NCBI RefSeq assembly: GCF_900111015.1
Contig: NZ_FOFS01000012.1
Span: forward strand, 62,001-126,000
Length of the DNA stretch: 64,000 nt
Source: Solimonas aquatica
GTDB taxonomy: Bacteria; Pseudomonadota; Gammaproteobacteria; Nevskiales; Nevskiaceae
Reading direction: 5' to 3'
The position numbers and the translations under genes were made by a program. This document shows positions 1 to 64,000 of this stretch, in pieces; within the stretch, counting starts at the first letter, position 1; every line of letters starts with the position of its first letter. Below the pieces are notes generated by a model that was not told the DNA's origin, searched no databases, and saw nothing but the letters and a program-made list of their open reading frames with translations.

Positions 1-1
1 C

Positions 2-1957
2 GATATCAACCAGGACGTGCGGCATTCCTGGTGCCGCTGCATCGACAGCTATGAGCTCGATCCGCTGCAGGTGAAGAAGCCCATCGTGGTCACCCGCAGC
101 GATCTGCAGATGCGTCGTGAACGGCTCGGCGCACTGCTGTCGATCGCGCGCATCGAGATGCTCAATCTGTCGCGACAGATGCGGCATTCGCATTTCGGGG
201 TGATGCTGACCGACGCCGATGGCGTGATCGTGAACTATCTCGGCGATCCGGCGTTCTCCGAAGTCGCGCGCCGCGCCGGTTTTCGTGAAGGCGCGGTGTG
301 GAGCGAGCGCGAGCTGGGCACCAACGGCATGGGCACCTGCATCATGATGCAGCGCCCGGTGCTGATCGACCGGCTCGAACATTTTCTGGTGCAGAACATC
401 GCGCTCACCTGTTCGGCCGCGCCGATCTTCGACATGCGTGGTCGTCTGCTCGCGGCGCTGGATATCTCCGGCGGCCCCGATGCCGTGCAGATGCATACCC
501 TGGCGCTGGTGGAAATCGCCGCACAGAACATCGAAAACCGCGCTTTGCTGGAAGCGGCGCGGCCCTATCATCTGCTGCGCTTCCATCCGCACGCTGAGTT
601 CATCAGCACGCCGGGTGAGGGGCTGCTCATGTTCGACAGCGACGGCACCGTGATGGGCGCCAACCGCAGCGCGCTGGAACTGCTGAGCCTGCGCAGTCAT
701 GAGGAGCTGTGCGGCCGCAGCATCGAAGCCGTGCTGGAAAACAGTCTTGAATTCCTGCTGCAACTGGCCACGCGCCCGGCGCTGCGTCCGGAGGCGCTGC
801 ATCTGAAGTCGCGGCAGCAGCGGCTGTTCGTCACGGTGCAGGCGCCGGCCTGCGAGCCGCGTGCCGCGCCGATCAAGCCGCTGACCGCGCCGCCGGTGCT
901 GGACAGCCTGGAGCTGATGGACGCCGGCGATCCGGTGGTGCTCGCCAACCAGCGCATTGCGCGCCGCGTGCTCAATCGCGACATCTCGGTGCTGCTGCTC
1001 GGCGAGACCGGCACCGGCAAAGGCTATTTCGCCAAGGCCATCCACAAGGCCAGCACGCGTGCCGACAAGCCGCTGGTATCGGTGAACTGTGCGGCGATTC
1101 CGGAAATGCTGATCGAGAGCGAGCTGTTCGGCTACCGTCCCGGCGCATTCACCGGCGCGGCGCGGCAGGGTCATACCGGGCGCATCCTGCAGGCCAACGG
1201 CGGCACGCTGTTCCTCGACGAAATCGGCGACATGCCGCTGTCAGTGCAGGCGCGTGTGCTCAGCGTGCTGGAGGATCGCGAGGTGGTGCCGCTGGGCGGC
1301 ACGCATCCGGTGCCGGTGGACATCCGCATCATCAGCGCCACGCATCGCGATCTGGTCGAGATGGTGGCCAGCGGGCAGTTCCGCGACGACCTCTACTACC
1401 GCCTCAATGGCATCACCCTCACGCTGCCGCCTTTGCGTGAGCGCCAGGACATCATCGAGGTGATCCGGCGCATGCTGGCCATCGAGATCGGCGAGCAGTC
1501 GATGCGCGTCGATGAGGCCCTGGTGCGGCGCCTGGCGCGCCTGCCCTGGCCCGGCAACCTGCGTCAGCTGCGCAATGTGCTGCGCAATATGCTGGCGATG
1601 AGTGAAGGCGACGAACTCACGCTGGACGACTTCGACGAGCGCTGCCTGCTCAGCAGCAGCGCCGCGCGTGGCACCGGTGCGCCGGTGACGCCGCTGCCGG
1701 CCGAGTCGCCGGCCGAAGAGGACGCCGATCTTCTGGGCAGCGCCGAGTGCGAGGCGCTGCGCCGCGCACTGGAAGCCTGCGGCTGGAATGTCAGCGAGGC
1801 GGCCGTGCGCCTGCACATCAGCCGCAAGACGATCTACCGCAAGATGCATCGCCATGGCCTGACGCGCGAGGCCGCGCTCGACGGCCGCGAGGCGGTGCAT
1901 GCCGGCGGCGAAGCCTTGCGTCCGGCGCCACGCGCCGCGCAGTTCAGAGACGACTAG
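2..1957 (+). CDS. AcoR-type sigma-54-dependent transcriptional activator (5' end outside window)
   Basis: Bacterial enhancer-binding protein that activates sigma-54 promoters. The frame is open to the left edge and the N-terminal RHSWCRC segment matches the R-S-W-x-R-C start region of AcoR-like regulators, so the true start lies upstream. Counting from the GTG at 17, a GAF-like sensor spans about residues 55-170 and a PAS-like segment about 190-270. The AAA+ domain spans about 295-520, with Walker A GETGTGKG near 328, the sigma-54 contact loop GAFTGA near 375, Walker B LFLDEIGD, and the RDDLYYRL arginine-finger region. A Fis-type HTH follows (about 580-620). Family members sense acetoin, alcohols or aldehydes and drive their oxidation genes. 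gfa lies 250 bp downstream, but no sigma-54 promoter is visible there, so targets probably lie to the left. The family call is firm; the effector is unknown. Confidence 0.93.
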   Translation, partial: DINQDVRHSWCRCIDSYELDPLQVKKPIVVTRSDLQMRRERLGALLSIARIEMLNLSRQMRHSHFGVMLTDADGVIVNYLGDPAFSEVARRAGFREGAVWSERELGTNGMGTCIMMQRPVLIDRLEHFLVQNIALTCSAAPIFDMRGRLLAALDISGGPDAVQMHTLALVEIAAQNIENRALLEAARPYHLLRFHPHAEFISTPGEGLLMFDSDGTVMGANRSALELLSLRSHEELCGRSIEAVLENSLEFLLQLATRPALRPEALHLKSRQQRLFVTVQAPACEPRAAPIKPLTAPPVLDSLELMDAGDPVVLANQRIARRVLNRDISVLLLGETGTGKGYFAKAIHKASTRADKPLVSVNCAAIPEMLIESELFGYRPGAFTGAARQGHTGRILQANGGTLFLDEIGDMPLSVQARVLSVLEDREVVPLGGTHPVPVDIRIISATHRDLVEMVASGQFRDDLYYRLNGITLTLPPLRERQDIIEVIRRMLAIEIGEQSMRVDEALVRRLARLPWPGNLRQLRNVLRNMLAMSEGDELTLDDFDERCLLSSSAARGTGAPVTPLPAESPAEEDADLLGSAECEALRRALEACGWNVSEAAVRLHISRKTIYRKMHRHGLTREAALDGREAVHAGGEALRPAPRAAQFRDD

Positions 1958-2150
1958 GTGGCACATGCTCGGACGGTCCGGCCGCCAGCTGTGCGCACCG
2001 CAGGCTCTTCTGCTGAGCCGCCGCCGCGACCGTACGAGTTCATCATCAACGCTGCGGCCAGCGGGGCCGGCAGCGTCGTTGTTCAGGGGAACGGACCCTC
2101 ATAGGCCGTCACCCACCGCCACCATCGTCCGCAATACAAGGAGAGCTTCG

Positions 2151-2198
2151 ATGAAATCCGTTCTGTTCGCCTGTATCAACCGCGAAATCGGGAGCTGA
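2151..2198 (+). CDS. Possible 15-aa leader peptide upstream of gfa
   Basis: A 15-codon frame ([15 protein letters not shown]) begins 5 bases after a near-perfect Shine-Dalgarno AAGGAG (2140-2145) and stops 5 bases before the gfa start. The better ribosome site belongs to this short frame, because gfa itself has only a weak AAAGCC before its ATG. This layout would allow translational coupling. No homologue is recognised. It could be chance, or a leftover start of an older gfa reading frame. Confidence 0.35.
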
Positions 2199-2203
2199 AA
2201 GCC

Positions 2204-2776
2204 ATGAGCGCCCTTTCGCTACATCCAGCCATCGACAATGGCATCAAGCCCGGCTCCGACGCCTTCAAAGGCGGCACTCTGGTGTGCAAGTGCAAGGACA
2301 ATCCGGTGGAAGTCACCATCGACTCGCAGTCGGCGCACAACCATGCCTGCGGCTGCACCAAGTGCTGGAAGCCGGCCGGCGCGCTGTTCTCCGTCGTGGC
2401 GGTGGTGCCGCGCGACAAGCTGCGCGTGACCAAGAACGCCGACAAGCTGGCCATCGTCAACAAGGAGGCGCCGATCCAGCGCTATGCCTGCAAGGGCTGC
2501 GGCGTGCACATGTACGGCCGCATCGAAAACACCAAGCATCCCTTCTTCGGTCTGGACTTCGTGCACACCGAGCTGTCGCCGCAGGCGGGCTGGTCGGCGC
2601 CGGGCTTCGCCGCCTTTGTCTCGTCCGTCATCGAATCCGGCTTCGATCCCTCGCGCATGGGCGAAGTGCGCGGCCGGCTCAAGCAGCTGGGGCTGGAGCC
2701 CTATGACTGCCTGTCGCCGCCGCTGATGGACGCCATCGCCACGCACACCGCCAAGGCTTCCGGCGCGCTGCGTTAA
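2204..2776 (+). CDS. gfa: S-(hydroxymethyl)glutathione synthase (glutathione-dependent formaldehyde-activating enzyme)
   Basis: Gfa speeds condensation of formaldehyde with glutathione to S-hydroxymethylglutathione, the entry to cytoplasmic formaldehyde oxidation. The 190-aa length is that of the family. The zinc ligands are visible: CKCKDN near residue 27, [13 protein letters not shown] around 45-57, and [13 protein letters not shown] around 95-107. The C-terminal [18 protein letters not shown] block is characteristic of true Gfa rather than generic GFA-domain proteins. The start follows a 15-codon frame with a strong ribosome site. A strong terminator lies about 125 bp downstream, so gfa ends its transcript. 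It sits beside an AcoR-type activator and a PqqU-like receptor, which suggests methanol or other PQQ-linked alcohol oxidation. The partner adhC/frmA is not in the window. Confidence 0.93.
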
Positions 2777-2900
2777 CCCGCGCGGTTCCACGCATCCGGC
2801 CCGTCAGTGCGCGGGCCGGGTGCGTGATATCGCGGTCCGCTGTACTTCCAATCCAGCCAATCCGGCGGTGCGCCGATGCGCGCCGCATGCTTCGGGCGTT

Positions 2901-2959
2901 CCGTTCGCCCCGCGTTTGAAATCGCAAGATTCCAAACGCGGGACGAACGGTCTTTTTTT
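2901..2959 (+). terminator. Rho-independent terminator after gfa
   Basis: Long stem: CCGTTCG (2901-2907) pairs with CGAACGG (2944-2950), and CCCGCGTTTG (2909-2918) pairs with CAAACGCGGG (2933-2942), with one mismatch between them. The loop is 2919-2932 and a T-rich tail follows at 2951-2959. The T tract is on the plus strand, so it ends gfa transcription. The minus-strand receptor gene ends just beside it. Confidence 0.88.
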
Positions 2960-2964
2960 AGGCC

Positions 2965-5142
2965 CTACACCTTCCAGTCGAAGCCCAGACCCGCATTGAC
3001 ATTGAAGCCGGGGCCGGGCTCGTAGAAGCGGCTGTTGCCGTCGTTGACGATCACCGAGCCCACGTAGTCCTTGTCGAGCAGATTGTCCAGGCTCAGGAAG
3101 GCGCGCAGACGGCCCTGCGGCAGCTCGCGGACATAAGCGCCGTTCAGCCCCAGCAGCCAGTAGGAAGGCGCGGATTCGGTATTGCGGTCGTTGACCGGCA
3201 CCTCGCTCAGATAGCTGCCGCTGACTTCGGCGTGCCAGCCCAGCTCGCCGCCCCAGCGCAGCGCGCCATACAGCTGCGAGCGCGGCACGCCGGCGATGCG
3301 GCTGCCGCTGGCCACCTGCGCGAGATTGGTGCCGCTGGGATTGCCCGGCGTCGGCGCCGTGCAGGGCGTGGCGACGCAGGTGGTGTAGGGCGCCCGCACC
3401 GTTGCATCCAGCCAGGTGTAGGCGAGATTGAGCGTGAGATCGGCCGGCAGCGCGGTCTGCGTCGCGGCCTCCAGGCCCTGGCGGCGGGTGCGGTCGGCAT
3501 TGCCGTAGGTGGCGCGGCCGCCGGCGTTGGTGACGGTGACGATCTCGTCGCGGGTGATGGCCTGGAACAGCGCCAGCTGCGCCTGGGTCTTGCCGGGGAG
3601 GCGCAGCTTGGCGCCGAGTTCGCCGTTGTTGCTGCGTGCCGAGTCCAGGCCCAGATTCAGGCCGGCCTGGCCATCGGGGCGATACGCCAGCTCGGCAAAG
3701 GTCGGCGTCTCGAAGCCGCGGCCGTAGGAGCCGTAGAAGTGCAGCGTCTCGCTGTAGCGCCACATCAGGCCGGCCACCGGCGTGGCGGCGGAATAGTGGC
3801 GGTTGCCGCTGTCGTCGGGATTGCTGCCGGTGACGTAGTGATCCTGCGAGTTGAACTTGATGCGGCTGTAGCGCGCGCCCGCCATCGCCGACCAGTCGCT
3901 GGCGAACTGCCAGCTGGCCTGCAGGTATTCGTCCAGCGAGTAGACCTTGTCCAGCTCGTTGCGGCGCAGCCGGCCCTTCACGCCCAGCGTCGTGCCCACG
4001 AAGTTCTCATAACCGCGCCGGTGCTGTCCCAGGTCGTCCCAGTTCAGGCCGGCCACCAGGCTGAAGGGCTGGCCGGCCAGCTGCGTGCGCCAGCTCCAGC
4101 GCGCATCCACGCCGCCGTAATCGGTGTCCAGATCCACCACGCCGCCGGCGTGCAGCGGATTGCCCTGCGTGGCCACGGGAATCGCAAGGTACTGCACGAT
4201 GGCGCGATGGCCGTAGTAGCCGAGCAGGCGCAGGTTCTGCGAGCTGCCGATATCACGCTCGTACACCGCGCCGAGCTGCGTCTGGTCGGCGCTCTTGCGG
4301 GTGTTGAACTGCGTGGCCACCGAGGTGGCCTGGCTGGGATCGGCCTGGAACTGCGCGCGCGTCAGGCCCAGCGCGTCCTGCGCATGCGGGGTGGACATGT
4401 TGTTGGCCAGCAGGCTCAGGCGCTGGTGCTCGTCGAGCTTGATGTTGAGCTTGGCATTGCCGGACTCGCGGCGCGCGCGGCTGTGATCGCGAAAGCCGCC
4501 GGTGGCGTAGTGCGTGAAGCCGAGGTTGTAGTCGCTGATGCCGTAGCTGCCGCGTGCGCCCAGCGCGGTGCGCCAGCTTTCATAGCTGCCGCCGCCGGCC
4601 GACAGCGAGAGCTGCGGCTCGGGCGTGCCGTCGGCGGTGAACATCTGAATCACGCCGCCGGAGGAATTGCCGTAAAGGCTGGAAAACGGGCCGCGCAGCA
4701 CTTCCACGCGTGCGGCGCTGTCGAGATTGAAATGCGAGACCTGGCCCTGGCCATCCGGCTGCGTGGCCGGCACGCCGTCGAGCAGCAGGCGCACGCCGCG
4801 GATGCCGAAGGCCGAGCGCGCGCCGAAGCCGCGCACCGAAATCTGCATGTCCTGGGCAAAGTTGTGGCGGTCGCGCGCCAGCACACCGGCCACCGGCGTG
4901 AGCGTGTCATTGAGATTGACCGACATGCCCTCGGCAATCGTGGTGCTGTCGATGGAAGCGGGAATCTCGAAACTGTCCTGCGCGATGCGCGTGGCGGTGA
5001 CGGTCACGGTTTCCACTTCATTGCCCTCGGCCGCCGCCGCGCACAGCGGCAGCAGCAGGCCGACGGCGCTCAGGCTCAGCAGGGTCGGGATACGGCGGCG
5101 CTCGACCGCGCGCAGGGTGCGGGGCCGCAGGGACTTGGGCAT
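2965..5142 (-). CDS. TonB-dependent outer-membrane receptor, PqqU/YncD-like
   Basis: Outer-membrane beta-barrel receptor powered by TonB, 725 aa. The start was set at the ATG at 5142 because it has GGAGG 5-6 bases upstream and opens a signal peptide (hydrophobic core LLSLSAVGLLLPLCAAAA). A TonB-box-like VETVTVTAT follows, then the plug with RGFGARSAFGIRG, DGVPATQPDGQGQ and VEVLRGPFSSLYGNSSGG. This plug signature closely resembles E. coli PqqU (YncD), the receptor for pyrroloquinoline quinone, and related receptors. The barrel ends in an aromatic-rich FYEPGPGFNVNAGLGFDW strand. Convergent with gfa. The PQQ substrate is inference from plug resemblance and the alcohol-oxidation context; another small siderophore-like ligand is possible. 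Confidence 0.88.
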   Translation of the reverse strand: MPKSLRPRTLRAVERRRIPTLLSLSAVGLLLPLCAAAAEGNEVETVTVTATRIAQDSFEIPASIDSTTIAEGMSVNLNDTLTPVAGVLARDRHNFAQDMQISVRGFGARSAFGIRGVRLLLDGVPATQPDGQGQVSHFNLDSAARVEVLRGPFSSLYGNSSGGVIQMFTADGTPEPQLSLSAGGGSYESWRTALGARGSYGISDYNLGFTHYATGGFRDHSRARRESGNAKLNIKLDEHQRLSLLANNMSTPHAQDALGLTRAQFQADPSQATSVATQFNTRKSADQTQLGAVYERDIGSSQNLRLLGYYGHRAIVQYLAIPVATQGNPLHAGGVVDLDTDYGGVDARWSWRTQLAGQPFSLVAGLNWDDLGQHRRGYENFVGTTLGVKGRLRRNELDKVYSLDEYLQASWQFASDWSAMAGARYSRIKFNSQDHYVTGSNPDDSGNRHYSAATPVAGLMWRYSETLHFYGSYGRGFETPTFAELAYRPDGQAGLNLGLDSARSNNGELGAKLRLPGKTQAQLALFQAITRDEIVTVTNAGGRATYGNADRTRRQGLEAATQTALPADLTLNLAYTWLDATVRAPYTTCVATPCTAPTPGNPSGTNLAQVASGSRIAGVPRSQLYGALRWGGELGWHAEVSGSYLSEVPVNDRNTESAPSYWLLGLNGAYVRELPQGRLRAFLSLDNLLDKDYVGSVIVNDGNSRFYEPGPGFNVNAGLGFDWKV

Positions 5143-5280
5143 GTTTCCTCCATCTGGTTTTGGCAGCCGCAGCGGCGAGCTCAGCCATCGTCGCCCTGCG
5201 CAAGCCTCGCATCTTGCCAGTTGCACCGGGTCTTTGCGCGAAAAATTTTCCGGTCTGTGGCAGCGGCGATACAGCGGCAT

Positions 5281-5311
5281 CCACAAGAAGAAGCCGGGCA
5301 CGGGGCCCGGC
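5281..5311 (-). terminator. Terminator after porin gene
   Basis: On the minus strand, GCCGGGC (5305-5311) and GCCCGGC (5293-5299) form a 7-bp GC stem with a 5-base loop, followed by TTCTTCTTG. It lies 25 bp past the porin stop and upstream of the receptor gene, separating the two transcripts. Confidence 0.65.
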
Positions 5312-5335
5312 TCATGGACTGCGGTGCGAAGCGCC

Positions 5336-6568
5336 TCAGAACGAGAGGAAGGCGCCGACGTTGAAGTTGTTGGCCTTGATCTCACCGCCGTTGTGCGCCT
5401 CGGACTTCACACCGCTGTACTCGGCGAGCAGGGTCAGGTTCGCCGTGAGGCTGTGGTAGACGCCGGCGGTGTACTTGCTGTTCTTCTCCACCAGCGTCGG
5501 ATTGGCCAGACGATCCGCGTTGTTGGCGTAGTCCAGCTTGCTCTCGCCATAGTTCACGCCCAGCTTGGTGTCGCCCAGCTTGTAGGTGGCCTGGGCGATG
5601 AAGCCGTCGGAGTCGCGCTCGTGCCCCAGGCCGTCGCTGGCGATGTTGAACAAGGCGGTGGTGCCCATGCCGCTGCCGCTGTAGTAGTAGGCCATCACCT
5701 CGCCCGGCCCGAAGGTGAGCTTGCCGCCCACGTCGAAGCCGGTGCTGGTGAAGTCGGAGGCGTCGGTCACGCCCTCCTGCTTCTGCGTGATGAAGGTGGC
5801 GGAGAGATAGATCGGACCTGTGGTGAAAGCGGCCTTGCCGTGGAAGCCCGGCGCGGATTTGCGCGTGGGTGCTGTTGCGCCGACCGGATTGAGCGGATCG
5901 AACACACCCACGGTCAGCTTCAGACCACCGAAGTCCGGCGTGGTGTAGTCGATCTGTGCCAGCGTATCGGTGTAGATGTAGCCATAGCCGATGCCGCCGA
6001 GCGTGGTGTTGGCGGGAGCGCCAGAGGAAGCCGCGCCGGAGCCGCCGACGCCGGGCAGGGTCATGTCGTTGATGATCGCGTCGAAACCGAACAGGCCGAA
6101 GTTACGGCCCAGGGTGAAGCTGCCCATGCTGGCGTTGCCGAAGGTCATGTACACCTGGCGCACATCCATTCCGGTGGTGCCCAGCGCCGTATTGCTGCCA
6201 CCGCTTTCCAGGTTCGGGCTCCCGCCGTCATTGGTGCTGATGCCCGGATACAGGCCGAAATGCGCCGCGATGTCGTAGCCCTTCTGCAGGGTGGAGATGC
6301 CAAAGGTCAAGGCCGCCGGCAGCAGACCATTGCTGATCGAGGAGCTGTTGTCCTGCTGATCTCCGCTGGTATTGCAGGCTAGGCCGCCGGTGACCGTGGC
6401 AGTGGAGTTGTCACAGGCCGAGTAGATGTAATGCACATTGACGTTGCCGTTGACCGAGAACTTCCAGTCGCCGGCCTCCAGATCCAGGGCCTGTGCGCTT
6501 TGACTCACGCAAAAGCCTGCGGCTGCGGTTGAAATGACGAGTAAAGGAATGCGGCGCTTTGTCTTCAT
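5336..6568 (-). CDS. Outer-membrane porin
   Basis: General porin-type beta barrel, 410 aa. The ATG at 6568 was chosen because it follows GGGAGAGG and begins a clean signal peptide (MKTKRRIPLLVIS...SQSAQA, cleavage near residue 27). The mature part starts LDLEAGDWKFSVNGNVNVHY and alternates hydrophobic and polar residues through about 16 predicted strands, with RQVYMTFGN and GSFTLGRNFGLFG resembling Gram-negative porin loop-3 regions. It ends in a phenylalanine (FLSF), the usual BAM signal. It is transcribed alone, with a terminator behind it and a 260-bp upstream region. It probably admits small hydrophilic substrates for the surrounding oxidation genes; the substrate is not predictable. Confidence 0.85.
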   Translation of the reverse strand: MKTKRRIPLLVISTAAAGFCVSQSAQALDLEAGDWKFSVNGNVNVHYIYSACDNSTATVTGGLACNTSGDQQDNSSSISNGLLPAALTFGISTLQKGYDIAAHFGLYPGISTNDGGSPNLESGGSNTALGTTGMDVRQVYMTFGNASMGSFTLGRNFGLFGFDAIINDMTLPGVGGSGAASSGAPANTTLGGIGYGYIYTDTLAQIDYTTPDFGGLKLTVGVFDPLNPVGATAPTRKSAPGFHGKAAFTTGPIYLSATFITQKQEGVTDASDFTSTGFDVGGKLTFGPGEVMAYYYSGSGMGTTALFNIASDGLGHERDSDGFIAQATYKLGDTKLGVNYGESKLDYANNADRLANPTLVEKNSKYTAGVYHSLTANLTLLAEYSGVKSEAHNGGEIKANNFNVGAFLSF

Positions 6569-6830
6569 GACCTCTCCCGTATAAGGGCTGTGATTTCGCG
6601 CATCGACAGCGGACGTGGGTCCGCCACCGTCCTCCGCCTGCAGCCTCTCCTCACAAAAGTGCCGCGGCGGTGCCCGAAACATGGCAACGCATATGCCATG
6701 CGCGCCGATCGCGCAGCCGCTTGTTTTTTAGGGATTATTGTCAGCAGGCTGAACGTCCCGGGTGTATCCCCTGGGGCTGCACCGACACAGTGCGGCGCCG
6801 GGGCTGTGGCGTCAGCGTCTCGGCCGCGCA
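6569..6830 (-). promoter_or_regulatory. Upstream region of the porin gene with an inverted repeat
   Basis: This gene-free stretch (314 bp to glcB, including the glcB terminator) must hold the porin promoter. The clearest element is the inverted repeat ATGGCA-N7-TGCCAT at 6681-6699, about 115 bp upstream of the start, which could be an operator. An A/T-rich patch lies at 6720-6740 (TTTTTTAGGGATTATTG on the plus strand). I found no convincing -35/-10 or -24/-12 pair. Confidence 0.35.
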
Positions 6831-6862
6831 AAACAAAAGGCCCGTCCAGTGGACGGGCCTTT
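6831..6862 (-). terminator. Terminator after glcB
   Basis: GGCCCGTCC (6839-6847) and GGACGGGCC (6851-6859) form a GC stem extended by three A-T pairs, with the loop AGT. On the minus strand it is followed by CTTTTGTTTTG. It lies 20 bp past the glcB stop. Confidence 0.88.
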
Positions 6863-6882
6863 GCGGTGCTGCTTCGAGCGTC

Positions 6883-9036
6883 TCAGGCGTTCTTGGCGAC
6901 CTGACGCCAGCGGTGCAGCAGCGGCTCGGTATAGCCGCTGGGCTGTTCGCGGCCCTTGAACACCAGATCGCAGGCGGCCTTGAAAGCCACGCCGTCGTAG
7001 CCCGGCGCCAGGGGCTTGTAGAAGGGATCGCCCGCGTTCTGCTGGTCCACCACCACCGCCATGCGCTTGAGGGTATCCAGCACCTGCTCCTGCGTGACGA
7101 TGCCGTGATGCAGCCAGTTGGCCATGTGCTGGCTGCTGATGCGCAGCGTGGCGCGGTCTTCCATCAGACCCACGTTGTGGATGTCCGGCACCTTGGAGCA
7201 GCCCACGCCCTGGTCGATCCAGCGCACCACATAACCGAGAATGCCCTGGGCGTTGTTGTCGAGTTCCTGGCGGATCTCTTCGGCGCTCCAGTTCTTGTCG
7301 GCGGACACCGGAATGGTCAGCAGGGCATCGAGCAGATCGTCCTGCTGGCCTTCCATGCCGCGCTGCACGGCCTGCACGTCCACCTCGTGGTAATGCAGGG
7401 CATGCAGGGTGGCAGCGGTGGGCGAGGGCACCCAGGCGGTGTTGGCGCCGGCCTTGGGATGCACGATCTTCTGCTTGAGCATCTCGGCCATCAGGTCCGG
7501 CATGGCCCACATGCCCTTGCCGATCTGCGCACGGCCGCGCAGGCCGCAGGCCAGACCGATCTGCACGTTGCGCTTCTCATAGGCCTGGATCCAGGACGAG
7601 GTCTTCATCTCGCCCTTGCGGATCATCGGGCCGGCTTCCATGGCGGTGTGCATCTCGTCGCCGGTGCGGTCCAAAAAGCCGGTGTTGATGAACACCACGC
7701 GGCTGGCGGCGGCGGCGATGCAGGCCTTGAGGTTCGCCGAGGTGCGGCGCTCCTCGTCCATGATGCCGACCTTGAGCGTGTCGGCCTTCAGGCCCAGCAG
7801 CTGTTCGACACGCGAGAAGATTTCGCAGGCGAAGGCCACTTCGGCCGGGCCGTGCATCTTCGGCTTGACGATGTACACCGAGCCGCTGCGGCTGTTGCCG
7901 CCTTCGCGCTTGAGGTCGTGAATCGCAATCAGGCTGGTGACCACGCCGTCGAGGATGCCTTCCGGAATCTCGCGGCCCTCGCCATCGATCACGGCGGGGT
8001 TGGTCATCAGATGGCCCACGTTGCGCACGAACAGCAGCGAGCGGCCGGGCAGGGTCAGCGAGCCGCTGGCGGTGGTGTACTCACGATCCGGATTCATGGC
8101 GCGGACGAAGGTCTTGCCGCCCTTGGCCACTTCCTCGGTGAGCGTGCCCTTCATCAGGCCCAGCCAGTTGCGGTAGATCACCACCTTGTCGGCGGCGTCC
8201 ACCGCGGCCACGGAGTCCTCGCAGTCCATGATGGTGGTGAGGGCCGCTTCCATCAGCACGTCCTTCACGCCCGCCGCATCGGTCTTGCCGATGGCGCTGT
8301 TGCGGTCGATCTGGATTTCGAAGTGCAGGCCGTTGTGCTTGAGCAGCACGGCCTTGGGCGCGGACGCCTCACCCTGCCAGCCGAGCAGCTGCGCGGGCGT
8401 CTTCAGGCCGGTGTTGCCGGAGGCCAGGCTCACCTGCAGCTGGCCGCCGACGATGGCGTAGGCGCTGGCGTCCTTGTGCGAGCCCTGCGCCAGGGGCGCG
8501 GCGCGGTCCAGGAACTCGCGTGCGAAGGCGATCACGCGTGCACCGCGCACCGGGTTGTAGGCGCCGGCGCGGGTGGCGCCATTGTCCTCGCCGATCACAT
8601 CGGTGCCGTACAGCGCGTCGTAGAGGCTGCCCCAGCGCGCGTTGGCGGCGTTGAGCGCGTAGCGCGCATTCATCACCGGCACCACCAGCTGCGGGCCGGC
8701 TTGCTCGGCAATCGCGGCGTCGACGTTCTGCGTGCTGATTTTGAAATCGGCCGGCAGCGGCTGCAGATAGCCGATCTGGGTGAGGAAGGCGCGATAGGCC
8801 GCCATGTCGCGGATCGGGCCGGGGTTGGCCTTGTGCCAGCCGTCGATCTCGGCCTGCAGGCGATCACGCTCGGCGAGCAGCGCGCGGTTCTTCGGCGCCA
8901 GCTCGTGTACCAGCGCATCGAAGCCCGCCCAGAACGCGGCCGGGTCTACACCCGTGCCCGGCAGGGCTTCTTCATTGATGAAACGGTACAGGCTGCTGGC
9001 CACTTGCAGACGGTGGCTGGTCACGCGGTCGCTCAT
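6883..9036 (-). CDS. glcB: Malate synthase G
   Basis: Condenses glyoxylate with acetyl-CoA to malate in the cytoplasm, the second step of the glyoxylate bypass and of glycolate use. The 717-aa length is that of the G isoform (about 720). Visible signatures include [15 protein letters not shown], the [18 protein letters not shown] block, [33 protein letters not shown], and the [14 protein letters not shown] and [15 protein letters not shown] segments of the TIM-barrel active site. It is monocistronic, with its own terminator and a TATAAT -10 element. No aceA or glcDEF is nearby. Next to alcohol/aldehyde-type genes it would assimilate C2 units. Confidence 0.97.
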
Positions 9037-9101
9037 ACGCTTGGATTCGCTCTTGATCAGGGCTTGGGGGCGGCGCGCCCTGCGGCGCCGCCGGGGCGCG
9101 G

Positions 9102-9130
9102 ATTATAAGCCCTGCGGCGCGCCGGCTCGG
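9102..9130 (-). promoter_or_regulatory. Candidate glcB promoter
   Basis: A perfect TATAAT (9102-9107 on the minus strand) stands 65 bp before the glcB start in otherwise GC-rich DNA. The matching -35 position (9125-9130, CCGAGC) is poor, which suggests an activator or reliance on the -10. Confidence 0.45.
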
Positions 9131-9140
9131 CGGTCGCGGC

Positions 9141-9157
9141 GACACAGACCCTGTGTC
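9141..9157. repeat. Palindrome GACACAG-N3-CTGTGTC
   Basis: A perfect 7-bp inverted repeat with a 3-base spacer, between the end of the DUF1302 gene and the glcB promoter, about 35-55 bp upstream of the glcB -10. There is no T tract, so it is more likely an operator for a dimeric regulator of glcB than a terminator; a weak terminator cannot be excluded. Confidence 0.4.
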
Positions 9158-9173
9158 AGAACGGGACGGTTGG

Positions 9174-11255
9174 CTAGAAGGCGTAAGCCAGGCTGAAGCC
9201 CAGATTGTCCCGATCCTGCATCAGATTGCGCGGTCCGCCGCCGGTGTAGGCCTGGTATTGCAGATTGAAGCTCAGGTTCTGCGTCAGGCGGCTTTCGAGC
9301 ATCGCGTAGGCGGTCTTGCGTCCCGCCAGGTAGTTCGGGGTATTGGCCGAGGAAATGCCCTGCACGTCGTGGAAGAACAGCAGCGCCGGCTGCAGGTTCA
9401 GGCCCCACGGCAGCTGGTCGTAGCTCAGGCGCAGCAGGGCGCGGTAGCCCCAGGCATAGCGCGAGGCAAAGCCCCGGGTCTGCTGCGTGGGATTGATGCG
9501 CAGGCTGTTGGTCTGGCCCGCCGGGTCGCCGCTGCCGTCGGCGCCGGGGCTGTGATGCGTGCGGTCGCCCGCGCCCTCCAGTTGCAGCCGGTCGAGGCTG
9601 GGGCGATCGAAGATCTGGCTGCCACTGAGTTCCAGCACCATCAGCAGCGAGTCGGCGCCGAAGGGATTCTCCCCCGAGCCCAGCTGGCGGATGCCGGTGA
9701 GCGCGGACTGGCCCACCTGGAAGCGTTCGTAGCCGCGCACCAGGGCGTTCGGCGCGATGGTCTGGCCGCGATAGCCGCTGATAAAGTCCGGCACCGAGGT
9801 GCGGTTACCGGGGATCGTGAAGGGCGCAGCATTGCCCAGGGCCTGCAGCGGAATCGGGATGTCCTGCGCCGGAAAGGCCGGCGACTCCGCGGCGAAGATC
9901 AGATCGGAGACGGCGATCTGCAACGGCATGTTCGGTCGATAGGCGTATTCGCCGGCAATCGACCAGTGCCAGAGCGTGGTGTTGAAACTGGCGCCGATCA
10001 GATCGATGTCTTCCGGGTAATCCAGGAACGGCCGCAGCGTGTCCACCGGCAAGGGCTCGCGGCCGATGGGATTGAGCGCGCTGTTGAAGCCCTGGCAGAC
10101 CAGCAGCGCGCTGGTGAAGGAGCCGGGCTGGCCCTGGCGCGTGCAGGACTCGTCGGCCGCGTAGGCGGACAGATAGGGCACGCGGCTGTGGTAGTGCAGG
10201 TAGTACAGGCCCAGCTCGGTGCCGCCGTTGAGGCCTTCGGCCAGATATTTCAGCTGCAGGCCGAACTGGCCCTGATCGCGCGGCTCGCCGTAATGCTCGG
10301 GCAGCAGATAGGCGGTGCGCGTGGAGCTGCTGATCAGGGCATTGGGCAGCGGCGGTGTGTATTGCCGCTGCGGGTCCTGCACATACTGGCCCAGGCCCAC
10401 GATCACGAACTTGCCGCCGCCCAGCACATTGCTGGTCGAGAAGAAGCTGCCGGCGGTGTCGGGCAGCAGGCGCACCGACTGCAGCTGGTAGAACAGTTCG
10501 GCGGAAGCGCCGTCGAACAGTTCGGCATTGAGCGTCAGCGCCGGCACCGGTCGCAGATACTCGTTGACCTGCGCGCCCGGCATGCGCACCACGTTGGCGT
10601 CGTAAGGGTTGATGGCGGCCAGGGTGTTGAACTGCGTCAGCGAGGCCTCGCCCCAGTTGATCAGCTGATTGCCCAGGGTGAAGCCATAGTGCTCATTGTT
10701 CCAGGCGATGAAGGCTTCGCGCCATTTGAAGCCATGCGCGAAGCGCCCGCTCAGGCCGGAAGGGCGCGGCGTGCGCGCCGGCTGATAGAGCGTGTTGCTG
10801 TGGGTCTCGGTGAAGCCGCTGTTGACCGGGTCGTAGTAGAAGATGCCGCGCAGCTTGGCCTGCCAGTCGCCGTAGCTGAGCGAGAACTTGGGCGTGAACT
10901 TGCTGGTGGCGGCGATCAGCTGATAGCGGTCGTAATTGAGATCGCCATTGTCGCCATTGATGCCGGCGTACAGACCGCGCGCGGCGATCAGCCGCTGCGT
11001 CGGCGCCATGTCGCCGCTCAGCGACATGCAGTCGTCCGCGGCGCACAAGGTCTGCTGGCCGGGAACGTCGGTCTTGCCCAGCAGATCGGCATTGCGCGCT
11101 TCGAGGCGCAGCGCGGCGCCGGCGGTGAGCAGACCGCTGAAGCTCAGCTCGGTTTCGCCGAACTGCCAGCTCAGCTCTTCAGCCTCGACGCTGGCGATGG
11201 ACAGCAGGGCCACCAAAGCCGCCATCAGCCGCAGGCTGCGGCGCATGCTGCTCAT
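9174..11255 (-). CDS. DUF1302 family outer-membrane protein
   Basis: A 693-aa predicted outer-membrane barrel of the DUF1302 family, often found with DUF1329 lipoproteins and lipid or hydrocarbon genes. The ATG at 11255 follows AGGGAGGAG and opens a signal peptide ending SIASVEA. Family blocks are visible: the N-terminal SWQFGETELSFSGLLTAGAALRLE, the middle TLGNQLINWGEASLTQFNTLAAINPYDANVVRMPG, and ELFYQLQSVRLLPDTAGSFFSTSNVLGGG. It ends in a phenylalanine (LAYAF). The divergent AraC regulator next door may control it. No DUF1329 gene is in the window, so the pair is broken here or lies elsewhere. The molecular function is not established. Confidence 0.85.
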   Translation of the reverse strand: MSSMRRSLRLMAALVALLSIASVEAEELSWQFGETELSFSGLLTAGAALRLEARNADLLGKTDVPGQQTLCAADDCMSLSGDMAPTQRLIAARGLYAGINGDNGDLNYDRYQLIAATSKFTPKFSLSYGDWQAKLRGIFYYDPVNSGFTETHSNTLYQPARTPRPSGLSGRFAHGFKWREAFIAWNNEHYGFTLGNQLINWGEASLTQFNTLAAINPYDANVVRMPGAQVNEYLRPVPALTLNAELFDGASAELFYQLQSVRLLPDTAGSFFSTSNVLGGGKFVIVGLGQYVQDPQRQYTPPLPNALISSSTRTAYLLPEHYGEPRDQGQFGLQLKYLAEGLNGGTELGLYYLHYHSRVPYLSAYAADESCTRQGQPGSFTSALLVCQGFNSALNPIGREPLPVDTLRPFLDYPEDIDLIGASFNTTLWHWSIAGEYAYRPNMPLQIAVSDLIFAAESPAFPAQDIPIPLQALGNAAPFTIPGNRTSVPDFISGYRGQTIAPNALVRGYERFQVGQSALTGIRQLGSGENPFGADSLLMVLELSGSQIFDRPSLDRLQLEGAGDRTHHSPGADGSGDPAGQTNSLRINPTQQTRGFASRYAWGYRALLRLSYDQLPWGLNLQPALLFFHDVQGISSANTPNYLAGRKTAYAMLESRLTQNLSFNLQYQAYTGGGPRNLMQDRDNLGFSLAYAF

Positions 11256-11309
11256 GTTCTCCTCCCTTGAGCCCGCGCTCATGGGCGCATGGGCATTGCT
11301 CTGCATGTG

Positions 11310-11338
11310 CTTATAACGGCGGCAGGCTGTGCAATCCA
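11310..11338 (-). promoter_or_regulatory. Candidate activator-dependent promoter of the DUF1302 gene
   Basis: On the minus strand a TATAAG -10 (11310-11315) lies 55 bp before the start. The hexamer 17 bp upstream (TGGATT) matches the -35 consensus badly, as expected for a promoter needing an activator such as the divergent AraC protein. Confidence 0.35.
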
Positions 11339-11395
11339 GACCTTGCGGGACATACTCTTGGCGCATCGGGACATCGATCTTCTGACTACAGCCGC

Positions 11396-12406
11396 ATGAG
11401 CAGCGAACCGAGCACCATCAACACCTGGGCCATCGCCCTGGTGCGCACGCTGGATGCGCGTGGCCTGGACGGGCGCGCGCTGATGCGCGACGCCGGCCTG
11501 GACCCGCAGTTGCTGGACGATCCCAATGGCCGCGCGCCGCTGTCGGGCATGTCGCGGCTGTGGCGGCTGGCGGTGCAGGCCAGCGGCGATCCCTGCCTGG
11601 GGCTGAAGGTTTCCGCCTTCGTGCAGCCGGCCACCTTCCACAGTCTGGGCCTGGCCCTGCTCGCCAGCCAGAATCTGGAAGACGCGCTGCAGCGCTGCGC
11701 GCGCTTCTCGCGCATCGTCAGCAATGTCGCCGATGTGCGCGTGGAAGATACCGGCAGCGGCATCAAGCAGGTGGTGCGCTGGCTGGCCGATACGCCGGTG
11801 GTGGAAGAAGCCATCGATCTGCTGATGGCCTCCACGGTGAAGATCGGCACCCTGCTGCTGGGTCTGGGGCCGGCGCAGCTGCCGTTTCTCAAGCTGCGCC
11901 TGCGCCGCGGCGCCACGCCCGAGATGCAGCGTGAATTCGCCGCGCATTTCGGTTGCGGGATCGAATTCGCCGCCGAGGAGAACGCGCTGCTGGTGCCTTA
12001 CGAATGGGCGCGGCGCACGCTGCCCATGGCCAATCCGCAGCTGGCGCGGCAGAGCGATCAGATCATCATGGATTATCTGTCGCGCTTCGACGCTGCGCGC
12101 CTGTCCGAGAAAGTGCGCGCCGAGCTGATCGCGCGTCTGCCGGCGGGCGAGCCTTCGCGCGCGGAGGTCGCCAGCGCCCTGCACCTGTCCGAGAAAACCC
12201 TGCAGCGGCGGCTGCGCGAGGAAGACACCAGCTACCAGCAGCTGCTCGACGAGATCCGCCAGGATCTGGCCACCAAATTCCTCGACGAGAACCGTCTCTC
12301 GGTCTGCGAGATCACCTTCCGCCTGGGCTTTTCCGACCAGAGCAGCTTCACCCGCGCCTTCCGCCGCTGGACCGGCCGCTCGCCCGGCGAGTTCCGCGCC
12401 CGCTAG
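11396..12406 (+). CDS. AraC-family transcriptional regulator (arabinose-binding-like N-terminus)
   Basis: DNA-binding activator of 336 aa, set from the ATG at 11396 (MSSEPSTINTW); longer in-frame starts would run into the divergent promoter region. The N-terminal 200 residues resemble the OruR/ArgR-type ligand-binding domain (NTWAIALVRTLDARGLDGRAL...GLKVSAFVQPATFHSLGLALLAS). The C-terminal double HTH has SEKTLQRRLREEDTSYQQLLDEIRQDLA and the hallmark ITFRLGFSDQSSFTRAFRRWTGRSPGEFR. It is divergent from the DUF1302 gene with 140 bp between, and upstream of the sulfatase/GST run. Either could be its target; the inducer is unknown. Confidence 0.92.
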   Translation: MSSEPSTINTWAIALVRTLDARGLDGRALMRDAGLDPQLLDDPNGRAPLSGMSRLWRLAVQASGDPCLGLKVSAFVQPATFHSLGLALLASQNLEDALQRCARFSRIVSNVADVRVEDTGSGIKQVVRWLADTPVVEEAIDLLMASTVKIGTLLLGLGPAQLPFLKLRLRRGATPEMQREFAAHFGCGIEFAAEENALLVPYEWARRTLPMANPQLARQSDQIIMDYLSRFDAARLSEKVRAELIARLPAGEPSRAEVASALHLSEKTLQRRLREEDTSYQQLLDEIRQDLATKFLDENRLSVCEITFRLGFSDQSSFTRAFRRWTGRSPGEFRAR

Positions 12407-12510
12407 TCAGGAACTGTCCCGCGACGCCCGGGCTTTGACCGGCACGGACAAGACGCCGCGCGCCCTGGCGGCCTAAGTTCAATCCCGATTGGGGGAGAAG
12501 GGGAAGGGGA

Positions 12511-13188
12511 ATGCTAGCCGACCGCCTGCGACGCGCTTGGATCCCCAGCGCCGTGGTTGCGGTCTCGCGCTGGCGCCAGCCGCAGCGGCTGCTTTGGGGA
12601 AAGCACAAGCCGCTGCGGCTGGAGTTGTTTTTTGCTTTTGATGATCCCTATGCCGCCATCGCCCTGCCGGGCCTGCTGCGGCTCATCGCGCAGCGTCCGG
12701 TGCAGCTGCAGCTCTATCCCTTGCTGACGCGCGGCATCGCGCAGGATCCCGCCGCGCAGGCCCGTGCCCAGCAGGCGCTGATCGACGCCAGCCGCCTGGC
12801 GCGCCGAGTGCAGCAGCCCTGGTATCGCCATGCCGCCCTGAGTGCGGAGGACTGCGCGTTTCTCGCGCACTGGTGCGAGGCTGCACGCGACCAGAGCGCG
12901 CAGCAGGCCGCGTTCGCGGCCGAGGCCCTGCAGCTGCTGTGGCAGTACAGCGAGGGGCCGCTGAATCGCCAGCCCTATGCCGAGCTGTACCGGCGTCTGC
13001 TGCACCGCGAGCCGCCGCAGGCGCAGGCCTGCATGGCGGCGCTGGCCGCCAATGCGCAGCGTCTGCTGAAAAAAGGTCACTGGGAGTCGCCGGCGCTGTG
13101 GCTGGCCGGTGAATGGTTCTTTGCGCACGAACGTCTGCCGCAGATCGCCGCGCGTCTCGACGAGCTGAACGCGCGCGTCGGCAGCTGA
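12511..13188 (+). CDS. HCCA-isomerase/DsbA-like thioredoxin-fold protein with altered active site
   Basis: A 225-aa protein of the 2-hydroxychromene-2-carboxylate isomerase/GST-kappa-like group. It is related in layout to the next gene, 9 bp downstream. The usual N-terminal F-x-F-x-S-P-Y motif, whose serine activates glutathione, reads FFAFDDPYAAIA (residues 40-51), so the serine is replaced by Asp45. The helical insert and a C-terminal thioredoxin-like end (LWLAGEWFFAHERLPQIAARLDEL) remain. The start follows a purine-rich ribosome site. It is the first gene of the plus-strand run to 16.6 kb. It may be a non-catalytic partner of the next protein or have a different chemistry. Confidence 0.65.
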   Translation: MLADRLRRAWIPSAVVAVSRWRQPQRLLWGKHKPLRLELFFAFDDPYAAIALPGLLRLIAQRPVQLQLYPLLTRGIAQDPAAQARAQQALIDASRLARRVQQPWYRHAALSAEDCAFLAHWCEAARDQSAQQAAFAAEALQLLWQYSEGPLNRQPYAELYRRLLHREPPQAQACMAALAANAQRLLKKGHWESPALWLAGEWFFAHERLPQIAARLDELNARVGS

Positions 13189-13197
13189 GACCAGGGC

Positions 13198-13806
13198 ATG
13201 CCTGCATCGCAAGTCGAGTTCTTCTTTTCCTTCCGCAGCCCGTATTCCTATCTGGCCGCGCCGCGCGTGTTCGAGCTGCCGGAGCGCTATGACATCGAAC
13301 TGGTCTGGCGCGGCGTGCGGCCGATGGCCATGCGCGGCCAGCCGCTGCCGCGCGCCAAGCAGCTCTACATCCTGCGCGATGCCGCGCGCGAGGCGCAGCG
13401 CCTGGGCCTGCCCTTCGGGCCGATCTTCGATCCCCTGGGCGAGGGCGTGTGGCGCTGCCTGTGCATCGCCGAGTACGCGCAGCGCCAGGGCCACCTCGCG
13501 GTGTTCGTGAAGCGCGCCGCGCGTGCGATCTGGGGCGAGGGCTGCGATGTGCGTCGTGACGACCGTCTGCGCGAAATCTGCGAAGCCGCCGGTCTGGTCT
13601 GGAGCGCCTGCCGTGAGGCGATCGGCAATGCCGGATACCGCCAGCGTGTGGAAGACAACACCGCGCGCCTGGCGCAGCTGGGGCACTGGGGCGTGCCGAC
13701 CCTGCATTATCAGAACCAGCTGTACTGGGGGCAGGATCGCATCGAGGATCTGGAAGGCGCGCTGCGCGCCGCCGGCCGCCTGCGCCGGGGGAGAGTGGCC
13801 GCATGA
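13198..13806 (+). CDS. 2-hydroxychromene-2-carboxylate isomerase family protein (DsbA-like)
   Basis: A 202-aa glutathione-dependent isomerase-family protein. The N-terminus VEFFFSFRSPYSYLAAPRVFEL carries the intact F-x-F-x-S-P-Y-x-Y-L motif (Ser14), followed by the helical domain. The C-terminal GVPTLHYQNQLYWGQDRIEDLEGAL contains the cis-proline loop (GVPT) of the thioredoxin fold. Relatives act in naphthalene-type aromatic breakdown, but many are of unknown substrate. It overlaps the next gene by 4 bases and sits 9 bases after its altered-site relative, so all are likely cotranscribed. Confidence 0.78.
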   Translation: MPASQVEFFFSFRSPYSYLAAPRVFELPERYDIELVWRGVRPMAMRGQPLPRAKQLYILRDAAREAQRLGLPFGPIFDPLGEGVWRCLCIAEYAQRQGHLAVFVKRAARAIWGEGCDVRRDDRLREICEAAGLVWSACREAIGNAGYRQRVEDNTARLAQLGHWGVPTLHYQNQLYWGQDRIEDLEGALRAAGRLRRGRVAA

Positions 13807-14846
13807 GACGCGCAAGCCTGCTGCTGTTGCTGCCGCTGATCGTGGCCGGCGTGCTCTATGCGCTGTGCGCGCCGCTGCTGGAGGCCGTCACCCGCCAGCG
13901 CATCGACGCCAATCTGCAACGCGTCGATGCGCGCCTGCTCGATGACGGCCGGCTGCATGTGCTGCTCTGCGGCACGGCGGCGGCGCTGCCGGATCCGGAT
14001 CGCGCCGGTCCCTGCACGGCGGTGCTCGCCGGCGGCCAGTTCATTCTCATCGACGCCGGTCCGGGTTCCTGGCGCGTGCTCGACGGCCTCAACCTGCCGC
14101 TGTCGCGACTCTCCTCGGTGCTGATCACGCATCTGCATTCGGATCACATCGGTGAGCTGGGCGAGGCCATCGAGCAGAGCTGGATCGCCGGCCGCAAGCA
14201 GCCGCTGGATGTCTACGGTCCGCCGGGCATCGAGGACGTGCTGCAGGGTTTTGCGCAGGTCTATGCGCATGATGTGGGCTATCGCGTCGCGCATCACGGC
14301 GAGACCTACATGCCCGGTGCGGCGGCGCCGGCCCGCGCCCACCCCCTGGCGCCGCCGCAGGGCACGCAGGCGCAGCGCGTGTTCAGCGCCGGCGATCTGG
14401 AGGTCAGCGTGTTCGCGGTGGATCATGCGCCGGTGGATCATGCCTATGGCTATCGCATCCGCTATCGTGGCCGCACGGTCGTGATCAGCGGCGACACCAG
14501 ACCGGCCGAGTCCGTGCGCGTGAACGCCCGGAATGCCGATCTGCTGCTGCACGAGGCGCTGTCCACGCGCTTCACCGAACGCGCCGTGCAGCGCGCGGCG
14601 GCGCTCGGGCAGGCGCGCACCGCCAAGCTCGCGCACGATGTCGGCGACTACCACACCACGCCCCTGCAGGCCGCGCAGCTGGCGCAGGCGGCGGGCGTCA
14701 AAGAACTGGTGCTCACGCATATCTTTCCGCCGCTGCCCAATGCGCTGGCGCGGCATCTGTTCCTCGAAGGCACGCGCGAGGTCTACAGCGGCAAGCTGCT
14801 GCTGGGTGAGGACGGCATGCGCTTTGATCTGTCGCCGCAGGAGTAA
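13803..14846 (+). CDS. Membrane-anchored MBL-fold metallohydrolase (RNase Z/arylsulfatase-like)
   Basis: A 347-aa metallo-beta-lactamase-fold hydrolase. An N-terminal hydrophobic segment (residues 5-25) suggests an uncleaved anchor or signal peptide, placing the enzyme in the periplasm. Metal ligands are visible: THLHSDHIGE (His110, His112, Asp114, His115), then VDHAPVDHAYGYRI and SGDTRPAE, and a late LTHIFP. This is the tRNase Z-like subgroup, whose exported members are usually annotated as MBL hydrolases or arylsulfatases. It overlaps the preceding gene by 4 bases and lies 4 bases before the Tat sulfatase, so it may act on the same substrate family, for example an ester or lactone product. 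Confidence 0.82.
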   Translation: MRRASLLLLLPLIVAGVLYALCAPLLEAVTRQRIDANLQRVDARLLDDGRLHVLLCGTAAALPDPDRAGPCTAVLAGGQFILIDAGPGSWRVLDGLNLPLSRLSSVLITHLHSDHIGELGEAIEQSWIAGRKQPLDVYGPPGIEDVLQGFAQVYAHDVGYRVAHHGETYMPGAAAPARAHPLAPPQGTQAQRVFSAGDLEVSVFAVDHAPVDHAYGYRIRYRGRTVVISGDTRPAESVRVNARNADLLLHEALSTRFTERAVQRAAALGQARTAKLAHDVGDYHTTPLQAAQLAQAAGVKELVLTHIFPPLPNALARHLFLEGTREVYSGKLLLGEDGMRFDLSPQE

Positions 14847-14850
14847 ACCG

Positions 14851-16608
14851 ATGTCGGAAGACAAACCCGCGGCGCTCAATCGCCGCGATTTCAACAAGCG
14901 TCTGGCGCTCGGTGGTGCCGCGCTGGCCGGTGCCGCGCTCGCCGGCAGTCCGCTGCAGAACGCCGCCCCGGCCGCCTTGCCCGGCGGCGCGCAGCGCCGC
15001 CCGAACATTCTGCTGATCGTCACGGATCAGGAGCGCGGCTGGAACGATCTGCCGCAGGGCCTGGGCCTGAATGCGCATGAATGGCTGCTGGAGCGCGGCA
15101 CCGGCTTCAACAATTTCCAGGTTCACACCACGCCCTGTTCGCCCTCGCGCTCCTCGATCTACACCGGCCTGCACACCCAGCACACCGGCGTGACTTCCAA
15201 CATCGGCGCGCCGCCCTTTCCCAAGCTCAAGCCGGTGCCGACCATCGGCCAGATGCTGCGCGAGCAGGGCTACTACACCGCCTACAAGGGCAAGTGGCAT
15301 CTGAGCGATGTGCCCACCGGCGTGAACGTGCGCTACGGTCCGTTCCAGAGCGCGCACGAGGCCCTGGAGCCTTTTGGCTTTTCCGACTACAGCCACAACG
15401 GCATCGCCGATGGCGCCAACTGGACCGGCTACAAGTTCGACGGCGAGATCGCCTCCGATGCCGCGCAGTGGCTCGGGCACAAGGGCACGCAGCTGGACCG
15501 GCCCTGGTTCCTGGCGGTGAACTTCGTCAACCCGCATGACATCGTGTTCTTCGATGACGACGATGGGCAGCAGGCCGATACGCGTCTGGATCGCTACTTC
15601 CTCGCGCCGCTGACGCCGCCGCCGCGCGGCGGTGTGTATGAAAAGCTCTGGGAGCTGCCGCTGCCGCGCAGCTTCTACACGGACGATCTGAAGACCAAGC
15701 CCTGGGCGCATCGCTCCTACGTGGATTTCTGCAACGATCTCTACGGCCATCTGGACCGCCGCGACGAGCGCCGCTGGCGGCATTACCAGAGCTACTACTA
15801 CAACTGCATCCGCGACGTGGACGCACATGTGCTGACGCTGCTGCAGACGCTGCAGGCTCTGAAGCTGGATCAGAACACCGTGATCATCTACACCGCCGAT
15901 CACGGCGAGATGCTGGGCGCCCATGGTCTGCGCCAGAAGGGCCCGACCATGTACAAGGAAAACGTGCGCGTGCCCTTCATCGTGCGGCATCCCGAATACG
16001 CCGGCGGCGTGATGAGCGATGCTCTGGGCGGCACCATCGATCTGGTGCCCACGCTGCTGTCGATTGCCGGCGTCTCGGACGCACAGCGCGCCGCGCGTTA
16101 TCCGCAGCTCAAGGGCGTGGATCTCACGCCGGCGCTGGCTTCCGCGAGCGCACGCACCGCGCGTGATCGATCCGGCGTGCTCTACGACTACAACACCACG
16201 CTGTACATCGATCCCGAAGGCGCGCGCACCATCATGGCCAATCATGAGGACGCCAGCTGGTGGTCGCTGTTCAAGGCCAATCTGAAAGAGGGCCGCCTGC
16301 ATCCGCGCCTGGATCAGCCGGCACTGTTTCGCGGTGTGCATGACGGGCGCTACAAGTTCGCGCGTTACTTCAAGCCGGCCGAGCATCACATTCCCAAGGA
16401 CTGGCAGACCCTGCTGGCACACAACGAGCTGGAGCTGTACGACACGCAGAGCGATCCCGACGAGGTGGTGAACCTCGCCGCGCAGCCCGAGGCGCACAAG
16501 GACTTGCTGCTGCAGCTCAACGCCAAGACCAATGCCCTGATCGCGCAGGAGATCGGCGAAGACGACGGCCGCGAACATCCGGGGCCGGATTTCATGTATC
16601 GGCTCTGA
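14851..16608 (+). CDS. Tat-exported sulfatase (arylsulfatase A/choline-sulfatase-like)
   Basis: Type I sulfatase of 585 aa that should cleave sulfate esters in the periplasm. The start at 14851 gives a Tat signal (LNRRDFNKRLALGGAALAGAALAG). Core motifs: metal site NILLIVTDQERGW (Asp59), the formylglycine motif C96-S-P-S-R100 followed by SSIYTG, GKWHLSDV, and TADHGEMLGAHGLRQKGPTMYKENVRVP near the second metal site. The C-terminal YKFARYFKP and ELYDTQSDPDEVVNLA are typical. Cys96 must be turned into formylglycine, but no maturase gene is in the window. Folding before Tat export agrees with cytoplasmic maturation. The substrate is unknown. Confidence 0.92.
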   Translation: MSEDKPAALNRRDFNKRLALGGAALAGAALAGSPLQNAAPAALPGGAQRRPNILLIVTDQERGWNDLPQGLGLNAHEWLLERGTGFNNFQVHTTPCSPSRSSIYTGLHTQHTGVTSNIGAPPFPKLKPVPTIGQMLREQGYYTAYKGKWHLSDVPTGVNVRYGPFQSAHEALEPFGFSDYSHNGIADGANWTGYKFDGEIASDAAQWLGHKGTQLDRPWFLAVNFVNPHDIVFFDDDDGQQADTRLDRYFLAPLTPPPRGGVYEKLWELPLPRSFYTDDLKTKPWAHRSYVDFCNDLYGHLDRRDERRWRHYQSYYYNCIRDVDAHVLTLLQTLQALKLDQNTVIIYTADHGEMLGAHGLRQKGPTMYKENVRVPFIVRHPEYAGGVMSDALGGTIDLVPTLLSIAGVSDAQRAARYPQLKGVDLTPALASASARTARDRSGVLYDYNTTLYIDPEGARTIMANHEDASWWSLFKANLKEGRLHPRLDQPALFRGVHDGRYKFARYFKPAEHHIPKDWQTLLAHNELELYDTQSDPDEVVNLAAQPEAHKDLLLQLNAKTNALIAQEIGEDDGREHPGPDFMYRL

Positions 16609-16685
16609 ACGCCTGAGATGAGAGCCGCCCAGCGCGAAATGGCTTTGGAACTGCGCGACACGCAGCGTTTGTCCGCCCATCTGTT

Positions 16686-16790
16686 CCCTCTCCCCTTGCG
16701 GGAGAGGGCCGGGGAGAGGGGGCGACTGCCGCCTGATCTGGCGACGCGCCCCCTCTCCCCCGACCCCTCTCCCGCGAGGGGAGAGGGGAG
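16686..16790. repeat. Pair of inverted REP/BIME-like GC-rich repeats
   Basis: Two copies of a roughly 36-base CCCTCTCCCC...GCGGGAGAGGG element (about 16686-16721 and, inverted, 16750-16790), separated by about 28 bases. Each copy is itself nearly palindromic, and the two together could fold into one long hairpin. This sequence type is a common dispersed intergenic repeat in GC-rich proteobacteria. It fills most of the 197-bp gap after the sulfatase and could stop or stabilise transcripts there. Confidence 0.8.
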
Positions 16791-16805
16791 TCAAGTGCGC
16801 GCACC

Positions 16806-17678
16806 ATGACCGCGCGCGTCAGGCTCGGGGCTCTGATCTCGCGCAGCCTGCGCGAGCCCTTGCTGCAGTTCCTGCTGGCTGGCGCGGCGCTGTTGCTCGC
16901 GCAGCACTTCATTGCGCCGGCCCTCTCCGGCACGCAAAGCCCGGCGACGCTGATCGAACTGCCGGCCGCGCAGCTCGACAGCCTGCGCGCGAGTTATCGC
17001 GAGGCTTATGGTCGCGAGCCGGATGTGCAGCAGCTGCGCGAGCTGGCGCAGCGCTGGGTAGACGATGAAATCCTCTATCGCGAAGCCCTGGCCCTGGGCC
17101 TGGATCGCGGCGATCCCATCGTGCGTCGCGAGCTGCAGCAGAAGATGCGCTTCCTGCTGGAAGACAGCACGCCCTTGCCCGAACCCAGCGAGGCCGAGCT
17201 GGCGCAGTATCTGCAGACGCATGCGCAGCGCTACGCGCAGCCGCCGCGCTACCGCTTCGAGCAGGTTTATGTGAGCCGCGAGCGCAGCGCGGAGGGTGAT
17301 GTGGCGGCGCGCGCAGCACGGCTGCAGGCCCGATTGCAGACACGGCCCGAAAACCCGCGCGGGCTCGGTGATCCGCTGCCCTTCACCGCGCCGCAGAACG
17401 CGCAGACCGCCAGCGAAATCCGCCGCCAGTACGGCAGCGCGGTGGCGCAGGCGCTGGAGACGCTGCCGCCCGGACAATGGTCGGCCCCCGTGGCCTCAGG
17501 CCTGGGCCTGCATCTGCTGCGCCTGATCGCGCGCGAGCCGGGCCGCGACGCAACCCTGGATGAGGTGCGCGCACGCCTGCGGGTGGACTGCCGGCAGGCG
17601 CAGCGCGAGGCCGCCAATCGCAAGACGCTCGAAGCCCTGCGCCAGCGCTATCGCGTGCAGCTGGCGCCGATCTCGTGA
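16806..17678 (+). CDS. Membrane-anchored PpiC-type peptidyl-prolyl isomerase
   Basis: A 290-aa parvulin-family protein, probably a periplasmic folding helper. One N-terminal membrane segment (about residues 18-38, LLQFLLAGAALLLAQHFI) is followed by a SurA/PpiD-like helical region (LRELAQRWVDDEILYREALALGLDRGDPIVRRELQQKMRFLLED). The parvulin domain follows (about 150-255), with PPRYRFEQVYVS, a GDPLPF stretch and LPPGQWSAPVASGLGLHLLRL. It is the first gene of a three-gene overlapping unit with HupE and DUF3604, which suggests it assists folding of the DUF3604 lipoprotein. The ATG directly follows the inverted repeat block, and its ribosome site is weak. Confidence 0.85.
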   Translation: MTARVRLGALISRSLREPLLQFLLAGAALLLAQHFIAPALSGTQSPATLIELPAAQLDSLRASYREAYGREPDVQQLRELAQRWVDDEILYREALALGLDRGDPIVRRELQQKMRFLLEDSTPLPEPSEAELAQYLQTHAQRYAQPPRYRFEQVYVSRERSAEGDVAARAARLQARLQTRPENPRGLGDPLPFTAPQNAQTASEIRRQYGSAVAQALETLPPGQWSAPVASGLGLHLLRLIAREPGRDATLDEVRARLRVDCRQAQREAANRKTLEALRQRYRVQLAPIS

Positions 17679-18697
17679 ACCGTCTGCTGCTCGCGCTGCT
17701 GTGCCTGCTGCTGCTGGGTCCGGCGCGGGCGCATGAGATGCGGCCGGTGTTTCTGGGCTTGAGCGAGTTGCCGGATGCCAGCATCGAGGCGCGCCTGAAG
17801 CTGCCGGTGTTCCGCAGCGGCGATGTCGCAGCGCTGCAGCTCAAGCTGCCGGCGGACTGCCGCCATCTCGGCGCGCCCGAGAACAGCCTGAGCGGCGAAA
17901 GCCTGCTGCAGCGCTCGCGTCTGCGCTGTGCCCAGGGCCTCGATGGCCTGAGCCTGGAACTGCAGGGCTTCAGCGCCCTGGTGCCGGATGGCCTGGTCAC
18001 TGCTCGCTTTGCCGATGGCCGCGAGGCCAGCTACGCGGTGAGCCGCGAGTATCCGCGTGTGCATCTCGAAGCGCAGGGCGTGCAGCAGCCGGCGCGGGGT
18101 CTGCTGGCCTATGTGCCGATCGGCATCCGCCACATCCTGCTCGGCCCCGATCATCTGCTGTTCGTGCTCGGCCTGCTGCTGGTCTGGCGGCGCAGCGGCG
18201 CGCGCCGCCGGGTGCTGATCGCCACCGTCACGGCCTTTACGTTCGCCCACAGCCTCACCCTCTCGCTGGCGGTGCTGGGCGCTTACAGCCTGCCGCCGGC
18301 ACCGGTGGAAGCCTTGATCGCGCTGTCCATTCTCCTGCTGGCGGTGGAGCTGGCGCGCGCCGCCGGCAAACCGCCCGACACCCTGAGCTTCCGCAAGCCC
18401 TGGCTGGTGGCTTTCAGCTTCGGCCTGCTGCATGGCTTCGGCTTTGCCGGCGCGCTGCGCGACACCGGTCTGCCCGAACAGGCGCAGGCCTGGGCGCTGC
18501 TGCTGTTCAATCTCGGGGTGGAGCTGGGCCAGCTCGCGTTCATCGCCAGTCTGGCTGTGCTCCACGCGCTGCTGCGTCGTGCCACGCCGCTGCGGATGCC
18601 GCAGCTGGCCGGCGCCTTGCACCTGCTGATGGGCAGTGTCGCGGCGGCCTGGTTCATCGAGCGCAGCGCGCAGGTCCTGGGAGTCTGGAACGCATGA
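17675..18697 (+). CDS. HupE/UreJ family membrane protein
   Basis: A 340-aa membrane protein whose GTG start overlaps the PpiC stop (GTGA). A signal peptide (MNRLLLALLCLLLLGPARA) precedes a periplasmic domain of about 130 residues. Six or seven membrane helices with the HupE histidine motifs follow: GIRHILLGPDHLLFVLGL, TVTAFTFAHSLTLSLAVLG and FSFGLLHGFGFAGAL. HupE/UreJ proteins are nickel or cobalt permeases in hydrogenase and urease operons. Here neither enzyme is nearby. The tight overlap with a PHP-fold DUF3604 lipoprotein suggests metal handling for that enzyme, which is inference. Confidence 0.85.
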   Translation: MNRLLLALLCLLLLGPARAHEMRPVFLGLSELPDASIEARLKLPVFRSGDVAALQLKLPADCRHLGAPENSLSGESLLQRSRLRCAQGLDGLSLELQGFSALVPDGLVTARFADGREASYAVSREYPRVHLEAQGVQQPARGLLAYVPIGIRHILLGPDHLLFVLGLLLVWRRSGARRRVLIATVTAFTFAHSLTLSLAVLGAYSLPPAPVEALIALSILLLAVELARAAGKPPDTLSFRKPWLVAFSFGLLHGFGFAGALRDTGLPEQAQAWALLLFNLGVELGQLAFIASLAVLHALLRRATPLRMPQLAGALHLLMGSVAAAWFIERSAQVLGVWNA

Positions 18698-20937
18698 AGA
18701 TCATCCAGCGGGTTCTGATCGTGCTGGGCCTGCTGCTGCTGGTGAGCTGCGGCAGCAGCGAGCCGGTGGCGGGCGGCAGCAATATTCCGCGCCCGCCGGC
18801 GGGCGGTTGCAGCGATCGCGTCGCCGGCATCAAGAACGCCTACTTCGGCGATCTGCATGTGCACACGCGCGATTCCTTCGACGCTTACTTCTTCAATTCC
18901 ATCAACGGCCCGCGCGAGGCCTATCGCTTCGCCAAGGGCGAGCCGGCGGGCCTGCCTTCCGGTGATGATGATCCCAATACCGCGCAGCGCAGCCTGCAGC
19001 TGGACCGGCCGCTGGACTTCACCGCCGTCACCGATCACGCCGAGTATCTGGGCGACTTCCGCAGCATCTGCCAGGTCGGCGGTACGCTGCCCACCGGCGT
19101 GAATCCCGCCTGCAATCTCATCGGCAACAACACGCGCAACAACATCAACGCCCTGGTCAATGGCGACACGCCGTTCGCCACCAAGCTGATTCTCGCCGGC
19201 CTCACCGATCTGCCGCTGACGCGCTTTGCCTGGCAGCAGCAGGTGACGATCACCGATGAGGAATACGAGCCCTGCCGCTTCACGACGCTGCATGGCTATG
19301 AGTACAGCTCGCAGAAGAAAGGCCAGATGCTGCACCGGAACGTGATTTTCCTGGGCGACAACATCCCGAGTGATGTGTTCGGTTCCGAGCAGGTCACCGA
19401 TGTGCTGATCGAGAACAACACCAACGACGAATGGCGGCTGTTCGATCATCTGCAGCAGAACTGCGTGCTGAAGGACGGCTGTCAGGCCCTGACCATTCCG
19501 CACAGCGCCAATCTTTCCGACGGCCGCATGTTTCTGGCCGCGCAGTCCGATGGTCTGCCGGTGGGCCGCAACGGGGATCCGCTGACCCTGGCCGATGCGC
19601 AGCTGCGCGCGGAGATGGATCGCGCCGTGGAGATTCATCAGCACAAGGGCAATTCCGAATGCGCGGTGGGCCTGGAAGGGCCGTATCTGCAGGGCGAGGA
19701 AAGCGCCTGCGACTTCGAGCTCAACAAGAGCGTGTGCACCGGCCTGCCCAACGATCCGCCGGTCTGTGCGCAGTACTGCCGCGGCGACGCCTTGAACGAT
19801 CCGCCCTTCTGCAATTACCGCCAGCAGCCCACCTTCTCGGTGAGTCTCTGCGAAACCGTGGGCGTCGATGGCGGCTCCGGTCCGACCGAAAACTGCACGA
19901 CGCCGCTGGACATGGTGCGCAATGCCCTGGCCGAAGGCCTGCTGATCAAGCAGGCCTTGAATGGCGTGAACCCGTATCGCCAGGCCTTCATCGGCTCCAC
20001 CGATACCCACAATGGCACGCCCGGCAATGTGCAGGAGAAAGGCTGGAGCGGCCACGGCGGCGTGCTCGACGATGAGCCCAAGGATCAGCTCGGTTACTGG
20101 GTCTGCGACAACAAGAACGGTGATCCGGCCGATCCCGCCAGCTGCACGAACCGGCGTTTCCTCGATCGCGGCCGCGCCTTCAATCCCGGCGGTCTGGCCG
20201 GCGTCTGGGCGGAGCAGAACACGCGCGAGGACATCTGGAACGGGCTGCAGCGCGGCGAGAGCTTTGCCACCTCCGGTCCGCGCATCCGCATCCGCAGCTA
20301 CGCCAGCTGGCAGGCGCCGCCGGACGACATCTGCCAGCGCCTGGCCAGCGGCGAGGATCTGATTGCGCAAGGCCTGCCCGGCGCGCGCATGGGCGCCGAT
20401 CTGCCGGCGCGGCCCGAGGGTGCCGGCGCGCCCTATGTGGTGGTGTGGGCGATGCAGGACCCGGGCGGCGACACGCCGGGCACGCCGCTGCAGCGCATCG
20501 ATCTGATCAAGGGCTGGTACGACAGCGACGGCAGACCCAAGGTCCGCGAGTACGCGGGCGTGGTGAAAACCCGCGATACGGTGCGGCCGCCCTCGCAGAC
20601 GGATTGCAGCGTGCAGGCCGGCAGCCATCCGGCGCAGCTGTGCACCGTCTGGCGCGATCCGGACTTCATCGCCGGCCGTGACAGTTTCTACTACGCACGC
20701 GCCCTGGAAGTGCCCAGCTGCCGCTGGAGCGAGCAGCTGTGCCTGAGCAGACAGGTGGACTGCAGCCTGCTGTCGGCGGCCAATGGCATGTTCCCCGAAA
20801 GCAGCGGTCTGCGCGGTTACGAGGGTTGTTGCAAGATCGAAGGCGCGCCGGGGAGCTTCCATGGCGCGCGCACCTTCCATACCATCGAGGAGCGCGCCTG
20901 GGCTTCGCCGATCTGGTACGAGCCCAGAGCACGCTGA
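18694..20937 (+). CDS. DUF3604 family lipoprotein (PHP-like metallohydrolase fold)
   Basis: A 747-aa protein starting in an ATGA overlap with HupE. A lipoprotein signal ends LLVSC (Cys19), so it is anchored outside the cytoplasm. Probable metal ligands of a PHP-type site: GDLHVHT (His55, His57), TAVTDHAEYLGD (Asp/His near 113-114), EIHQHKGN in the middle and STDTHNGTPG near residue 435. A cysteine-rich stretch (about 325-400, including CAQYCRGD) suggests disulfides, fitting an exported protein with a dedicated PPIase. DUF3604 has no settled biochemical role; phosphoesterase activity is the usual guess. Together with PpiC and HupE it forms a compact exported-enzyme unit. Confidence 0.88.
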   Translation: MKIIQRVLIVLGLLLLVSCGSSEPVAGGSNIPRPPAGGCSDRVAGIKNAYFGDLHVHTRDSFDAYFFNSINGPREAYRFAKGEPAGLPSGDDDPNTAQRSLQLDRPLDFTAVTDHAEYLGDFRSICQVGGTLPTGVNPACNLIGNNTRNNINALVNGDTPFATKLILAGLTDLPLTRFAWQQQVTITDEEYEPCRFTTLHGYEYSSQKKGQMLHRNVIFLGDNIPSDVFGSEQVTDVLIENNTNDEWRLFDHLQQNCVLKDGCQALTIPHSANLSDGRMFLAAQSDGLPVGRNGDPLTLADAQLRAEMDRAVEIHQHKGNSECAVGLEGPYLQGEESACDFELNKSVCTGLPNDPPVCAQYCRGDALNDPPFCNYRQQPTFSVSLCETVGVDGGSGPTENCTTPLDMVRNALAEGLLIKQALNGVNPYRQAFIGSTDTHNGTPGNVQEKGWSGHGGVLDDEPKDQLGYWVCDNKNGDPADPASCTNRRFLDRGRAFNPGGLAGVWAEQNTREDIWNGLQRGESFATSGPRIRIRSYASWQAPPDDICQRLASGEDLIAQGLPGARMGADLPARPEGAGAPYVVVWAMQDPGGDTPGTPLQRIDLIKGWYDSDGRPKVREYAGVVKTRDTVRPPSQTDCSVQAGSHPAQLCTVWRDPDFIAGRDSFYYARALEVPSCRWSEQLCLSRQVDCSLLSAANGMFPESSGLRGYEGCCKIEGAPGSFHGARTFHTIEERAWASPIWYEPRAR

Positions 20938-21001
20938 GCATAAAAATATTCGGGAAGCGGTCAACACCAGGGAAAGATATTTCCATGATGGAGGAGTTCA
21001 A

Positions 21002-21283
21002 ATGCTGGAGAAATCGGAGTTCTGGCTCGCCCTGATGGCGGGCATGGTGCTGTTCTATTGCTATGCGCTGCTGCTGCTCGTGCAGGGTCTGCTGGAGCAC
21101 AGCGTGCTGATGATTTCCCTGATTCTCCTGGCCGTGCACGCGCTGGAGATTCCGCTGGCGTCGCGAGCGGTGAAGGCGCGTGGCATCGGTCTTGGTCGCC
21201 TGCTGCTGCCGACCCTGCTGTTCGGCATCGTCTGGTGGCTGCCGGCGAGTCGCGGCACGTTCAGCGAGGCGCACAGCGCATGA
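21002..21283 (+). CDS. Small membrane protein of unknown function
   Basis: A 93-aa protein with a strong GGAGGAG ribosome site before the ATG at 21002. Three hydrophobic segments are visible (about 8-30 LALMAGMVLFYCYALLLLVQ, 35-53 VLMISLILLAVHALEIPLA, 64-82 IGLGRLLLPTLLFGIVWWL), so it sits in the inner membrane. It overlaps the SDR gene by 4 bases and is likely translated with it. I recognise no family with confidence. It starts the third block of the run (small protein, SDR, GST, GST, alkylsulfatase). Confidence 0.75.
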   Translation: MLEKSEFWLALMAGMVLFYCYALLLLVQGLLEHSVLMISLILLAVHALEIPLASRAVKARGIGLGRLLLPTLLFGIVWWLPASRGTFSEAHSA

Positions 21284-22077
21284 GGGATTTTCGCGGCAAG
21301 CTGGCCTTGATCACCGGCGCCAGCAGCGGCATCGGTGAAGCGCTCGCCCTGGCGCTGGCCGCCGAAGGCGCGCAGCTGATCCTGAGCGCGCGCGACGAGC
21401 CGCGTCTGGCGCAGGTGCGTGCGCGCTGCGAGGCCCTGCGCGCCAAGGTCGAGGTGTATCCCGCCGAAGTCAGCGACGAGGCGCAGATGCAGGCCATGGC
21501 CGATGCCATCCATGCGCGCCATCCGGCGCTGGACATCCTCATCAACAATGCCGGCGTGGTGATGGGCGGTCTGTGCTGGCAGGTGGAGCCGGCGGACTGG
21601 CGGCGTCTGCACGAGATCAATGTCATGGGCGTGGTGCATGCGATCCGCGCCTTCGTGCCGCGCATGGTCCTGCGCCGCAGCGGCCATGTGGTGAACATGG
21701 CTTCGGTGTCCGGCTATGTCGGCGCGCCGGGCATGGCCACCTACAGCGCCAGCAAGTTCGCGGTGATGGGCCTGAGCGAATCGCTGCGCCGCGAGCTGCG
21801 CCGTCATGGCGTGGGCGTGAGCACGATCTGTCCCGGTTTCGTGAAGACCCCGATCCAGAGCAAGGTGAAGCTGGTGGGGGATCTGGACACGCCGGCCGGC
21901 CGCGCCCGAGTGGATCGCGATTTCGCCCGCACCACACTCACCGCCGAGCAGGTGGCGCAGCGCACGCTCAAGGCCATCCGCCACAACGAGGCCGTGGCCA
22001 GCATCGGCCGCGAGGCCGTGATGGCCAACTTCGCCAAGCGCTGGATGCCGGGCCTGCTCGACAAGGTGCTGGGATGA
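21280..22077 (+). CDS. Short-chain dehydrogenase/reductase
   Basis: Classical SDR of 265 aa, NAD(P)H-dependent oxidation or reduction of a carbonyl or alcohol. Visible: the cofactor glycine motif TGASSGIG (12-19), NNAG (89-92), the catalytic Ser in NMASVSGYVG (about 142-144), and Tyr155/Lys159 in YSASK. The arginine at position 38 after the second beta strand (LSARDE) hints at NADP preference. It overlaps the small membrane protein and the following GST by 4 bases each. The substrate is unknown; the neighbouring GSTs and alkylsulfatase suggest a hydrophobic alcohol or ketone. Confidence 0.92.
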   Translation: MRDFRGKLALITGASSGIGEALALALAAEGAQLILSARDEPRLAQVRARCEALRAKVEVYPAEVSDEAQMQAMADAIHARHPALDILINNAGVVMGGLCWQVEPADWRRLHEINVMGVVHAIRAFVPRMVLRRSGHVVNMASVSGYVGAPGMATYSASKFAVMGLSESLRRELRRHGVGVSTICPGFVKTPIQSKVKLVGDLDTPAGRARVDRDFARTTLTAEQVAQRTLKAIRHNEAVASIGREAVMANFAKRWMPGLLDKVLG

Positions 22078-23186
22078 GCGCGCCGGAAGTCACGCTCTAT
22101 GCCTTGCCGCACTCCTACTACAGCGGCAAGACCCGCGCCTATCTGCGCTACAAGCGCATCCCGTATCGCGAGGTGGTGTCCACGCTGCGGGTGTTTCACA
22201 GCTTCATCATTCCGCGCACCGGCGTGAAGTTCATTCCGGTGATTCAGACCGACGATGAAGTGGTGATCCAGGACAGCACCGAGACCATCGACTTCCTGGA
22301 GCAGCGCTATCCGGATCATGGCGTGTATCCGGCCACGCCGCGCCAGCGGCTGGTGTCCATGCTGCTGGAGCTGTACGGCGATGAGTGGCTGATCATTCCC
22401 GGCATGCATTACCGCTGGAGCTTCTGGCACGAGCGCGAGCACATCAACGAGGTGCTGGAAAACTTCGGCCTGCTGCTCTCGCCCAGGGCGCCGCGCTTCA
22501 TCCGCCGCCTCGCCGGCAAGCGCTTCTGCCAGCCCTTCAATGGCGCGCTGCCCATGCTCGGCGTCACGCCGCGCAGCATCCCGGCGGTGGAACAGGCTTA
22601 TGAACGTCTGCTCGACCAGCTCAATGCACACTTCGCGCAGCACGATTACCTGCTCGGCGGCCGCGCCAGCATCGGCGACTTCGGCCTGATCGGTCCGCTC
22701 TACGCGCATCTGGGCCGCGATCTGTATCCGCTGGCGCTGATGAAGCGCCGCGCGCCCAAGGTTTACGAATGGGTGCAGCGCATGAACAGCGAGCAGCCGC
22801 GTTACGGCGCCTTCCTGCCGAACGATGAAATTCCCGAGACCCTGCTGCCGGTGCTGCGCGATGTGTTCAGCGCACAGTTCCCGGTGCTGCGCGATACCGT
22901 GGCCAGGCTGGACGCCTGGATCGCCGCCAATCCTGCGCGCCAGAAGCTGCCGCGCGTGATCGGCAAGCATCGCTTCGTGCTGGAAGGCGTGGAGGAGGAG
23001 CGCGGCATCTTTCCCTATGTGCAATGGATGCTGCAGCGCGTCCTGGACGACTATCGCAGCCTGGATGCAGGCGAGCGCGCCAGCGTCGATGCGCTGCTGG
23101 CGCGGGTCGGGGCGCCGGACGCCTTGCAGATCGGGATCCGGCACCGGGTGAAGCGCGAGCGCAACCGGCTCTGGGTCGAGACGTGA
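22074..23186 (+). CDS. Long glutathione S-transferase family protein, copy 1 of a tandem pair
   Basis: A 370-aa protein with an N-terminal GST thioredoxin domain (VTLYALPHSYYSGKTRAYLRYKRIPYREV) and a GST_C-like helical domain containing YLLGGRASIGDFGLIGPLYAHL, the N-capping motif region. About 110 extra residues follow (from roughly 255) that normal GSTs of 200-230 aa lack. The tail contains VARLDAWIAANPARQKLPRVIGKHRF and a helical end. The next gene has the same layout, so the two arose by duplication. ATGA overlap with the SDR and GTGA overlap with the next gene mean tight cotranslation. The substrate is unknown. Confidence 0.85.
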   Translation: MSAPEVTLYALPHSYYSGKTRAYLRYKRIPYREVVSTLRVFHSFIIPRTGVKFIPVIQTDDEVVIQDSTETIDFLEQRYPDHGVYPATPRQRLVSMLLELYGDEWLIIPGMHYRWSFWHEREHINEVLENFGLLLSPRAPRFIRRLAGKRFCQPFNGALPMLGVTPRSIPAVEQAYERLLDQLNAHFAQHDYLLGGRASIGDFGLIGPLYAHLGRDLYPLALMKRRAPKVYEWVQRMNSEQPRYGAFLPNDEIPETLLPVLRDVFSAQFPVLRDTVARLDAWIAANPARQKLPRVIGKHRFVLEGVEEERGIFPYVQWMLQRVLDDYRSLDAGERASVDALLARVGAPDALQIGIRHRVKRERNRLWVET

Positions 23187-24352
23187 GTCAGGCGCCGTAC
23201 ACGCTTTATCTCTTCTGGATCTCCTACTTCAGCGGCAAGCTGCAGGCCTATCTGCGCTACAAGGAGATTCCCCACGTCTGCGTGGAGCCGCAGTGGCGCG
23301 GCGCGCTGCTGCACGAGATCCTGCCCAACACCGGTCTGATGAAGGTGCCGGTGCTGCGCACGCCGCGCGCGGAGTGGCTGGCCGACTCCACGCCCATCAT
23401 CGAGCATCTGGAGCATGAGCATCCGGCTGGCGCGGTGCTGCCGGATGATCCCGTGCAGGCCTTCTTCTGCCGCCTGCTGGAAGACTATGCCGATGAATGG
23501 CTGTGGCGGCCGGCCCTGCATTACCGCTGGAGCCATGCCACGGACGCGCACGCCTACTCGCGGCGCTTCGCGGAGAGCTTTCTGTCCTCGCATCCTGCAC
23601 CCAAGTGGCTGCTGGCGATGATGGTGCGCGAGCGCCAGCGCCGCATCTATGTGCGCGGCGATGGCGTCAGGGCGGACACGCGTGCGCATGTGGAGTCGGT
23701 GTACCTGAATACGCTGGATCGCCTGCAGGCCATCTTCGCGCAGCAGCCCTTCCTGCTCGGCGACCGGCCTTGCCTGGCGGACTTCGGTTTCTTCGCTTCC
23801 ATGTTCCGACACTTCAGCCTGGACCCCACGCCCAGCCTGATCATGCAGCAGCGTGCGCCGGCGGTGTTCGCCTGGGTGGCACGGCTCTGGAACACGCGCT
23901 GCAGCGAAGTGTCCGCGCCGTGGCCGGCGCCGGGCACGCTGCCCGCGCTCTGGCAGCCGCTGCTGCGCGATGTGGGCGAGGCTTATCTGCCTTACCTGTT
24001 GGCCAATGCCCGCGCCTGGCGCGAAGGCCGCCGGCATTTCGATTTCGAGGTGCAGGGCGCGTGTTATCGCAAGCTGCCGGTGGTGCAGTACCGCGTCTGG
24101 TGTCGTGAACAGCTGCAGGCACATCACCAGGCCCTGGCGCCGGCGGCGCGCGCGGCGGTGGATGTGCAGCTGCAGGCCTGCGGCGCGCTGCAGTTCCTGC
24201 TCGCGGATGGCCGCATCGAGTCCGGCTTGTATCGCGATTGCCAGCCGCCCTTCTGCCGGACCCTGCAAGTGGGGCGTCTGGAAACGCTGCGGCGCTTCTT
24301 CACCGGTACCCACTGGCAGTTTCCCAAGCTGAGCGCGCGCCGCGCGCGCTGA
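23183..24352 (+). CDS. Long glutathione S-transferase family protein, copy 2 of a tandem pair
   Basis: A 389-aa paralogue of the preceding GST, with a GTG start overlapping its stop. The N-terminal domain reads YTLYLFWISYFSGKLQAYLRYKEIPHVCV, parallel to copy 1 (YYSGK.RAYLRYK.IP). The helical domain contains PFLLGDRPCLADFGFFASMFRHF. The C-terminal extension (DFEVQGACYRKLPVVQYRVWCREQLQAHHQAL) resembles that of copy 1 in position. The pair may form a heterodimer or act on successive substrates. The GST family is clear; the role is inferred only from the operon with an SDR and a sulfatase. Confidence 0.85.
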   Translation: MSQAPYTLYLFWISYFSGKLQAYLRYKEIPHVCVEPQWRGALLHEILPNTGLMKVPVLRTPRAEWLADSTPIIEHLEHEHPAGAVLPDDPVQAFFCRLLEDYADEWLWRPALHYRWSHATDAHAYSRRFAESFLSSHPAPKWLLAMMVRERQRRIYVRGDGVRADTRAHVESVYLNTLDRLQAIFAQQPFLLGDRPCLADFGFFASMFRHFSLDPTPSLIMQQRAPAVFAWVARLWNTRCSEVSAPWPAPGTLPALWQPLLRDVGEAYLPYLLANARAWREGRRHFDFEVQGACYRKLPVVQYRVWCREQLQAHHQALAPAARAAVDVQLQACGALQFLLADGRIESGLYRDCQPPFCRTLQVGRLETLRRFFTGTHWQFPKLSARRAR

Positions 24353-24368
24353 TCCGGAGTCCTCTCGC

Positions 24369-26078
24369 ATGCCCCGCTTATCCATCCTGCTGCTGCTGAG
24401 CCTGCTCGCGGCCTGTGAGCGCGCGCCGTCCAAGGCTGCAAGTGCCGTGGCCGCGCCCGAGGCCCTGCGCGCCCATAGCGAGGAATTCAAGCCGCAGCTG
24501 ATCGAGGCCGCGCCCGGCGTGTATCAGGCCATCGGCTACGGCATCGCCAACTCGATCATGATCGAAGGCGAGGACGGCCTGATCATCGTCGATACCATGG
24601 AATCGGCGCAGGCCGCGCAGAAGGTGCTGGCGCTGTTCCGCCAGCGCAGCGACAAGCCGATCAAGGCCGTGGTCTACACGCACTCGCATCCCGACCACAT
24701 CGGCGGTGCTGCGGTGTTCGCGCCGCCCGGCAGCGGCATCCCGGTCTACGCGCAGCAGGACGTGGCGCGCAATATGGACAAGACCGCGGCGGAACTGCGC
24801 GCCGCCATCACGCGCCGCTCGCTGCGCATGTACGGCAGCTATCTGCCGGAAGGCGAGCGCCTGAATCTGGGCATCGGCGGCTTTCTGGACCTGCATGCCG
24901 ACTCGCAGCTGGCGACGCTGCGGCCGACGCGCACCTTCGATGCGCAGCTGGAAGACACCGTGGCCGGGGTGCATTTCCAGCTGGTGCATGCGCCGGGCGA
25001 AACCGCCGATCAGCTCTACCTGTGGCTGCCCGAGCGCGGCGTGCTGCTGTGCGGCGACAACTTCTACCGCAGCTTCCCCAATCTCTACACGATCCGGGGC
25101 ACCAGCTATCGCGATCCCAGGCTCTGGGCCGAGTCCCTGGATCGCATGCGTGCGCTCAAGGCGCGCTATCTGGTGCCCAGCCACACGCGGCCGCTCAGCG
25201 GCGAGGCGGCGATTGCGCAGGCCCTGACCGACTATCGCGACGCCATCCGTTATGTCTACGACCAGAGCATCCGCCTGATCAATCGCGGCCTCACGCCCGA
25301 TGAGATCGCCGCGCAGCTCACGCTGCCCGCGCAGCTGGCGGCCTCGCCTTATCTGCAGCCCTTCTACGGCAAGCCCTCGTGGAGCGCGAAGAGCATCTTC
25401 ACCGGCAATCTCGGCTGGTTCAGTGGCGACGCCGCCGCGCTGCAGCCGCTGCCGCCACAGGCGGAAGCGCAGCACATGCTCAAGCTCGCCGGCGGCGCGG
25501 CCGCCATGGATGTGCAGATCCAGGACGCGCTCGCCGCACAGGACTGGCAATGGGTGCTGCAGCTGTCCGGCTATGTGCTGCGCGTGAATGCCGGCAATGA
25601 ATCCGCGCGCAAGGCCCGCATCGCCGCGCTGCGTGCGCTCGGCGCCGCCGAGGCCAATGCCCCGGCCCGCGACTGGTACTTCAGCGCCGCACGCGAGCTC
25701 GCCGGCGAGATCAAGCTGCCGAGCCGCGAGGCCAGTCCCACGCCGCAGATGCTGGCGGCGATGCCGCTGTCGATCTTCTTCGACGGCATGGCGGTGAACC
25801 TGCACGCCGAGGACTGCCTGGATCGCGTGATCCGCGTGGCCTTCGAGTTTGAAGGCAGCGATGCGCGTTACACCTACATCGTGCGTCGTGGCGTTTCCGA
25901 AGTGCTGCCGGGCATCGCGCCGGACGCCGAGCTGCAGGTGCGCGTCAGCGAACAGGCGTTCAAGGAAACCCTGGCGGGTCTGCGCAATCCGGCGCTGGCG
26001 GTGGCCAGGGACTTCTCCGTGGTGAAGGGCAACAAGCTGGAGTTCGTGCGCTTCATGCAGCTGTTCACGCCGGAGTAG
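24369..26078 (+). CDS. SdsA/BDS1-like alkylsulfatase lipoprotein (MBL fold)
   Basis: A 569-aa metallo-beta-lactamase-fold hydrolase of the linear primary alkylsulfatase type, which turns SDS-like esters into alcohol plus sulfate. The N-terminus is a lipoprotein signal (LLLLSLLAAC, Cys16). Zinc ligands: THSHPDHIGG (His105, His107, Asp109, His110), the QLVHAPGETADQLYLWLPERGVLLCGDNFYRSFPNLYTIRG block typical of SdsA1, and SHTRP. The middle dimerisation region and the C-terminal SCP2-like domain (FFDGMAVNLHAEDCLDRVIRVAFEF, YTYIVRRGVSEVLPG) are present. It ends the SDR-GST-GST block; the released alcohol could pass to the SDR and the acyl-CoA ligase that follows. Confidence 0.88.
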   Translation: MPRLSILLLLSLLAACERAPSKAASAVAAPEALRAHSEEFKPQLIEAAPGVYQAIGYGIANSIMIEGEDGLIIVDTMESAQAAQKVLALFRQRSDKPIKAVVYTHSHPDHIGGAAVFAPPGSGIPVYAQQDVARNMDKTAAELRAAITRRSLRMYGSYLPEGERLNLGIGGFLDLHADSQLATLRPTRTFDAQLEDTVAGVHFQLVHAPGETADQLYLWLPERGVLLCGDNFYRSFPNLYTIRGTSYRDPRLWAESLDRMRALKARYLVPSHTRPLSGEAAIAQALTDYRDAIRYVYDQSIRLINRGLTPDEIAAQLTLPAQLAASPYLQPFYGKPSWSAKSIFTGNLGWFSGDAAALQPLPPQAEAQHMLKLAGGAAAMDVQIQDALAAQDWQWVLQLSGYVLRVNAGNESARKARIAALRALGAAEANAPARDWYFSAARELAGEIKLPSREASPTPQMLAAMPLSIFFDGMAVNLHAEDCLDRVIRVAFEFEGSDARYTYIVRRGVSEVLPGIAPDAELQVRVSEQAFKETLAGLRNPALAVARDFSVVKGNKLEFVRFMQLFTPE

Positions 26079-26110
26079 GCGGCCGACCGGCGGAGTTGCA
26101 AGGACAGCCT

Positions 26111-26134
26111 AACAAGTGATAGGTAAGCCTTGTT
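26111..26134. promoter_or_regulatory. Inverted repeat before the acyl-CoA ligase (possible operator)
   Basis: AACAAG and CTTGTT form an inverted repeat with a 12-base spacer, 24 bp upstream of the GTG start, in a less GC-rich patch. The position and size fit a TetR- or MarR-type operator. No -10/-35 could be placed with confidence. Confidence 0.3.
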
Positions 26135-26157
26135 GCCATTTTGCCGGAGAGCGGTTT

Positions 26158-27837
26158 GTGAACACCTTTGTCCAGGCCCGCCAGTTTCTGCTCGATCATC
26201 GCGAGGACTATCAGGCTGCCTATGCCGGGTTTCGCTGGCCGCGGCTGCAGCAGTTCAACTGGGCGCTGGATTACTTCGATGTGCTGGCCCAGGACAATGC
26301 CGCGCCGGCGCTGTGGATCGTGGACGAAGACGGCAGCGAGCACCGCCATACCTACGCCGAGCTGTCGCGGCTTTCCAGTCAGGCGGCCAACTGGCTGCGC
26401 GCGCAGGGCGTGCGCCGCGGCGACCGCGTGCTGCTGATGCTGGGCAACGAGCCGGCGCTGTGGCAGGCGATGCTGGGCCTGATGAAGCTGGGCGCGGTGG
26501 TGATTCCGGCCACCACGCTGCTGACACCGGAAGATCTGCAAGACCGCTTCGAGCGCGCCCGGGTCGGCCATGTGATCGTCGGCGCGGCGCAGATTGCGAA
26601 GTTCGAGGCCTTCCCGGGGCCGTATACGCGCATCGTGGTCGGCGAGGCGCCCGCGCCCTGGCGCAGCTTCGCCCAGGCACAGAACGCCAGCGCGCAGTTC
26701 ACGGCCGATGCGCCCACGCAGGCCAGCGATCCGCTGCTGCTCTACTTCACCTCGGGCACCACCTCCAAGCCCAAGCTGGTGCTGCACAGCCACCAGAGCT
26801 ATCCGGTGGGGCATCTGTCCACCATGTACTGGCTGGGCCTGAAGCCTGGCGACATTCATCTCAACATCTCGTCGCCGGGCTGGGCCAAGCACGCCTGGAG
26901 CTGCTTCTTCGCGCCCTGGAACGCCGGCGCCTGTGTGTTCATCTTCAACTACCAGCGCTTCCACGCTCCGCAGCTGCTGGAGACGCTGGTGCGTTACGGC
27001 GTCAGCTCGCTGTGCGCGCCGCCCACGGTCTGGCGCATGCTGGTGCAGGAGGATCTGCAGGCCTATGCCGTGCGCCTGCGCGAGCTGATCGGCGCCGGCG
27101 AGCCGCTCAATCCGGAAATCATCGATCGCGTGCGCCAGGCCTGGGGCATCACCATCCGCGACGGTTTCGGCCAGACCGAGACCACCGCGCAGATCGGCAA
27201 TTCACCGGCGCAGCGCGTGAAGTCCGGCGCCATGGGCCGGCCGCTGCCTGGTTTCGAGATCGCCCTGCTGGACGCCGACGGCAATCCGCGCGAGGAAGGC
27301 GAGATCGCCATCCGCCTCAAGGACAGACCCTTGGGGCTGACCATCGGCTACGACGGCGATGCCGCGCGCAGCGCCGCCGCACTGGGCGGCGCGTACTACC
27401 GCACCGGCGACATCGCCATGCGGGACGGCGAGGGTTACTACACCTATGTGGGCCGTGCCGACGATGTCTTCAAATCCTCGGACTACCGCATCAGCCCCTT
27501 CGAGGTGGAGAGCGTGCTGATCGAGCATCCGGCCGTGGCCGAGGCGGCCGTGGTGCCCAGCCCCGATGACCTGCGCCTCTCGGTGCCCAAGGCCTTCGTG
27601 ATGCTGCGGCATGGGCACGTGGCTTCGCCGGAGCTGGCCGCCGACATCCTGGCCTTCACCGCCGCACGGCTGGCGCCGTACAAGCGCATCCGCCGCCTGG
27701 AATTCGCGGAGCTGCCGAAAACCATTTCCGGCAAGATCCGCCGCGTGGAACTGCGCGTGCAGGAGATGCAGCGCCAGGACGAGCGACGTCGCGCGCAGGA
27801 ATTCTGGGAACAGGATTTTGCCGGACGCGTGTCATAG
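26158..27837 (+). CDS. Acyl-CoA synthetase (AMP-forming, ACSM/benzoate-CoA ligase-like)
   Basis: A 559-aa ATP-dependent ligase that activates a carboxylic acid with CoA. The GTG at 26158 was chosen over one 42 bases upstream because it has GGAGAG at the right distance and gives the family start VNTFVQARQFLLDHREDY. Adenylation motifs: LLYFTSGTTSKPKLVLHSH (P-loop), DGFGQTETTA, YYRTGDIAMRDGEGYYTYVGRADDVFKSS, and the C-terminal catalytic lysine in PKTISGKIRRVELR. Relatives act on medium-chain or aromatic acids. It follows the alkylsulfatase in the same direction with a 79-bp gap holding an inverted repeat, so it may have its own control. Confidence 0.92.
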   Translation: MNTFVQARQFLLDHREDYQAAYAGFRWPRLQQFNWALDYFDVLAQDNAAPALWIVDEDGSEHRHTYAELSRLSSQAANWLRAQGVRRGDRVLLMLGNEPALWQAMLGLMKLGAVVIPATTLLTPEDLQDRFERARVGHVIVGAAQIAKFEAFPGPYTRIVVGEAPAPWRSFAQAQNASAQFTADAPTQASDPLLLYFTSGTTSKPKLVLHSHQSYPVGHLSTMYWLGLKPGDIHLNISSPGWAKHAWSCFFAPWNAGACVFIFNYQRFHAPQLLETLVRYGVSSLCAPPTVWRMLVQEDLQAYAVRLRELIGAGEPLNPEIIDRVRQAWGITIRDGFGQTETTAQIGNSPAQRVKSGAMGRPLPGFEIALLDADGNPREEGEIAIRLKDRPLGLTIGYDGDAARSAAALGGAYYRTGDIAMRDGEGYYTYVGRADDVFKSSDYRISPFEVESVLIEHPAVAEAAVVPSPDDLRLSVPKAFVMLRHGHVASPELAADILAFTAARLAPYKRIRRLEFAELPKTISGKIRRVELRVQEMQRQDERRRAQEFWEQDFAGRVS

Positions 27838-27950
27838 CCGGCGCTGTCCGTCGCCTGCGCTCGCGCAGCGGCACTGCGGCACAGTTGCGCCACGCCGCGC
27901 AGTGCGAGGATCGGCCTCGCCATCACCCAGCCAAGGAGTGCTGACTCGCC

Positions 27951-28883
27951 ATGCTCACCGCCACGCAAAAAAAGACCGCGCAGGCCATCGTCAACATTTT
28001 TGAGACCGGCGTCGCGCTGGGCGAGTACGGTGATGTCACGCTCATTGCCGGCGACACCGGTCATCTCACCTTCGGCCGCTCGCAGACCACGCTGGGCTCG
28101 GGCAATCTCGCCATGCTGCTGGCGCGCTACTGCGCCAATGCCGGCGCGCGCTTTTCCGCGCAGCTCAAACCTTATCTGCCGCGTTTCGAGGCCTGTGATC
28201 TGAGCCTGGATCACGAGCCGCATCTGCACAACATCCTGCGCGCCAGCGCCGACGATCCGGTGATGCGCGAGACCCAGGATGTGTTCTTCGACGAGGTCTA
28301 CTGGGCGGCGGCCGAGCGCGCCGCCAAGTCGCTGGGCATCGTCACGCCGCTGGGCATGGCGGTGGTGTACGACAGCATGGTGCATGGCGCCTTCAAGCTG
28401 ATCCGCGACCGCACCAATGCCAAGTGCGGCAGCCCGGGCAGCGCCGGTGAGCAGGCCTGGATCAGCGAATACGTGGCGCAGCGCGACGCCTGGCTGCGCA
28501 ACAATCCGCGCGCCGATCTGCGCGGCACCGTGTATCGCATGGAAGCGATGCGGCGCCTGATCGAGCTCAAGGAGTGGGGCCTGGATCTGCCGCTGGTGGT
28601 GCGCGGCGTGGAAGTGTCCGCCGCCGCGCTCAGCGCCACACCGCCGCACTGCTACGACGGCCCCGCGCCCGGCAGCCGCGCGCTGGGTCTGCAGAGTCCG
28701 CTGGCGCGCGGCCTGGACGTGCGCCTGCTGCAGCTTGGCCTTTCCGCGCAGGGCGCCGAGATCAAGGCCGATGGGGTGTTCGGCAAGAGCAGCGGCGAAC
28801 ACATCAAGACGTATCAAAAGAAGAAAGGCCTGCCGCCGACCGGCATTGCCGATGCGGCGCTGGTGCTGGAGATCGTCGGCTGA
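27951..28883 (+). CDS. GH46 (chitosanase)-like protein with C-terminal peptidoglycan-binding domain
   Basis: A 310-aa two-domain protein. Residues 1-230 look like a GH46 chitosanase-type fold: IVNIFETG with Glu18, then Asp35 in AGDTGHLTFGRSQTTLGSG, at about the spacing of the catalytic Glu/Asp pair of Streptomyces chitosanase, and VVYDSMVHGAFKLIRDRTN in the place of the conserved late helix. Residues about 240-308 are a PG_binding_1 domain (LARGLDVRLLQLGLSAQGAEIKADGVFGKSSGEHIKTYQKKKGLPPTG). No signal peptide is present, so it is cytoplasmic unless exported by a secretion system or holin. It may cut cell-wall glycan. The fold is moderately sure; the substrate is not. Confidence 0.65.
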   Translation: MLTATQKKTAQAIVNIFETGVALGEYGDVTLIAGDTGHLTFGRSQTTLGSGNLAMLLARYCANAGARFSAQLKPYLPRFEACDLSLDHEPHLHNILRASADDPVMRETQDVFFDEVYWAAAERAAKSLGIVTPLGMAVVYDSMVHGAFKLIRDRTNAKCGSPGSAGEQAWISEYVAQRDAWLRNNPRADLRGTVYRMEAMRRLIELKEWGLDLPLVVRGVEVSAAALSATPPHCYDGPAPGSRALGLQSPLARGLDVRLLQLGLSAQGAEIKADGVFGKSSGEHIKTYQKKKGLPPTGIADAALVLEIVG

Positions 28884-28980
28884 TGGCCTGCGCGCTGGTG
28901 CACCTGGACGTGCAAGCTGCACTGGCATTCCCTGGTAGGCGCCCGCATAGTGTGACGGGATCCGTAGCGGAGCGGTGTCG

Positions 28981-29619
<639 letters not shown>

Positions 29620-29631
29620 GCGGCGCGAGGC

Positions 29632-30345
29632 TTACTGCAGTTCCTGCGCCGCATAGTTCTCGCCGATCGACATCGCGCAGATGCGCGACAGATGCGTGTA
29701 AGGCAGGCCGGTTTCATCGGCCCAGTGATTGAACTGCGCCTGCACCCGCGCCAGATCGCCTTTCGACTTCACCTCCGGCGCGATATCCAGACCGGCATCG
29801 CGCAGACAGGCAACCACGTCGCCCGACAGCACGAAGCCATCCCAGCCCAGAAAGCGCAGCAGCATCTGGCCGGTGTTGCCGCCCAGGCGGCTGCCGCGTC
29901 GCGCCAGCGTGGCCAGCAGACCGATCTGATCGGAAGCCGGCCAGCTCGCGAGAAAACGGCCGAAGCTGTCGTGCTCCTGGGCGATGGCGCAGACGAAGCG
30001 CGCGTTGTCGCGCACCGCGAGGATCTTGGCGCTGTTGCGCACGATGCGCGTATCAGCCTTGAGCTTGGTCCAGAAGGCGTCCGGCCGGGTCGCCAGCTTG
30101 TCCGGATCGAAGCCGAGAAAAGCCTGCTCGAAACCCGGCCATTTCGCATCGATCACCCGCCACGCGAAGCCGGCGCAGAACACCCGCTTGCTCATTTGCG
30201 CCAGCACCGCCGCGTCGGAAAGCTGCGCCAGGGCCTTGCGCTTGGCCACCACCGGCAACAGCTTCTTGAGCGCCTTGGCGCCGCCCTTGCGTGCTTCGGC
30301 GCGCGCGCGGATCGGGGCAAATGGAATGCTGCGCGTGCTGCTCAT
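29632..30345 (-). CDS. DNA-3-methyladenine glycosylase I (Tag)-like protein
   Basis: A 237-aa helix-hairpin-helix base-excision protein of the Tag family, which removes alkylated purines from DNA. Family features: MSKRVFCAGFAWRVIDAKWPGFEQAFLGFDPDKLA (matches the Tag FxxGxSWxxIxxKRxxFxxAFxxF region), IVRNSAKILAVRDNARF, and a late HhH-like GGNTGQMLLRFLGWDGFVLSGDVVACLRDAG. The zinc-snap cysteines of E. coli Tag are not obvious, so this is a divergent branch. The start at 30345 has GGGGAG upstream. It lies just downstream of the tRNA gene on the same strand. Confidence 0.72.
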   Translation of the reverse strand: MSSTRSIPFAPIRARAEARKGGAKALKKLLPVVAKRKALAQLSDAAVLAQMSKRVFCAGFAWRVIDAKWPGFEQAFLGFDPDKLATRPDAFWTKLKADTRIVRNSAKILAVRDNARFVCAIAQEHDSFGRFLASWPASDQIGLLATLARRGSRLGGNTGQMLLRFLGWDGFVLSGDVVACLRDAGLDIAPEVKSKGDLARVQAQFNHWADETGLPYTHLSRICAMSIGENYAAQELQ

Positions 30346-30412
30346 GCTTGCTGGCTCCCCGATGCGCATAAAGCCGCGCCGCAGCATGTCAGGCGGCCGG
30401 ATTTCCCTTGAG

Positions 30413-30489
<77 letters not shown>

Positions 30490-30558
30490 GGTCTGCGCGG
30501 CGCGCCATCTTAAGGCCTCGGCGGAGGAAATCGAAGAAGGTCGCGCGCGGCGCGGCCC

Positions 30559-31881
30559 TCAGGCCAGCGGCAGCTCGATGCGCACGCGCAAGCCGCCTTC
30601 GCGACGGTTCTGCGCGAGGATGCGGCCGTGCAGGGCTTCGATCACGCGCTTGCTGATCGCCAGGCCCAGGCCGTAGCCGCCGCTTTCGCGCTCGCGGGCG
30701 CGGGAGACGCGTACGAAGGGTTCGAACACCGCTTCGAGCTGGTCCTCGGGAATGCCCGGGCCCTGGTCCTCGATGTCGATCAGCGCGCACTGCCGCTCGC
30801 TGCGCAGGCGTAGGCTCACCCGGCTGTGCTCGGGCGCGTGGCGCAGGGCGTTGCGCAGCACGTTTTCGATGGCGCTGTGCAGCAGATTGGCCTGCGCCTT
30901 CACCTGCAGGCCGGGCGACAGCTCGCTGAGCACTTCGATGTGGCGCGCGGCGGCTTCGAAGCGGGCGTCCTCGCAGATGCTTTCCAGCAGCTCGTCCAAT
31001 GCCAGCTGTTCTTCGCTGGCGGCGGTGTTCTGGTGCTCCAGTCGTGCCAGCAGGATCAGCTGGCCGATCAGCTCGTCCAGGCGGGCGGTTTCCTGTTCGA
31101 TGCGATCGAAGTGCTGCGCCTGATGGGTGTCGCGCGCCAGCTCGGTGGCGATCTGCAGGCGCGCTAGGGGCGAGCGCAGCTCGTGCGAGACATCGCGCAG
31201 CAGCTGGCGCTGCGCTTCGATCAGGCGTTGCAGGTGCTCGGCCATGAGATTGAAGTCCTGCGCCAGTTCACCGATCTCGTCGCGACGCGCGACCACGCCG
31301 GCCGGGATGCGCGCCGTCAGCTGGCCCTTGGCCACCGCGCGGCTGGCTTCGCGCAGCGCGCCGATCGGCTGGGTGAGACGCCGCGCCAGATACCAGGCCA
31401 GGATGCTCATCACGGCGATGCCGATGCTGATCAGCAGCAGGGTGTCCATGCGGCGCATGTCGTCGCCGCGCGGCGGCGGCAGCACGGCAATCCAGCGGTA
31501 GCGGCGCCCGTCTTCGGCAATCACCGTGGTGGAACGCAGGATGCCGCCGCCGGGCAGCAGCACGCCGCTGCGGCTTTCGCTGACGGCCGCCAGGGCCTCA
31601 CGCAGCCGTGGCGGCGGGGTCAGGCCGCGTTCCACCACCGGCAGCCCGCGCTCGTCGAGCAGCATGCGCCAGATGCCGTCGTTGCGGCGCATGTGCCGCA
31701 GCCAGTGTTCCAGTGCCTCGTCGCCGAGCTGCAGCTGCTGCAGCGCCAGCTGGGCCTCTTCGCGACCGTCGTACTCGTTCTGGCGCAGGCGCCAGAGCTG
31801 CGCGCCGATGGCGAAGCTGATCAGCACCGTGGCGACGATGGCCAGGCTGAAGAACAGGGTGAGGCGGGCGCGCAGACGCAT
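30559..31881 (-). CDS. cpxA: CpxA-like envelope-stress sensor histidine kinase
   Basis: A 440-aa inner-membrane kinase. Two membrane helices (about 8-28 and 146-165) flank a periplasmic sensor of about 115 residues. HAMP (about 166-220) leads into the H box LLRDVSHELRSPLARL (His233), then the N box ENVLRNALRHAP, DQGPGIPEDQLEAVFEPF and GGYGLGLAISKRVIE. It should phosphorylate the regulator encoded 6 bp upstream. The Cpx assignment rests on domain layout, the neighbouring CpxP/Spy-type gene and a perfect CpxR box in the cluster. A different OmpR/EnvZ-class pair cannot be fully excluded. Confidence 0.88.
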   Translation of the reverse strand: MRLRARLTLFFSLAIVATVLISFAIGAQLWRLRQNEYDGREEAQLALQQLQLGDEALEHWLRHMRRNDGIWRMLLDERGLPVVERGLTPPPRLREALAAVSESRSGVLLPGGGILRSTTVIAEDGRRYRWIAVLPPPRGDDMRRMDTLLLISIGIAVMSILAWYLARRLTQPIGALREASRAVAKGQLTARIPAGVVARRDEIGELAQDFNLMAEHLQRLIEAQRQLLRDVSHELRSPLARLQIATELARDTHQAQHFDRIEQETARLDELIGQLILLARLEHQNTAASEEQLALDELLESICEDARFEAAARHIEVLSELSPGLQVKAQANLLHSAIENVLRNALRHAPEHSRVSLRLRSERQCALIDIEDQGPGIPEDQLEAVFEPFVRVSRARERESGGYGLGLAISKRVIEALHGRILAQNRREGGLRVRIELPLA

Positions 31882-31887
31882 GAGTGC

Positions 31888-32583
31888 TCAGCCGGGCCTG
31901 GCGTAGAGATAACCGCGATTGCGCACCGAGCGCAGGCGCGCGCTGCCGTCGCCGTGCGGACCCAGCTTCTGGCGCAGACGGCTGATGTGCATGTCGATGG
32001 AGCGGTCGAAGCTGCCGAGGCGGCGGTTGAGCGCGCGCTTGGACAGTTCTTCCTTGTTGACGATCTCGCCGGCCTGCTCGACCAGCACGCGCAGCACGTC
32101 GAATTCGGCACCGGTGAGGTCCACGGCGCGGCCGTCGACGCGCACGCCGCGCGAGGCCGGCTGCAGCTCCAGATCGCCGCAACGCAGCGGCGCCAGCTCC
32201 GCACCGGCCAGCTGCGTGCGGCGCAGCACCGCGCGCAGCCGGGCCGCCAGCTCGCGCGGGTTGCAGGGCTTGGCCACGTAGTCGTCGGCGCCCAGCTCCA
32301 GGCCGACGATGCGGTCGACGTCCTCGCCGCGCGCGGTGAGCATCACCACCGGAATGCGGTGGCTGGCGCGCAGCTTTTCCAGCACCTGGAAGCCGTCGGC
32401 CTTGGGCATCATCACGTCCAGCACCAGGGCCGCATGGCCGCCGCGCTCCACGGCCGCGATCGCCGCCTGGCCGTCGTGCACGGCGGTGACGGCGAAGCCC
32501 TGGCCGCGCAGGTATTCGCCGAGCAGCTCGCAGAAGCCGGTGTCGTCGTCGGCGAGCAGGATCGGAATGCTGGCGTCGTTCAT
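31888..32583 (-). CDS. cpxR: CpxR-like OmpR-family response regulator
   Basis: A 231-aa two-domain regulator. The receiver has the acid pocket ADDD (11-14), phospho-acceptor Asp56 in LVLDVMMPKADGF, the switch VVMLTAR and the Lys in YVAKPCNPREL. The C-terminal winged helix (about 130-228) has LTGAEFDVLRVLVEQAGEIVNKEELSKRALNRRLGSFDRSIDMHISRLRQKLG. In E. coli CpxR binds GTAAA-N5-GTAAA, and an exact copy lies upstream of the cpxP-like gene in this cluster. That strongly supports the assignment. It is cotranscribed with the kinase gene (6-bp gap). Confidence 0.92.
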   Translation of the reverse strand: MNDASIPILLADDDTGFCELLGEYLRGQGFAVTAVHDGQAAIAAVERGGHAALVLDVMMPKADGFQVLEKLRASHRIPVVMLTARGEDVDRIVGLELGADDYVAKPCNPRELAARLRAVLRRTQLAGAELAPLRCGDLELQPASRGVRVDGRAVDLTGAEFDVLRVLVEQAGEIVNKEELSKRALNRRLGSFDRSIDMHISRLRQKLGPHGDGSARLRSVRNRGYLYARPG

Positions 32584-32776
32584 GCGCGGGGCTGGAAACA
32601 GGGCGCGGACACCTTAGAACCTATCCGTGAATTGCGCACGTCTGCGACGGAGGCCCCAGTAAAACCAACTGGGCCGCAGGGCAGGGCGGCAGACGCGCCG
32701 CTTGGTGATTCCAAGCCAGCGGCGGCGGCCGGACGCAGCCACCACCGCAAGCCGCCCGCAGGCCCGAGCCCGGGGC

Positions 32777-33370
32777 TCAGGAGCGGTCCTCGCCGTCGCG
32801 GCGGTGCTCGCGGCGCTCTTGCAACTGTTCGCGGCGCTCCGCCAGACGCGACTGCAGGGTCTTGGCCTGTTCCGGGCTCAGCTGCGCCACCAGTTCGGCG
32901 GTGACGCGGGCGTCGAAGCGCAGGGTTTCCTGGGCCAGACCGGCGGCGTCCCCGGCCAGCTTGTCGACCTTCTTGCGGTAGTCCGGCGCCAGCGGGTCCA
33001 GATCGGCGAAGGCCTCGTGCAGGGCGAAGCGGCGTGCCATCAGCTCGCGATGCGGCGCGCGGTTCTTCTGCATCAGCTCGTGGATCTTGTCGCGCTGCGC
33101 CTGGCTCAGGTCCAGACCGCGCAGCAGGCGCAGCACCGGCGCGCCTTCCGGCCCGGGGCCGCGGTCTTCGCCGCGCCAGTGGCGCGGTCCCCGGTCGCCG
33201 CGCTCGCCGTCACGCGGGCCGTGGCAATGCGGATGCTCAGGCGGGCCGTCTGCGTCGGCCGGGGGTGCTTCAGCGCTGGGCGGCGCGGCGGCGGCCAGCG
33301 TGGAGGCGGTCAGGCTGCCGGTGCCGGCCAGGCACAGCAGCAGGACGGCAAGCGGGCGGGGGGTGTTCAT
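32777..33370 (-). CDS. CpxP/Spy family periplasmic protein
   Basis: A 197-aa exported helical protein of the Spy/CpxP type, a stress-induced chaperone and, in the case of CpxP, an inhibitor of CpxA. The ATG at 33370 opens a signal peptide (PLAVLLLCLAGTGSLTASTLAAA). A charged His/Arg/Asp-rich linker (about 45-85, with PEHPHCHGPRDGERGDRG) precedes the helical LTxxQ-like repeats LSQAQRDKIHELM and LSPEQAKTLQSRL. The His-rich linker could bind metal. It is upstream of cpxRA on the same strand, 193 bp away, and behind a CpxR box about 80-95 bp from the start, so it should be CpxR-induced. Confidence 0.85.
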   Translation of the reverse strand: MNTPRPLAVLLLCLAGTGSLTASTLAAAAPPSAEAPPADADGPPEHPHCHGPRDGERGDRGPRHWRGEDRGPGPEGAPVLRLLRGLDLSQAQRDKIHELMQKNRAPHRELMARRFALHEAFADLDPLAPDYRKKVDKLAGDAAGLAQETLRFDARVTAELVAQLSPEQAKTLQSRLAERREQLQERREHRRDGEDRS

Positions 33371-33448
33371 GGTGGGGGCTCCGGTACGCCAGGTATCTAT
33401 GGCGTCCACGTTATAGGGCCGCTGCGTGCAATGATGCTCTGCCAGTTT

Positions 33449-33463
33449 GTAAAGAATGGTAAA
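33449..33463. promoter_or_regulatory. CpxR box (GTAAA-N5-GTAAA)
   Basis: An exact match to the E. coli CpxR consensus, GTAAA (33449-33453), five bases, GTAAA (33459-33463), in the 189-bp divergent region between the cpxP-like gene and the EAL gene. A TATAAC -10 for cpxP (33410-33415, minus strand) would place the box centre near -53. For the EAL promoter on the other side it would be centred near -66. It could therefore act on both. Confidence 0.82.
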
Positions 33464-33485
33464 AACCCCTCGGATGCCGGCCGGT

Positions 33486-33515
33486 TTGTGCGGCGGCGCA
33501 AACAGTCTTTACAAT
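33486..33515 (+). promoter_or_regulatory. Candidate sigma-70 promoter of the EAL/GGDEF gene
   Basis: TTGTGC (33486-33491) and TACAAT (33510-33515) are spaced 18 bp apart, with transcription expected about 35-40 bp before the ATG at 33560. The CpxR box lies 22 bp upstream of the -35. Confidence 0.55.
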
Positions 33516-33559
33516 GGTTTGGCGCGAGGTTCTGCAGGGACTTGCGAGCAGGCAGGCGC

Positions 33560-35620
33560 ATGACGATTCGGCTAAAACTGATCTTGGTACTGATCCTGGT
33601 CAACCTGGCCATTGTGCTGGCGGGACTGGTGATGGTGCCCACGCTTGATGTCGGTCGCGACATCGAGGCGCATTTGCTCGGTCGCAGCAATCGTGTGTCG
33701 ATGGCGGTACTGGTGCAGCGCGCGCTGCTGTCCCTGCATCAGGAAGCCAATTCGCTGCAGGAATCGGTGCAGGCGCAGGAAGATCCCACGCCGCATCTCG
33801 AACGTCTGCGCGCCGCCAAGACCGTGGTGGTCAGCCAGTTCGCCTTCATGCCGGTGCACGACGACGAGCCGGTGAGCGAGCTGCGGCGTTTCGTCGCCGA
33901 ACGCAGCGCGCAGCTCGATCCCCTGCTCAGCCCGCCCATCGACGAGGCGCGCGCCCGGCAGATCGGGGTGCTCGCCGATGCGCTGTTCCAGCGCACCTTC
34001 CGTGATCTCGCCGCCCTGCAGGAGCAGGATGTGGCGATGAACATGGTCAGCGTCAGCAACGGCCTGGCGCAGATGCGGCGCGGCCTGATGTTGTCGCTGA
34101 CTGCGGTGTTCGGCTGTCTGCTGCTGGTGGCCGCCACCTCGCTGCTGGCCTGGCGCCGCCTGATCGCACCGCTGGGCGTGATGTCGGCCAACCTCAACGC
34201 GGTGCTGCTGGGCCGCGAGCCGGAACTGCCCATGCGCGAGACCGCCGATGAGTTCGGCGACATCGTGCGCGCCATGCGCCGCATCCAGTCGCAGGCCGAC
34301 CAGATCCGCCGTATCGCCTATCTGGATCCGGGCACGCATCTGCCCAACCGCAACAGTCTGGAAGCCGAGCTGCGCGAGGTGCGGCGCCTGCGGCCGATCG
34401 ACGGCTCGCACGGTCTGATCGTGATCTGCCTGAATCTGTACGGCACCATCCGCTCCGGCTTCGGCCTGCGCCTGGCCGAGACCATGATGCGCAATGCCGG
34501 CGAGCGCCTGCGCAACCTCGATCCCCTGCCCACGCAGGTGTTCCGCATGGACTCCGACATTCTCGCGGTGCTGGTGGACCGCGGCAGTGCCGAGGCGGTG
34601 ACCCGCGCCGATCTCAAGCGCGTCGCGGCCGAGGCCATCAAGCGTCTCTCGCAGCCGCTGGAGGTGGACGAGCAGCGCTTCCTGGTCGAGCCCAGCGCCG
34701 GCGCCGCCAATTACCCGGACGACGCCCGCGACCCCGAGGAATACATCAACGTCTGCCTGGAGGCCCTGCGTCTGGCGCGCGGCGACGGCAGCGGTCATCT
34801 GCGTTTCGGCGAGCGCGGCCATACCCACCGCCTGCGCCGCCATCTGGCGCTGGCCGAGCAGATCCGCAGCGGCCTGCGCGAAGGCCAGTTCGTGCCCTAT
34901 TTCCAGCCCATCGTCGACGTGGCGCGGCGCAAGGTGATTGGCGTGGAAACCCTGGTGCGCTGGCGCCAGCCGGACGGCCGCGTGATTCTGCCGGCGGAAT
35001 TCATTCCCATCGCCGAAAACTCCGATCTGATCGAGGAAATGACCCGCAGCGTGCTGGGCCGCGCCTGCCGCAGCGCCCGGGTCTGGCGCGAGCAGGGGCT
35101 GGAGATCACCCTGGGCTTCAACCTCTCGGCGCGCATGCTGCGCATCAACGTCATCGATACCATCCGCCGCGTGCTGCAGGAGACGCAGCTGCCGGCGGAG
35201 CTGCTGGCGGCGGAAATCACCGAGACGGCCTTGATGGGCAATGTCGAGGACGTGGGCGCGGTGGTGTCCGGCATGCACGGCATGGGCCTGCGCATCGTGC
35301 TGGACGATTTCGGCACCGGTTATTCCTCGCTGGCGCATCTGAACCGCTTTGCCGTCGACGGGCTGAAGATCGATCATGGCCTGATGCGTGACGCCACCCG
35401 CGAGCGCCGCTCGCAGGAAATCATCCGCAGCATGGTGGATCTGGCCAGCCGGCTGGAGCTGTCGCTGGTGGTGGAGGGCGTGGAGAGCGAGGACGATCTG
35501 CGCCTGATGCAGAAGCTCGGCTGCCGGCGCATGCAGGGCTTCTTCTTCACCCGCGCCCTGCCGGAAGAGCAGATCATCGACTGGCTGCGCGGCTACGAGG
35601 CCGGCATTCTGGCGGCCTGA
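33560..35620 (+). CDS. Membrane c-di-GMP phosphodiesterase with degenerate GGDEF and EAL domains
   Basis: A 686-aa inner-membrane protein. Two membrane helices (about 7-27 and 178-198) flank a periplasmic four-helix-like sensor; a HAMP-like linker and coiled coil follow. The GGDEF domain (about 250-430) lacks the signature: FRMDSDILAVLV stands where R-x-G-G-D-E-F is expected, so cyclase activity is not expected. The EAL domain (about 435-680) keeps the metal and catalytic set: GVETLVRWR (EAL reads ETL), FNLSARML, AAEITETALM, LDDFGTGYSSLAHL, LKIDHGLM and VVEGVES. Degradation of c-di-GMP is therefore likely. It shares a CpxR-box region with the cpxP-like gene. Confidence 0.9.
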   Translation: MTIRLKLILVLILVNLAIVLAGLVMVPTLDVGRDIEAHLLGRSNRVSMAVLVQRALLSLHQEANSLQESVQAQEDPTPHLERLRAAKTVVVSQFAFMPVHDDEPVSELRRFVAERSAQLDPLLSPPIDEARARQIGVLADALFQRTFRDLAALQEQDVAMNMVSVSNGLAQMRRGLMLSLTAVFGCLLLVAATSLLAWRRLIAPLGVMSANLNAVLLGREPELPMRETADEFGDIVRAMRRIQSQADQIRRIAYLDPGTHLPNRNSLEAELREVRRLRPIDGSHGLIVICLNLYGTIRSGFGLRLAETMMRNAGERLRNLDPLPTQVFRMDSDILAVLVDRGSAEAVTRADLKRVAAEAIKRLSQPLEVDEQRFLVEPSAGAANYPDDARDPEEYINVCLEALRLARGDGSGHLRFGERGHTHRLRRHLALAEQIRSGLREGQFVPYFQPIVDVARRKVIGVETLVRWRQPDGRVILPAEFIPIAENSDLIEEMTRSVLGRACRSARVWREQGLEITLGFNLSARMLRINVIDTIRRVLQETQLPAELLAAEITETALMGNVEDVGAVVSGMHGMGLRIVLDDFGTGYSSLAHLNRFAVDGLKIDHGLMRDATRERRSQEIIRSMVDLASRLELSLVVEGVESEDDLRLMQKLGCRRMQGFFFTRALPEEQIIDWLRGYEAGILAA

Positions 35621-35733
35621 GGCGCTGCGCCGAGGCCAAAACCAAAAGGAATCGCGCCAAGGCGCGCACGCCTTGCGCCGCTGCGTGATTCTTGCGCTTC
35701 AGCCGTTTGGCCCCCGGCCTGGCGGCGGGGCGG

Positions 35734-35739
35734 TACAAT
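35734..35739 (+). promoter_or_regulatory. TACAAT -10-like element abutting the prfC start
   Basis: TACAAT lies 11 bases before the prfC ATG (35750), which would give a leader of only a few bases. The same arrangement recurs before the ParB-like gene (TACAAT 44965-44970, ATG 44977). No good -35 at 17 bp is visible for either. Confidence 0.35.
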
Positions 35740-35749
35740 GCGCGCCGCC

Positions 35750-37360
<1,611 letters not shown>

Positions 37361-37456
37361 AGCTGCCCCAGGCCGCACCTATTCTGTTTCGCTTTGCCCC
37401 TGGCGCCGCGCCGCGTCAGGGTTTGTTCTTTGCCGTCCAACACTTGAAGCCTCCGC

Positions 37457-38626
37457 ATGAAAGCCCCGCTTGAGTCCCGCCGCTTCGATCCCGAAAACTG
37501 GCCGATGCTGGTGCTGTTCGTCCTGCTGCACCTGGCCTGCTTCGCTGCCATCTGGACCGGGGTGCACTGGCGCGACATCGCGCTGTGCCTGGCGCTGTAC
37601 GCGCTGCGCATGTTCGGCGTGACCGCCGGCTATCACCGCTACTTCGCGCACCGCGCCTACAAGGCCGGCCGCGTGATGCAGTTCTTTCTGGCGGCGCTGG
37701 CGCAGTCCTCGCTGCAGTCGGGCGCGCTGTGGTGGGCGGCCAAGCATCGCGACCATCACAAGTATTCGGATACCGAGCTGGACGCGCACTCGCCGCGCCA
37801 GCACGGCTTCTGGTTCTCGCACATGGGCTGGATCTTCAACAAGCAGGCCGCCGCTGCCGACTACGAGCGCATCCCGGAGTTCATGGCCTATCCGGAACTG
37901 CGCTGGCTGAACCGGCACCACTGGGTGCCGGGCACGATTCTCGGCCTGAGTGTGTGGCTGATCGGCGGCTGGTCGGCGCTGGTGGTGGGCTTCATCTGGT
38001 CCACCGTGCTGCTCTGGCATGCCACCTTCTGCATCAACTCCCTGGTGCACGTGTTCGGCCGCCAGCGTTATCTCACCGGCGACGACTCGCGCAACAACTG
38101 GCTGTTCGCGCTGCTGTCGCTGGGCGAGGGCTGGCACAACAACCACCACTACTACATGGCCTCGGCACGCCAGGGCTTCTACTGGTGGGAAGTGGACATC
38201 ACCTATTACACGCTGCGCGGTCTGGAGCGGCTGGGCCTGGTCTCGGAGCTGCGGGATCCGCCGGCGCATGTGCTGGCCGGCACGCGTGCGGTCTCGGCGG
38301 AGATCAAGGAGCGTCTGGCCCGCGAACTGGCGCGGCGTTTCGACGCCGAGCGCGTGGTGCGGCGCATGCAGAAGCGCTGGGTGGAGCTCAATCGCGAGCA
38401 CCGTCTCGGCGAATGGCGGCAGCAGTGGGCCGAGCAGCTGGCCAGCCGTCGCGAGCAGCTGGCCGCCGTGGTGCATGCCGAGCTGCCGAGCCTGGACCAG
38501 CTCTACCGTCAGGCGCGGCGCCGCTTTGCGCGCACCCCGGCGCTGGAAGAGGTGGTGGCGCGTGCCCGCGAGCTGCTGGCGCAGTCGGTGATGGCGCGAC
38601 TGGAGACTGTGCCGGTCCGTGCCTGA
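37457..38626 (+). CDS. Membrane acyl-CoA (delta-9 type) fatty acid desaturase
   Basis: A 389-aa integral-membrane di-iron desaturase that introduces a double bond in acyl-CoA or lipid chains. The three His boxes are present: HRYFAH (60-65), HRDHH (97-101) and HNNHH (about 227-231), with an added GYH before the first. Four hydrophobic helices pair around them. The C-terminal 130 residues are an unusual charged helical tail (RRFDAERVVRRMQKRWVELNREHRLGEW...) beyond the core of bacterial DesA-type enzymes. The next gene, an MFS transporter, overlaps it by 8 bases. Confidence 0.92.
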   Translation: MKAPLESRRFDPENWPMLVLFVLLHLACFAAIWTGVHWRDIALCLALYALRMFGVTAGYHRYFAHRAYKAGRVMQFFLAALAQSSLQSGALWWAAKHRDHHKYSDTELDAHSPRQHGFWFSHMGWIFNKQAAAADYERIPEFMAYPELRWLNRHHWVPGTILGLSVWLIGGWSALVVGFIWSTVLLWHATFCINSLVHVFGRQRYLTGDDSRNNWLFALLSLGEGWHNNHHYYMASARQGFYWWEVDITYYTLRGLERLGLVSELRDPPAHVLAGTRAVSAEIKERLARELARRFDAERVVRRMQKRWVELNREHRLGEWRQQWAEQLASRREQLAAVVHAELPSLDQLYRQARRRFARTPALEEVVARARELLAQSVMARLETVPVRA

Positions 38627-39872
38627 GTCGCTGACCCCTGCGCGGCACGACCCATACGCCGCGCTGCGCTATCCGGAATTCCGCGCCCTGGCGGGCGCGG
38701 CCTTCCTGCTCAACAGCGGCATCCAGATCCAGGGCGTGGCGCTGTCCTATGAGCTGTACAAGCTCACGCACGATCCGCTGGCGCTGGGCCTGATCGGTCT
38801 GGCCGAGGCCCTGCCCTTCATCACCCTGGCGCTGTTCGGCGGCCATCTGGCCGACCGCCGCGAGAAGCGCGGCATCATCCGCGCCGCGCTGCTGCTGATT
38901 CTCGCCGGCAGCGTGTTTCTCACTTATCTGGCCAGCGCCGCCGGCCGCGCCAGCCTGCCGCAGGCCTGGTGGCTGCTGTGCGCCTACGGCGTGATTTCGC
39001 TGCTGGGTCTTGCGCGCGGATTTCTGTCGCCGGCCACGCAGTCGCTGCGCGCCCTGCTGGTGCCGCGCGAGATCTACGGCAACAGCGCCACCTGGTGGAG
39101 CACGGTGTTTCAGACCGCCTCGATCGGCGCGCCGGTGACGGCCGGGTTTCTCTACGCCGCAGTCGGCCTGTCCGGCGTGCTGTACGTGGTGCTGGGCATG
39201 TTCGCCTTGAGCTTTGCGCTCACCGGCGGCATCGCGCCGCGCGCGGTGGCGCCGCGTGCCGATCAGGGCTCGCTGTGGCAGAGCCTGGGCGAGGGCCTGC
39301 GCTACGTGTTCCGCACGCGCATGATTCTCTACGCCATCTCGCTGGACATGTTCTCGGTGCTGTTCGGCGGCGTGATGGCGATTCTGCCGGTGTATGCCAG
39401 CGACATCCTGCAGGTGGGGCCTGAAGGTCTGGGACTGCTGCGCGCGGCGCCGGCCATCGGCGCGCTGCTCACGGTGCTGATCTGCGCCTGGCTGCCGCCG
39501 CTGGGCAAACCCTGGCGCAATCTGCTGCTCTCGGTGCTGGGCTTTGGTCTGGCCACGTATCTGTTCGCGGTCTCGAAGCTGCTGTGGCTGTCACTGCTGG
39601 CGCTGTTTCTCACCGGCGCCTTCGACAGTGTCAGCGTGATCATCCGCAACACCCTGATGCAGGCGGTGCCGCCGGAACACATCCGGGGCCGCGTGATGTC
39701 GGTGAATGCGATCTTCATCAGCTCGTCCAATGAACTCGGCGCCTTTGAATCGGGCCTGGCCGCGCGCCTGATGGGTACCGTGCCCTCGGTGCTGGCCGGC
39801 GCCACCGTCACCCTGGGCGTGGTGGCCTGGATGTGGCGACGCTCGAAGGAACTGTTCGCGGTGCGCTTCTGA
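38619..39872 (+). CDS. MFS transporter (EntS-like)
   Basis: A 417-aa major-facilitator protein with about 12 membrane helices. Its GTG start overlaps the desaturase end by 8 bases. The loop 2-3 motif is recognisable (GGHLADRREKRGIIRAAL), and the start YAALRYPEFRALAGAAFLLNSGIQIQGVALSYELYKLT resembles the MFS_3/EntS-type multidrug and siderophore exporters. No ligand can be assigned; the overlap with the desaturase suggests coupled expression only. Confidence 0.9.
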   Translation: MPESLTPARHDPYAALRYPEFRALAGAAFLLNSGIQIQGVALSYELYKLTHDPLALGLIGLAEALPFITLALFGGHLADRREKRGIIRAALLLILAGSVFLTYLASAAGRASLPQAWWLLCAYGVISLLGLARGFLSPATQSLRALLVPREIYGNSATWWSTVFQTASIGAPVTAGFLYAAVGLSGVLYVVLGMFALSFALTGGIAPRAVAPRADQGSLWQSLGEGLRYVFRTRMILYAISLDMFSVLFGGVMAILPVYASDILQVGPEGLGLLRAAPAIGALLTVLICAWLPPLGKPWRNLLLSVLGFGLATYLFAVSKLLWLSLLALFLTGAFDSVSVIIRNTLMQAVPPEHIRGRVMSVNAIFISSSNELGAFESGLAARLMGTVPSVLAGATVTLGVVAWMWRRSKELFAVRF

Positions 39873-39950
39873 AGGCCGTCAGGCCTGAGACACGGCGATG
39901 CGGTAAGCACTCCACGGTTCGGGGCGCCGTGACCGTTCCTGAGGCGGAGT

Positions 39951-39981
39951 CGCGTCTCTGCGTTCTTTGCGCCTTGGCGTG
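39951..39981. repeat. Dispersed CGCAGAGACGC/CGCCAAGGCGC-type repeat
   Basis: The 122-bp gap between the MFS and hypothetical genes contains GTCTCTGCGTTCTTTGCGCC, followed by TTGGCGTGAGG. This type of repeat occurs between genes in many bacteria. A related fragment (CGCGCCAAGGCGCGCACGCC, then TTGCGCTTCAGCCG) lies at 35655-35706 before prfC, and TGCGCTTCAGCG recurs at 39989-40000. The degree of relation was judged by eye. Confidence 0.45.
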
Positions 39982-39994
39982 AGGCTTCTGCGCT

Positions 39995-40669
39995 TCAGCG
40001 TTTCTTCTGCACGGTGTTGACCACCGTCGCGGCCAGGCCAAAGGGTCTGTCGCCCAGCAGCTTGAGCAGCTGCGCCGGCAGATGACGGCGGTCGAGCTGC
40101 AGCACCGAGAGCTGCGCCACGCCATCAGGCGTCTCGCCGGCCCAGGTTTCCGTCAGTGGCTGCTCGCCGGCCGCGCGCGGGCGGATGCCCAGGGCGGCGA
40201 GACGTTCGCTCTGCGGCAGCAGGCTGCTGGCGCCGGCATCGAGGGAAGCGGTGGAGGCCTGGATTTCGATCCAGGTGTTGAAATCCAGCTGCAGCAGCGG
40301 CTCGGCGAGACGCCGCAGCAGCGGCACTTCCAGCGCGCGGCGGCTGAGTTCCTGCACGGCGGCACCGGTGCGCTGCGCCAGCCGCAGGCCGCGTGCGGGT
40401 TTTGCCTCTTCGTGTGGCAGGGCTTCGTGACGCGGCGTCTGCGCTTTGCCGGCCTGCAGCGCAGGCCGCAGCGCGCTGCCGAGATTGGTCTGCAGGTGCG
40501 CGCGCAAACGCACGCGCTCGCCATCGGCCTGCGGCTCGCTGTGCATCTGCAGCTCGATCTTCCACAGCGGCTGGTTTTCGCCCACCGGAATCTCGGCGGC
40601 GAAGCTCAGGGTTTCGCTGTCGTTCTGCGGCGGCTGCGGCTTGCGGCGTGCTGACTTTAAGATGCCCAC
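39995..40669 (-). CDS. Hypothetical protein of unknown function
   Basis: A 224-aa soluble protein with no signal or membrane segment and no family I recognise. It contains a beta-rich first third (ETLSFAAEIPVGENQPLWKIELQMHSEP), a charged helical middle (RGLRLAQRTGAAVQELSRRALEVPLLRRLAEPLLQLD) and a last third with TPDGVAQLSVLQLDRRHLPAQLLKLL. The GTG start at 40669 directly abuts the ATG of the divergent acyP gene, leaving no promoter space between start codons; translation may begin further in. Codon use looks like that of real genes here, and the opposite frame is low in complexity. Confidence 0.6.
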   Translation of the reverse strand: MGILKSARRKPQPPQNDSETLSFAAEIPVGENQPLWKIELQMHSEPQADGERVRLRAHLQTNLGSALRPALQAGKAQTPRHEALPHEEAKPARGLRLAQRTGAAVQELSRRALEVPLLRRLAEPLLQLDFNTWIEIQASTASLDAGASSLLPQSERLAALGIRPRAAGEQPLTETWAGETPDGVAQLSVLQLDRRHLPAQLLKLLGDRPFGLAATVVNTVQKKR

Positions 40670-40972
40670 ATGAATCCCGAATCCGAAACCTCAGGCCCAT
40701 CTTATCGCTTCCGCGTCAGTGGCCGCGTGCAGGGTGTGTATTTCCGCCAGGCCACCCGCCAGCAGGCGGAAAAGCTGGGCCTGTGCGGCTGGGTGCGCAA
40801 TCGCGCCGACGGCAGCGTCGAAGGCTTGGCCTGCGGCGCGCCGGAGGCCCTGGTGCGGCTGCGCGACTGGCTGCAGAAGGGACCGCCCGCGGCGCGTGTG
40901 GACACCCTGGACTGGCAGGCCAGCCGTGAGCCGGCAGCGCCGGCCGGCTTCGCGGTGCTGGCCACCGTCTGA
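40670..40972 (+). CDS. acyP: Acylphosphatase
   Basis: A 100-aa enzyme that hydrolyses acyl phosphates. Family motifs: YRFRVSGRVQGVYFRQATRQQAEKLGLCGWVRNRADGSVEGLACG, with the catalytic Arg in GVYFRQ and Asn in VRNRADG, and a typical alpha/beta plait length. It begins on the base next to the start codon of the divergent hypothetical gene. Confidence 0.93.
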   Translation: MNPESETSGPSYRFRVSGRVQGVYFRQATRQQAEKLGLCGWVRNRADGSVEGLACGAPEALVRLRDWLQKGPPAARVDTLDWQASREPAAPAGFAVLATV

Positions 40973-40976
40973 GCGC

Positions 40977-42563
40977 TCAGGCTTTCAGCGATTCCGTCAG
41001 CTTCGTGGCATTGCGCGTGACGAAGGCGTAGATCGACAGCTGCGGATTGGCGCCGATGGAGGTCGGGAACATCGAGCCGTCGAACACCGAGAGATTCTCC
41101 AGCTCGTGGTGGCGGCCGTAGCTGTTCACCACGCAGCGCTTGCGGTTCTCGCCCATCGCGCAGCCGCCCATCAGATGCGCCGACACCACCGCCGTGCGCT
41201 GCTTGCGCATCGGCAGCTCGGTGATGGCCTGACGCGCCTGCGCCCAGCTGCTGTAGGCCTGCGCGTCGAGATGGATGGGGCGCACGCGCTTGGCGCCGGC
41301 GGCGAACTGCAGCTCGGCCATGCTCAGGTAGGCGCGGCGCAGGGTGTCCCAGAGCGTGTCGTGAATCTCGTAGTCGAACACCGCTTCGCCACGCGCGTCG
41401 ATGCGCACGCGTCCGCCGGCTGCACCCTCGACGAAGCCGTCGCGCACCAGGGCGATGCTGGCCTGCGCCTGCGAGAGCTGCGCCATGCTGGCGGCGAGTT
41501 CGGCGCCGTACTGGCCCAGCACGATGGCGGCGAGCAGCGGCTGCAGCGGCGCGGCTTCCAGCTTGTAGCCGATGCCCTGTTCCGGCCACAGGAAATGATC
41601 GGAATAAACCGACTGCGGCGCGCCGTGATAGGCCTCGATGGGCTTGTCGAACTCGCCCACGCTCAGGTTCACCGGATGCACGCAGCTGTAGTTGCCGATG
41701 GCCTTGTGCGGATCGTGGGTCTGCGAGCGCAGCAGCAGGGCCGGGGTGTTGATCGCGCCGCCGGCGAGCACGTAATGGCGCGCGCGCAGCGTGAGCTTCG
41801 TGCCCTGCGGCTGACGCGTGTCGTGGTGCAGGGCCAGGGCCTCGATGCCCTCGACGCGGCCCGCCTTGAGCAACAGACGCTGGGCGCGGACGTGATGCAC
41901 CAGCACCATGCCGCGCTCCAGCGCGGCGGGGATGGTGCTGACCAGGGCCGACTGCTTGGCGTTGGTGGGACAGCCCAGGCCGCAGTAGCCCAGATTCCAG
42001 CAGCCGCGCACATTGCGCGGCACGACCTTCCAGTGCCAGCCGAGCTTGTCGCAGCCATCGCGCAGCACCGCGTTGTTGGCATTGGGCGCCATCGCCCAGG
42101 GCGCGATGCCCAGGCGCTGCTCGGCGGCCTCGAACCAGGGCCGCATCTGTTCTTCACCGGCATCGCGCAGCTCCGCCGCCTGCGCCCAGTGCTGCAGGGT
42201 CTTGGCCGGGGTGCGGATGCTGGTGGTCCAGTTGACCAGGGTGGTGCCGCCCACGGCGCGGCCTTGCAGCAGGCCGATGGCGCCGTCGGAAGTCGCGCGG
42301 CCCGCACCTTCCTGATAGAGCTTGCTGTAGGCCCAGGACTCGTCGAACTTCTTGAAGTCGCTGGCGGTGTACAGCCCGCCTTCCTCGAGCATCAGCACCT
42401 TGAGGCCGGCGGCGCTGAGGATTTCCGCGCTGGTGCCGCCACCGGCGCCGCTGCCGACGATGATCACATCGGCCTCGAATTCGCGGTCATGGGTGAAGGC
42501 GGAGGCATCCAGCACCTGCCAGCCGCGGGCGATGCCTTCGCTGTAAAGATCGTTGATGGCCAT
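40977..42563 (-). CDS. GMC-family oxidoreductase (FAD), partner of a Tat-exported small subunit
   Basis: A 528-aa flavoprotein that oxidises an alcohol group. FAD motif ADVIIVGSGAGGGTSAEILSAAGLKVLMLEEG (GSGAGGG at 37-43), GRAVGGTTLVNWTTSIRTP, HYVLAGGAINTPALLLRS, and C-terminal SAHLMGGCAMGENRKRCVV and FPTSIGANPQLSIYAFVTRNA with the active-site His. The ATG at 42563 lies 5 bases after the stop of the small-subunit gene. It has no signal peptide of its own; in gluconate 2-dehydrogenase-like complexes the catalytic subunit is carried out by the Tat-signal small subunit, which fits here. The cytochrome c subunit is missing. Sugar acids or sterol-like alcohols are possible substrates. Confidence 0.9.
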   Translation of the reverse strand: MAINDLYSEGIARGWQVLDASAFTHDREFEADVIIVGSGAGGGTSAEILSAAGLKVLMLEEGGLYTASDFKKFDESWAYSKLYQEGAGRATSDGAIGLLQGRAVGGTTLVNWTTSIRTPAKTLQHWAQAAELRDAGEEQMRPWFEAAEQRLGIAPWAMAPNANNAVLRDGCDKLGWHWKVVPRNVRGCWNLGYCGLGCPTNAKQSALVSTIPAALERGMVLVHHVRAQRLLLKAGRVEGIEALALHHDTRQPQGTKLTLRARHYVLAGGAINTPALLLRSQTHDPHKAIGNYSCVHPVNLSVGEFDKPIEAYHGAPQSVYSDHFLWPEQGIGYKLEAAPLQPLLAAIVLGQYGAELAASMAQLSQAQASIALVRDGFVEGAAGGRVRIDARGEAVFDYEIHDTLWDTLRRAYLSMAELQFAAGAKRVRPIHLDAQAYSSWAQARQAITELPMRKQRTAVVSAHLMGGCAMGENRKRCVVNSYGRHHELENLSVFDGSMFPTSIGANPQLSIYAFVTRNATKLTESLKA

Positions 42564-42568
42564 GGCGA

Positions 42569-43141
42569 TTAACTGTTGAGAGCGTTGAAGGCCCAGGCGG
42601 GCGGTCCGGGATAGCGCGCGGCGGCGTAGCCGCTGCTCTGGCCCCAGAAGGCCAGGGCGCCGAGCTTGGCCAGGACGCGCATCGCGGCATTGAGCAGGCT
42701 CAGGCGGCTGTCGCCGAAACGCTGCAGCATCGCCGTCAGATCCGCGGCGCTCGCCTCCGGCCAGGAGCGGGTCACGCCGCCGGCCAGACGCCGGAACGGT
42801 GCCCAGTGCAGCAGGTCGAGCAGCTGGCGCAGCTGCTGCTGGGCCGGGCCGCCCAGCGCCGCGCAGGCCAGATCGATGCGGCGCAGGCCCTCGCCGATCA
42901 CGCCCTGGGCCGCGGCATCGCCCGGTAGCGCCGGACCGGCGCTGACCGCAATCAGCAGCGAGAACAGGGGCAGGTCCTCGGCGCCCAGCCACTGGTAGCC
43001 GGCTGCGGCGGGGGCGTTCTGGCGGCTGCAGCCGGACAGCTGCAGGGCGCCGCCCAGCACTGTGAAGGCGGCAAGGCTGCCGGCGCTGAGTTTGAGAAAG
43101 TCGCGGCGGTCGAGGCCGCGGCCGGTGTCGGCCTGGTTCAC
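42569..43141 (-). CDS. Gluconate 2-dehydrogenase subunit 3-like protein with Tat signal
   Basis: A 190-aa small subunit that escorts a GMC flavoprotein to the periplasm. The GTG at 43141 follows GGGGAG and yields the Tat signal LDRRDFLKLSAGSLAAFTVLGGALQLSGCS, which also ends in a lipobox-like LSGCS. The mature part is helical (LPLFSLLIAVSAGPALPG...LLDLLHWAPFRRLAGGVTRSWPEA). It is followed after 5 bases by the GMC gene. A complete sigma-70-type promoter with a palindromic spacer lies just upstream. Confidence 0.82.
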   Translation of the reverse strand: MNQADTGRGLDRRDFLKLSAGSLAAFTVLGGALQLSGCSRQNAPAAAGYQWLGAEDLPLFSLLIAVSAGPALPGDAAAQGVIGEGLRRIDLACAALGGPAQQQLRQLLDLLHWAPFRRLAGGVTRSWPEASAADLTAMLQRFGDSRLSLLNAAMRVLAKLGALAFWGQSSGYAAARYPGPPAWAFNALNS

Positions 43142-43162
43142 GTCGTGGTTCTCCCCGAAATA

Positions 43163-43191
43163 ATTAAACGGTAGATTAATTAATCTGCCAA
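43163..43191 (-). promoter_or_regulatory. Promoter with embedded palindromic operator for the GMC pair
   Basis: On the minus strand TTGGCA (43186-43191) and TTTAAT (43163-43168) are exactly 17 bp apart. The spacer is occupied by the perfect 14-bp palindrome AGATTAATTAATCT (43173-43186), touching the -35. This is the classic position for a repressor site. The region is strikingly AT-rich compared with its surroundings. Confidence 0.7.
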
Positions 43192-43222
43192 GAAAACGGC
43201 CGCTGCGCCAGGCAGCGGCCGT
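43192..43222 (-). terminator. Terminator after the acyl-ACP desaturase
   Basis: CGGCCGCTGC (43197-43206) and GCAGCGGCCG (43212-43221) form a 10-bp GC stem with a 5-base loop. On the minus strand TTTTC follows. It directly abuts the -35 of the next promoter (43191). Confidence 0.85.
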
Positions 43223-43240
43223 TCGCCCGGCCAAGCAGGC

Positions 43241-44227
43241 TCAGGCGGTGATGGCGCGGTTGTAGATGAAGTCGAAGCCGAACGTGCGGCGTGCCGCCTT
43301 GGCGTCCTGGTAGTCGGCCATGCGCGCCAGACGCGCCGGCACCTTCATGATCTTGTCCTGCAGTTCACGCGCCGTGGCGCTCAGGCTGCCCAGGTTGCCG
43401 ATCTGCCAGAAGTCCAGCAGTTCATCGACGATCTTGCGGTACTGGCGCGCGCAGAAAATGCCGGCGCGGCGCACCACCTCGCTCATGTCGTCATAGCCGC
43501 TGATCGCGTGCCCGGGCATGGCGAAGCCCAGCATCACCTTGAGCAGGGAGTTCAGGGCGCGCTCGGGATCACGCTTGAGAATCGCGCCGAACACGGCGCG
43601 ATAGAACTGGTAGTGGCGCGATTCATCGCCGGCGATATGCGCGAACACGCGCTGCGCCATCGGCTCGATGCTGGCGCACAGCCGGCCGGTGTTGGCGTGC
43701 GAAACCTGCGTGGCCTTCTCCTGCAGCGAGGTATAGGCGAGCAGGCGGTACGGGTCCTGTTCCCACTCCGGTTCAAAACCGGCTTCGATGTACTGGAACT
43801 GCAGGCGCTCCAGGGCGCCCATGTCGAACAGGCGCGCATCGCGCACGTAATCACGCAGCAGGCAGCCGTGGCGGTCCTCCTCGGCGGTCCACAGGCGGTT
43901 CCAGGCCGCCCAGGGCCTGCTGTTGCCCAGATGCGTGGAGATCAGGCGGTGGAAATGCGGCAGGCCTTCCTCGGTGAGCAGATTCAGGGCCACGGCCACG
44001 CGCACGGTGTCGGGCAGGCCGCGCGCGGCATCACGCATGCGCGCGATTTCGGCTTCGGCCTCGGCCGTCTGCTCGGCGTCTGCGGGAATCAGGTCATTGG
44101 GGAACCACAGCTTGCGGCGCTCGGTGTGCGCCTGCATCTCGGCCGCGACATCGCCCTCGACGTCGTGCAGCACTTCCAGCTGCTCCGGCGTCCCACACTG
44201 CGCAAAACGTGCTGCACCAGACATCAT
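43241..44227 (-). CDS. Soluble acyl-[ACP] desaturase-like di-iron protein
   Basis: A 328-aa ferritin-like di-iron enzyme of the plant/mycobacterial acyl-ACP desaturase (FA_desaturase_2) type. Two E-x-x-H motifs stand in helices: WTAEEDRHGCLLRDYV and AGDESRHYQFYRAVF. The first-helix glutamate is probably in LLTEEGLPHFHRLIS. The ATG at 44227 follows GGAG; a second ATG is the next codon. It is single-gene, with a terminator behind it. This is a second, unrelated desaturase 5 kb from the membrane enzyme. The ferritin-like desaturase fold is clear; the substrate acyl chain is not known. Confidence 0.85.
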   Translation of the reverse strand: MMSGAARFAQCGTPEQLEVLHDVEGDVAAEMQAHTERRKLWFPNDLIPADAEQTAEAEAEIARMRDAARGLPDTVRVAVALNLLTEEGLPHFHRLISTHLGNSRPWAAWNRLWTAEEDRHGCLLRDYVRDARLFDMGALERLQFQYIEAGFEPEWEQDPYRLLAYTSLQEKATQVSHANTGRLCASIEPMAQRVFAHIAGDESRHYQFYRAVFGAILKRDPERALNSLLKVMLGFAMPGHAISGYDDMSEVVRRAGIFCARQYRKIVDELLDFWQIGNLGSLSATARELQDKIMKVPARLARMADYQDAKAARRTFGFDFIYNRAITA

Positions 44228-44313
44228 CAACTTACTCCGGCTCACTGTGCCTCTGACTACGAACGGCCTGCCCAAAGGGATGCCGACGTGGATCACAGTA
44301 TACGTAATTGCCC

Positions 44314-44859
44314 TTACCCGCCACGCACCAGGCTGAGAAACTCTTCCCGGGTGCGGGCGTCCTCGCGGAAGCGGCCCAGCATCATCGAGGTGACCATCGA
44401 GGAGTTCTGCTTCTGCACACCGCGCATCATCGCGCACAGATGCTGCGCTTCGATGACCACCGCCACGCCATTGGCGCCGGTGACCTCGGCGATGCAGTTG
44501 CCGATCTGCTGGGTGAGGTTTTCCTGGATCTGCAGGCGGCGGGCATACATATCGACGATGCGCGGAATCTTCGACAGGCCGATCACCCGCCCGGCCGGCA
44601 GATAGGCCACGTGCGCCTTGCCGATGAAGGGAAGCAGATGGTGCTCGCACAATGAATACAGCTCGATATTGCGCACCAGCACCATCTCGTCATTGCTGGA
44701 CTCGAAGATCGCACCGTTGACGATTTCGCCCAGATCCTGCCGGTAGCCGTGGGTGAGAAAGCCCATGGCCTTGGCGGCGCGGTGGGGCGTGCGCAACAGG
44801 CCATTGCGCTGCGGATCTTCGCCGATGGCTTCGATAATGGCGCGAAAATGCTCTTCCAT
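44314..44859 (-). CDS. folE: GTP cyclohydrolase I
   Basis: First enzyme of tetrahydrofolate or tetrahydropterin synthesis, 181 aa from the ATG at 44859. Motifs: [25 protein letters not shown] (zinc Cys and His), [28 protein letters not shown], and [21 protein letters not shown] (second zinc Cys). The N-terminus is shorter than in E. coli FolE, as in many bacterial type IA enzymes. Divergent from the ParB-like gene with a 117-bp gap. Confidence 0.96.
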
Positions 44860-44976
44860 CGCGGAACGCTCCGGATCGTCTGGTCTTGTCGTTGGAACGG
44901 CGATTATCCCATGATCGCGTGGCAAAGCTCGGCGGGCGCCGCCGGGGCGTGTCCGCCGCGCCGGTACAATAGGCAA

Positions 44977-45777
44977 ATGGCCCGCAAATCCCCCGCACAC
45001 GAAATCCGCGAAATCGGCGTCGATCTGATCCGTCCCGGCAGCCAGCAGGCGCGCCGGCACTTCGATCCGGGCGCTTTGCAGGAACTCGCGCAGAGCATCC
45101 GCGAGTCCGGCGTGGTGCAGCCGGTGGTGCTGCGCACGAGGGTCTGGGGTTATGAGCTGCTGGCCGGCGAGCGCCGCTGGCGCGCCGCGCAGCTGGCCGG
45201 CGTGCACGAGATCCCGGCGGTGATCCGCGACGATCTCTCCGACGCCGAAGCCTTTGTGCTGGGCCTGATCGAGAACCTGCAGCGCGAATCGCTCTCGCCC
45301 ATGGAGACCGCCGCCGGCCTCAAGCGCCTGGGCGAGCTGTTCAGCCTCACCCACGCCGAGATCGGCGCGCGCGTCGGCAAGTCGCGCGAGTACGTCACCA
45401 ACTATCTGCGCCTGCTCAATCTCGCGCCGGAAGTGGCGACGCTGGTCAACGAGGGTCACATCATGCTCGGCCACGCCAAGGTGCTGGCCGGCGTGGCGCT
45501 GGTGGAGCAGGTGCGCTGGGCCGACGAGATCATCCGTCACAAGCTCACCGTGCGTGAGCTGGAGCGCCGCCTCGCCGCCTCGCGCGAACAGAAAATGGTG
45601 TTCCGCCCGGCCAAGCCTTCCGACTGGCAGCGACTGGAGCAGGAACTCTCCGATCATCTGGCATGTCCGGTGCTGGTGACAGCCGATAAGTCCGGCAAGG
45701 GCGAACTGAAAGTGAAGTTCCACTCCCTGGACGAACTCGACGGTGTGCTGGCGCGGATCGGCTATGTGGCGCGCTGA
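44977..45777 (+). CDS. Orphan ParB/Spo0J-family protein
   Basis: A 266-aa ParB-type CTPase/DNA-binding protein. The N-terminal domain has [18 protein letters not shown], the [17 protein letters not shown] motif (GERRWRA about 64-70) and [17 protein letters not shown]. The HTH region has [28 protein letters not shown] and [11 protein letters not shown]. The C-terminal dimer region ends in a short beta stretch ([20 protein letters not shown]). No parA is adjacent. The start was chosen at 44977, seven bases after a TACAAT. Three DnaA-box-like 9-mers follow its stop. It could be the chromosomal ParB displaced from parA, or a regulatory homologue. Confidence 0.88.
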
Positions 45778-45786
45778 GCACCTGAG

Positions 45787-45821
45787 TTATCAACAGCGCT
45801 TGGGGATAAGCCTGTCGATAA
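45787..45821. promoter_or_regulatory. Cluster of three DnaA-box-like 9-mers
   Basis: TTATCAACA (45787-45795, plus), TTATCCCCA (minus, 45801-45809) and TTATCGACA (minus, 45813-45821) each match the E. coli DnaA box TTATCCACA at 8 of 9 positions, within 35 bp. They lie between the ParB-like gene and the YgjP-like gene. They may be DnaA binding sites; an origin function is not shown. Confidence 0.45.
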
Positions 45822-45895
45822 GCCCTGTCATGCAGCCGTCAAACCACGGTCTTACTTGATCCGGCTCCGGGACTGGCGATTTTTTTACCGTTGCG

Positions 45896-46651
45896 ATGAA
45901 ACCCGAGGCAAATCAGCTCGAACTGTTCCGCGAGGACTATCGCCTGCGCGAGCGGGTCAGCGCCAAGGCGCGTCACATCCGCATCGAGGTGCGGCCCAGC
46001 CGCGAGGTGGTGCTGGTCTATCCGCGCTGGGTGCCGCGCATCGAGGCCATCGCCTTCCTGCGCTCACGCGAGGCCTGGATACGCGCCAAGCTGGCCGAGC
46101 TGGCACAGCAGGCGCCCGAGGCGCCGCCGGCGCCGCAATGGGATGGCCGCGACGAGCTGCCGCTGCGCGGCCGCCTGCTGCCGGTGACCGTGGCGCCGGC
46201 GCGTCTGCGCCGCGCCAGCGTGCGCATCGAGGAGCAGCGCATCTGCATCTTCGCCCCCAGCGAGCACTGTGCCGAGCCGCGTCGTCTGCAGCTGGCCCTG
46301 CTCGCGGCCCTGCAGCAGCAGGCGCGACTGGATGCGCAGCGCTACCTGGACGAGGAGGCTGCGCGTCTGGGCCTGCGCTGGCGCGAGCTGCGCCTGCGCG
46401 ATCCGCGCACGCTCTGGGGCAGCTGCACGCAGCAGGGGGCGATCAGTCTTTCCTGGCGGCTGGTGATGGCGCCGCCGGCGGTGTTCCGCTACGTCGTGGT
46501 GCACGAGCTGTGTCATCTGGTGCACATGAACCATTCACAGCGCTTCTGGAGCCTGGTGGCGCAGCAGATGCCCGATTACGAGGCACAGCGCAGGTGGCTC
46601 AGCGAGCAAGGTCATTTGCTTCATCGCCATTTACCTGCAAAAGCGGCTTGA
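45896..46651 (+). CDS. YgjP-like M48-type metallopeptidase (DUF45)
   Basis: A 251-aa predicted zinc peptidase with the SprT/WLM-like motif YVVVHELCHLVHMNHSQRFWSLV (HELCH, His203-His207, with a further His). Upstream is the DUF45 signature RTLWGSCTQQGAISLSWRLVMAP. The N-terminal part (RHIRIEVRPSREVVLVYPRWVP) is the usual beta region. E. coli YgjP has no firm physiological role. The start has no strong ribosome site. Separate from the CBS gene by 62 bp. Confidence 0.88.
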   Translation: MKPEANQLELFREDYRLRERVSAKARHIRIEVRPSREVVLVYPRWVPRIEAIAFLRSREAWIRAKLAELAQQAPEAPPAPQWDGRDELPLRGRLLPVTVAPARLRRASVRIEEQRICIFAPSEHCAEPRRLQLALLAALQQQARLDAQRYLDEEAARLGLRWRELRLRDPRTLWGSCTQQGAISLSWRLVMAPPAVFRYVVVHELCHLVHMNHSQRFWSLVAQQMPDYEAQRRWLSEQGHLLHRHLPAKAA

Positions 46652-46713
46652 GCCGGCCCGCGACTGCGGCTATCGTCAGGTAAACCAGCCAGCAGGCAAT
46701 TGAGGAGATCGGC

Positions 46714-47115
46714 ATGGGCACGCTTGAGACGGTGCGGGTACGCGACTACATGAGTGCGCGTCTGATGACCTTTGCGCCGGACATGGAAGTGATGAACGCG
46801 GTACATCAGCTGGTGTCGAGCGGCCACTCCGGCGCGCCGGTGGTGGACAAGACCGGCAAGCTGGTCGGCATGCTCTCCGAACGCGACTGCCTGAACATCG
46901 CGCTGGTCGCGGCGCAGGACACCTGTGTGGCCGGACCGGTGAGCCAGTTCATGAGCACCAACATCGAAACCGTATCGCCGGACCTGAGCATCACGCAGCT
47001 GGCGAGCCTGTTCCTCAACCGCAATTTCCGCCGCTATCCGGTGGTGGAAGACGGCAAGCTGATCGGCCAGATTTCCCGTTCCGACGTGCTGCGCGCCATC
47101 AGCCACTGCTGCTGA
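46714..47115 (+). CDS. Two-CBS-domain protein
   Basis: A 133-aa stand-alone CBS pair (Bateman module) that probably binds adenosyl nucleotides. CBS1 is about 8-62 (VRDYMSARLMTFAPDMEVMNAVHQLVSSGHSGAPVVDKTGKLVGMLSERDC) and CBS2 about 75-130 (VSQFMSTNIETVSPDLSITQLASLF...RRYPVVEDGKLIGQISRSDVLRAI). A strong ribosome site (GAGGAG) precedes the ATG, and a terminator follows at once, so it is monocistronic. The partner is unknown. Confidence 0.92.
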   Translation: MGTLETVRVRDYMSARLMTFAPDMEVMNAVHQLVSSGHSGAPVVDKTGKLVGMLSERDCLNIALVAAQDTCVAGPVSQFMSTNIETVSPDLSITQLASLFLNRNFRRYPVVEDGKLIGQISRSDVLRAISHCC

Positions 47116-47134
47116 GCACGCTTCTTCAGGCATG

Positions 47135-47165
47135 AAAAAAGGCCCTCCGCATGGAGGGCCTTTTT
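47135..47165. terminator. Bidirectional terminator between the CBS and Ala/Gly-rich genes
   Basis: GGCCCTCC (47141-47148) and GGAGGGCC (47153-47160) form a stem with a 4-base loop, flanked by six A on the left and five T on the right. It can end both the plus-strand CBS gene and the minus-strand gene that stops at 47184. Confidence 0.92.
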
Positions 47166-47183
47166 GTTCCGCGTCGGCGCGGC

Positions 47184-47654
47184 TTACTGGCCGACCTTCA
47201 CATTGGTGTCGACCTTGATGCCGCCGGGGCCCACGGAAGCGCCGCCCGCGCCGCTGGCGCTGACACCGCCGACGTTCACGCTCGCGCCGCTGCTGACGCC
47301 GCCGTTGCCGGCGCTGGCGCCACCGACGCCCACGGCGCCCAGCGCGCCGCCCACCGCCGACTTCGCGGCGGCGCGGCTCTTCTTGCCGGCCTGCTTGGCC
47401 GCCGCGCCCGCCTGCTGACCGGCGTTCACGGCGGCATTGCCCGCCGCCTGCGCGCCCGCCTGGGCGTTGCTCATGGCTTCATGGCCCATGTGCTGCGCCA
47501 TGTCATGCGCGCCCTGCGCGCTGGCACCGGCATTGGCGCTGACGCTGGGGGGATTGACCTTGACGCTGGCGCCGGCTTCCACGCCGGCAAAGGCCGGGAC
47601 GCTCAGGGCCGAGATGGCGGTAAACATCGCAACAGCGGTGAGACGATGGTTCAT
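47184..47654 (-). CDS. Exported Ala/Gly-rich low-complexity protein
   Basis: A 156-aa protein. The ATG at 47654 follows GGAGG and opens a signal peptide (MNHRLTAVAMFTAISALSVPAFA). The mature chain is almost only Ala, Gly, Ser, Val, Asn and Gln. An Ala-rich amphipathic stretch (AQHMGHEAMSNAQAGAQAAGNAAVNAGQQAGAAAKQAGKKSRAAAKS, with periodic His/Met/Lys) is followed by Gly/Ser/Val repeats (GGVSSGASVNVGGVSASGAGG). It is probably unstructured or fibre-like in the periplasm or outside. No family is recognised. It has its own shared terminator. Confidence 0.75.
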   Translation of the reverse strand: MNHRLTAVAMFTAISALSVPAFAGVEAGASVKVNPPSVSANAGASAQGAHDMAQHMGHEAMSNAQAGAQAAGNAAVNAGQQAGAAAKQAGKKSRAAAKSAVGGALGAVGVGGASAGNGGVSSGASVNVGGVSASGAGGASVGPGGIKVDTNVKVGQ

Positions 47655-47731
47655 GTGCAAGACCTCCGATGGTTATGGGTGCTGCCTTTTTAAACTGCAG
47701 ACTTGAATCAGATGTGAATCGCCGCGCCTGG

Positions 47732-49621
47732 TCAGGCGCTGCGGCGCAGCTGTCCGGTCTTCTTCAGATGAATGAGCAGCAAGGATACGGCGGCCGGCGT
47801 CACCCCGGAGATGCGTCCGGCCTGGGCCACCGTTTGCGGGCGATGCTGCTGCAGCTTCACGCGCACCTCGTTGGACAAGCCGGTGACCACGGCATAGTCC
47901 AGGCTCTCGGGCAGCGTGGCGTCCTCGTAGCGCTGCACGCGCGCGATCTCGGCCTGCTGACGCTCGATGTAGCCGGCGTACTTGGCCTGGATCTCCACCT
48001 GCTCGGCGACTTCGCCGTCGAGCGCGTCTTGCGCCAGCCGCAGCTCACGCAGAACCGCGTAGCTGCCTTCGGGCCGGCGCAGCAGATCCAGCGCGGAGAA
48101 GCCGCTGCTGGTCGGCGCGGCACCGAAGTGCGCGACGAACTCAGGCTGCCCCAGCTGCGCGGGCTTGAGCCACAGCGCCTCCAGGCGCGCACGCTCGGCT
48201 TCGATGGCCTCGCGCTTGCGGCCGAAGGCGTCCCAGCGCGCGTCGTTCACCAGGCCCAGCTCACGGCCGATGGCGGTGAGGCGCAGATCGGCATTGTCCT
48301 CGCGCAGCAGCAGGCGATGCTCGGCGCGCGAGGTGAACATGCGATACGGCTCGGACGTGCCGCGCGTGATCAGATCATCGACCAGCACGCCGATATAGGC
48401 CTCGTGACGCTGCGGGCACCAGGGCTCGCGCTGCTGCGCGCGGCGCGCGGCATTGATGCCGGCCAGCAGGCCCTGCGCGGCGGCCTCCTCGTAACCGGTG
48501 GTGCCATTGATCTGGCCGGCGAAGAACAGCCCGGCGATGGGCTTGGTCTCCAGGCTCAGCTTCAGATCGCGCGGATCGAAGTAGTCGTACTCGATGGCAT
48601 AGCCCGGGCGCGTGATCTGTGCCTGCTCCAGGCCGCGGATCGAGCGCACGAAGCGCTGCTGGATGTCGTAGGGCAGGGAGGTGGAGATGCCGTTGGGATA
48701 GATCTCGCGGGTGTTGAGGCCTTCCGGCTCCAGGAAGATCTGGTGCGAGTTCTTGTCGGCGAAGCGGCTGATCTTGTCTTCCACGCTCGGGCAGTAGCGC
48801 GGGCCCACGCCCTCGATCTTGCCGGTGAACATCGGCGAGCGGTCGAAGCCCTCGCGGATGATGGCGTGGGTTTCTTCGTTGGTATGCGTCAGATGGCAGG
48901 GCACCTGGCGCGGATGCTCGGCGCGCGTGCCCAGAAACGAAAACACCGGCGTGGGCTCGTCGCCCGGCTGCGGCGTGAGCTGCGACCAGTCGATGCTGCG
49001 TCCGTCCAGGCGCGGCGGCGTGCCGGTCTTGAGCCGGCCCACGCGCGGATGCAGCTCGCGCAGGCGCGCGGCCAGCGGATTGCTGGGCGGATCGCCGGCG
49101 CGGCCGCCCTGGTAGTTCTCCAGGCCGACGTGAATGCGCCCGCCCAGAAAGGTGCCGGTGGTCAGCACCACGCAAGGTGCGTGGAACTTCAGGCCCAGGC
49201 GCGTGACCACGCCCTGCACGCGGCCGGCTTCGACGACGAGGTCTTCGACCTCCTGCTGGAACAGCGTGAGATTCGGCTGGTTCTCCAGGGCCTCGCGCAC
49301 CACCCACTTGTAGAGCATGCGGTCGGCCTGCGCGCGCGTGGCGCGTACCGCCGGGCCCTTGCTGGCATTGAGGATGCGGAACTGGATGCCGGCGCGATCC
49401 GCGGCCTGCGCCATCAGCCCGCCCAGCGCATCGATCTCCTTGACCAGATGCCCCTTGCCGATGCCGCCGATGGCCGGGTTGCAGGACATCTGCCCCAGGG
49501 TTTCGATGGACTGCGTGATCAGCAGGGTCTTGCAGCCCATGCGCGCGGCGGCAAGACAGGCTTCGGTGCCGGCATGGCCGCCACCGATCACGATCACGTC
49601 AAACTGATGCAAATCCCGCAT
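47732..49621 (-). CDS. mnmG: tRNA uridine-5-carboxymethylaminomethyl modification enzyme MnmG (GidA)
   Basis: With MnmE it installs the 5-carboxymethylaminomethyl group on wobble uridine of several tRNAs. It is 629 aa (the usual length). FAD motif [23 protein letters not shown], then [74 protein letters not shown], and the C-terminal helical MnmE-binding domain ([16 protein letters not shown]). In many proteobacteria it is followed by rsmG-parA-parB near the origin. Here it stands alone, with an orphan ParB gene 2 kb beyond its end. Confidence 0.98.
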
Positions 49622-49681
49622 GGCGACTGGCTTGCGACTGACAAGGCCGGCGATTCTACGTCAGGCGCCGCAGCGCCGATA

Positions 49682-50005
49682 TCAGAATTCCATGCGCCCG
49701 CGCAGGATGTCCCACCACATCTGCCAGTCGCCGCGCAGCGAGTACCAGGGATAGCTGAACGTGGCCGGGCGGTTGTGCTCGATGAAGAAATGGCCGATCC
49801 AGGCCATGCCATAGCCGCAGACCGGTGCCGCCAGCAGATACCAGAAGTCCCACTTGAACAGCGCGAACAACACGCAGGCCAGGGCCATGCTGCTGCCCAC
49901 GAAATGCAGGCGGCGGTTGTTGGGCTGTGCGTGTTCCCCGAGGTAGAAGGGATAGAAGGCCTCGAAGGATTTGAACTGCGGGTTGGCCATGGCGACGTTG
50001 GTCAT
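49682..50005 (-). CDS. DUF962/Mpo1-like membrane protein
   Basis: A 107-aa membrane protein of the Mpo1/YGL010w family. Visible: FKSFEAFYPFYLGEHAQPNNRRLHFVGSSMAL with the conserved His residues (H25, H34), two or three membrane helices, and MAWIGHFFIEHNRPATFSYPWYSLRGDWQMWWDIL with further conserved His. Yeast Mpo1 is an iron-dependent dioxygenase in fatty-acid alpha-oxidation, and the four-His pattern is kept here. An internal ATG five codons on is an alternative start. Confidence 0.88.
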   Translation of the reverse strand: MTNVAMANPQFKSFEAFYPFYLGEHAQPNNRRLHFVGSSMALACVLFALFKWDFWYLLAAPVCGYGMAWIGHFFIEHNRPATFSYPWYSLRGDWQMWWDILRGRMEF

Positions 50006-50100
50006 ACAAGGGCTCGTGGGCAGGATCGTGCATCAGTATAGAGCGCCGCTGTGAGTCGGCACGATATGCTTGCCGATACAGGCGACTAACGGAGCGTTTT

Positions 50101-50544
50101 GTGGTGGATGCAGACAATACGGCGCAGCTGCCGGTGCTGGGCTGGCGGGAGTGGTTTGCCCTGCCCGAGCTCGGCATCGTGCAGATCAAGGGCAAGCTCG
50201 ACAGCGGCGCGCGCTCCTCCTGCCTGCACAGCACCGCCGTCGAGCGGCTGGGCTACGCCTACCTGCGCTTTCGCCTGCCGCCGTCCGGGAAAACCGCGCG
50301 CGAGCGCTGGTGCCAGGCGCCGCTGCTGGGCTATCGCTGGGTCACGGATTCCGGCGGCCATCGCGAGCTGCGGCCCTTCATCCGTACCGCGCTGGCCGTG
50401 GCCGGCGAGCGCTGGCCCGTCGAAATCTCCCTCACCGCCCGCGAGACCATGCGTTTTCCACTGTTGATCGGCCGCAATGCCCTGGCCGGGCGCTTTCTGA
50501 TTGATCCTGAGCAGAGCTACCGCTGCGGCCGCCATCGCCCATGA
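50101..50544 (+). CDS. RimB-like retropepsin-fold protease (RimK-associated)
   Basis: A 147-aa putative ATP-dependent zinc protease family protein (PF05618). GTG start at 50101. The key motif is [32 protein letters not shown], with the aspartic-protease-like D34-[24 protein letters not shown] is the second conserved block. In Pseudomonas fluorescens RimB regulates RimK, the ribosomal-protein glutamate ligase. It overlaps rimK by 4 bases, so the pair is coupled. Confidence 0.88.
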
Positions 50545-51446
50545 AAATCGCCATCCTCTCGCGTAACCGCCGCCTGTATTCCACGCGGCGCCTGATCGAG
50601 GCCGCCAAGGCGCGCGGCCACGAGGTGCAGGTCATCGATGTGCTGCGCTGCTACATGAAGATCCAGCCCGGCCAGCCGGAGATCTGGTACCGCGGCAAGC
50701 GCCTGCAGGGCTTCGATGCGGTGATTCCGCGTATCGGCGCCTCGGTCACCTTCTACGGCACGGCGGTGGTGCGGCAGTTCGAGATGCAGGGCGTGTACAC
50801 GCTCAATGAATCGGTGGCCATCACCCGCGCCCGCGACAAGCTGCGCGCGCTGCAGTTGCTGTCCCGCAAGCGCGTCGGCATGCCGCTCACCGGCTTTGCC
50901 CATTCGCCGGACGATACCGAGGGCGTGATGCGCCTGGTCGGCGGCGCGCCGATGGTGATCAAGCTGATCGAGGGCACGCAGGGGCAGGGCGTGGTGCTGG
51001 CCGAGACCGAGGCGGCGGGCTCTTCGGTGATCGAAGCCTTCCGCGGCCTGGACGCCTATTTCCTGGTGCAGGATTTCATCGCCGAGGCCGGCGGCAGCGA
51101 CATCCGCTGCTTCGTGGTCGGCAATCAGGTGGTGGCGTCCATGCAGCGCACCGCCTGCGCCGGCGAATTCCGCTCCAATCTGCATCGCGGCGGCACCGCC
51201 AAGCCGGTGGAGATCAGCGCCGCCGAGCGCCGTACCGCGCTGCGCGCGGCCAAGATCATGGGCCTGAACGTGGCGGGCGTGGACCTGCTGCGCACGCAGT
51301 CCGGACCGATGGTGATGGAAGTGAATTCCTCGCCGGGACTGGAGGGTATCGAAACCAGCTCCGGCATCGATATTGCGGACGCCATCATCCAGTTCGTGGA
51401 GCAGCATGCGCGGCCCGGCCGCACCGGAACCCGGGGGCGCGGATGA
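50541..51446 (+). CDS. rimK: RimK, ATP-grasp alpha-L-glutamate ligase
   Basis: Adds glutamate residues to the C-terminus of ribosomal protein S6 and can make poly-alpha-glutamate. It is 301 aa (typical). [33 protein letters not shown] at the N-terminus, [11 protein letters not shown], then the ATP-grasp: [49 protein letters not shown] and [14 protein letters not shown] (metal-binding Glu/Asn). It starts in an ATGA overlap with the RimB-like gene and is followed by an AstE-like deacylase gene. Confidence 0.95.
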
Positions 51447-51492
51447 GGGCGCGGCAAGACTGCGGTGCGGCACAGGCAGGCGGGGAGTCGCC

Positions 51493-52539
51493 ATGACGGC
51501 ATCTGCGTTTGAAATCGGGGGGCAGCGCATCAAGCCCGGCGAGCTGCGCACCGTGGAGCTGCCGGTGGCCAAGCTCTACACGGCGGCGCCGGTGACGCTG
51601 CCGGTGCGGGTGCTGCATGGCCGCGAGCCGGGGCCGACCATGTTCGTCAGCGCCGCGCTGCATGGCGATGAAATCATCGGCGTGGAGATCATCCGCCGCC
51701 TGCTGCAGCAGCGCGGCATCAACCGTCTGCGCGGCACGCTGCTGGCGGTGCCGGTGGTCAACACCCTGGCCTTCCTGCACCAGTCGCGTTATCTGCCGGA
51801 CCGCCGCGATCTCAACCGCAGCTTTCCCGGCAGCGAGCGCGGTTCGCTGGCGGCGCGGCTGGCGCATCTGTTCCTGACCCAGATCGTCGCGCGCTCGCAG
51901 TACGGCATCGATCTGCACACCGGCGCCCTGCACCGGCCCAATCTGCCGCATATCCGGGGCGACCTGGGCAGCGCCGAGGTGCGGCGCCTGGCCGAGTCCT
52001 TCGGCGTGCCGCTGCTGCTCAATTCCACGCCCACCGAAGGCACGCTGCGCCAGTACACCACCGAGCGTGGCGTGCCGGTGCTGCTCTACGAAGCCGGTGA
52101 GGCGCTGCGCTTCAACGAGCTCGCCATCCGCATCGGCGTGCGCGGTGTGCTCAATGTGCTGGCCGAGCTGGGCATGCTGCCGCCGCCCGCGCGCCAGCTG
52201 AAACTGCCCGAACCGGTGATCGCGCGCAGCAGCAGCTGGATCCGCGCGCCCAGCAGCGGCGTGCTGCGGACGCAGGTGACGCTGGGCGAGGAAGTGGTCA
52301 AGCAGCAGGTGCTGGGCATGATCAGCGACCCGCTGGGCGAGAACGAGACCCCGGTGCGGGCCAGCGCCCACGGTGTGCTGGTAGGGCGCACGGCGCTGCC
52401 GCTCGTCTATGAGGGCGACGCGCTGTTTCATGTCGCGCGCTTCGATCTGCCGGAGACCGCCGCCGGCGTGGCGCGCAACATCCGCACCGCGCGCAAGGCG
52501 CATGCGCGCCGCCAGCGCGGCAAGCCGCTGATGGCCTGA
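51493..52539 (+). CDS. Succinylglutamate desuccinylase/aspartoacylase family protein
   Basis: A 348-aa zinc carboxypeptidase-fold amidohydrolase. The ATG at 51493 follows GGGGAG. Zinc site: SAALHGDEIIGVEIIRRLL (His/Glu) and GIDLHTGALHRPNLPHIRGDL (His); further RSFPGSERGSLAARLAHLF and the C-terminal beta domain with LLYEAGEALRFNE. COG3608-type members such as this remove acyl groups from amino acids or act on N-acyl-glutamate-like bonds. It lies 46 bp after rimK, giving a RimB-RimK-deacylase unit that may build and trim glutamate tails. The substrate is inferred. Confidence 0.88.
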   Translation: MTASAFEIGGQRIKPGELRTVELPVAKLYTAAPVTLPVRVLHGREPGPTMFVSAALHGDEIIGVEIIRRLLQQRGINRLRGTLLAVPVVNTLAFLHQSRYLPDRRDLNRSFPGSERGSLAARLAHLFLTQIVARSQYGIDLHTGALHRPNLPHIRGDLGSAEVRRLAESFGVPLLLNSTPTEGTLRQYTTERGVPVLLYEAGEALRFNELAIRIGVRGVLNVLAELGMLPPPARQLKLPEPVIARSSSWIRAPSSGVLRTQVTLGEEVVKQQVLGMISDPLGENETPVRASAHGVLVGRTALPLVYEGDALFHVARFDLPETAAGVARNIRTARKAHARRQRGKPLMA

Positions 52540-52836
52540 AGGTCCGCGTGGTCGCCGCTTGAAGAAAAGCTGAAGACCTTGGTCAGCAAGACTGACTGTT
52601 GCGAGCCGTCCTCAGCCACTAAGGTAGCGCACGCCGGAGCTGGCCGGCGCCAGGACGCGGCAGCGTCCCGGGCTTGCAACACCGCGGCCTTCGCAAGCTG
52701 CGCGCAAGCGGGGGCGTGGGCATCGTCTAACTGTCGGAACCAGCGCTTCGTCATATACAATTCGCGTGTTGTACCCGTGCCGGTTGCAATGATGCCCCGG
52801 CATTCAACACCCAAGACCTTATTTGAGAGGCTCGCA
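52540..52836 (+). promoter_or_regulatory. Upstream region of the nuo operon
   Basis: About 300 bp without a credible gene. The best promoter is a TATACAAT at 52754-52761, about 75 bp before nuoA, with a weak -35 (CTGTCG) 17-19 bp upstream. The rest shows no strong hairpin or regulator site. Several short open frames have no ribosome site. Confidence 0.4.
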
Positions 52837-53280
52837 ATGGCTCCGATCAGCGCATGGACGGCGGAATACTGGTCCCTGCTCATTTATGTCGTGGCCGTGC
52901 TGGGCATCGTGTTGGTGATGCTCGGTCTGTCCTGGGTGCTCGGCGGCCGCGACTGGGGCCGTGCCAAGAACGAACCCTTCGAATCCGGTGTCGTCGGCCA
53001 GGGCGGCGCACGGCTGCGCCTGTCGGCCAAGTTCTATCTGGTGGCGATGTTCTTCGTCATCTTCGACGTCGAAGCCCTGTTCCTCTACGCCTGGGCGGTC
53101 TCGGTGCGCGAGTCCGGCTGGGCCGGCTTCTTCGAGGCCGTGGTTTTCATTTTCATTCTCGGCGCCAGCCTGGTCTATCTGTGGAAGATCGGCGCGCTGG
53201 AGTGGGCGCCGGAAGAGCGTCTGCGCAAGGCGCGCGAGCGCCGCGCCCAGCGTGAGGCCGCAGCGGCCGCCAAGCACTGA
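52837..53280 (+). CDS. nuoA: NADH-quinone oxidoreductase subunit A
   Basis: Membrane-arm subunit of respiratory complex I, 147 aa, three helices. The ATG at 52837 has GAGAGG upstream and gives the expected N-terminus. The conserved loop [44 protein letters not shown] is present. The Lys/Arg-rich C-terminal tail ([21 protein letters not shown]) extends past the last helix. First gene of the operon. Confidence 0.97.
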
Positions 53281-53325
53281 CGGGTCAAGCGCTCATCACC
53301 GACGCCAGCCCATAGCGAGCGAATC

Positions 53326-53994
53326 ATGGAATACACACTCACCCGCATCGATCCCAACGCCAGCCGCTACCCGATGCAGACCCGGGAGCAGGTGCCCGAT
53401 CCGGTTCAGCAGCAGATCGAGCGCAATGTCTTTCTCGGCAAGCTGGAAGACGTGGCGCACGGCGTGGTGAACTGGGGCCGCAAGAATTCGATCTGGCCGT
53501 TCAACTTCGGCCTGTCCTGCTGCTACGTGGAAATGGCCACGGCCTTCACGCCCACGCACGACCTCGCACGCTTCGGCGCCGAGGTGATCCGCGCCACGCC
53601 GCGCCAGGCCGACCTGATGGTGGTGGCCGGCACCTGCTTCATGAAGATGGCGCCGGTGGTGCAGCGCCTCTATGAACAGATGCTGGAACCCAAGTGGGTG
53701 ATCTGCATGGGCTCCTGCGCCAATTCCGGCGGCATGTACGACATCTATTCCGTGGTGCAGGGCGTGGACAAGTTCCTGCCGGTGGACGTCTACGTGCCCG
53801 GCTGCCCGCCCCGCCCCGAGGCCTTCCTGCAGGCCCTGAACCTGCTGCAGGACGCCATCGGCAAGGAACGCCGGCCGCTGTCCTGGGTGGTGGGCGACCA
53901 GGGCGTGTACAAGGCCAATATGCCGGCGCAGCGCGACCTCAAGAGCGAGGAACGCCGCGCGCAGACTACGCTGCGCACGCCGGATCAGGTGTAA
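53326..53994 (+). CDS. nuoB: NADH-quinone oxidoreductase subunit B
   Basis: Carries cluster N2, which passes electrons to quinone. 222 aa. Cluster ligands: tandem Cys in [21 protein letters not shown], then [18 protein letters not shown] and [15 protein letters not shown]. The N-terminal part is about 40 residues, as in gammaproteobacterial forms. It lies 45 bp after nuoA and 9 bp before nuoCD. Confidence 0.97.
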
Positions 53995-54003
53995 GGACGC
54001 GAC

Positions 54004-55788
54004 ATGGCAGACGACGGCAAGCAGGCGCCGGTTCCGGAGATCGTGCAGGAGCTGTTCAACCGCTTCGGCGAGAACAGCTTCACCGTGCAGCACACCCGTG
54101 ACGGCATGCCCACGCTGTGGGTGGACAAGACGCGCATCGTCGAGGTGTTGCGGCATCTGAAGACCGGCGTCAGCCGGCCGTACAAGATGCTCTATGACCT
54201 GACCGCGATCGACGAGCGCCTGCGCAAGCACCGCGAAGGCCAGCCGCCGGCGGACTTCACGGTGGTCTATCAGCTGCTGTCCATCGAGCGCGACATGGCG
54301 CGCCCCTACGGCGGCGACCTGCGCCTGAAGGTGGCGCTGCAGGGCGAGTTCCCCTCGCTGCCCACCGTCACCACGGTCTACGTCAACGCCAACTGGTACG
54401 AGCGCGAAGTCTGGGATCTGTTCGGCATCGTCTTCGACGGCCACCCGAACCTGCGCCGCATCATGCTGCCGCCGCGCTTCCAGGGTCATCCGCTGCGCAA
54501 GGAACATCCGGCGCGCGCCACCGAGTTCGATCCCTTCGTGCTCGACCAGATGCGCCAGGATCTCGATCAGGAAGCGCTGCTGTTCAAGCCCGAGGAATGG
54601 GGCATGAAGCGCGGCACCGAGAACGAGGACTTCATGTTCCTCAATCTCGGCCCCAACCATCCTTCCGCGCACGGCGCCTTCCGCATCGTGCTGCAGCTCG
54701 ACGGTGAAGAGATCGTCGACTGCGTGCCGGACATCGGCTACCACCATCGCGGCGCCGAGAAGATGGGCGAGCGCCAGTCCTGGCACTCCTACATCCCGTA
54801 CACCGATCGCATCGACTACCTCGGCGGGGTGATGAACAACCTGCCGTACCTGATGTCGATCGAGAAGCTCGCCGGCATCAAGGTGCCGCCGCGCGCGCAG
54901 ACCATCCGCATCATGATGTCGGAGTTCTTCCGCATCACCTCGCACCTGCTGTTCTACGGCACCTATGCGCAGGACGTGGGCGCGATGTCGCCGGTGTTCT
55001 ACATGTTCGTGGACCGCCAGAAGGCCTACGACGTGATCGAGGCGGTGACCGGCCATCGCATGCACCCGGCCTGGTTCCGTATCGGCGGCGTGGCGCACGA
55101 TCTGCCGGCGGGCTGGGACCGCTTGGTGCGTGAGTTCGTCGAGTACATGCCCAAGCGCCTGGACGAGTATCAGAAGGCGGCGCTGGAAAACAGCATCCTC
55201 ATCGCGCGTACCCGCGACATCGCCGCCTACAACACCGAAGAGGCGCAGGAATGGGGCGTCACCGGTCCGGGCCTGCGCGCCACGGGTCTGGCCTATGACC
55301 TGCGCAAGGCGCGTCCGTACTGCGGTTATGAGAACTTCGATTTCGAGATTCCCGTCGCCTCGCATGGCGACGTGTATGACCGCTGCGTGGTGCGCGTCGA
55401 GGAGATGCGCCAGTCGATCCGCATCATCAAGCAGTGCCTGGAAAACATGCCGGAAGGTCCGTACAAGGCCGACCATCCGCTGACCACGCCGCCGCCCAAG
55501 GACCGCACGCTCAAGGACATCGAAACCCTGATCACGCACTTCCTGCAAGTGTCCTGGGGCCCGGTGATTCCGCACGGCGAGGCGGCGATGATGGTGGAGG
55601 CCACCAAGGGCATCAACAGCTTCTACCTGACTTCCGACGGCAGCACGATGAGCTATCGCACGCGCATCCGCACGCCGAGCTTTGCCCATCTGCAACAGAT
55701 TCCCGCCGTGATTCGCGGCCACATGGTGCCCGATCTGATCGCGTACATCGCCTCGATCGACTTCGTGATGGCCGACGTGGACCGCTAA
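54004..55788 (+). CDS. nuoCD: NADH-quinone oxidoreductase fused subunits C and D
   Basis: A 594-aa natural fusion, as in E. coli and Pseudomonas. The C part (about 1-185) has [48 protein letters not shown]. The D part (about 205-594), related to hydrogenase large subunits, has [56 protein letters not shown] at the quinone pocket, and the end [13 protein letters not shown]. Sits in the peripheral arm near the membrane. Confidence 0.98.
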
Positions 55789-55792
55789 AGAC

Positions 55793-56335
55793 ATGAGCAC
55801 TGCAACGAGCGACAACGTCATCAAGCTCGCCGAGCTGCTCGGTCAGTCCGGCAGCGCGAAGACGCCCTTCGTGCTTTCGGAAACCGAGAAGCACGAGATC
55901 GAACATGAGCTGACGCATTTTCCCGACGGCCGCGCCGCCAGCATCGAAGCGCTGAAGATCGTGCAGAAGCATCGCGGCTGGGTGCCCGATGAAGCGCTGG
56001 AGCCGATTGCGCAGATGATCGGCATCTCCGCCGCCGAACTGGAAGGCGTGGCCACCTTCTACTCGCTGATCTTCCGCAAGCCGGTGGGCCGGCATGTGAT
56101 CAAGGTCTGCGACAGCATCACCTGCTTCGCGGTCGGCTATGAAGACATCCGCGTGGCCCTGGAAAAGCAGCTGGGCATCGCCTACGGCCAGACCACCGCC
56201 GACGGCCGCTTCACCCTGTTGCCGATCTGCTGCATCGGCGCCTGCGACAAGGCGCCGGCGATGATGATCGATGACGATCTGCACCACGACCTGACGCCGC
56301 AGAATCTGGCGAGCGTGCTGGAGGCCTACAAGTGA
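55793..56335 (+). CDS. nuoE: NADH-quinone oxidoreductase subunit E
   Basis: A 180-aa thioredoxin-like subunit holding cluster N1a next to NuoF. Ligands: CDSITC (the first pair, about residue 104-109) and [22 protein letters not shown] (the second pair). It starts 4 bases after nuoCD. nuoF starts in a GTGA overlap at its end. Confidence 0.96.
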
Positions 56336-57633
56336 GCATCGCCTCTGTCGAAACCGAGCTGCAGGTCAAGCCGCTGACCGCGCGCATCAATGCCAAGCTG
56401 CCGGTGGACCTGAAGTCTTATGAGAGCACGGGCGGCTATCAAGCCCTGCGCACGACGCTCAAGGACCTGAAGCCGCAGGATGTGCAGTCGCGGGTCAAGG
56501 ATTCCAATCTGCGCGGCCGTGGCGGCGCGGGTTTTCCCACCGGCATCAAATGGGGCCTGGTGCCGATGGGCCCGGACGCCGGCGCCAAGTACCTGGTCTG
56601 CAATGCCGACGAGATGGAGCCGAACACCTTCAAGGATCGGCTGCTGATGGAGGATGCGCCGCATCAGCTGATCGAAGGCATGCTGGTGGCGGGCTATGCG
56701 ATCCAGGCCACCGCCGGCTACATCTTCCTGCGCGGCGAGTATGTGAAGGCCGCGCAGCGCCTGAACGCCGCACTGGCCGAAGCGCGCGCGGCGGGCCTGC
56801 TGGGCGAGAACATCCTGGGCTCGGGCTGGAGCTTCACCCTGGTGGTGCACACCGGTGCCGGCCGCTACATCTGCGGCGAGGAAACCGCACTGATCAACTC
56901 GCTGGAAGGCCGTCGCGCCAATCCGCGCGCCAAGCCGCCCTTCCCGCAGATCGCCGGTGCCTGGGGCCGTCCGACCGTCGTCAACAACGTCGAGTCGCTG
57001 TGCAATATCGCGCCCATCGTGCTGTACGGTGCCGACTGGTTCAAAGGCCTGTCGCAGGGCAAGTCCAAGGACGGCGGCACCAAGCTCTACGGCGCCAGCG
57101 GCCGCGTCAAGCGCGGCGGCATCTATGAGCTGCCCATCGGCACCAGCGCGCGCGAAATCCTCGAAGAGCATGCCGGCGGCATGCGCGAAGGCTACACGCT
57201 CAAGTGCTGGCTGCCCGGTGGCGCCTCCACCGACTTCCTGATGCCCGAGCATCTGGATCTGGCGATGGACTTCGACACCATCGGCAAGGCCGGTTCGCGC
57301 ATGGGCACGGGCCTGATTCTCGCGCTCGACCAGACCCACAACATGGTGTCGATCCTGCGCAACCTGCAAGACTTCTTCGCGCGTGAATCCTGCGGCTGGT
57401 GCACGCCCTGCCGCGACGGTCTGCCCTGGGGTCTGAAGATGCTGCGCGCCCTGGAGCGCGGCGAGGGCCGCGCCGAGGACATCGAGCAGCTGCAGCGTCT
57501 CACCGTGCTGGCCGGTCCTGGCAAAACCTTCTGCGCGCATGCGCCGGGTGCCATGGAGCCGCTGCAGTCGGCGCTGAAGTTCTTCCGTTCCGAGTTTGAG
57601 GCCGGCATCAAGAAGCCGGCCCAGGCCGCATAA
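56332..57633 (+). CDS. nuoF: NADH-quinone oxidoreductase subunit F
   Basis: The NADH- and FMN-binding subunit, 433 aa, GTG start. FMN/NADH sites: [19 protein letters not shown] and [31 protein letters not shown]. The N3 iron-sulfur cluster ligands are in [16 protein letters not shown] plus a late Cys in [14 protein letters not shown]. Overlaps nuoE by 4 bases and lies 8 bases before nuoG. Confidence 0.97.
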
Positions 57634-57641
57634 GGCAAACC

Positions 57642-60326
57642 ATGGCCACGATTCATGTAGACGGCAAGCAGTACGAGGTCAACGGCGCAGACAATCTGCT
57701 CCAGGCCTGCCTGAGCCTCGGGCTCGACATCCCTTACTTCTGCTGGCATCCGGCGCTGGGCAGCGTCGGCGCCTGTCGCCAGTGCGCGGTGAAACAGTAC
57801 CGCGACGAAAGCGACAAGCAGGGGCGCATCGTCATGTCCTGCATGACGCCGGCCTCCAGCGGCACCTACATCTCCATCGACGACGCCGAGTCCAAGGCTT
57901 TCCGTGAGGCCATCGTCGAATTCCTGATGACCAATCACCCGCACGACTGCCCGGTCTGCGAGGAAGGCGGTCACTGTCACCTGCAGGACATGACGGTGAT
58001 GACGGCCCACCACAGCCGCCACTACCGCTTCGAGAAGCGCACGCATCTGAATCAGGATCTCGGGCCTTTCATCGGCCATGAGATGAACCGCTGCATCTCC
58101 TGCTACCGCTGCGTGCGCTACTACAAGGACTACGCCGGCGGCACCGATCTGGGCGTGTACGGCTCGGCCGCCAACGTCTATTTCGGCCGCATCGAATCCG
58201 GCACCCTGGAATCGGAATTCTCCGGCAACCTCACCGAGGTCTGCCCCACCGGTGTGTTCACCGACAAGACCCATTCCGAGCGCTACTCGCGCAAATGGGA
58301 CATGCAGTTCGCGCCCAGCATCTGCGCCGGTTGCGCCGTGGGCTGCAATGTCTCGCCCGGTGAGCGCTACGGCGAAATCCGCCGCGTCGAGAACCGCTAC
58401 AACGGCACCGTCAACGGCTACTTCCTGTGCGACCGCGGCCGCTTCGGCTACGGCTACACCAATCGCAAGGACCGTCCGCGTCGCGCCCTGGCGCAGGGTG
58501 CGGTCACCACGCGTGCCGATGCCGTGGCGCAGGCCGCTGCGGCGCTGAGCGGCGCGCGGGTGATCGGCATCGGTTCGCCGCGCGCTTCGGTGGAAGCCAA
58601 TTACGCGCTGCGCGAGCTGGTCGGCGCCGCCAATTTCTACGACGGCCACGCCCTGCATGAAGCCGAGCTGGTGCAGCTGGCGCTGAAGATCGTGCGCGAA
58701 GGTCCGCTGCCGGCGTCCAGCATCGAGCAGATCGAAGAAGCCGATGCGGTGTTCATCCTCGGCGAAGATCCCACCGCCACCGCACCGCGCACGGCGCTGG
58801 CGATCCGCCAGGCGGCGCGCGGCAAGGGCCGCGAGCTGGGCGACGCCAAGAAGGTCTCGGAATGGCAGGTCATCGCCCTGGCCGACCTCATGCAGCGCGA
58901 GCGCTATCCGGTGTTCGTCGCCAGCGTCGAGGCCACGCGCCTGGATGATGTCGCCGCCGCCACGTACCGCGCCGCGCCGGAAAATCTCGCGCGCCTGGGC
59001 TTTGCCGTGGCGCATGCCCTGGACGCCAGCGCGCCGGCCGTGGCCGATCTGGATGCCGACACTGCGGCGCTGGCGCAGCGCATCGCGCAGACGCTGGGCA
59101 AGGCCAAGCGTCCGCTGATCGTCTCCGGCACCGCCGCCGGCAGCGAGGCCGTGCTGCGCGCCGCCGCCAACATCGCCTGGGCGCTGCGCGCCAACAATGC
59201 GCAGACCGGTCTGGCGCTGAGCCTGCCGGAAGCCAACAGCTTTGGTCTGGCCCTGCTCGACGGCCAGCCGCTGGCGCAGGCGCTGGCGAAGATCGCGGCC
59301 GGCGAGGTCGATGCCGCCGTGGTGCTGGAGAACGATCTGTATCGTCGCGCGCCCAAGGCGCAGATCGACGCGGCGCTGGGCAAGCTGAAGACCCTGATCG
59401 CCATCGATCATCAGGCCACCGACACCACGGCCCGCGCCCGCGTGCTGCTGCCGGCGGCCACGGTGTTCGAAAGCGACGGCACCTTCGTCAACTACGAGGG
59501 TCGCGCGCAGCGTCACTTCCAGGTCTTCGATCCCACTTATTACGACGCCAGCATCCAGCTGACCGAATCCTGGCGCCTGCTCGTCGAACTCGGCGGCAAG
59601 CGCTGGAACGTGGTCGATGAACTCACCCGCGCCTGCGCCGCTGCCGTGCCGGCGCTGGCCGGCATCGTCGAAGCCGCGCCCAATGCGGCGTTCCGCATCG
59701 ACGGCATGAAGATCGCGCGCGAGCCGCACCGCTACTCGGGCCGCACCGCGATGCGCGCCAATCAGTCGGTGCACGAGCCGCGTCAGCCGCAGGACGCCGA
59801 CACCGCGCTGGCCTTCTCCATGGAAGGCTATAACGGCGTCGGCAGTCTCGATCGTCCGGCCGCGCTCACGCCTTATGCCTGGTCGCCGGGCTGGAACTCG
59901 CCGCAGGCCTGGAACAAGTTCCAGGACGAGGTGGGCGGCAGCCTGCGCGGCGCCGAGGCCGGCAAGCTGCTGTTCGCGCCGGGCAGCACGCAGGGTTACT
60001 TCGTCAACGTGCCGGCGGCGTTCACGCCGCGCAGCGACGCTTATCGCGTGCTGGCGCTGCACTCGCATTTCGGGGAGGAGGAACTCAGCGCCCGCGCCGA
60101 GCCCATCGCCAAGCGCAGCGAGCAGGCCTATGTCGCGGTCAGCGCCGCCGATGCGCAGCGCAGCGGCCTCAAGGGCAAGCTCACGCTCAGCCTCGACGGC
60201 GTGCTCTGTCAGCTGCCGGTCCGCATCAGCAGCAGCCTGCCGGCCGGCACGGTCGGTCTGCCCGCAGGCTTCGCCGGCGTGCCCTATGTGGGCGCGGCGA
60301 GCTTTGCCACGGTCACGGGAGCCTGA
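57642..60326 (+). CDS. nuoG: NADH-quinone oxidoreductase subunit G
   Basis: An 894-aa iron-sulfur subunit, close in length to E. coli NuoG. Clusters: [2Fe-2S] N1b ([21 protein letters not shown]), His-ligated N5 ([16 protein letters not shown]), N4 ([14 protein letters not shown]...CPTG), and the extra N7 set [10 protein letters not shown] with a fourth Cys in [12 protein letters not shown], which is found in only part of the family, including E. coli. A molybdopterin-oxidoreductase-like domain follows. The stop shares a base with the nuoH start. Confidence 0.97.
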
Positions 60327-61348
60327 TGCCGATGAGCGCAATTCTCGACTGGTTCACCGCGCATCCGCAGTTCACGGCGGCGCTGATCGCCTGCGTGAAG
60401 GCCATCGTCATCCTGCTGGGGCTGATTCTCACCGCCGCCTGGATGATCTGGCTGGAGCGCCGCCTGCTGGGTCTGTGGCAGGACCGTTACGGTCCCAACC
60501 GCATCGGGCCTTTCGGTCTGGGGCAGGTGATTGCGGACATGATCAAGATCTTCTTCAAGGAAGACTGGCTGCCGCCGTTCGTGGACAAGGCCACCTTCGT
60601 CATCGCGCCGCTGATTGCGATGGCGCTGATGCTGCTCATGTTCGCGGTGATTCCGGTGGCGCCGGGCTGGGGCGTGGCGGATCTGAACCTGGGCCTGCTG
60701 CTGATGATGGCCATCGCCGGCCTGGAGGTGTACGCGGTGATGCTGGGCGGCTGGGCCAGCAACAGCAAGTATGCCCTGCTCGGCGGTCTGCGCGTGACCG
60801 CGCAGACGGTCAGCTACGAAGTGTTCATGGGTCTGTCGCTGATGGGCGTGGTGATGCAGGCCGGCAGCTTCAATCTGCGTGACATCGTCGAGGCACAGCA
60901 CGGACTCTGGTACATCATTCCGCAGTTCTTCGGCTTCTGCACCTTTGCCATCGCCGGCGTGGCGGTGGTGCACCGCACGCCATTCGATCTTCCGGAAGCC
61001 GAGTCGGAACTGGCCTCGGGCTTCCACACCGAATACTCGGGCATGAAGTTCGGCATGTTCTTCGTCGGCGAGTACGTGGGCATCGTGCTGGTCTCGGCGC
61101 TGCTGGTGACGCTGTTCTTCGGCGGCTGGCGCGGCCCCTTCATCGAGGCCGTGCCGGCGCTGGCCTTCGTCTGGTTTGCCCTGAAATGCCTGTTCTTCAT
61201 GTCCTTCTTCATTCTGCTGCGCGCCGCGCTGCCGCGTCCCCGCTATGACCAGCTGATGGGCTTTGGCTGGAAGGTCTGCCTGCCGCTGACCCTGATCAAT
61301 CTGCTGGGAACTGCCGCCGTGCTGTTGCTGAGCGGCCCCGGAGCCTAA
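60326..61348 (+). CDS. nuoH: NADH-quinone oxidoreductase subunit H
   Basis: A 340-aa membrane subunit at the quinone-site entrance, eight or nine helices. Signatures: [42 protein letters not shown] and the acidic [31 protein letters not shown] loop. The ATG at 60326 uses the last base of the nuoG stop; an in-frame ATG two codons later is also possible. Confidence 0.97.
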
Positions 61349-61350
61349 AG

Positions 61351-61896
61351 ATGGGATATTTCACCGACATCGCACGTGGCACCTACACCACGCTGCGCAG
61401 CATCGTGATGATTTTTTCGCACAGCTGGCGCAAGCGTGACGTCATCCCGTATCCGGAAGTAAAGCCTTACATGCCGCCGCGCTACCGTGGCCGCATCGTG
61501 CTCACGCGCGATCCGGACGGCGAAGAGCGCTGCGTGGCCTGCAATCTCTGCGCGGTGGCCTGCCCGGTGGGCTGCATCTCGCTGCAGAAGGCGGAGAAGG
61601 CCGACGGCCGCTGGTATCCGGAATGGTTCCGCATCAATTTCTCGCGCTGCATCTTCTGCGGTCTTTGCGAGGAAGCCTGCCCGACCACCGCCATCCAGCT
61701 GACGCCGGACTACGAGATCTGCGAGTACCAGCGTCAGAGCCTGGTCTACGAAAAGGAAGACCTGCTGATCAGCGGCACCGGCAAGTATCCGGACTACAAC
61801 TTCTACCGCGTCGCCGGCATGGCGATCGACGGCAAGCCCAAGGGTGCCGCCGACAACGAGTCGGCGCCGGTGGACATCAAGAGCCTGCTGCCATGA
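61351..61896 (+). CDS. nuoI: NADH-quinone oxidoreductase subunit I
   Basis: A 181-aa ferredoxin-like subunit with two [4Fe-4S] clusters (N6a, N6b): [17 protein letters not shown] and [16 protein letters not shown]. An N-terminal amphipathic helix lies along the membrane. It starts 2 bases after nuoH and overlaps nuoJ by 4 bases. Confidence 0.97.
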
Positions 61897-62381
61897 GCTT
61901 CTTCTTTTATCTCGCCGCCGCCGTGGCCGTGATCGCCACGCTGTTCGTGATCGGTGGCCGCAATCCGGTGCACGCGCTGCTGTATCTGGTGGTCTCGCTG
62001 CTCGCCGTGGCCGGCATCTTCTTCATGATGGGCGCGCCGTTTGCCGGTGCCCTGGAAGTGATCGTCTACGCCGGCGCGATCATGGTGCTGTTCGTGTTCG
62101 TGGTGATGATGCTCAACCTCGGGCAGGCCACCGTCGATCAGGAACGCCACTGGATCCAGATGCGCTACTGGGTGGGGCCGGGGCTGCTCTCGGCGATTCT
62201 GCTCGCCGGACTGCTGTTCGTACTGGGCAACGGCGGCACGCATCCGATGAGCATGACCGAGGTCAGCGCCAAGCAGGTGGGCATCCATCTGTTCGGACCT
62301 TATCTGCTGGCGGTGGAACTGGCGTCGATGCTGCTGCTGGCAGCACTGGTGGCGGCCTACCACCTCGGCAAGCACGACTAA
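61893..62381 (+). CDS. nuoJ: NADH-quinone oxidoreductase subunit J
   Basis: A 162-aa membrane subunit with five helices. Helix 3 carries the conserved [22 protein letters not shown], where the pi-bulge forms. ATGA overlap with nuoI; nuoK starts 24 bp downstream. Confidence 0.96.
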
Positions 62382-62405
62382 GCGATACGCACGGGAATAG
62401 GGACG

Positions 62406-62729
62406 ATGGAAACGACTGGGTTGGTGACAATCCCGATGGAGCACGGCCTGATTCTGGCCGCGATCCTCTTCGTGCTGGGCTTAACCGGCGTGATGGTTCG
62501 GCGCAACATCCTGTTCATGCTGATGTCGCTGGAAGTGATGATGAATGCCGCGGCACTGGCCTTCGTCACCGCCGGCGCCCGCTGGCAGCAGGCTGACGGC
62601 CAGATCATGTTCATCCTGGTGCTGACGCTGGCGGCCTCCGAGGCCTCCGTGGGTCTGGCCATTCTCATGCAGCTGTATCGGCGCTTCCACACCCTGGACG
62701 TCGATGCCGCATCCGAACTGAAAGGGTGA
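62406..62729 (+). CDS. nuoK: NADH-quinone oxidoreductase subunit K
   Basis: A 107-aa three-helix proton-channel subunit. Conserved [42 protein letters not shown] with Glu in the second helix, and a second Glu in [11 protein letters not shown]. The first ATG (62406) adds about 8-10 residues over E. coli NuoK; a GTG at 62424 or the ATG at 62436 could be the real start. The stop is followed at once by a perfect hairpin and the tandem repeat block. Confidence 0.95.
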
Positions 62730-62762
62730 GGGCGCAATGAAAGCAAAGCTTTCATTGCGCCC
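62730..62762. repeat. Perfect 15-bp hairpin directly after nuoK
   Basis: GGGCGCAATGAAAGC (62730-62744) and its exact complement GCTTTCATTGCGCCC (62748-62762) are separated by AAA. No T tract follows. In the second repeat copy only the inner ten base pairs (62854-62863 with 62867-62876) are kept. It could slow RNA decay or ribosomes between nuoK and nuoL. Confidence 0.88.
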
Positions 62763-62972
62763 GAACGCACGGCCAGGGATGGCCGGGCCGGGGCTCGAGT
62801 TGCCGGCGAAGGTCGCGCCACGGATGGCCGCAACAATGAATTGGGAAAGCCACCAATGAAAGCAAAGCTTTCATTGCGCCCGAACGCACGGCCAGGGATG
62901 GCCGGGCCGGGGCTTGAGTTGCCGGCGAAGGTCGCGCCACGGACGGCTACACATACGAATAGGGAAGCCCAC
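62735..62972. repeat. Tandem direct duplication of a 119-bp unit between nuoK and nuoL
   Basis: Copy A 62735-62853, copy B 62854-62972, offset 119. By eye the first 93 bases differ at only two positions. The last 26 differ more but still align, including a GGGAA ribosome-site-like stretch just before an ATG in each. The unit contains a palindrome followed by CGAACGCACGGCCAGGGATG and GCCGGGCCGGGGCT. nuoK and nuoL usually lie only a few bases apart, so this is an insertion plus duplication. Confidence 0.93.
62737..62859 (+). CDS. Small frame A in the nuoK-nuoL repeat (40 aa)
   Basis: An open frame beginning MKAKLSLRPNARPGMAGPGL and ending in NWESHQ, Arg/Pro/Gly-rich and without hydrophobic helices. 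It starts 7 bases after the nuoK stop, and its TGA overlaps the ATG of the next small frame (ATGA). It may be translated simply to carry ribosomes from nuoK to nuoL. No known family; translation is unproven. Confidence 0.4.
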   Translation: MKAKLSLRPNARPGMAGPGLELPAKVAPRMAATMNWESHQ

Positions 62973-62975
62973 TGA
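62856..62975 (+). CDS. Small frame B in the nuoK-nuoL repeat (39 aa)
   Basis: The duplicate of frame A: the first 29 residues are identical, and the end differs (TATHTNREAH). It is preceded by GGGAAAG. Its TGA shares a base with the nuoL ATG (TGATG), so it is set up for translational coupling to nuoL. Both frames being kept open and coupled after duplication argues weakly for translation. Confidence 0.4.
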   Translation: MKAKLSLRPNARPGMAGPGLELPAKVAPRTATHTNREAH

Positions 62976-64000
62976 TGCATCTCCTCTTTCTCGTCTTCCT
63001 GCTGCCGCTGCTCGGCTTCGTCACCCTGGCCCTGGGCCGCACGCGCATCTCCGAGAACGGCGGTGCGGTGATTGGCGTCGGCAGTGTCGGTCTGGCCGCC
63101 GCGATCACCGGCTTCATCGCCACGCAGTTCTATCAGCTGCCGGCCGGTGAGTCCTATACCCAGGTGCTGTGGACCTGGATGAACGTCGATGGCTTTGTGC
63201 CGCGCTTTGCCCTGCGCCTGGATCAGCTGTCGATGCTGATGATGTGCGTGATCACGGGCGTGGGCTTCTTCATCCACCTGTTCGCGTCCTGGTACATGCG
63301 CGGCGACGAGGCCTATACCCGCTTCTTCGCCTACATGAATCTGTTCGTGGCCAGCATGCTGTTCCTGGTGCTGGGCGACAACCTGCTGTTCCTGTACTTC
63401 GGCTGGGAAGGCGTGGGTCTGGCCTCCTATCTGCTGATCGGCTTCTGGTATCAGGACGCCGCCAACGGCGCGGCCGCGCGCAAGGCCTTCGTGGTCACCC
63501 GCGTTGGCGACACTTTCATGGCCATCGGCCTGTTCATTCTCTTCCATGCCCTGGGCACGCTGGAGATCCAGGAGATCCTCCGGCTGGCGCCGCAGCACTG
63601 GCAGGCCGGTGATCCGCAGCTGACGGCGGCGGCGCTGCTGCTGCTGGGCGGCGCGGTGGGCAAGTCGGCACAGCTGCCGCTGCAGACCTGGCTGCCGGAT
63701 GCCATGGCCGGTCCCACCCCGGTCTCGGCGCTGATTCACGCCGCCACCATGGTCACCGCCGGTGTGTACCTGATCGCGCGCACGCATGTGCTGTTCGAAC
63801 TCTCGCCGCTGGCGATGTCGGCGGTGGGCTGGACCGGCGGTGTGACGCTGCTGATGGCGGGCTTCATTGCGCTGACGCAGAGCGACATCAAGAAGATTCT
63901 CGCCTACTCGACCATGTCGCAGATCGGCTACATGTTCCTGGCGCTGGGCGCGGGCGCTTACCAGCCGGCGGTGTTCCATCTGATGACGCACGCCTTCTTC
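62975..64000 (+). CDS. nuoL: NADH-quinone oxidoreductase subunit L (3' end outside window)
   Basis: Antiporter-like proton-pumping subunit at the far end of the membrane arm. The first 342 codons are present of an expected 600 or more. Signatures: ALRLDQLSMLMMCVITGVGFFIHLFASWYM, FFAYMNLFVASMLFLVLGDNLLFLYFGWEGVGLASYLLIGFWY (key Glu in GWEGVG), GKSAQLPLQTWLPDAMAGPTPVSALIHAATMVTAG (key Lys) and SDIKKILAYSTMSQIGYMFLALG. The start overlaps the stop of small frame B. nuoM and nuoN are expected to the right. Confidence 0.97.
   Translation, partial: MHLLFLVFLLPLLGFVTLALGRTRISENGGAVIGVGSVGLAAAITGFIATQFYQLPAGESYTQVLWTWMNVDGFVPRFALRLDQLSMLMMCVITGVGFFIHLFASWYMRGDEAYTRFFAYMNLFVASMLFLVLGDNLLFLYFGWEGVGLASYLLIGFWYQDAANGAAARKAFVVTRVGDTFMAIGLFILFHALGTLEIQEILRLAPQHWQAGDPQLTAAALLLLGGAVGKSAQLPLQTWLPDAMAGPTPVSALIHAATMVTAGVYLIARTHVLFELSPLAMSAVGWTGGVTLLMAGFIALTQSDIKKILAYSTMSQIGYMFLALGAGAYQPAVFHLMTHAFF

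Follow-up and report, generated by a model that had tools for sequence, protein, structure and literature searches.

What are two small, tandemly arranged open frames doing between nuoK and nuoL in the nuo operon of Solimonas aquatica, and what has kept them open? We addressed this question in a contig stretch of 64,000 nucleotides (nt), here called the window, which ends within nuoL. The nuoK-nuoL spacer is 245 nt long and consists mainly of two direct copies of a 119-nt unit, 91% identical in an ungapped alignment (Table 1). A first-pass annotation, made from the sequence alone, had described both copies and their frames of 39 to 40 codons (A and B) within the nuo operon, and this was confirmed. 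It had also seen a palindrome in each copy. Copy 1 indeed has perfect 15-nt arms, but copy 2 retains only the inner part because the duplicated unit begins inside the left arm. Similarly, stops were said to overlap the next starts, which is true for A and B (ATGA) and for B and nuoL (TGATG), while nuoK and frame A are separated by a 7-nt gap. Since the repeat fills the last glycine codon of nuoK and provides its stop, NuoK is not lengthened. The nuoJ gene between nuoI and nuoK was recognized from its position and sequence only. Among named genomes, the nearest nuoK genes are those of Solimonas variicoloris (86%) and S. flava (84%). A phage or plasmid origin of the insert was rejected, as positions 62700 to 63000 of the window had no match in the two collections searched.

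Table 1. Features of the nuoK-nuoL junction and its surroundings (window positions)
Feature	Position	Strand	Remarks
nuoI	61351-61896		NCBIfam
nuoK	62406-62729	+	ORF; NCBIfam NuoK, 173.6 bits (cut-off 101)
nuoK end	62724-62726; 62727-62729		last sense codon GGG; stop TGA
Copy 1, 5' part	62726-62762	+	GTGAG foot and hairpin H1
GTGAG foot	62726-62730		supplies the final base of the Gly codon and the TGA stop of nuoK
H1 arms, copy 1	62730-62744; 62748-62762		perfect palindrome, 15-nt arms
Direct-repeat unit, copy 1	62735-62853	+	119 nt
Frame A	62737-62859	+	40 codons; start within (predicted) H1 stem, stop within ATGA
GAACG-H2-spacer-H3 core, copy 1	62763-62831	+	R1 match, 69.7 bits
Loops, copy 1	62775-62780; 62820-62825		H2 AGGGAT; H3 ACGGAT
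Direct-repeat unit, copy 2	62854-62972	+	119 nt, 91%; shortened palindrome 62854-62876
Frame B	62856-62975	+	39 codons from ATG; ATGA with frame A, TGATG with nuoL; alternative TTG start in the ORF list at 62841 (44 codons)
GAACG-H2-spacer-H3 core, copy 2	62882-62950	+	R1 match, 70.9 bits
Loops, copy 2	62894-62899; 62939-62944		H2 AGGGAT; H3 ACGGAC
nuoL	62975-64000, continues beyond the window	+	ORF; NCBIfam NDH_I_L (TIGR01974), 498.1 bits (cut-off 407.5)

The insert unit is a member of a dispersed, mobile-type repeat family. BLAST with the insert region found 24 places in the S. aquatica genome (G000; genomes and loci carry G and L numbers), the window's own included. The repeat has a common plan: a GTGAG foot, a long copy-specific hairpin (H1), and two further hairpins (H2 and H3) with ANGGAN loops. 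We built a model of the GAACG-H2-spacer-H3 core, named R1, from copies that had been selected for their loops (36 found, 31 with both hairpins, 25 aligned). In the own genome, R1 gave 57 matches with a limit of E<=0.1, of which 38 remain at E<=1e-4. The matches fall in 26 fetched stretches, 9 of which hold at least two copies. The longest array seen comprises four tandem copies with a period of 123 to 125 bp (L268, contig C28), with a further copy about 1.2 kb later. An identical copy at both ends of the 17-kb contig C4 (L244 and L245) means that the repeat probably breaks the assembly or that the contig closes on itself. At E<=1e-4, R1 was positive in 49 of 58 family genomes, with a maximum of 61 matches per genome (G017), and had no match in G004, G005, G010, G014, G015, G020, G045, G062, and G063. 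In a sample of the class, 22 of 273 other genomes were positive at E<=1e-5. Across the examined matches, the core is GC rich (0.57 to 0.81) and poor in stops. As for miniature transposon-derived elements, copies are scattered over the genome, and relatives with an empty site exist (G003, G007, and G008, see below). Thus, with the unit present elsewhere in the genome and the family, the proposal that a dispersed repeat had landed in the nuo operon held up. Literature searches on CsrA-type, operon, MITE, RPE, and IS repeats yielded no description of this repeat in the titles and abstract starts among the matches listed, and no paper matched a pairing of CsrA with dispersed repeats.

Next to the insert, the junction itself was compared between relatives. 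Of the 58 family genomes, 50 have an identified NuoK, and NuoL could be placed in 49; G041 was left out, as its contig ends before NuoL. At three loci (L184, L202, and L219), the nuoL start was set by hand. The gap was shorter than 50 nt at 34 of 49 junctions, ranging from -4 to 13 nt at 33 of them; the 38 nt called in G002 probably reflect a miscalled start. A 4-nt overlap was present in all 18 NuoK-bearing genomes of the order outside the family, as well as in 77 of the 80 named relatives, the others being two Solimonas genomes at 4 nt and one miscalled case. The remaining 15 family junctions measure 54 to 358 nt. Eight of these contain the R1 repeat (G000 with two copies, G001, G009, G048, G049, G051, G054, and G058), and there nuoK ends in GGGTGAG, or in GGATGAG in G058. 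The G063 junction has GTGAG, a palindrome, and GAACGCC, with a degenerate H2 and no R1 match. Sequence other than the repeat was found in G014, G020, G044, G045, G056, and G065. By eye, TGATG preceded nuoL at only 6 of the 15 long junctions and was therefore not used as a mark of inserts. In G021, a reversed repeat lies between nuoJ and nuoK, with no relay frame (L187).

Two genomes, G001 and G009, have one copy each, with an H1 apex resembling that of G000, and the same-genus genomes G003, G007, and G008 have no insert. In insert-free close relatives, nuoK and nuoL are 4 nt apart. These states indicate an insertion followed by a duplication, which is the order that the first-pass annotation had assumed.

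We then scored whether the long junctions are spanned by open frames. For a bridge, we required a frame of 20 or more codons whose start lies between -5 and +20 relative to the nuoK stop and whose end lies between -15 and +10 relative to the nuoL start; these limits were chosen after some frames had been seen. A relay could consist of as many as four steps, each 8 codons or longer, and 400 dinucleotide shuffles per insert served as the null. A single frame bridged 12 of 15 long junctions (1.9 expected), and a relay was present at 13 of 15 (3.9 expected), G000 being bridged by a relay of two steps. Inserts G065 (204 nt) and G020 (54 nt) were unbridged under the set limits. Shuffling the 245-nt insert of the window yielded a relay in 10% of cases, which speaks for more than chance there. 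Against this, the high GC content makes open frames common, and the null bridging rate reached 0.50 for one insert. Grouped by descent, 8 of 10 groups were bridged (1.5 expected, P about 3e-7); the groups are our own, the highest null rate of each was used, group 1 was scored as bridged though G000 needs a relay, and the null of 0 for G020 was set to 0.0025. All four groups with repeat-like inserts (P = 6e-4) and four of six groups with other inserts (P = 3e-4) were bridged. The bridged inserts that are not the repeat are those of G014 (L189), G044 (L215), G045 (L222), and G056 (L188).

Two controls were made. In the first, 13 repeat loci elsewhere in the own genome had mean rates, averaged over gaps of 100 to 280 nt, of 0.11 for single frames and 0.19 for relays. 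At the nuoJ-nuoK junction (30 loci with upstream sequence; gaps are approximate, with nuoK starts picked by length), 1 of 7 gaps of at least 50 nt was relayed. The first-pass suggestion that the repeat had evolved to be translatable is therefore not supported: intrinsic translatability was unseen at the 13 loci, H1 is hypervariable, and four inserts without the repeat are bridged too. It thus seems to be the nuoK-nuoL junction that imposes the constraint. Among other operon junctions of the own genome that contain the repeat, L231 and L255 are relayed and L230 and L253 are not; with two of only four relayed, nuoK-nuoL is not proved special. The comparison backs the idea that the window holds a ribosome relay, as far as sequences can indicate this. 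The element may, as was also suggested in the first-pass annotation, tune the NuoL:NuoK ratio.

The RNA structure of the repeat was also analyzed. The RNA of positions 62725 to 62853 has a predicted folding energy of -63.5 kcal/mol (z = -4.7), a value that none of 200 shuffles reached. In this fold, the AUG of frame A is inside the H1 stem, a position that favors hand-over from nuoK over free initiation and weakens the earlier proposal that the element brings its own ribosome site. Among 17 own-genome sequences (one of them, L264, miscut), the letters of H1 are nearly unrelated (mean pairwise identity 0.53, as compared to 0.48 after shuffling and 0.72 for the core), and still approximately 80% of its bases are paired. 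Several H1 hairpins have a 4- to 5-nt bulge on the 5' side. In the core, changes on both sides of a pair were detected at 5 of 12 pairs in 35 distinct own copies (16 cells; 2.2 in shuffles) and at 7 of 12 pairs in 77 distinct copies from other genomes (30 cells; 3.2 in shuffles), values reached by 0 of 500 shuffles in either set. True partners pair in 91 to 92% of cells and slid partners in 14 to 52%, the lowest value coming from the smaller alignment. Nearly all of this signal belongs to H2. H3, for which the support is weak, hardly varies; its outer pair is unformed in 21 of 35 own and 53 of 77 other copies.

The loops of H2 and H3 resemble CsrA/RsmA sites. Counted by model columns, ANGGAN is present in the H2 loop of 31 of 35 distinct own copies and 68 of 77 elsewhere, and in the H3 loop of 33 of 35 and 72 of 77, counts that are partly circular because the R1 training copies were chosen by loop. 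It is possible, although we doubt it, that the repeat is kept for its RNA, with the ANGGAN hairpin pair of each copy binding CsrA/RsmA to tune nuoL or to stabilize the nuo message, and that the frames are incidental to high GC. The loops in most copies and the covarying H2 stems agree with this, as does the single csrA gene of the genome. ANGGAN hexaloops are a described target of RsmE/CsrA (PMC7652899). In the same source, selected CsrA ligands mostly have no more than four stem pairs, so that the very stable H2 stem argues somewhat against strong CsrA binding. H3 is absent from the minimum-energy fold of copy 1. In window positions 62300 to 63300, no Rfam family reached gathering (RsmW scored 19.6 to 20.5 bits versus 52), and the nuo-type copies in the other scanned loci had no match at gathering to any Rfam family, those of the CsrA clan CL00106 included. 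Regulation by CsrA would also leave the bridging frames of repeat-free inserts unexplained. CsrA-type loops may nevertheless give the repeat RNA an added role.

Short RNAs with two AYGGAY/ANGGAN-loop hairpins are known as TwoAYGGAY (RF01731) and other members of clan CL00106, such as RsmW. TwoAYGGAY is among the motifs of Weinberg et al. 2010 (PMC2864571). The nuo repeat differs from them by its below-gathering scores, its variable long H1, its GTGAG foot, its GG target, and its long flank duplications (see below). A second, longer and near-palindromic repeat type of the own genome comes closer. The hairpin word GCCANGGATGGC has 132 exact occurrences in this genome and 0 read backwards, and part of them belong to the second type, in which pairs of GCCANGGATGGC lie on opposite strands approximately 230 bp apart (L124, L127, L143, L145, and L147). 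Both scanned loci of this type matched TwoAYGGAY above gathering, L124 twice and L147 once, with one further match below gathering in L147; this match to the CsrA-type clan is a further point for a CsrA role. The genome also has a cobalamin riboswitch on the minus strand (L108:284-520, 113.6 bits).

Two other explanations concern the frames themselves. That they are open by chance, in a GC-rich repeat poor in stops that entered a permissive site, with nuoL initiating freely from its own ribosome site, is unlikely. Purine-rich stretches do precede the nuoL ATG in several genomes, AGGGAA in the window being a possible site of free initiation, and the unbridged G065 and G020 would fit. Against it are the excess of bridged junctions, also by descent group, and the contrast to nuoJ-nuoK. 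It is far less probable still that the products of the frames are conserved small proteins that serve complex I in their own right. The peptides of G001 and G009 share MKTKFSAV starts and NVAPGMAS, and G000 has MKAKLSL and KVAPRMA. The 39 codons of the G001 and G009 frames, aligned without gaps, differ at 9, 8, and 6 sites in codon positions 1, 2, and 3, compared to 8, 5, and 33 in the last 100 nuoK codons and 21, 11, and 49 in the first 200 nuoL codons. This pair, a small basis taken alone, thus has no third-position excess and no sign of purifying selection on the peptide. Frames A and B had no NCBIfam match, and with these two results a conserved peptide was rejected. In addition, unrelated inserts have unrelated bridging peptides, and in 34 of 49 family genomes the gap is too short to hold a frame of this kind. 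What relatives retain at this junction is the open frame and not its peptide, and the bridging peptides are probably by-products.

The insertion sites of the repeat suggest why nuoK could receive it. Copies with a recognizable foot mostly start with GTGAG directly after GG; exceptions are L247 (after TG) and copies without a foot (L248, L249, L254, L260, and others). In 11 own-genome stretches (L230, L231, L233, L242, L244, L246, L250, L253, L255, L264 with GTGAA, and L269), the TGA of the foot closes a preceding long frame of 97 to 510 codons, which we take to be the upstream gene. Among the proteins of 8 of these 11 stretches, we noted ends that we take to be NusG-, SerC-, PEP carboxylase-, and SufB-like. 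The frames of L252, L267, L261, L247, and L266 (463, 316, 114, 61, and 22 codons) also end at such a TGA and were read otherwise. Insertion as GG/G TGA keeps glycine as the last residue, and genes ending in glycine are therefore permissive. Accordingly placed is the NuoK C terminus, which is glycine in relatives (41 other family genomes with an intact-looking C terminus of this type) except for serine in G007 and G008 and alanine in the divergent G002, G004, G005, G006, and G010.

Other copies are located where a gene starts or, in reverse orientation, where one ends, and have long direct flank duplications. Clear duplications, above the 99th percentile of 210 mismatched pairings, were detected in 4 of 15 testable stretches. 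They align over 33 nt in L247, 29 nt in L252, 39 nt in L266, and 45 nt in L263, the last being the maximum length allowed, and all end at the junction. The other 11 stretches had no duplication above that percentile. By eye, L254, which has no foot, has a flank duplication of approximately 25 bp. In L247, L252, L254, and L263, an antisense frame ends at -1 to +8 nt from H3, and in L266 a frame begins just after H3; these five frames are presumably TypA-, CoA-transferase-, LysS-, GspF-, and MtnC-like. At L270, a repeated 210-bp unit takes in a MutL-like start.

Outside the family, the addresses differ. Of 28 fetched copies, 17 are followed within 350 nt by an intact tRNA gene in the same orientation, all from other gammaproteobacterial families (L302-L305, L310-L314, L316-L318, L320-L323, and L327). 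The tRNA gene begins 13 to 25 nt after H3 in 14 cases and 164 to 166 nt after it in 3. In 12 of the 17, an upstream D-arm half was flagged, that is, a duplicate of the 5' part of the tRNA up to ..GCTCAGTTGG before GTGAGC. None of 29 loci within the family is tRNA adjacent. Thus, copies within and outside the family share the GG target and flank duplication but differ in their preferred address.

From these sequence patterns we infer that the repeat moves. Its carrier was sought in two ways. Pfam family PF01797 (Y1 or RAYT transposase) had 0 matches at E<=0.001 in the genome, which is 98.43% complete, and a RAYT/REP origin was rejected on this result. An autonomous copy, in which orphan left ends would flank a gene, was not evident in 26 pattern hits (14 in the reversed control); by eye, 16 of these are repeat copies and 10 look like chance hits.

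Several known elements are similar in part. Like MITEs and REP/BIME or ERIC-type sequences, the repeat is short, dispersed, hairpin forming, often tandem, and intergenic, and its GTGAG foot adjoins H1 as in dispersed REP sequences. In contrast to them, no clear terminal inverted repeats were seen in it, its genome lacks a Y1/RAYT transposase match, and the letters of H1 differ from copy to copy, whereas REP stems are conserved within a genome. MITE flank duplications are usually far shorter. The RtT repeats of Escherichia coli tRNA operons are likewise tandem, and carry tRNA 3' ends; the nuo-type repeat is instead preceded, outside the family, by duplicated 5' halves. Long target site duplications of 16 to 28 bp are described for a subgroup of the IS1202 group, whose 1.5-kb elements have terminal inverted repeats and encode a DDE transposase (PMC10132070); the duplications at the nuo repeat align over 29 to 45 nt. 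Rickettsia palindromic elements are tolerated in coding context by in-frame openness and encode a conserved peptide (PMC10969869), while the nuo repeat keeps a frame, not a peptide, as an intergenic relay. A similar case in our data is L267 (minus strand, contig C13), where a 549-codon frame runs through two repeat copies, which appear to be translated in frame near the protein end. This frame is presumably NifE-like. With low confidence, we suggest an undescribed class of mobile, RNA-structured elements of Gammaproteobacteria, which would insert after GG with a flank duplication of approximately 25 to 45 bp (perhaps RNA templated), use tRNA D-loops in some families and C-terminal glycine codons in Nevskiaceae, provide a GTGA stop/start, and spread CsrA-type hairpins into operons, with coupled junctions retaining only translatable copies.

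The reading that we prefer, with a probability of about 0.74, is that a tandem pair of a mobile-type repeat occupies the last glycine codon of nuoK and that only frames relaying ribosomes from nuoK to nuoL were kept. An ancestor of several Solimonas species would have gained one copy in this codon (GG/GTGAG). Probably, nuoL is translated by ribosomes handed over from nuoK, and an insert of at least 100 nt would break the hand-over unless an open frame spans the interval between the stop of nuoK and the start of nuoL. Spanning frames would then have been preserved by selection, such as the single frame of 39 to 40 codons in the single-copy relatives, and doubling of the already coupled 119-bp unit would have produced the two coupled frames of G000. 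A ribosome stopping at nuoK may melt the H1 stem and restart at frame A. The ATGA and TGATG links are those of termination-reinitiation coupling; different from the usual case, here, a non-conserved frame in a mobile-type repeat would form the link and thereby mend an interrupted junction.

The repeat combines a covarying hairpin with a GG target, long duplications of its flanks, and sites in tRNA D-loops, and it stands outside the Rfam families at gathering in the scanned loci. The nuoK-nuoL junction provides a natural experiment on translational coupling, as it received inserts on approximately ten seemingly independent occasions, with bridging in eight. Since some of the bridging frames are mutually unrelated, selection would act on translation itself and not on the peptide. 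The role of short frames between operon genes as relays thereby becomes testable, and the finding cautions against calling such frames functional small proteins.
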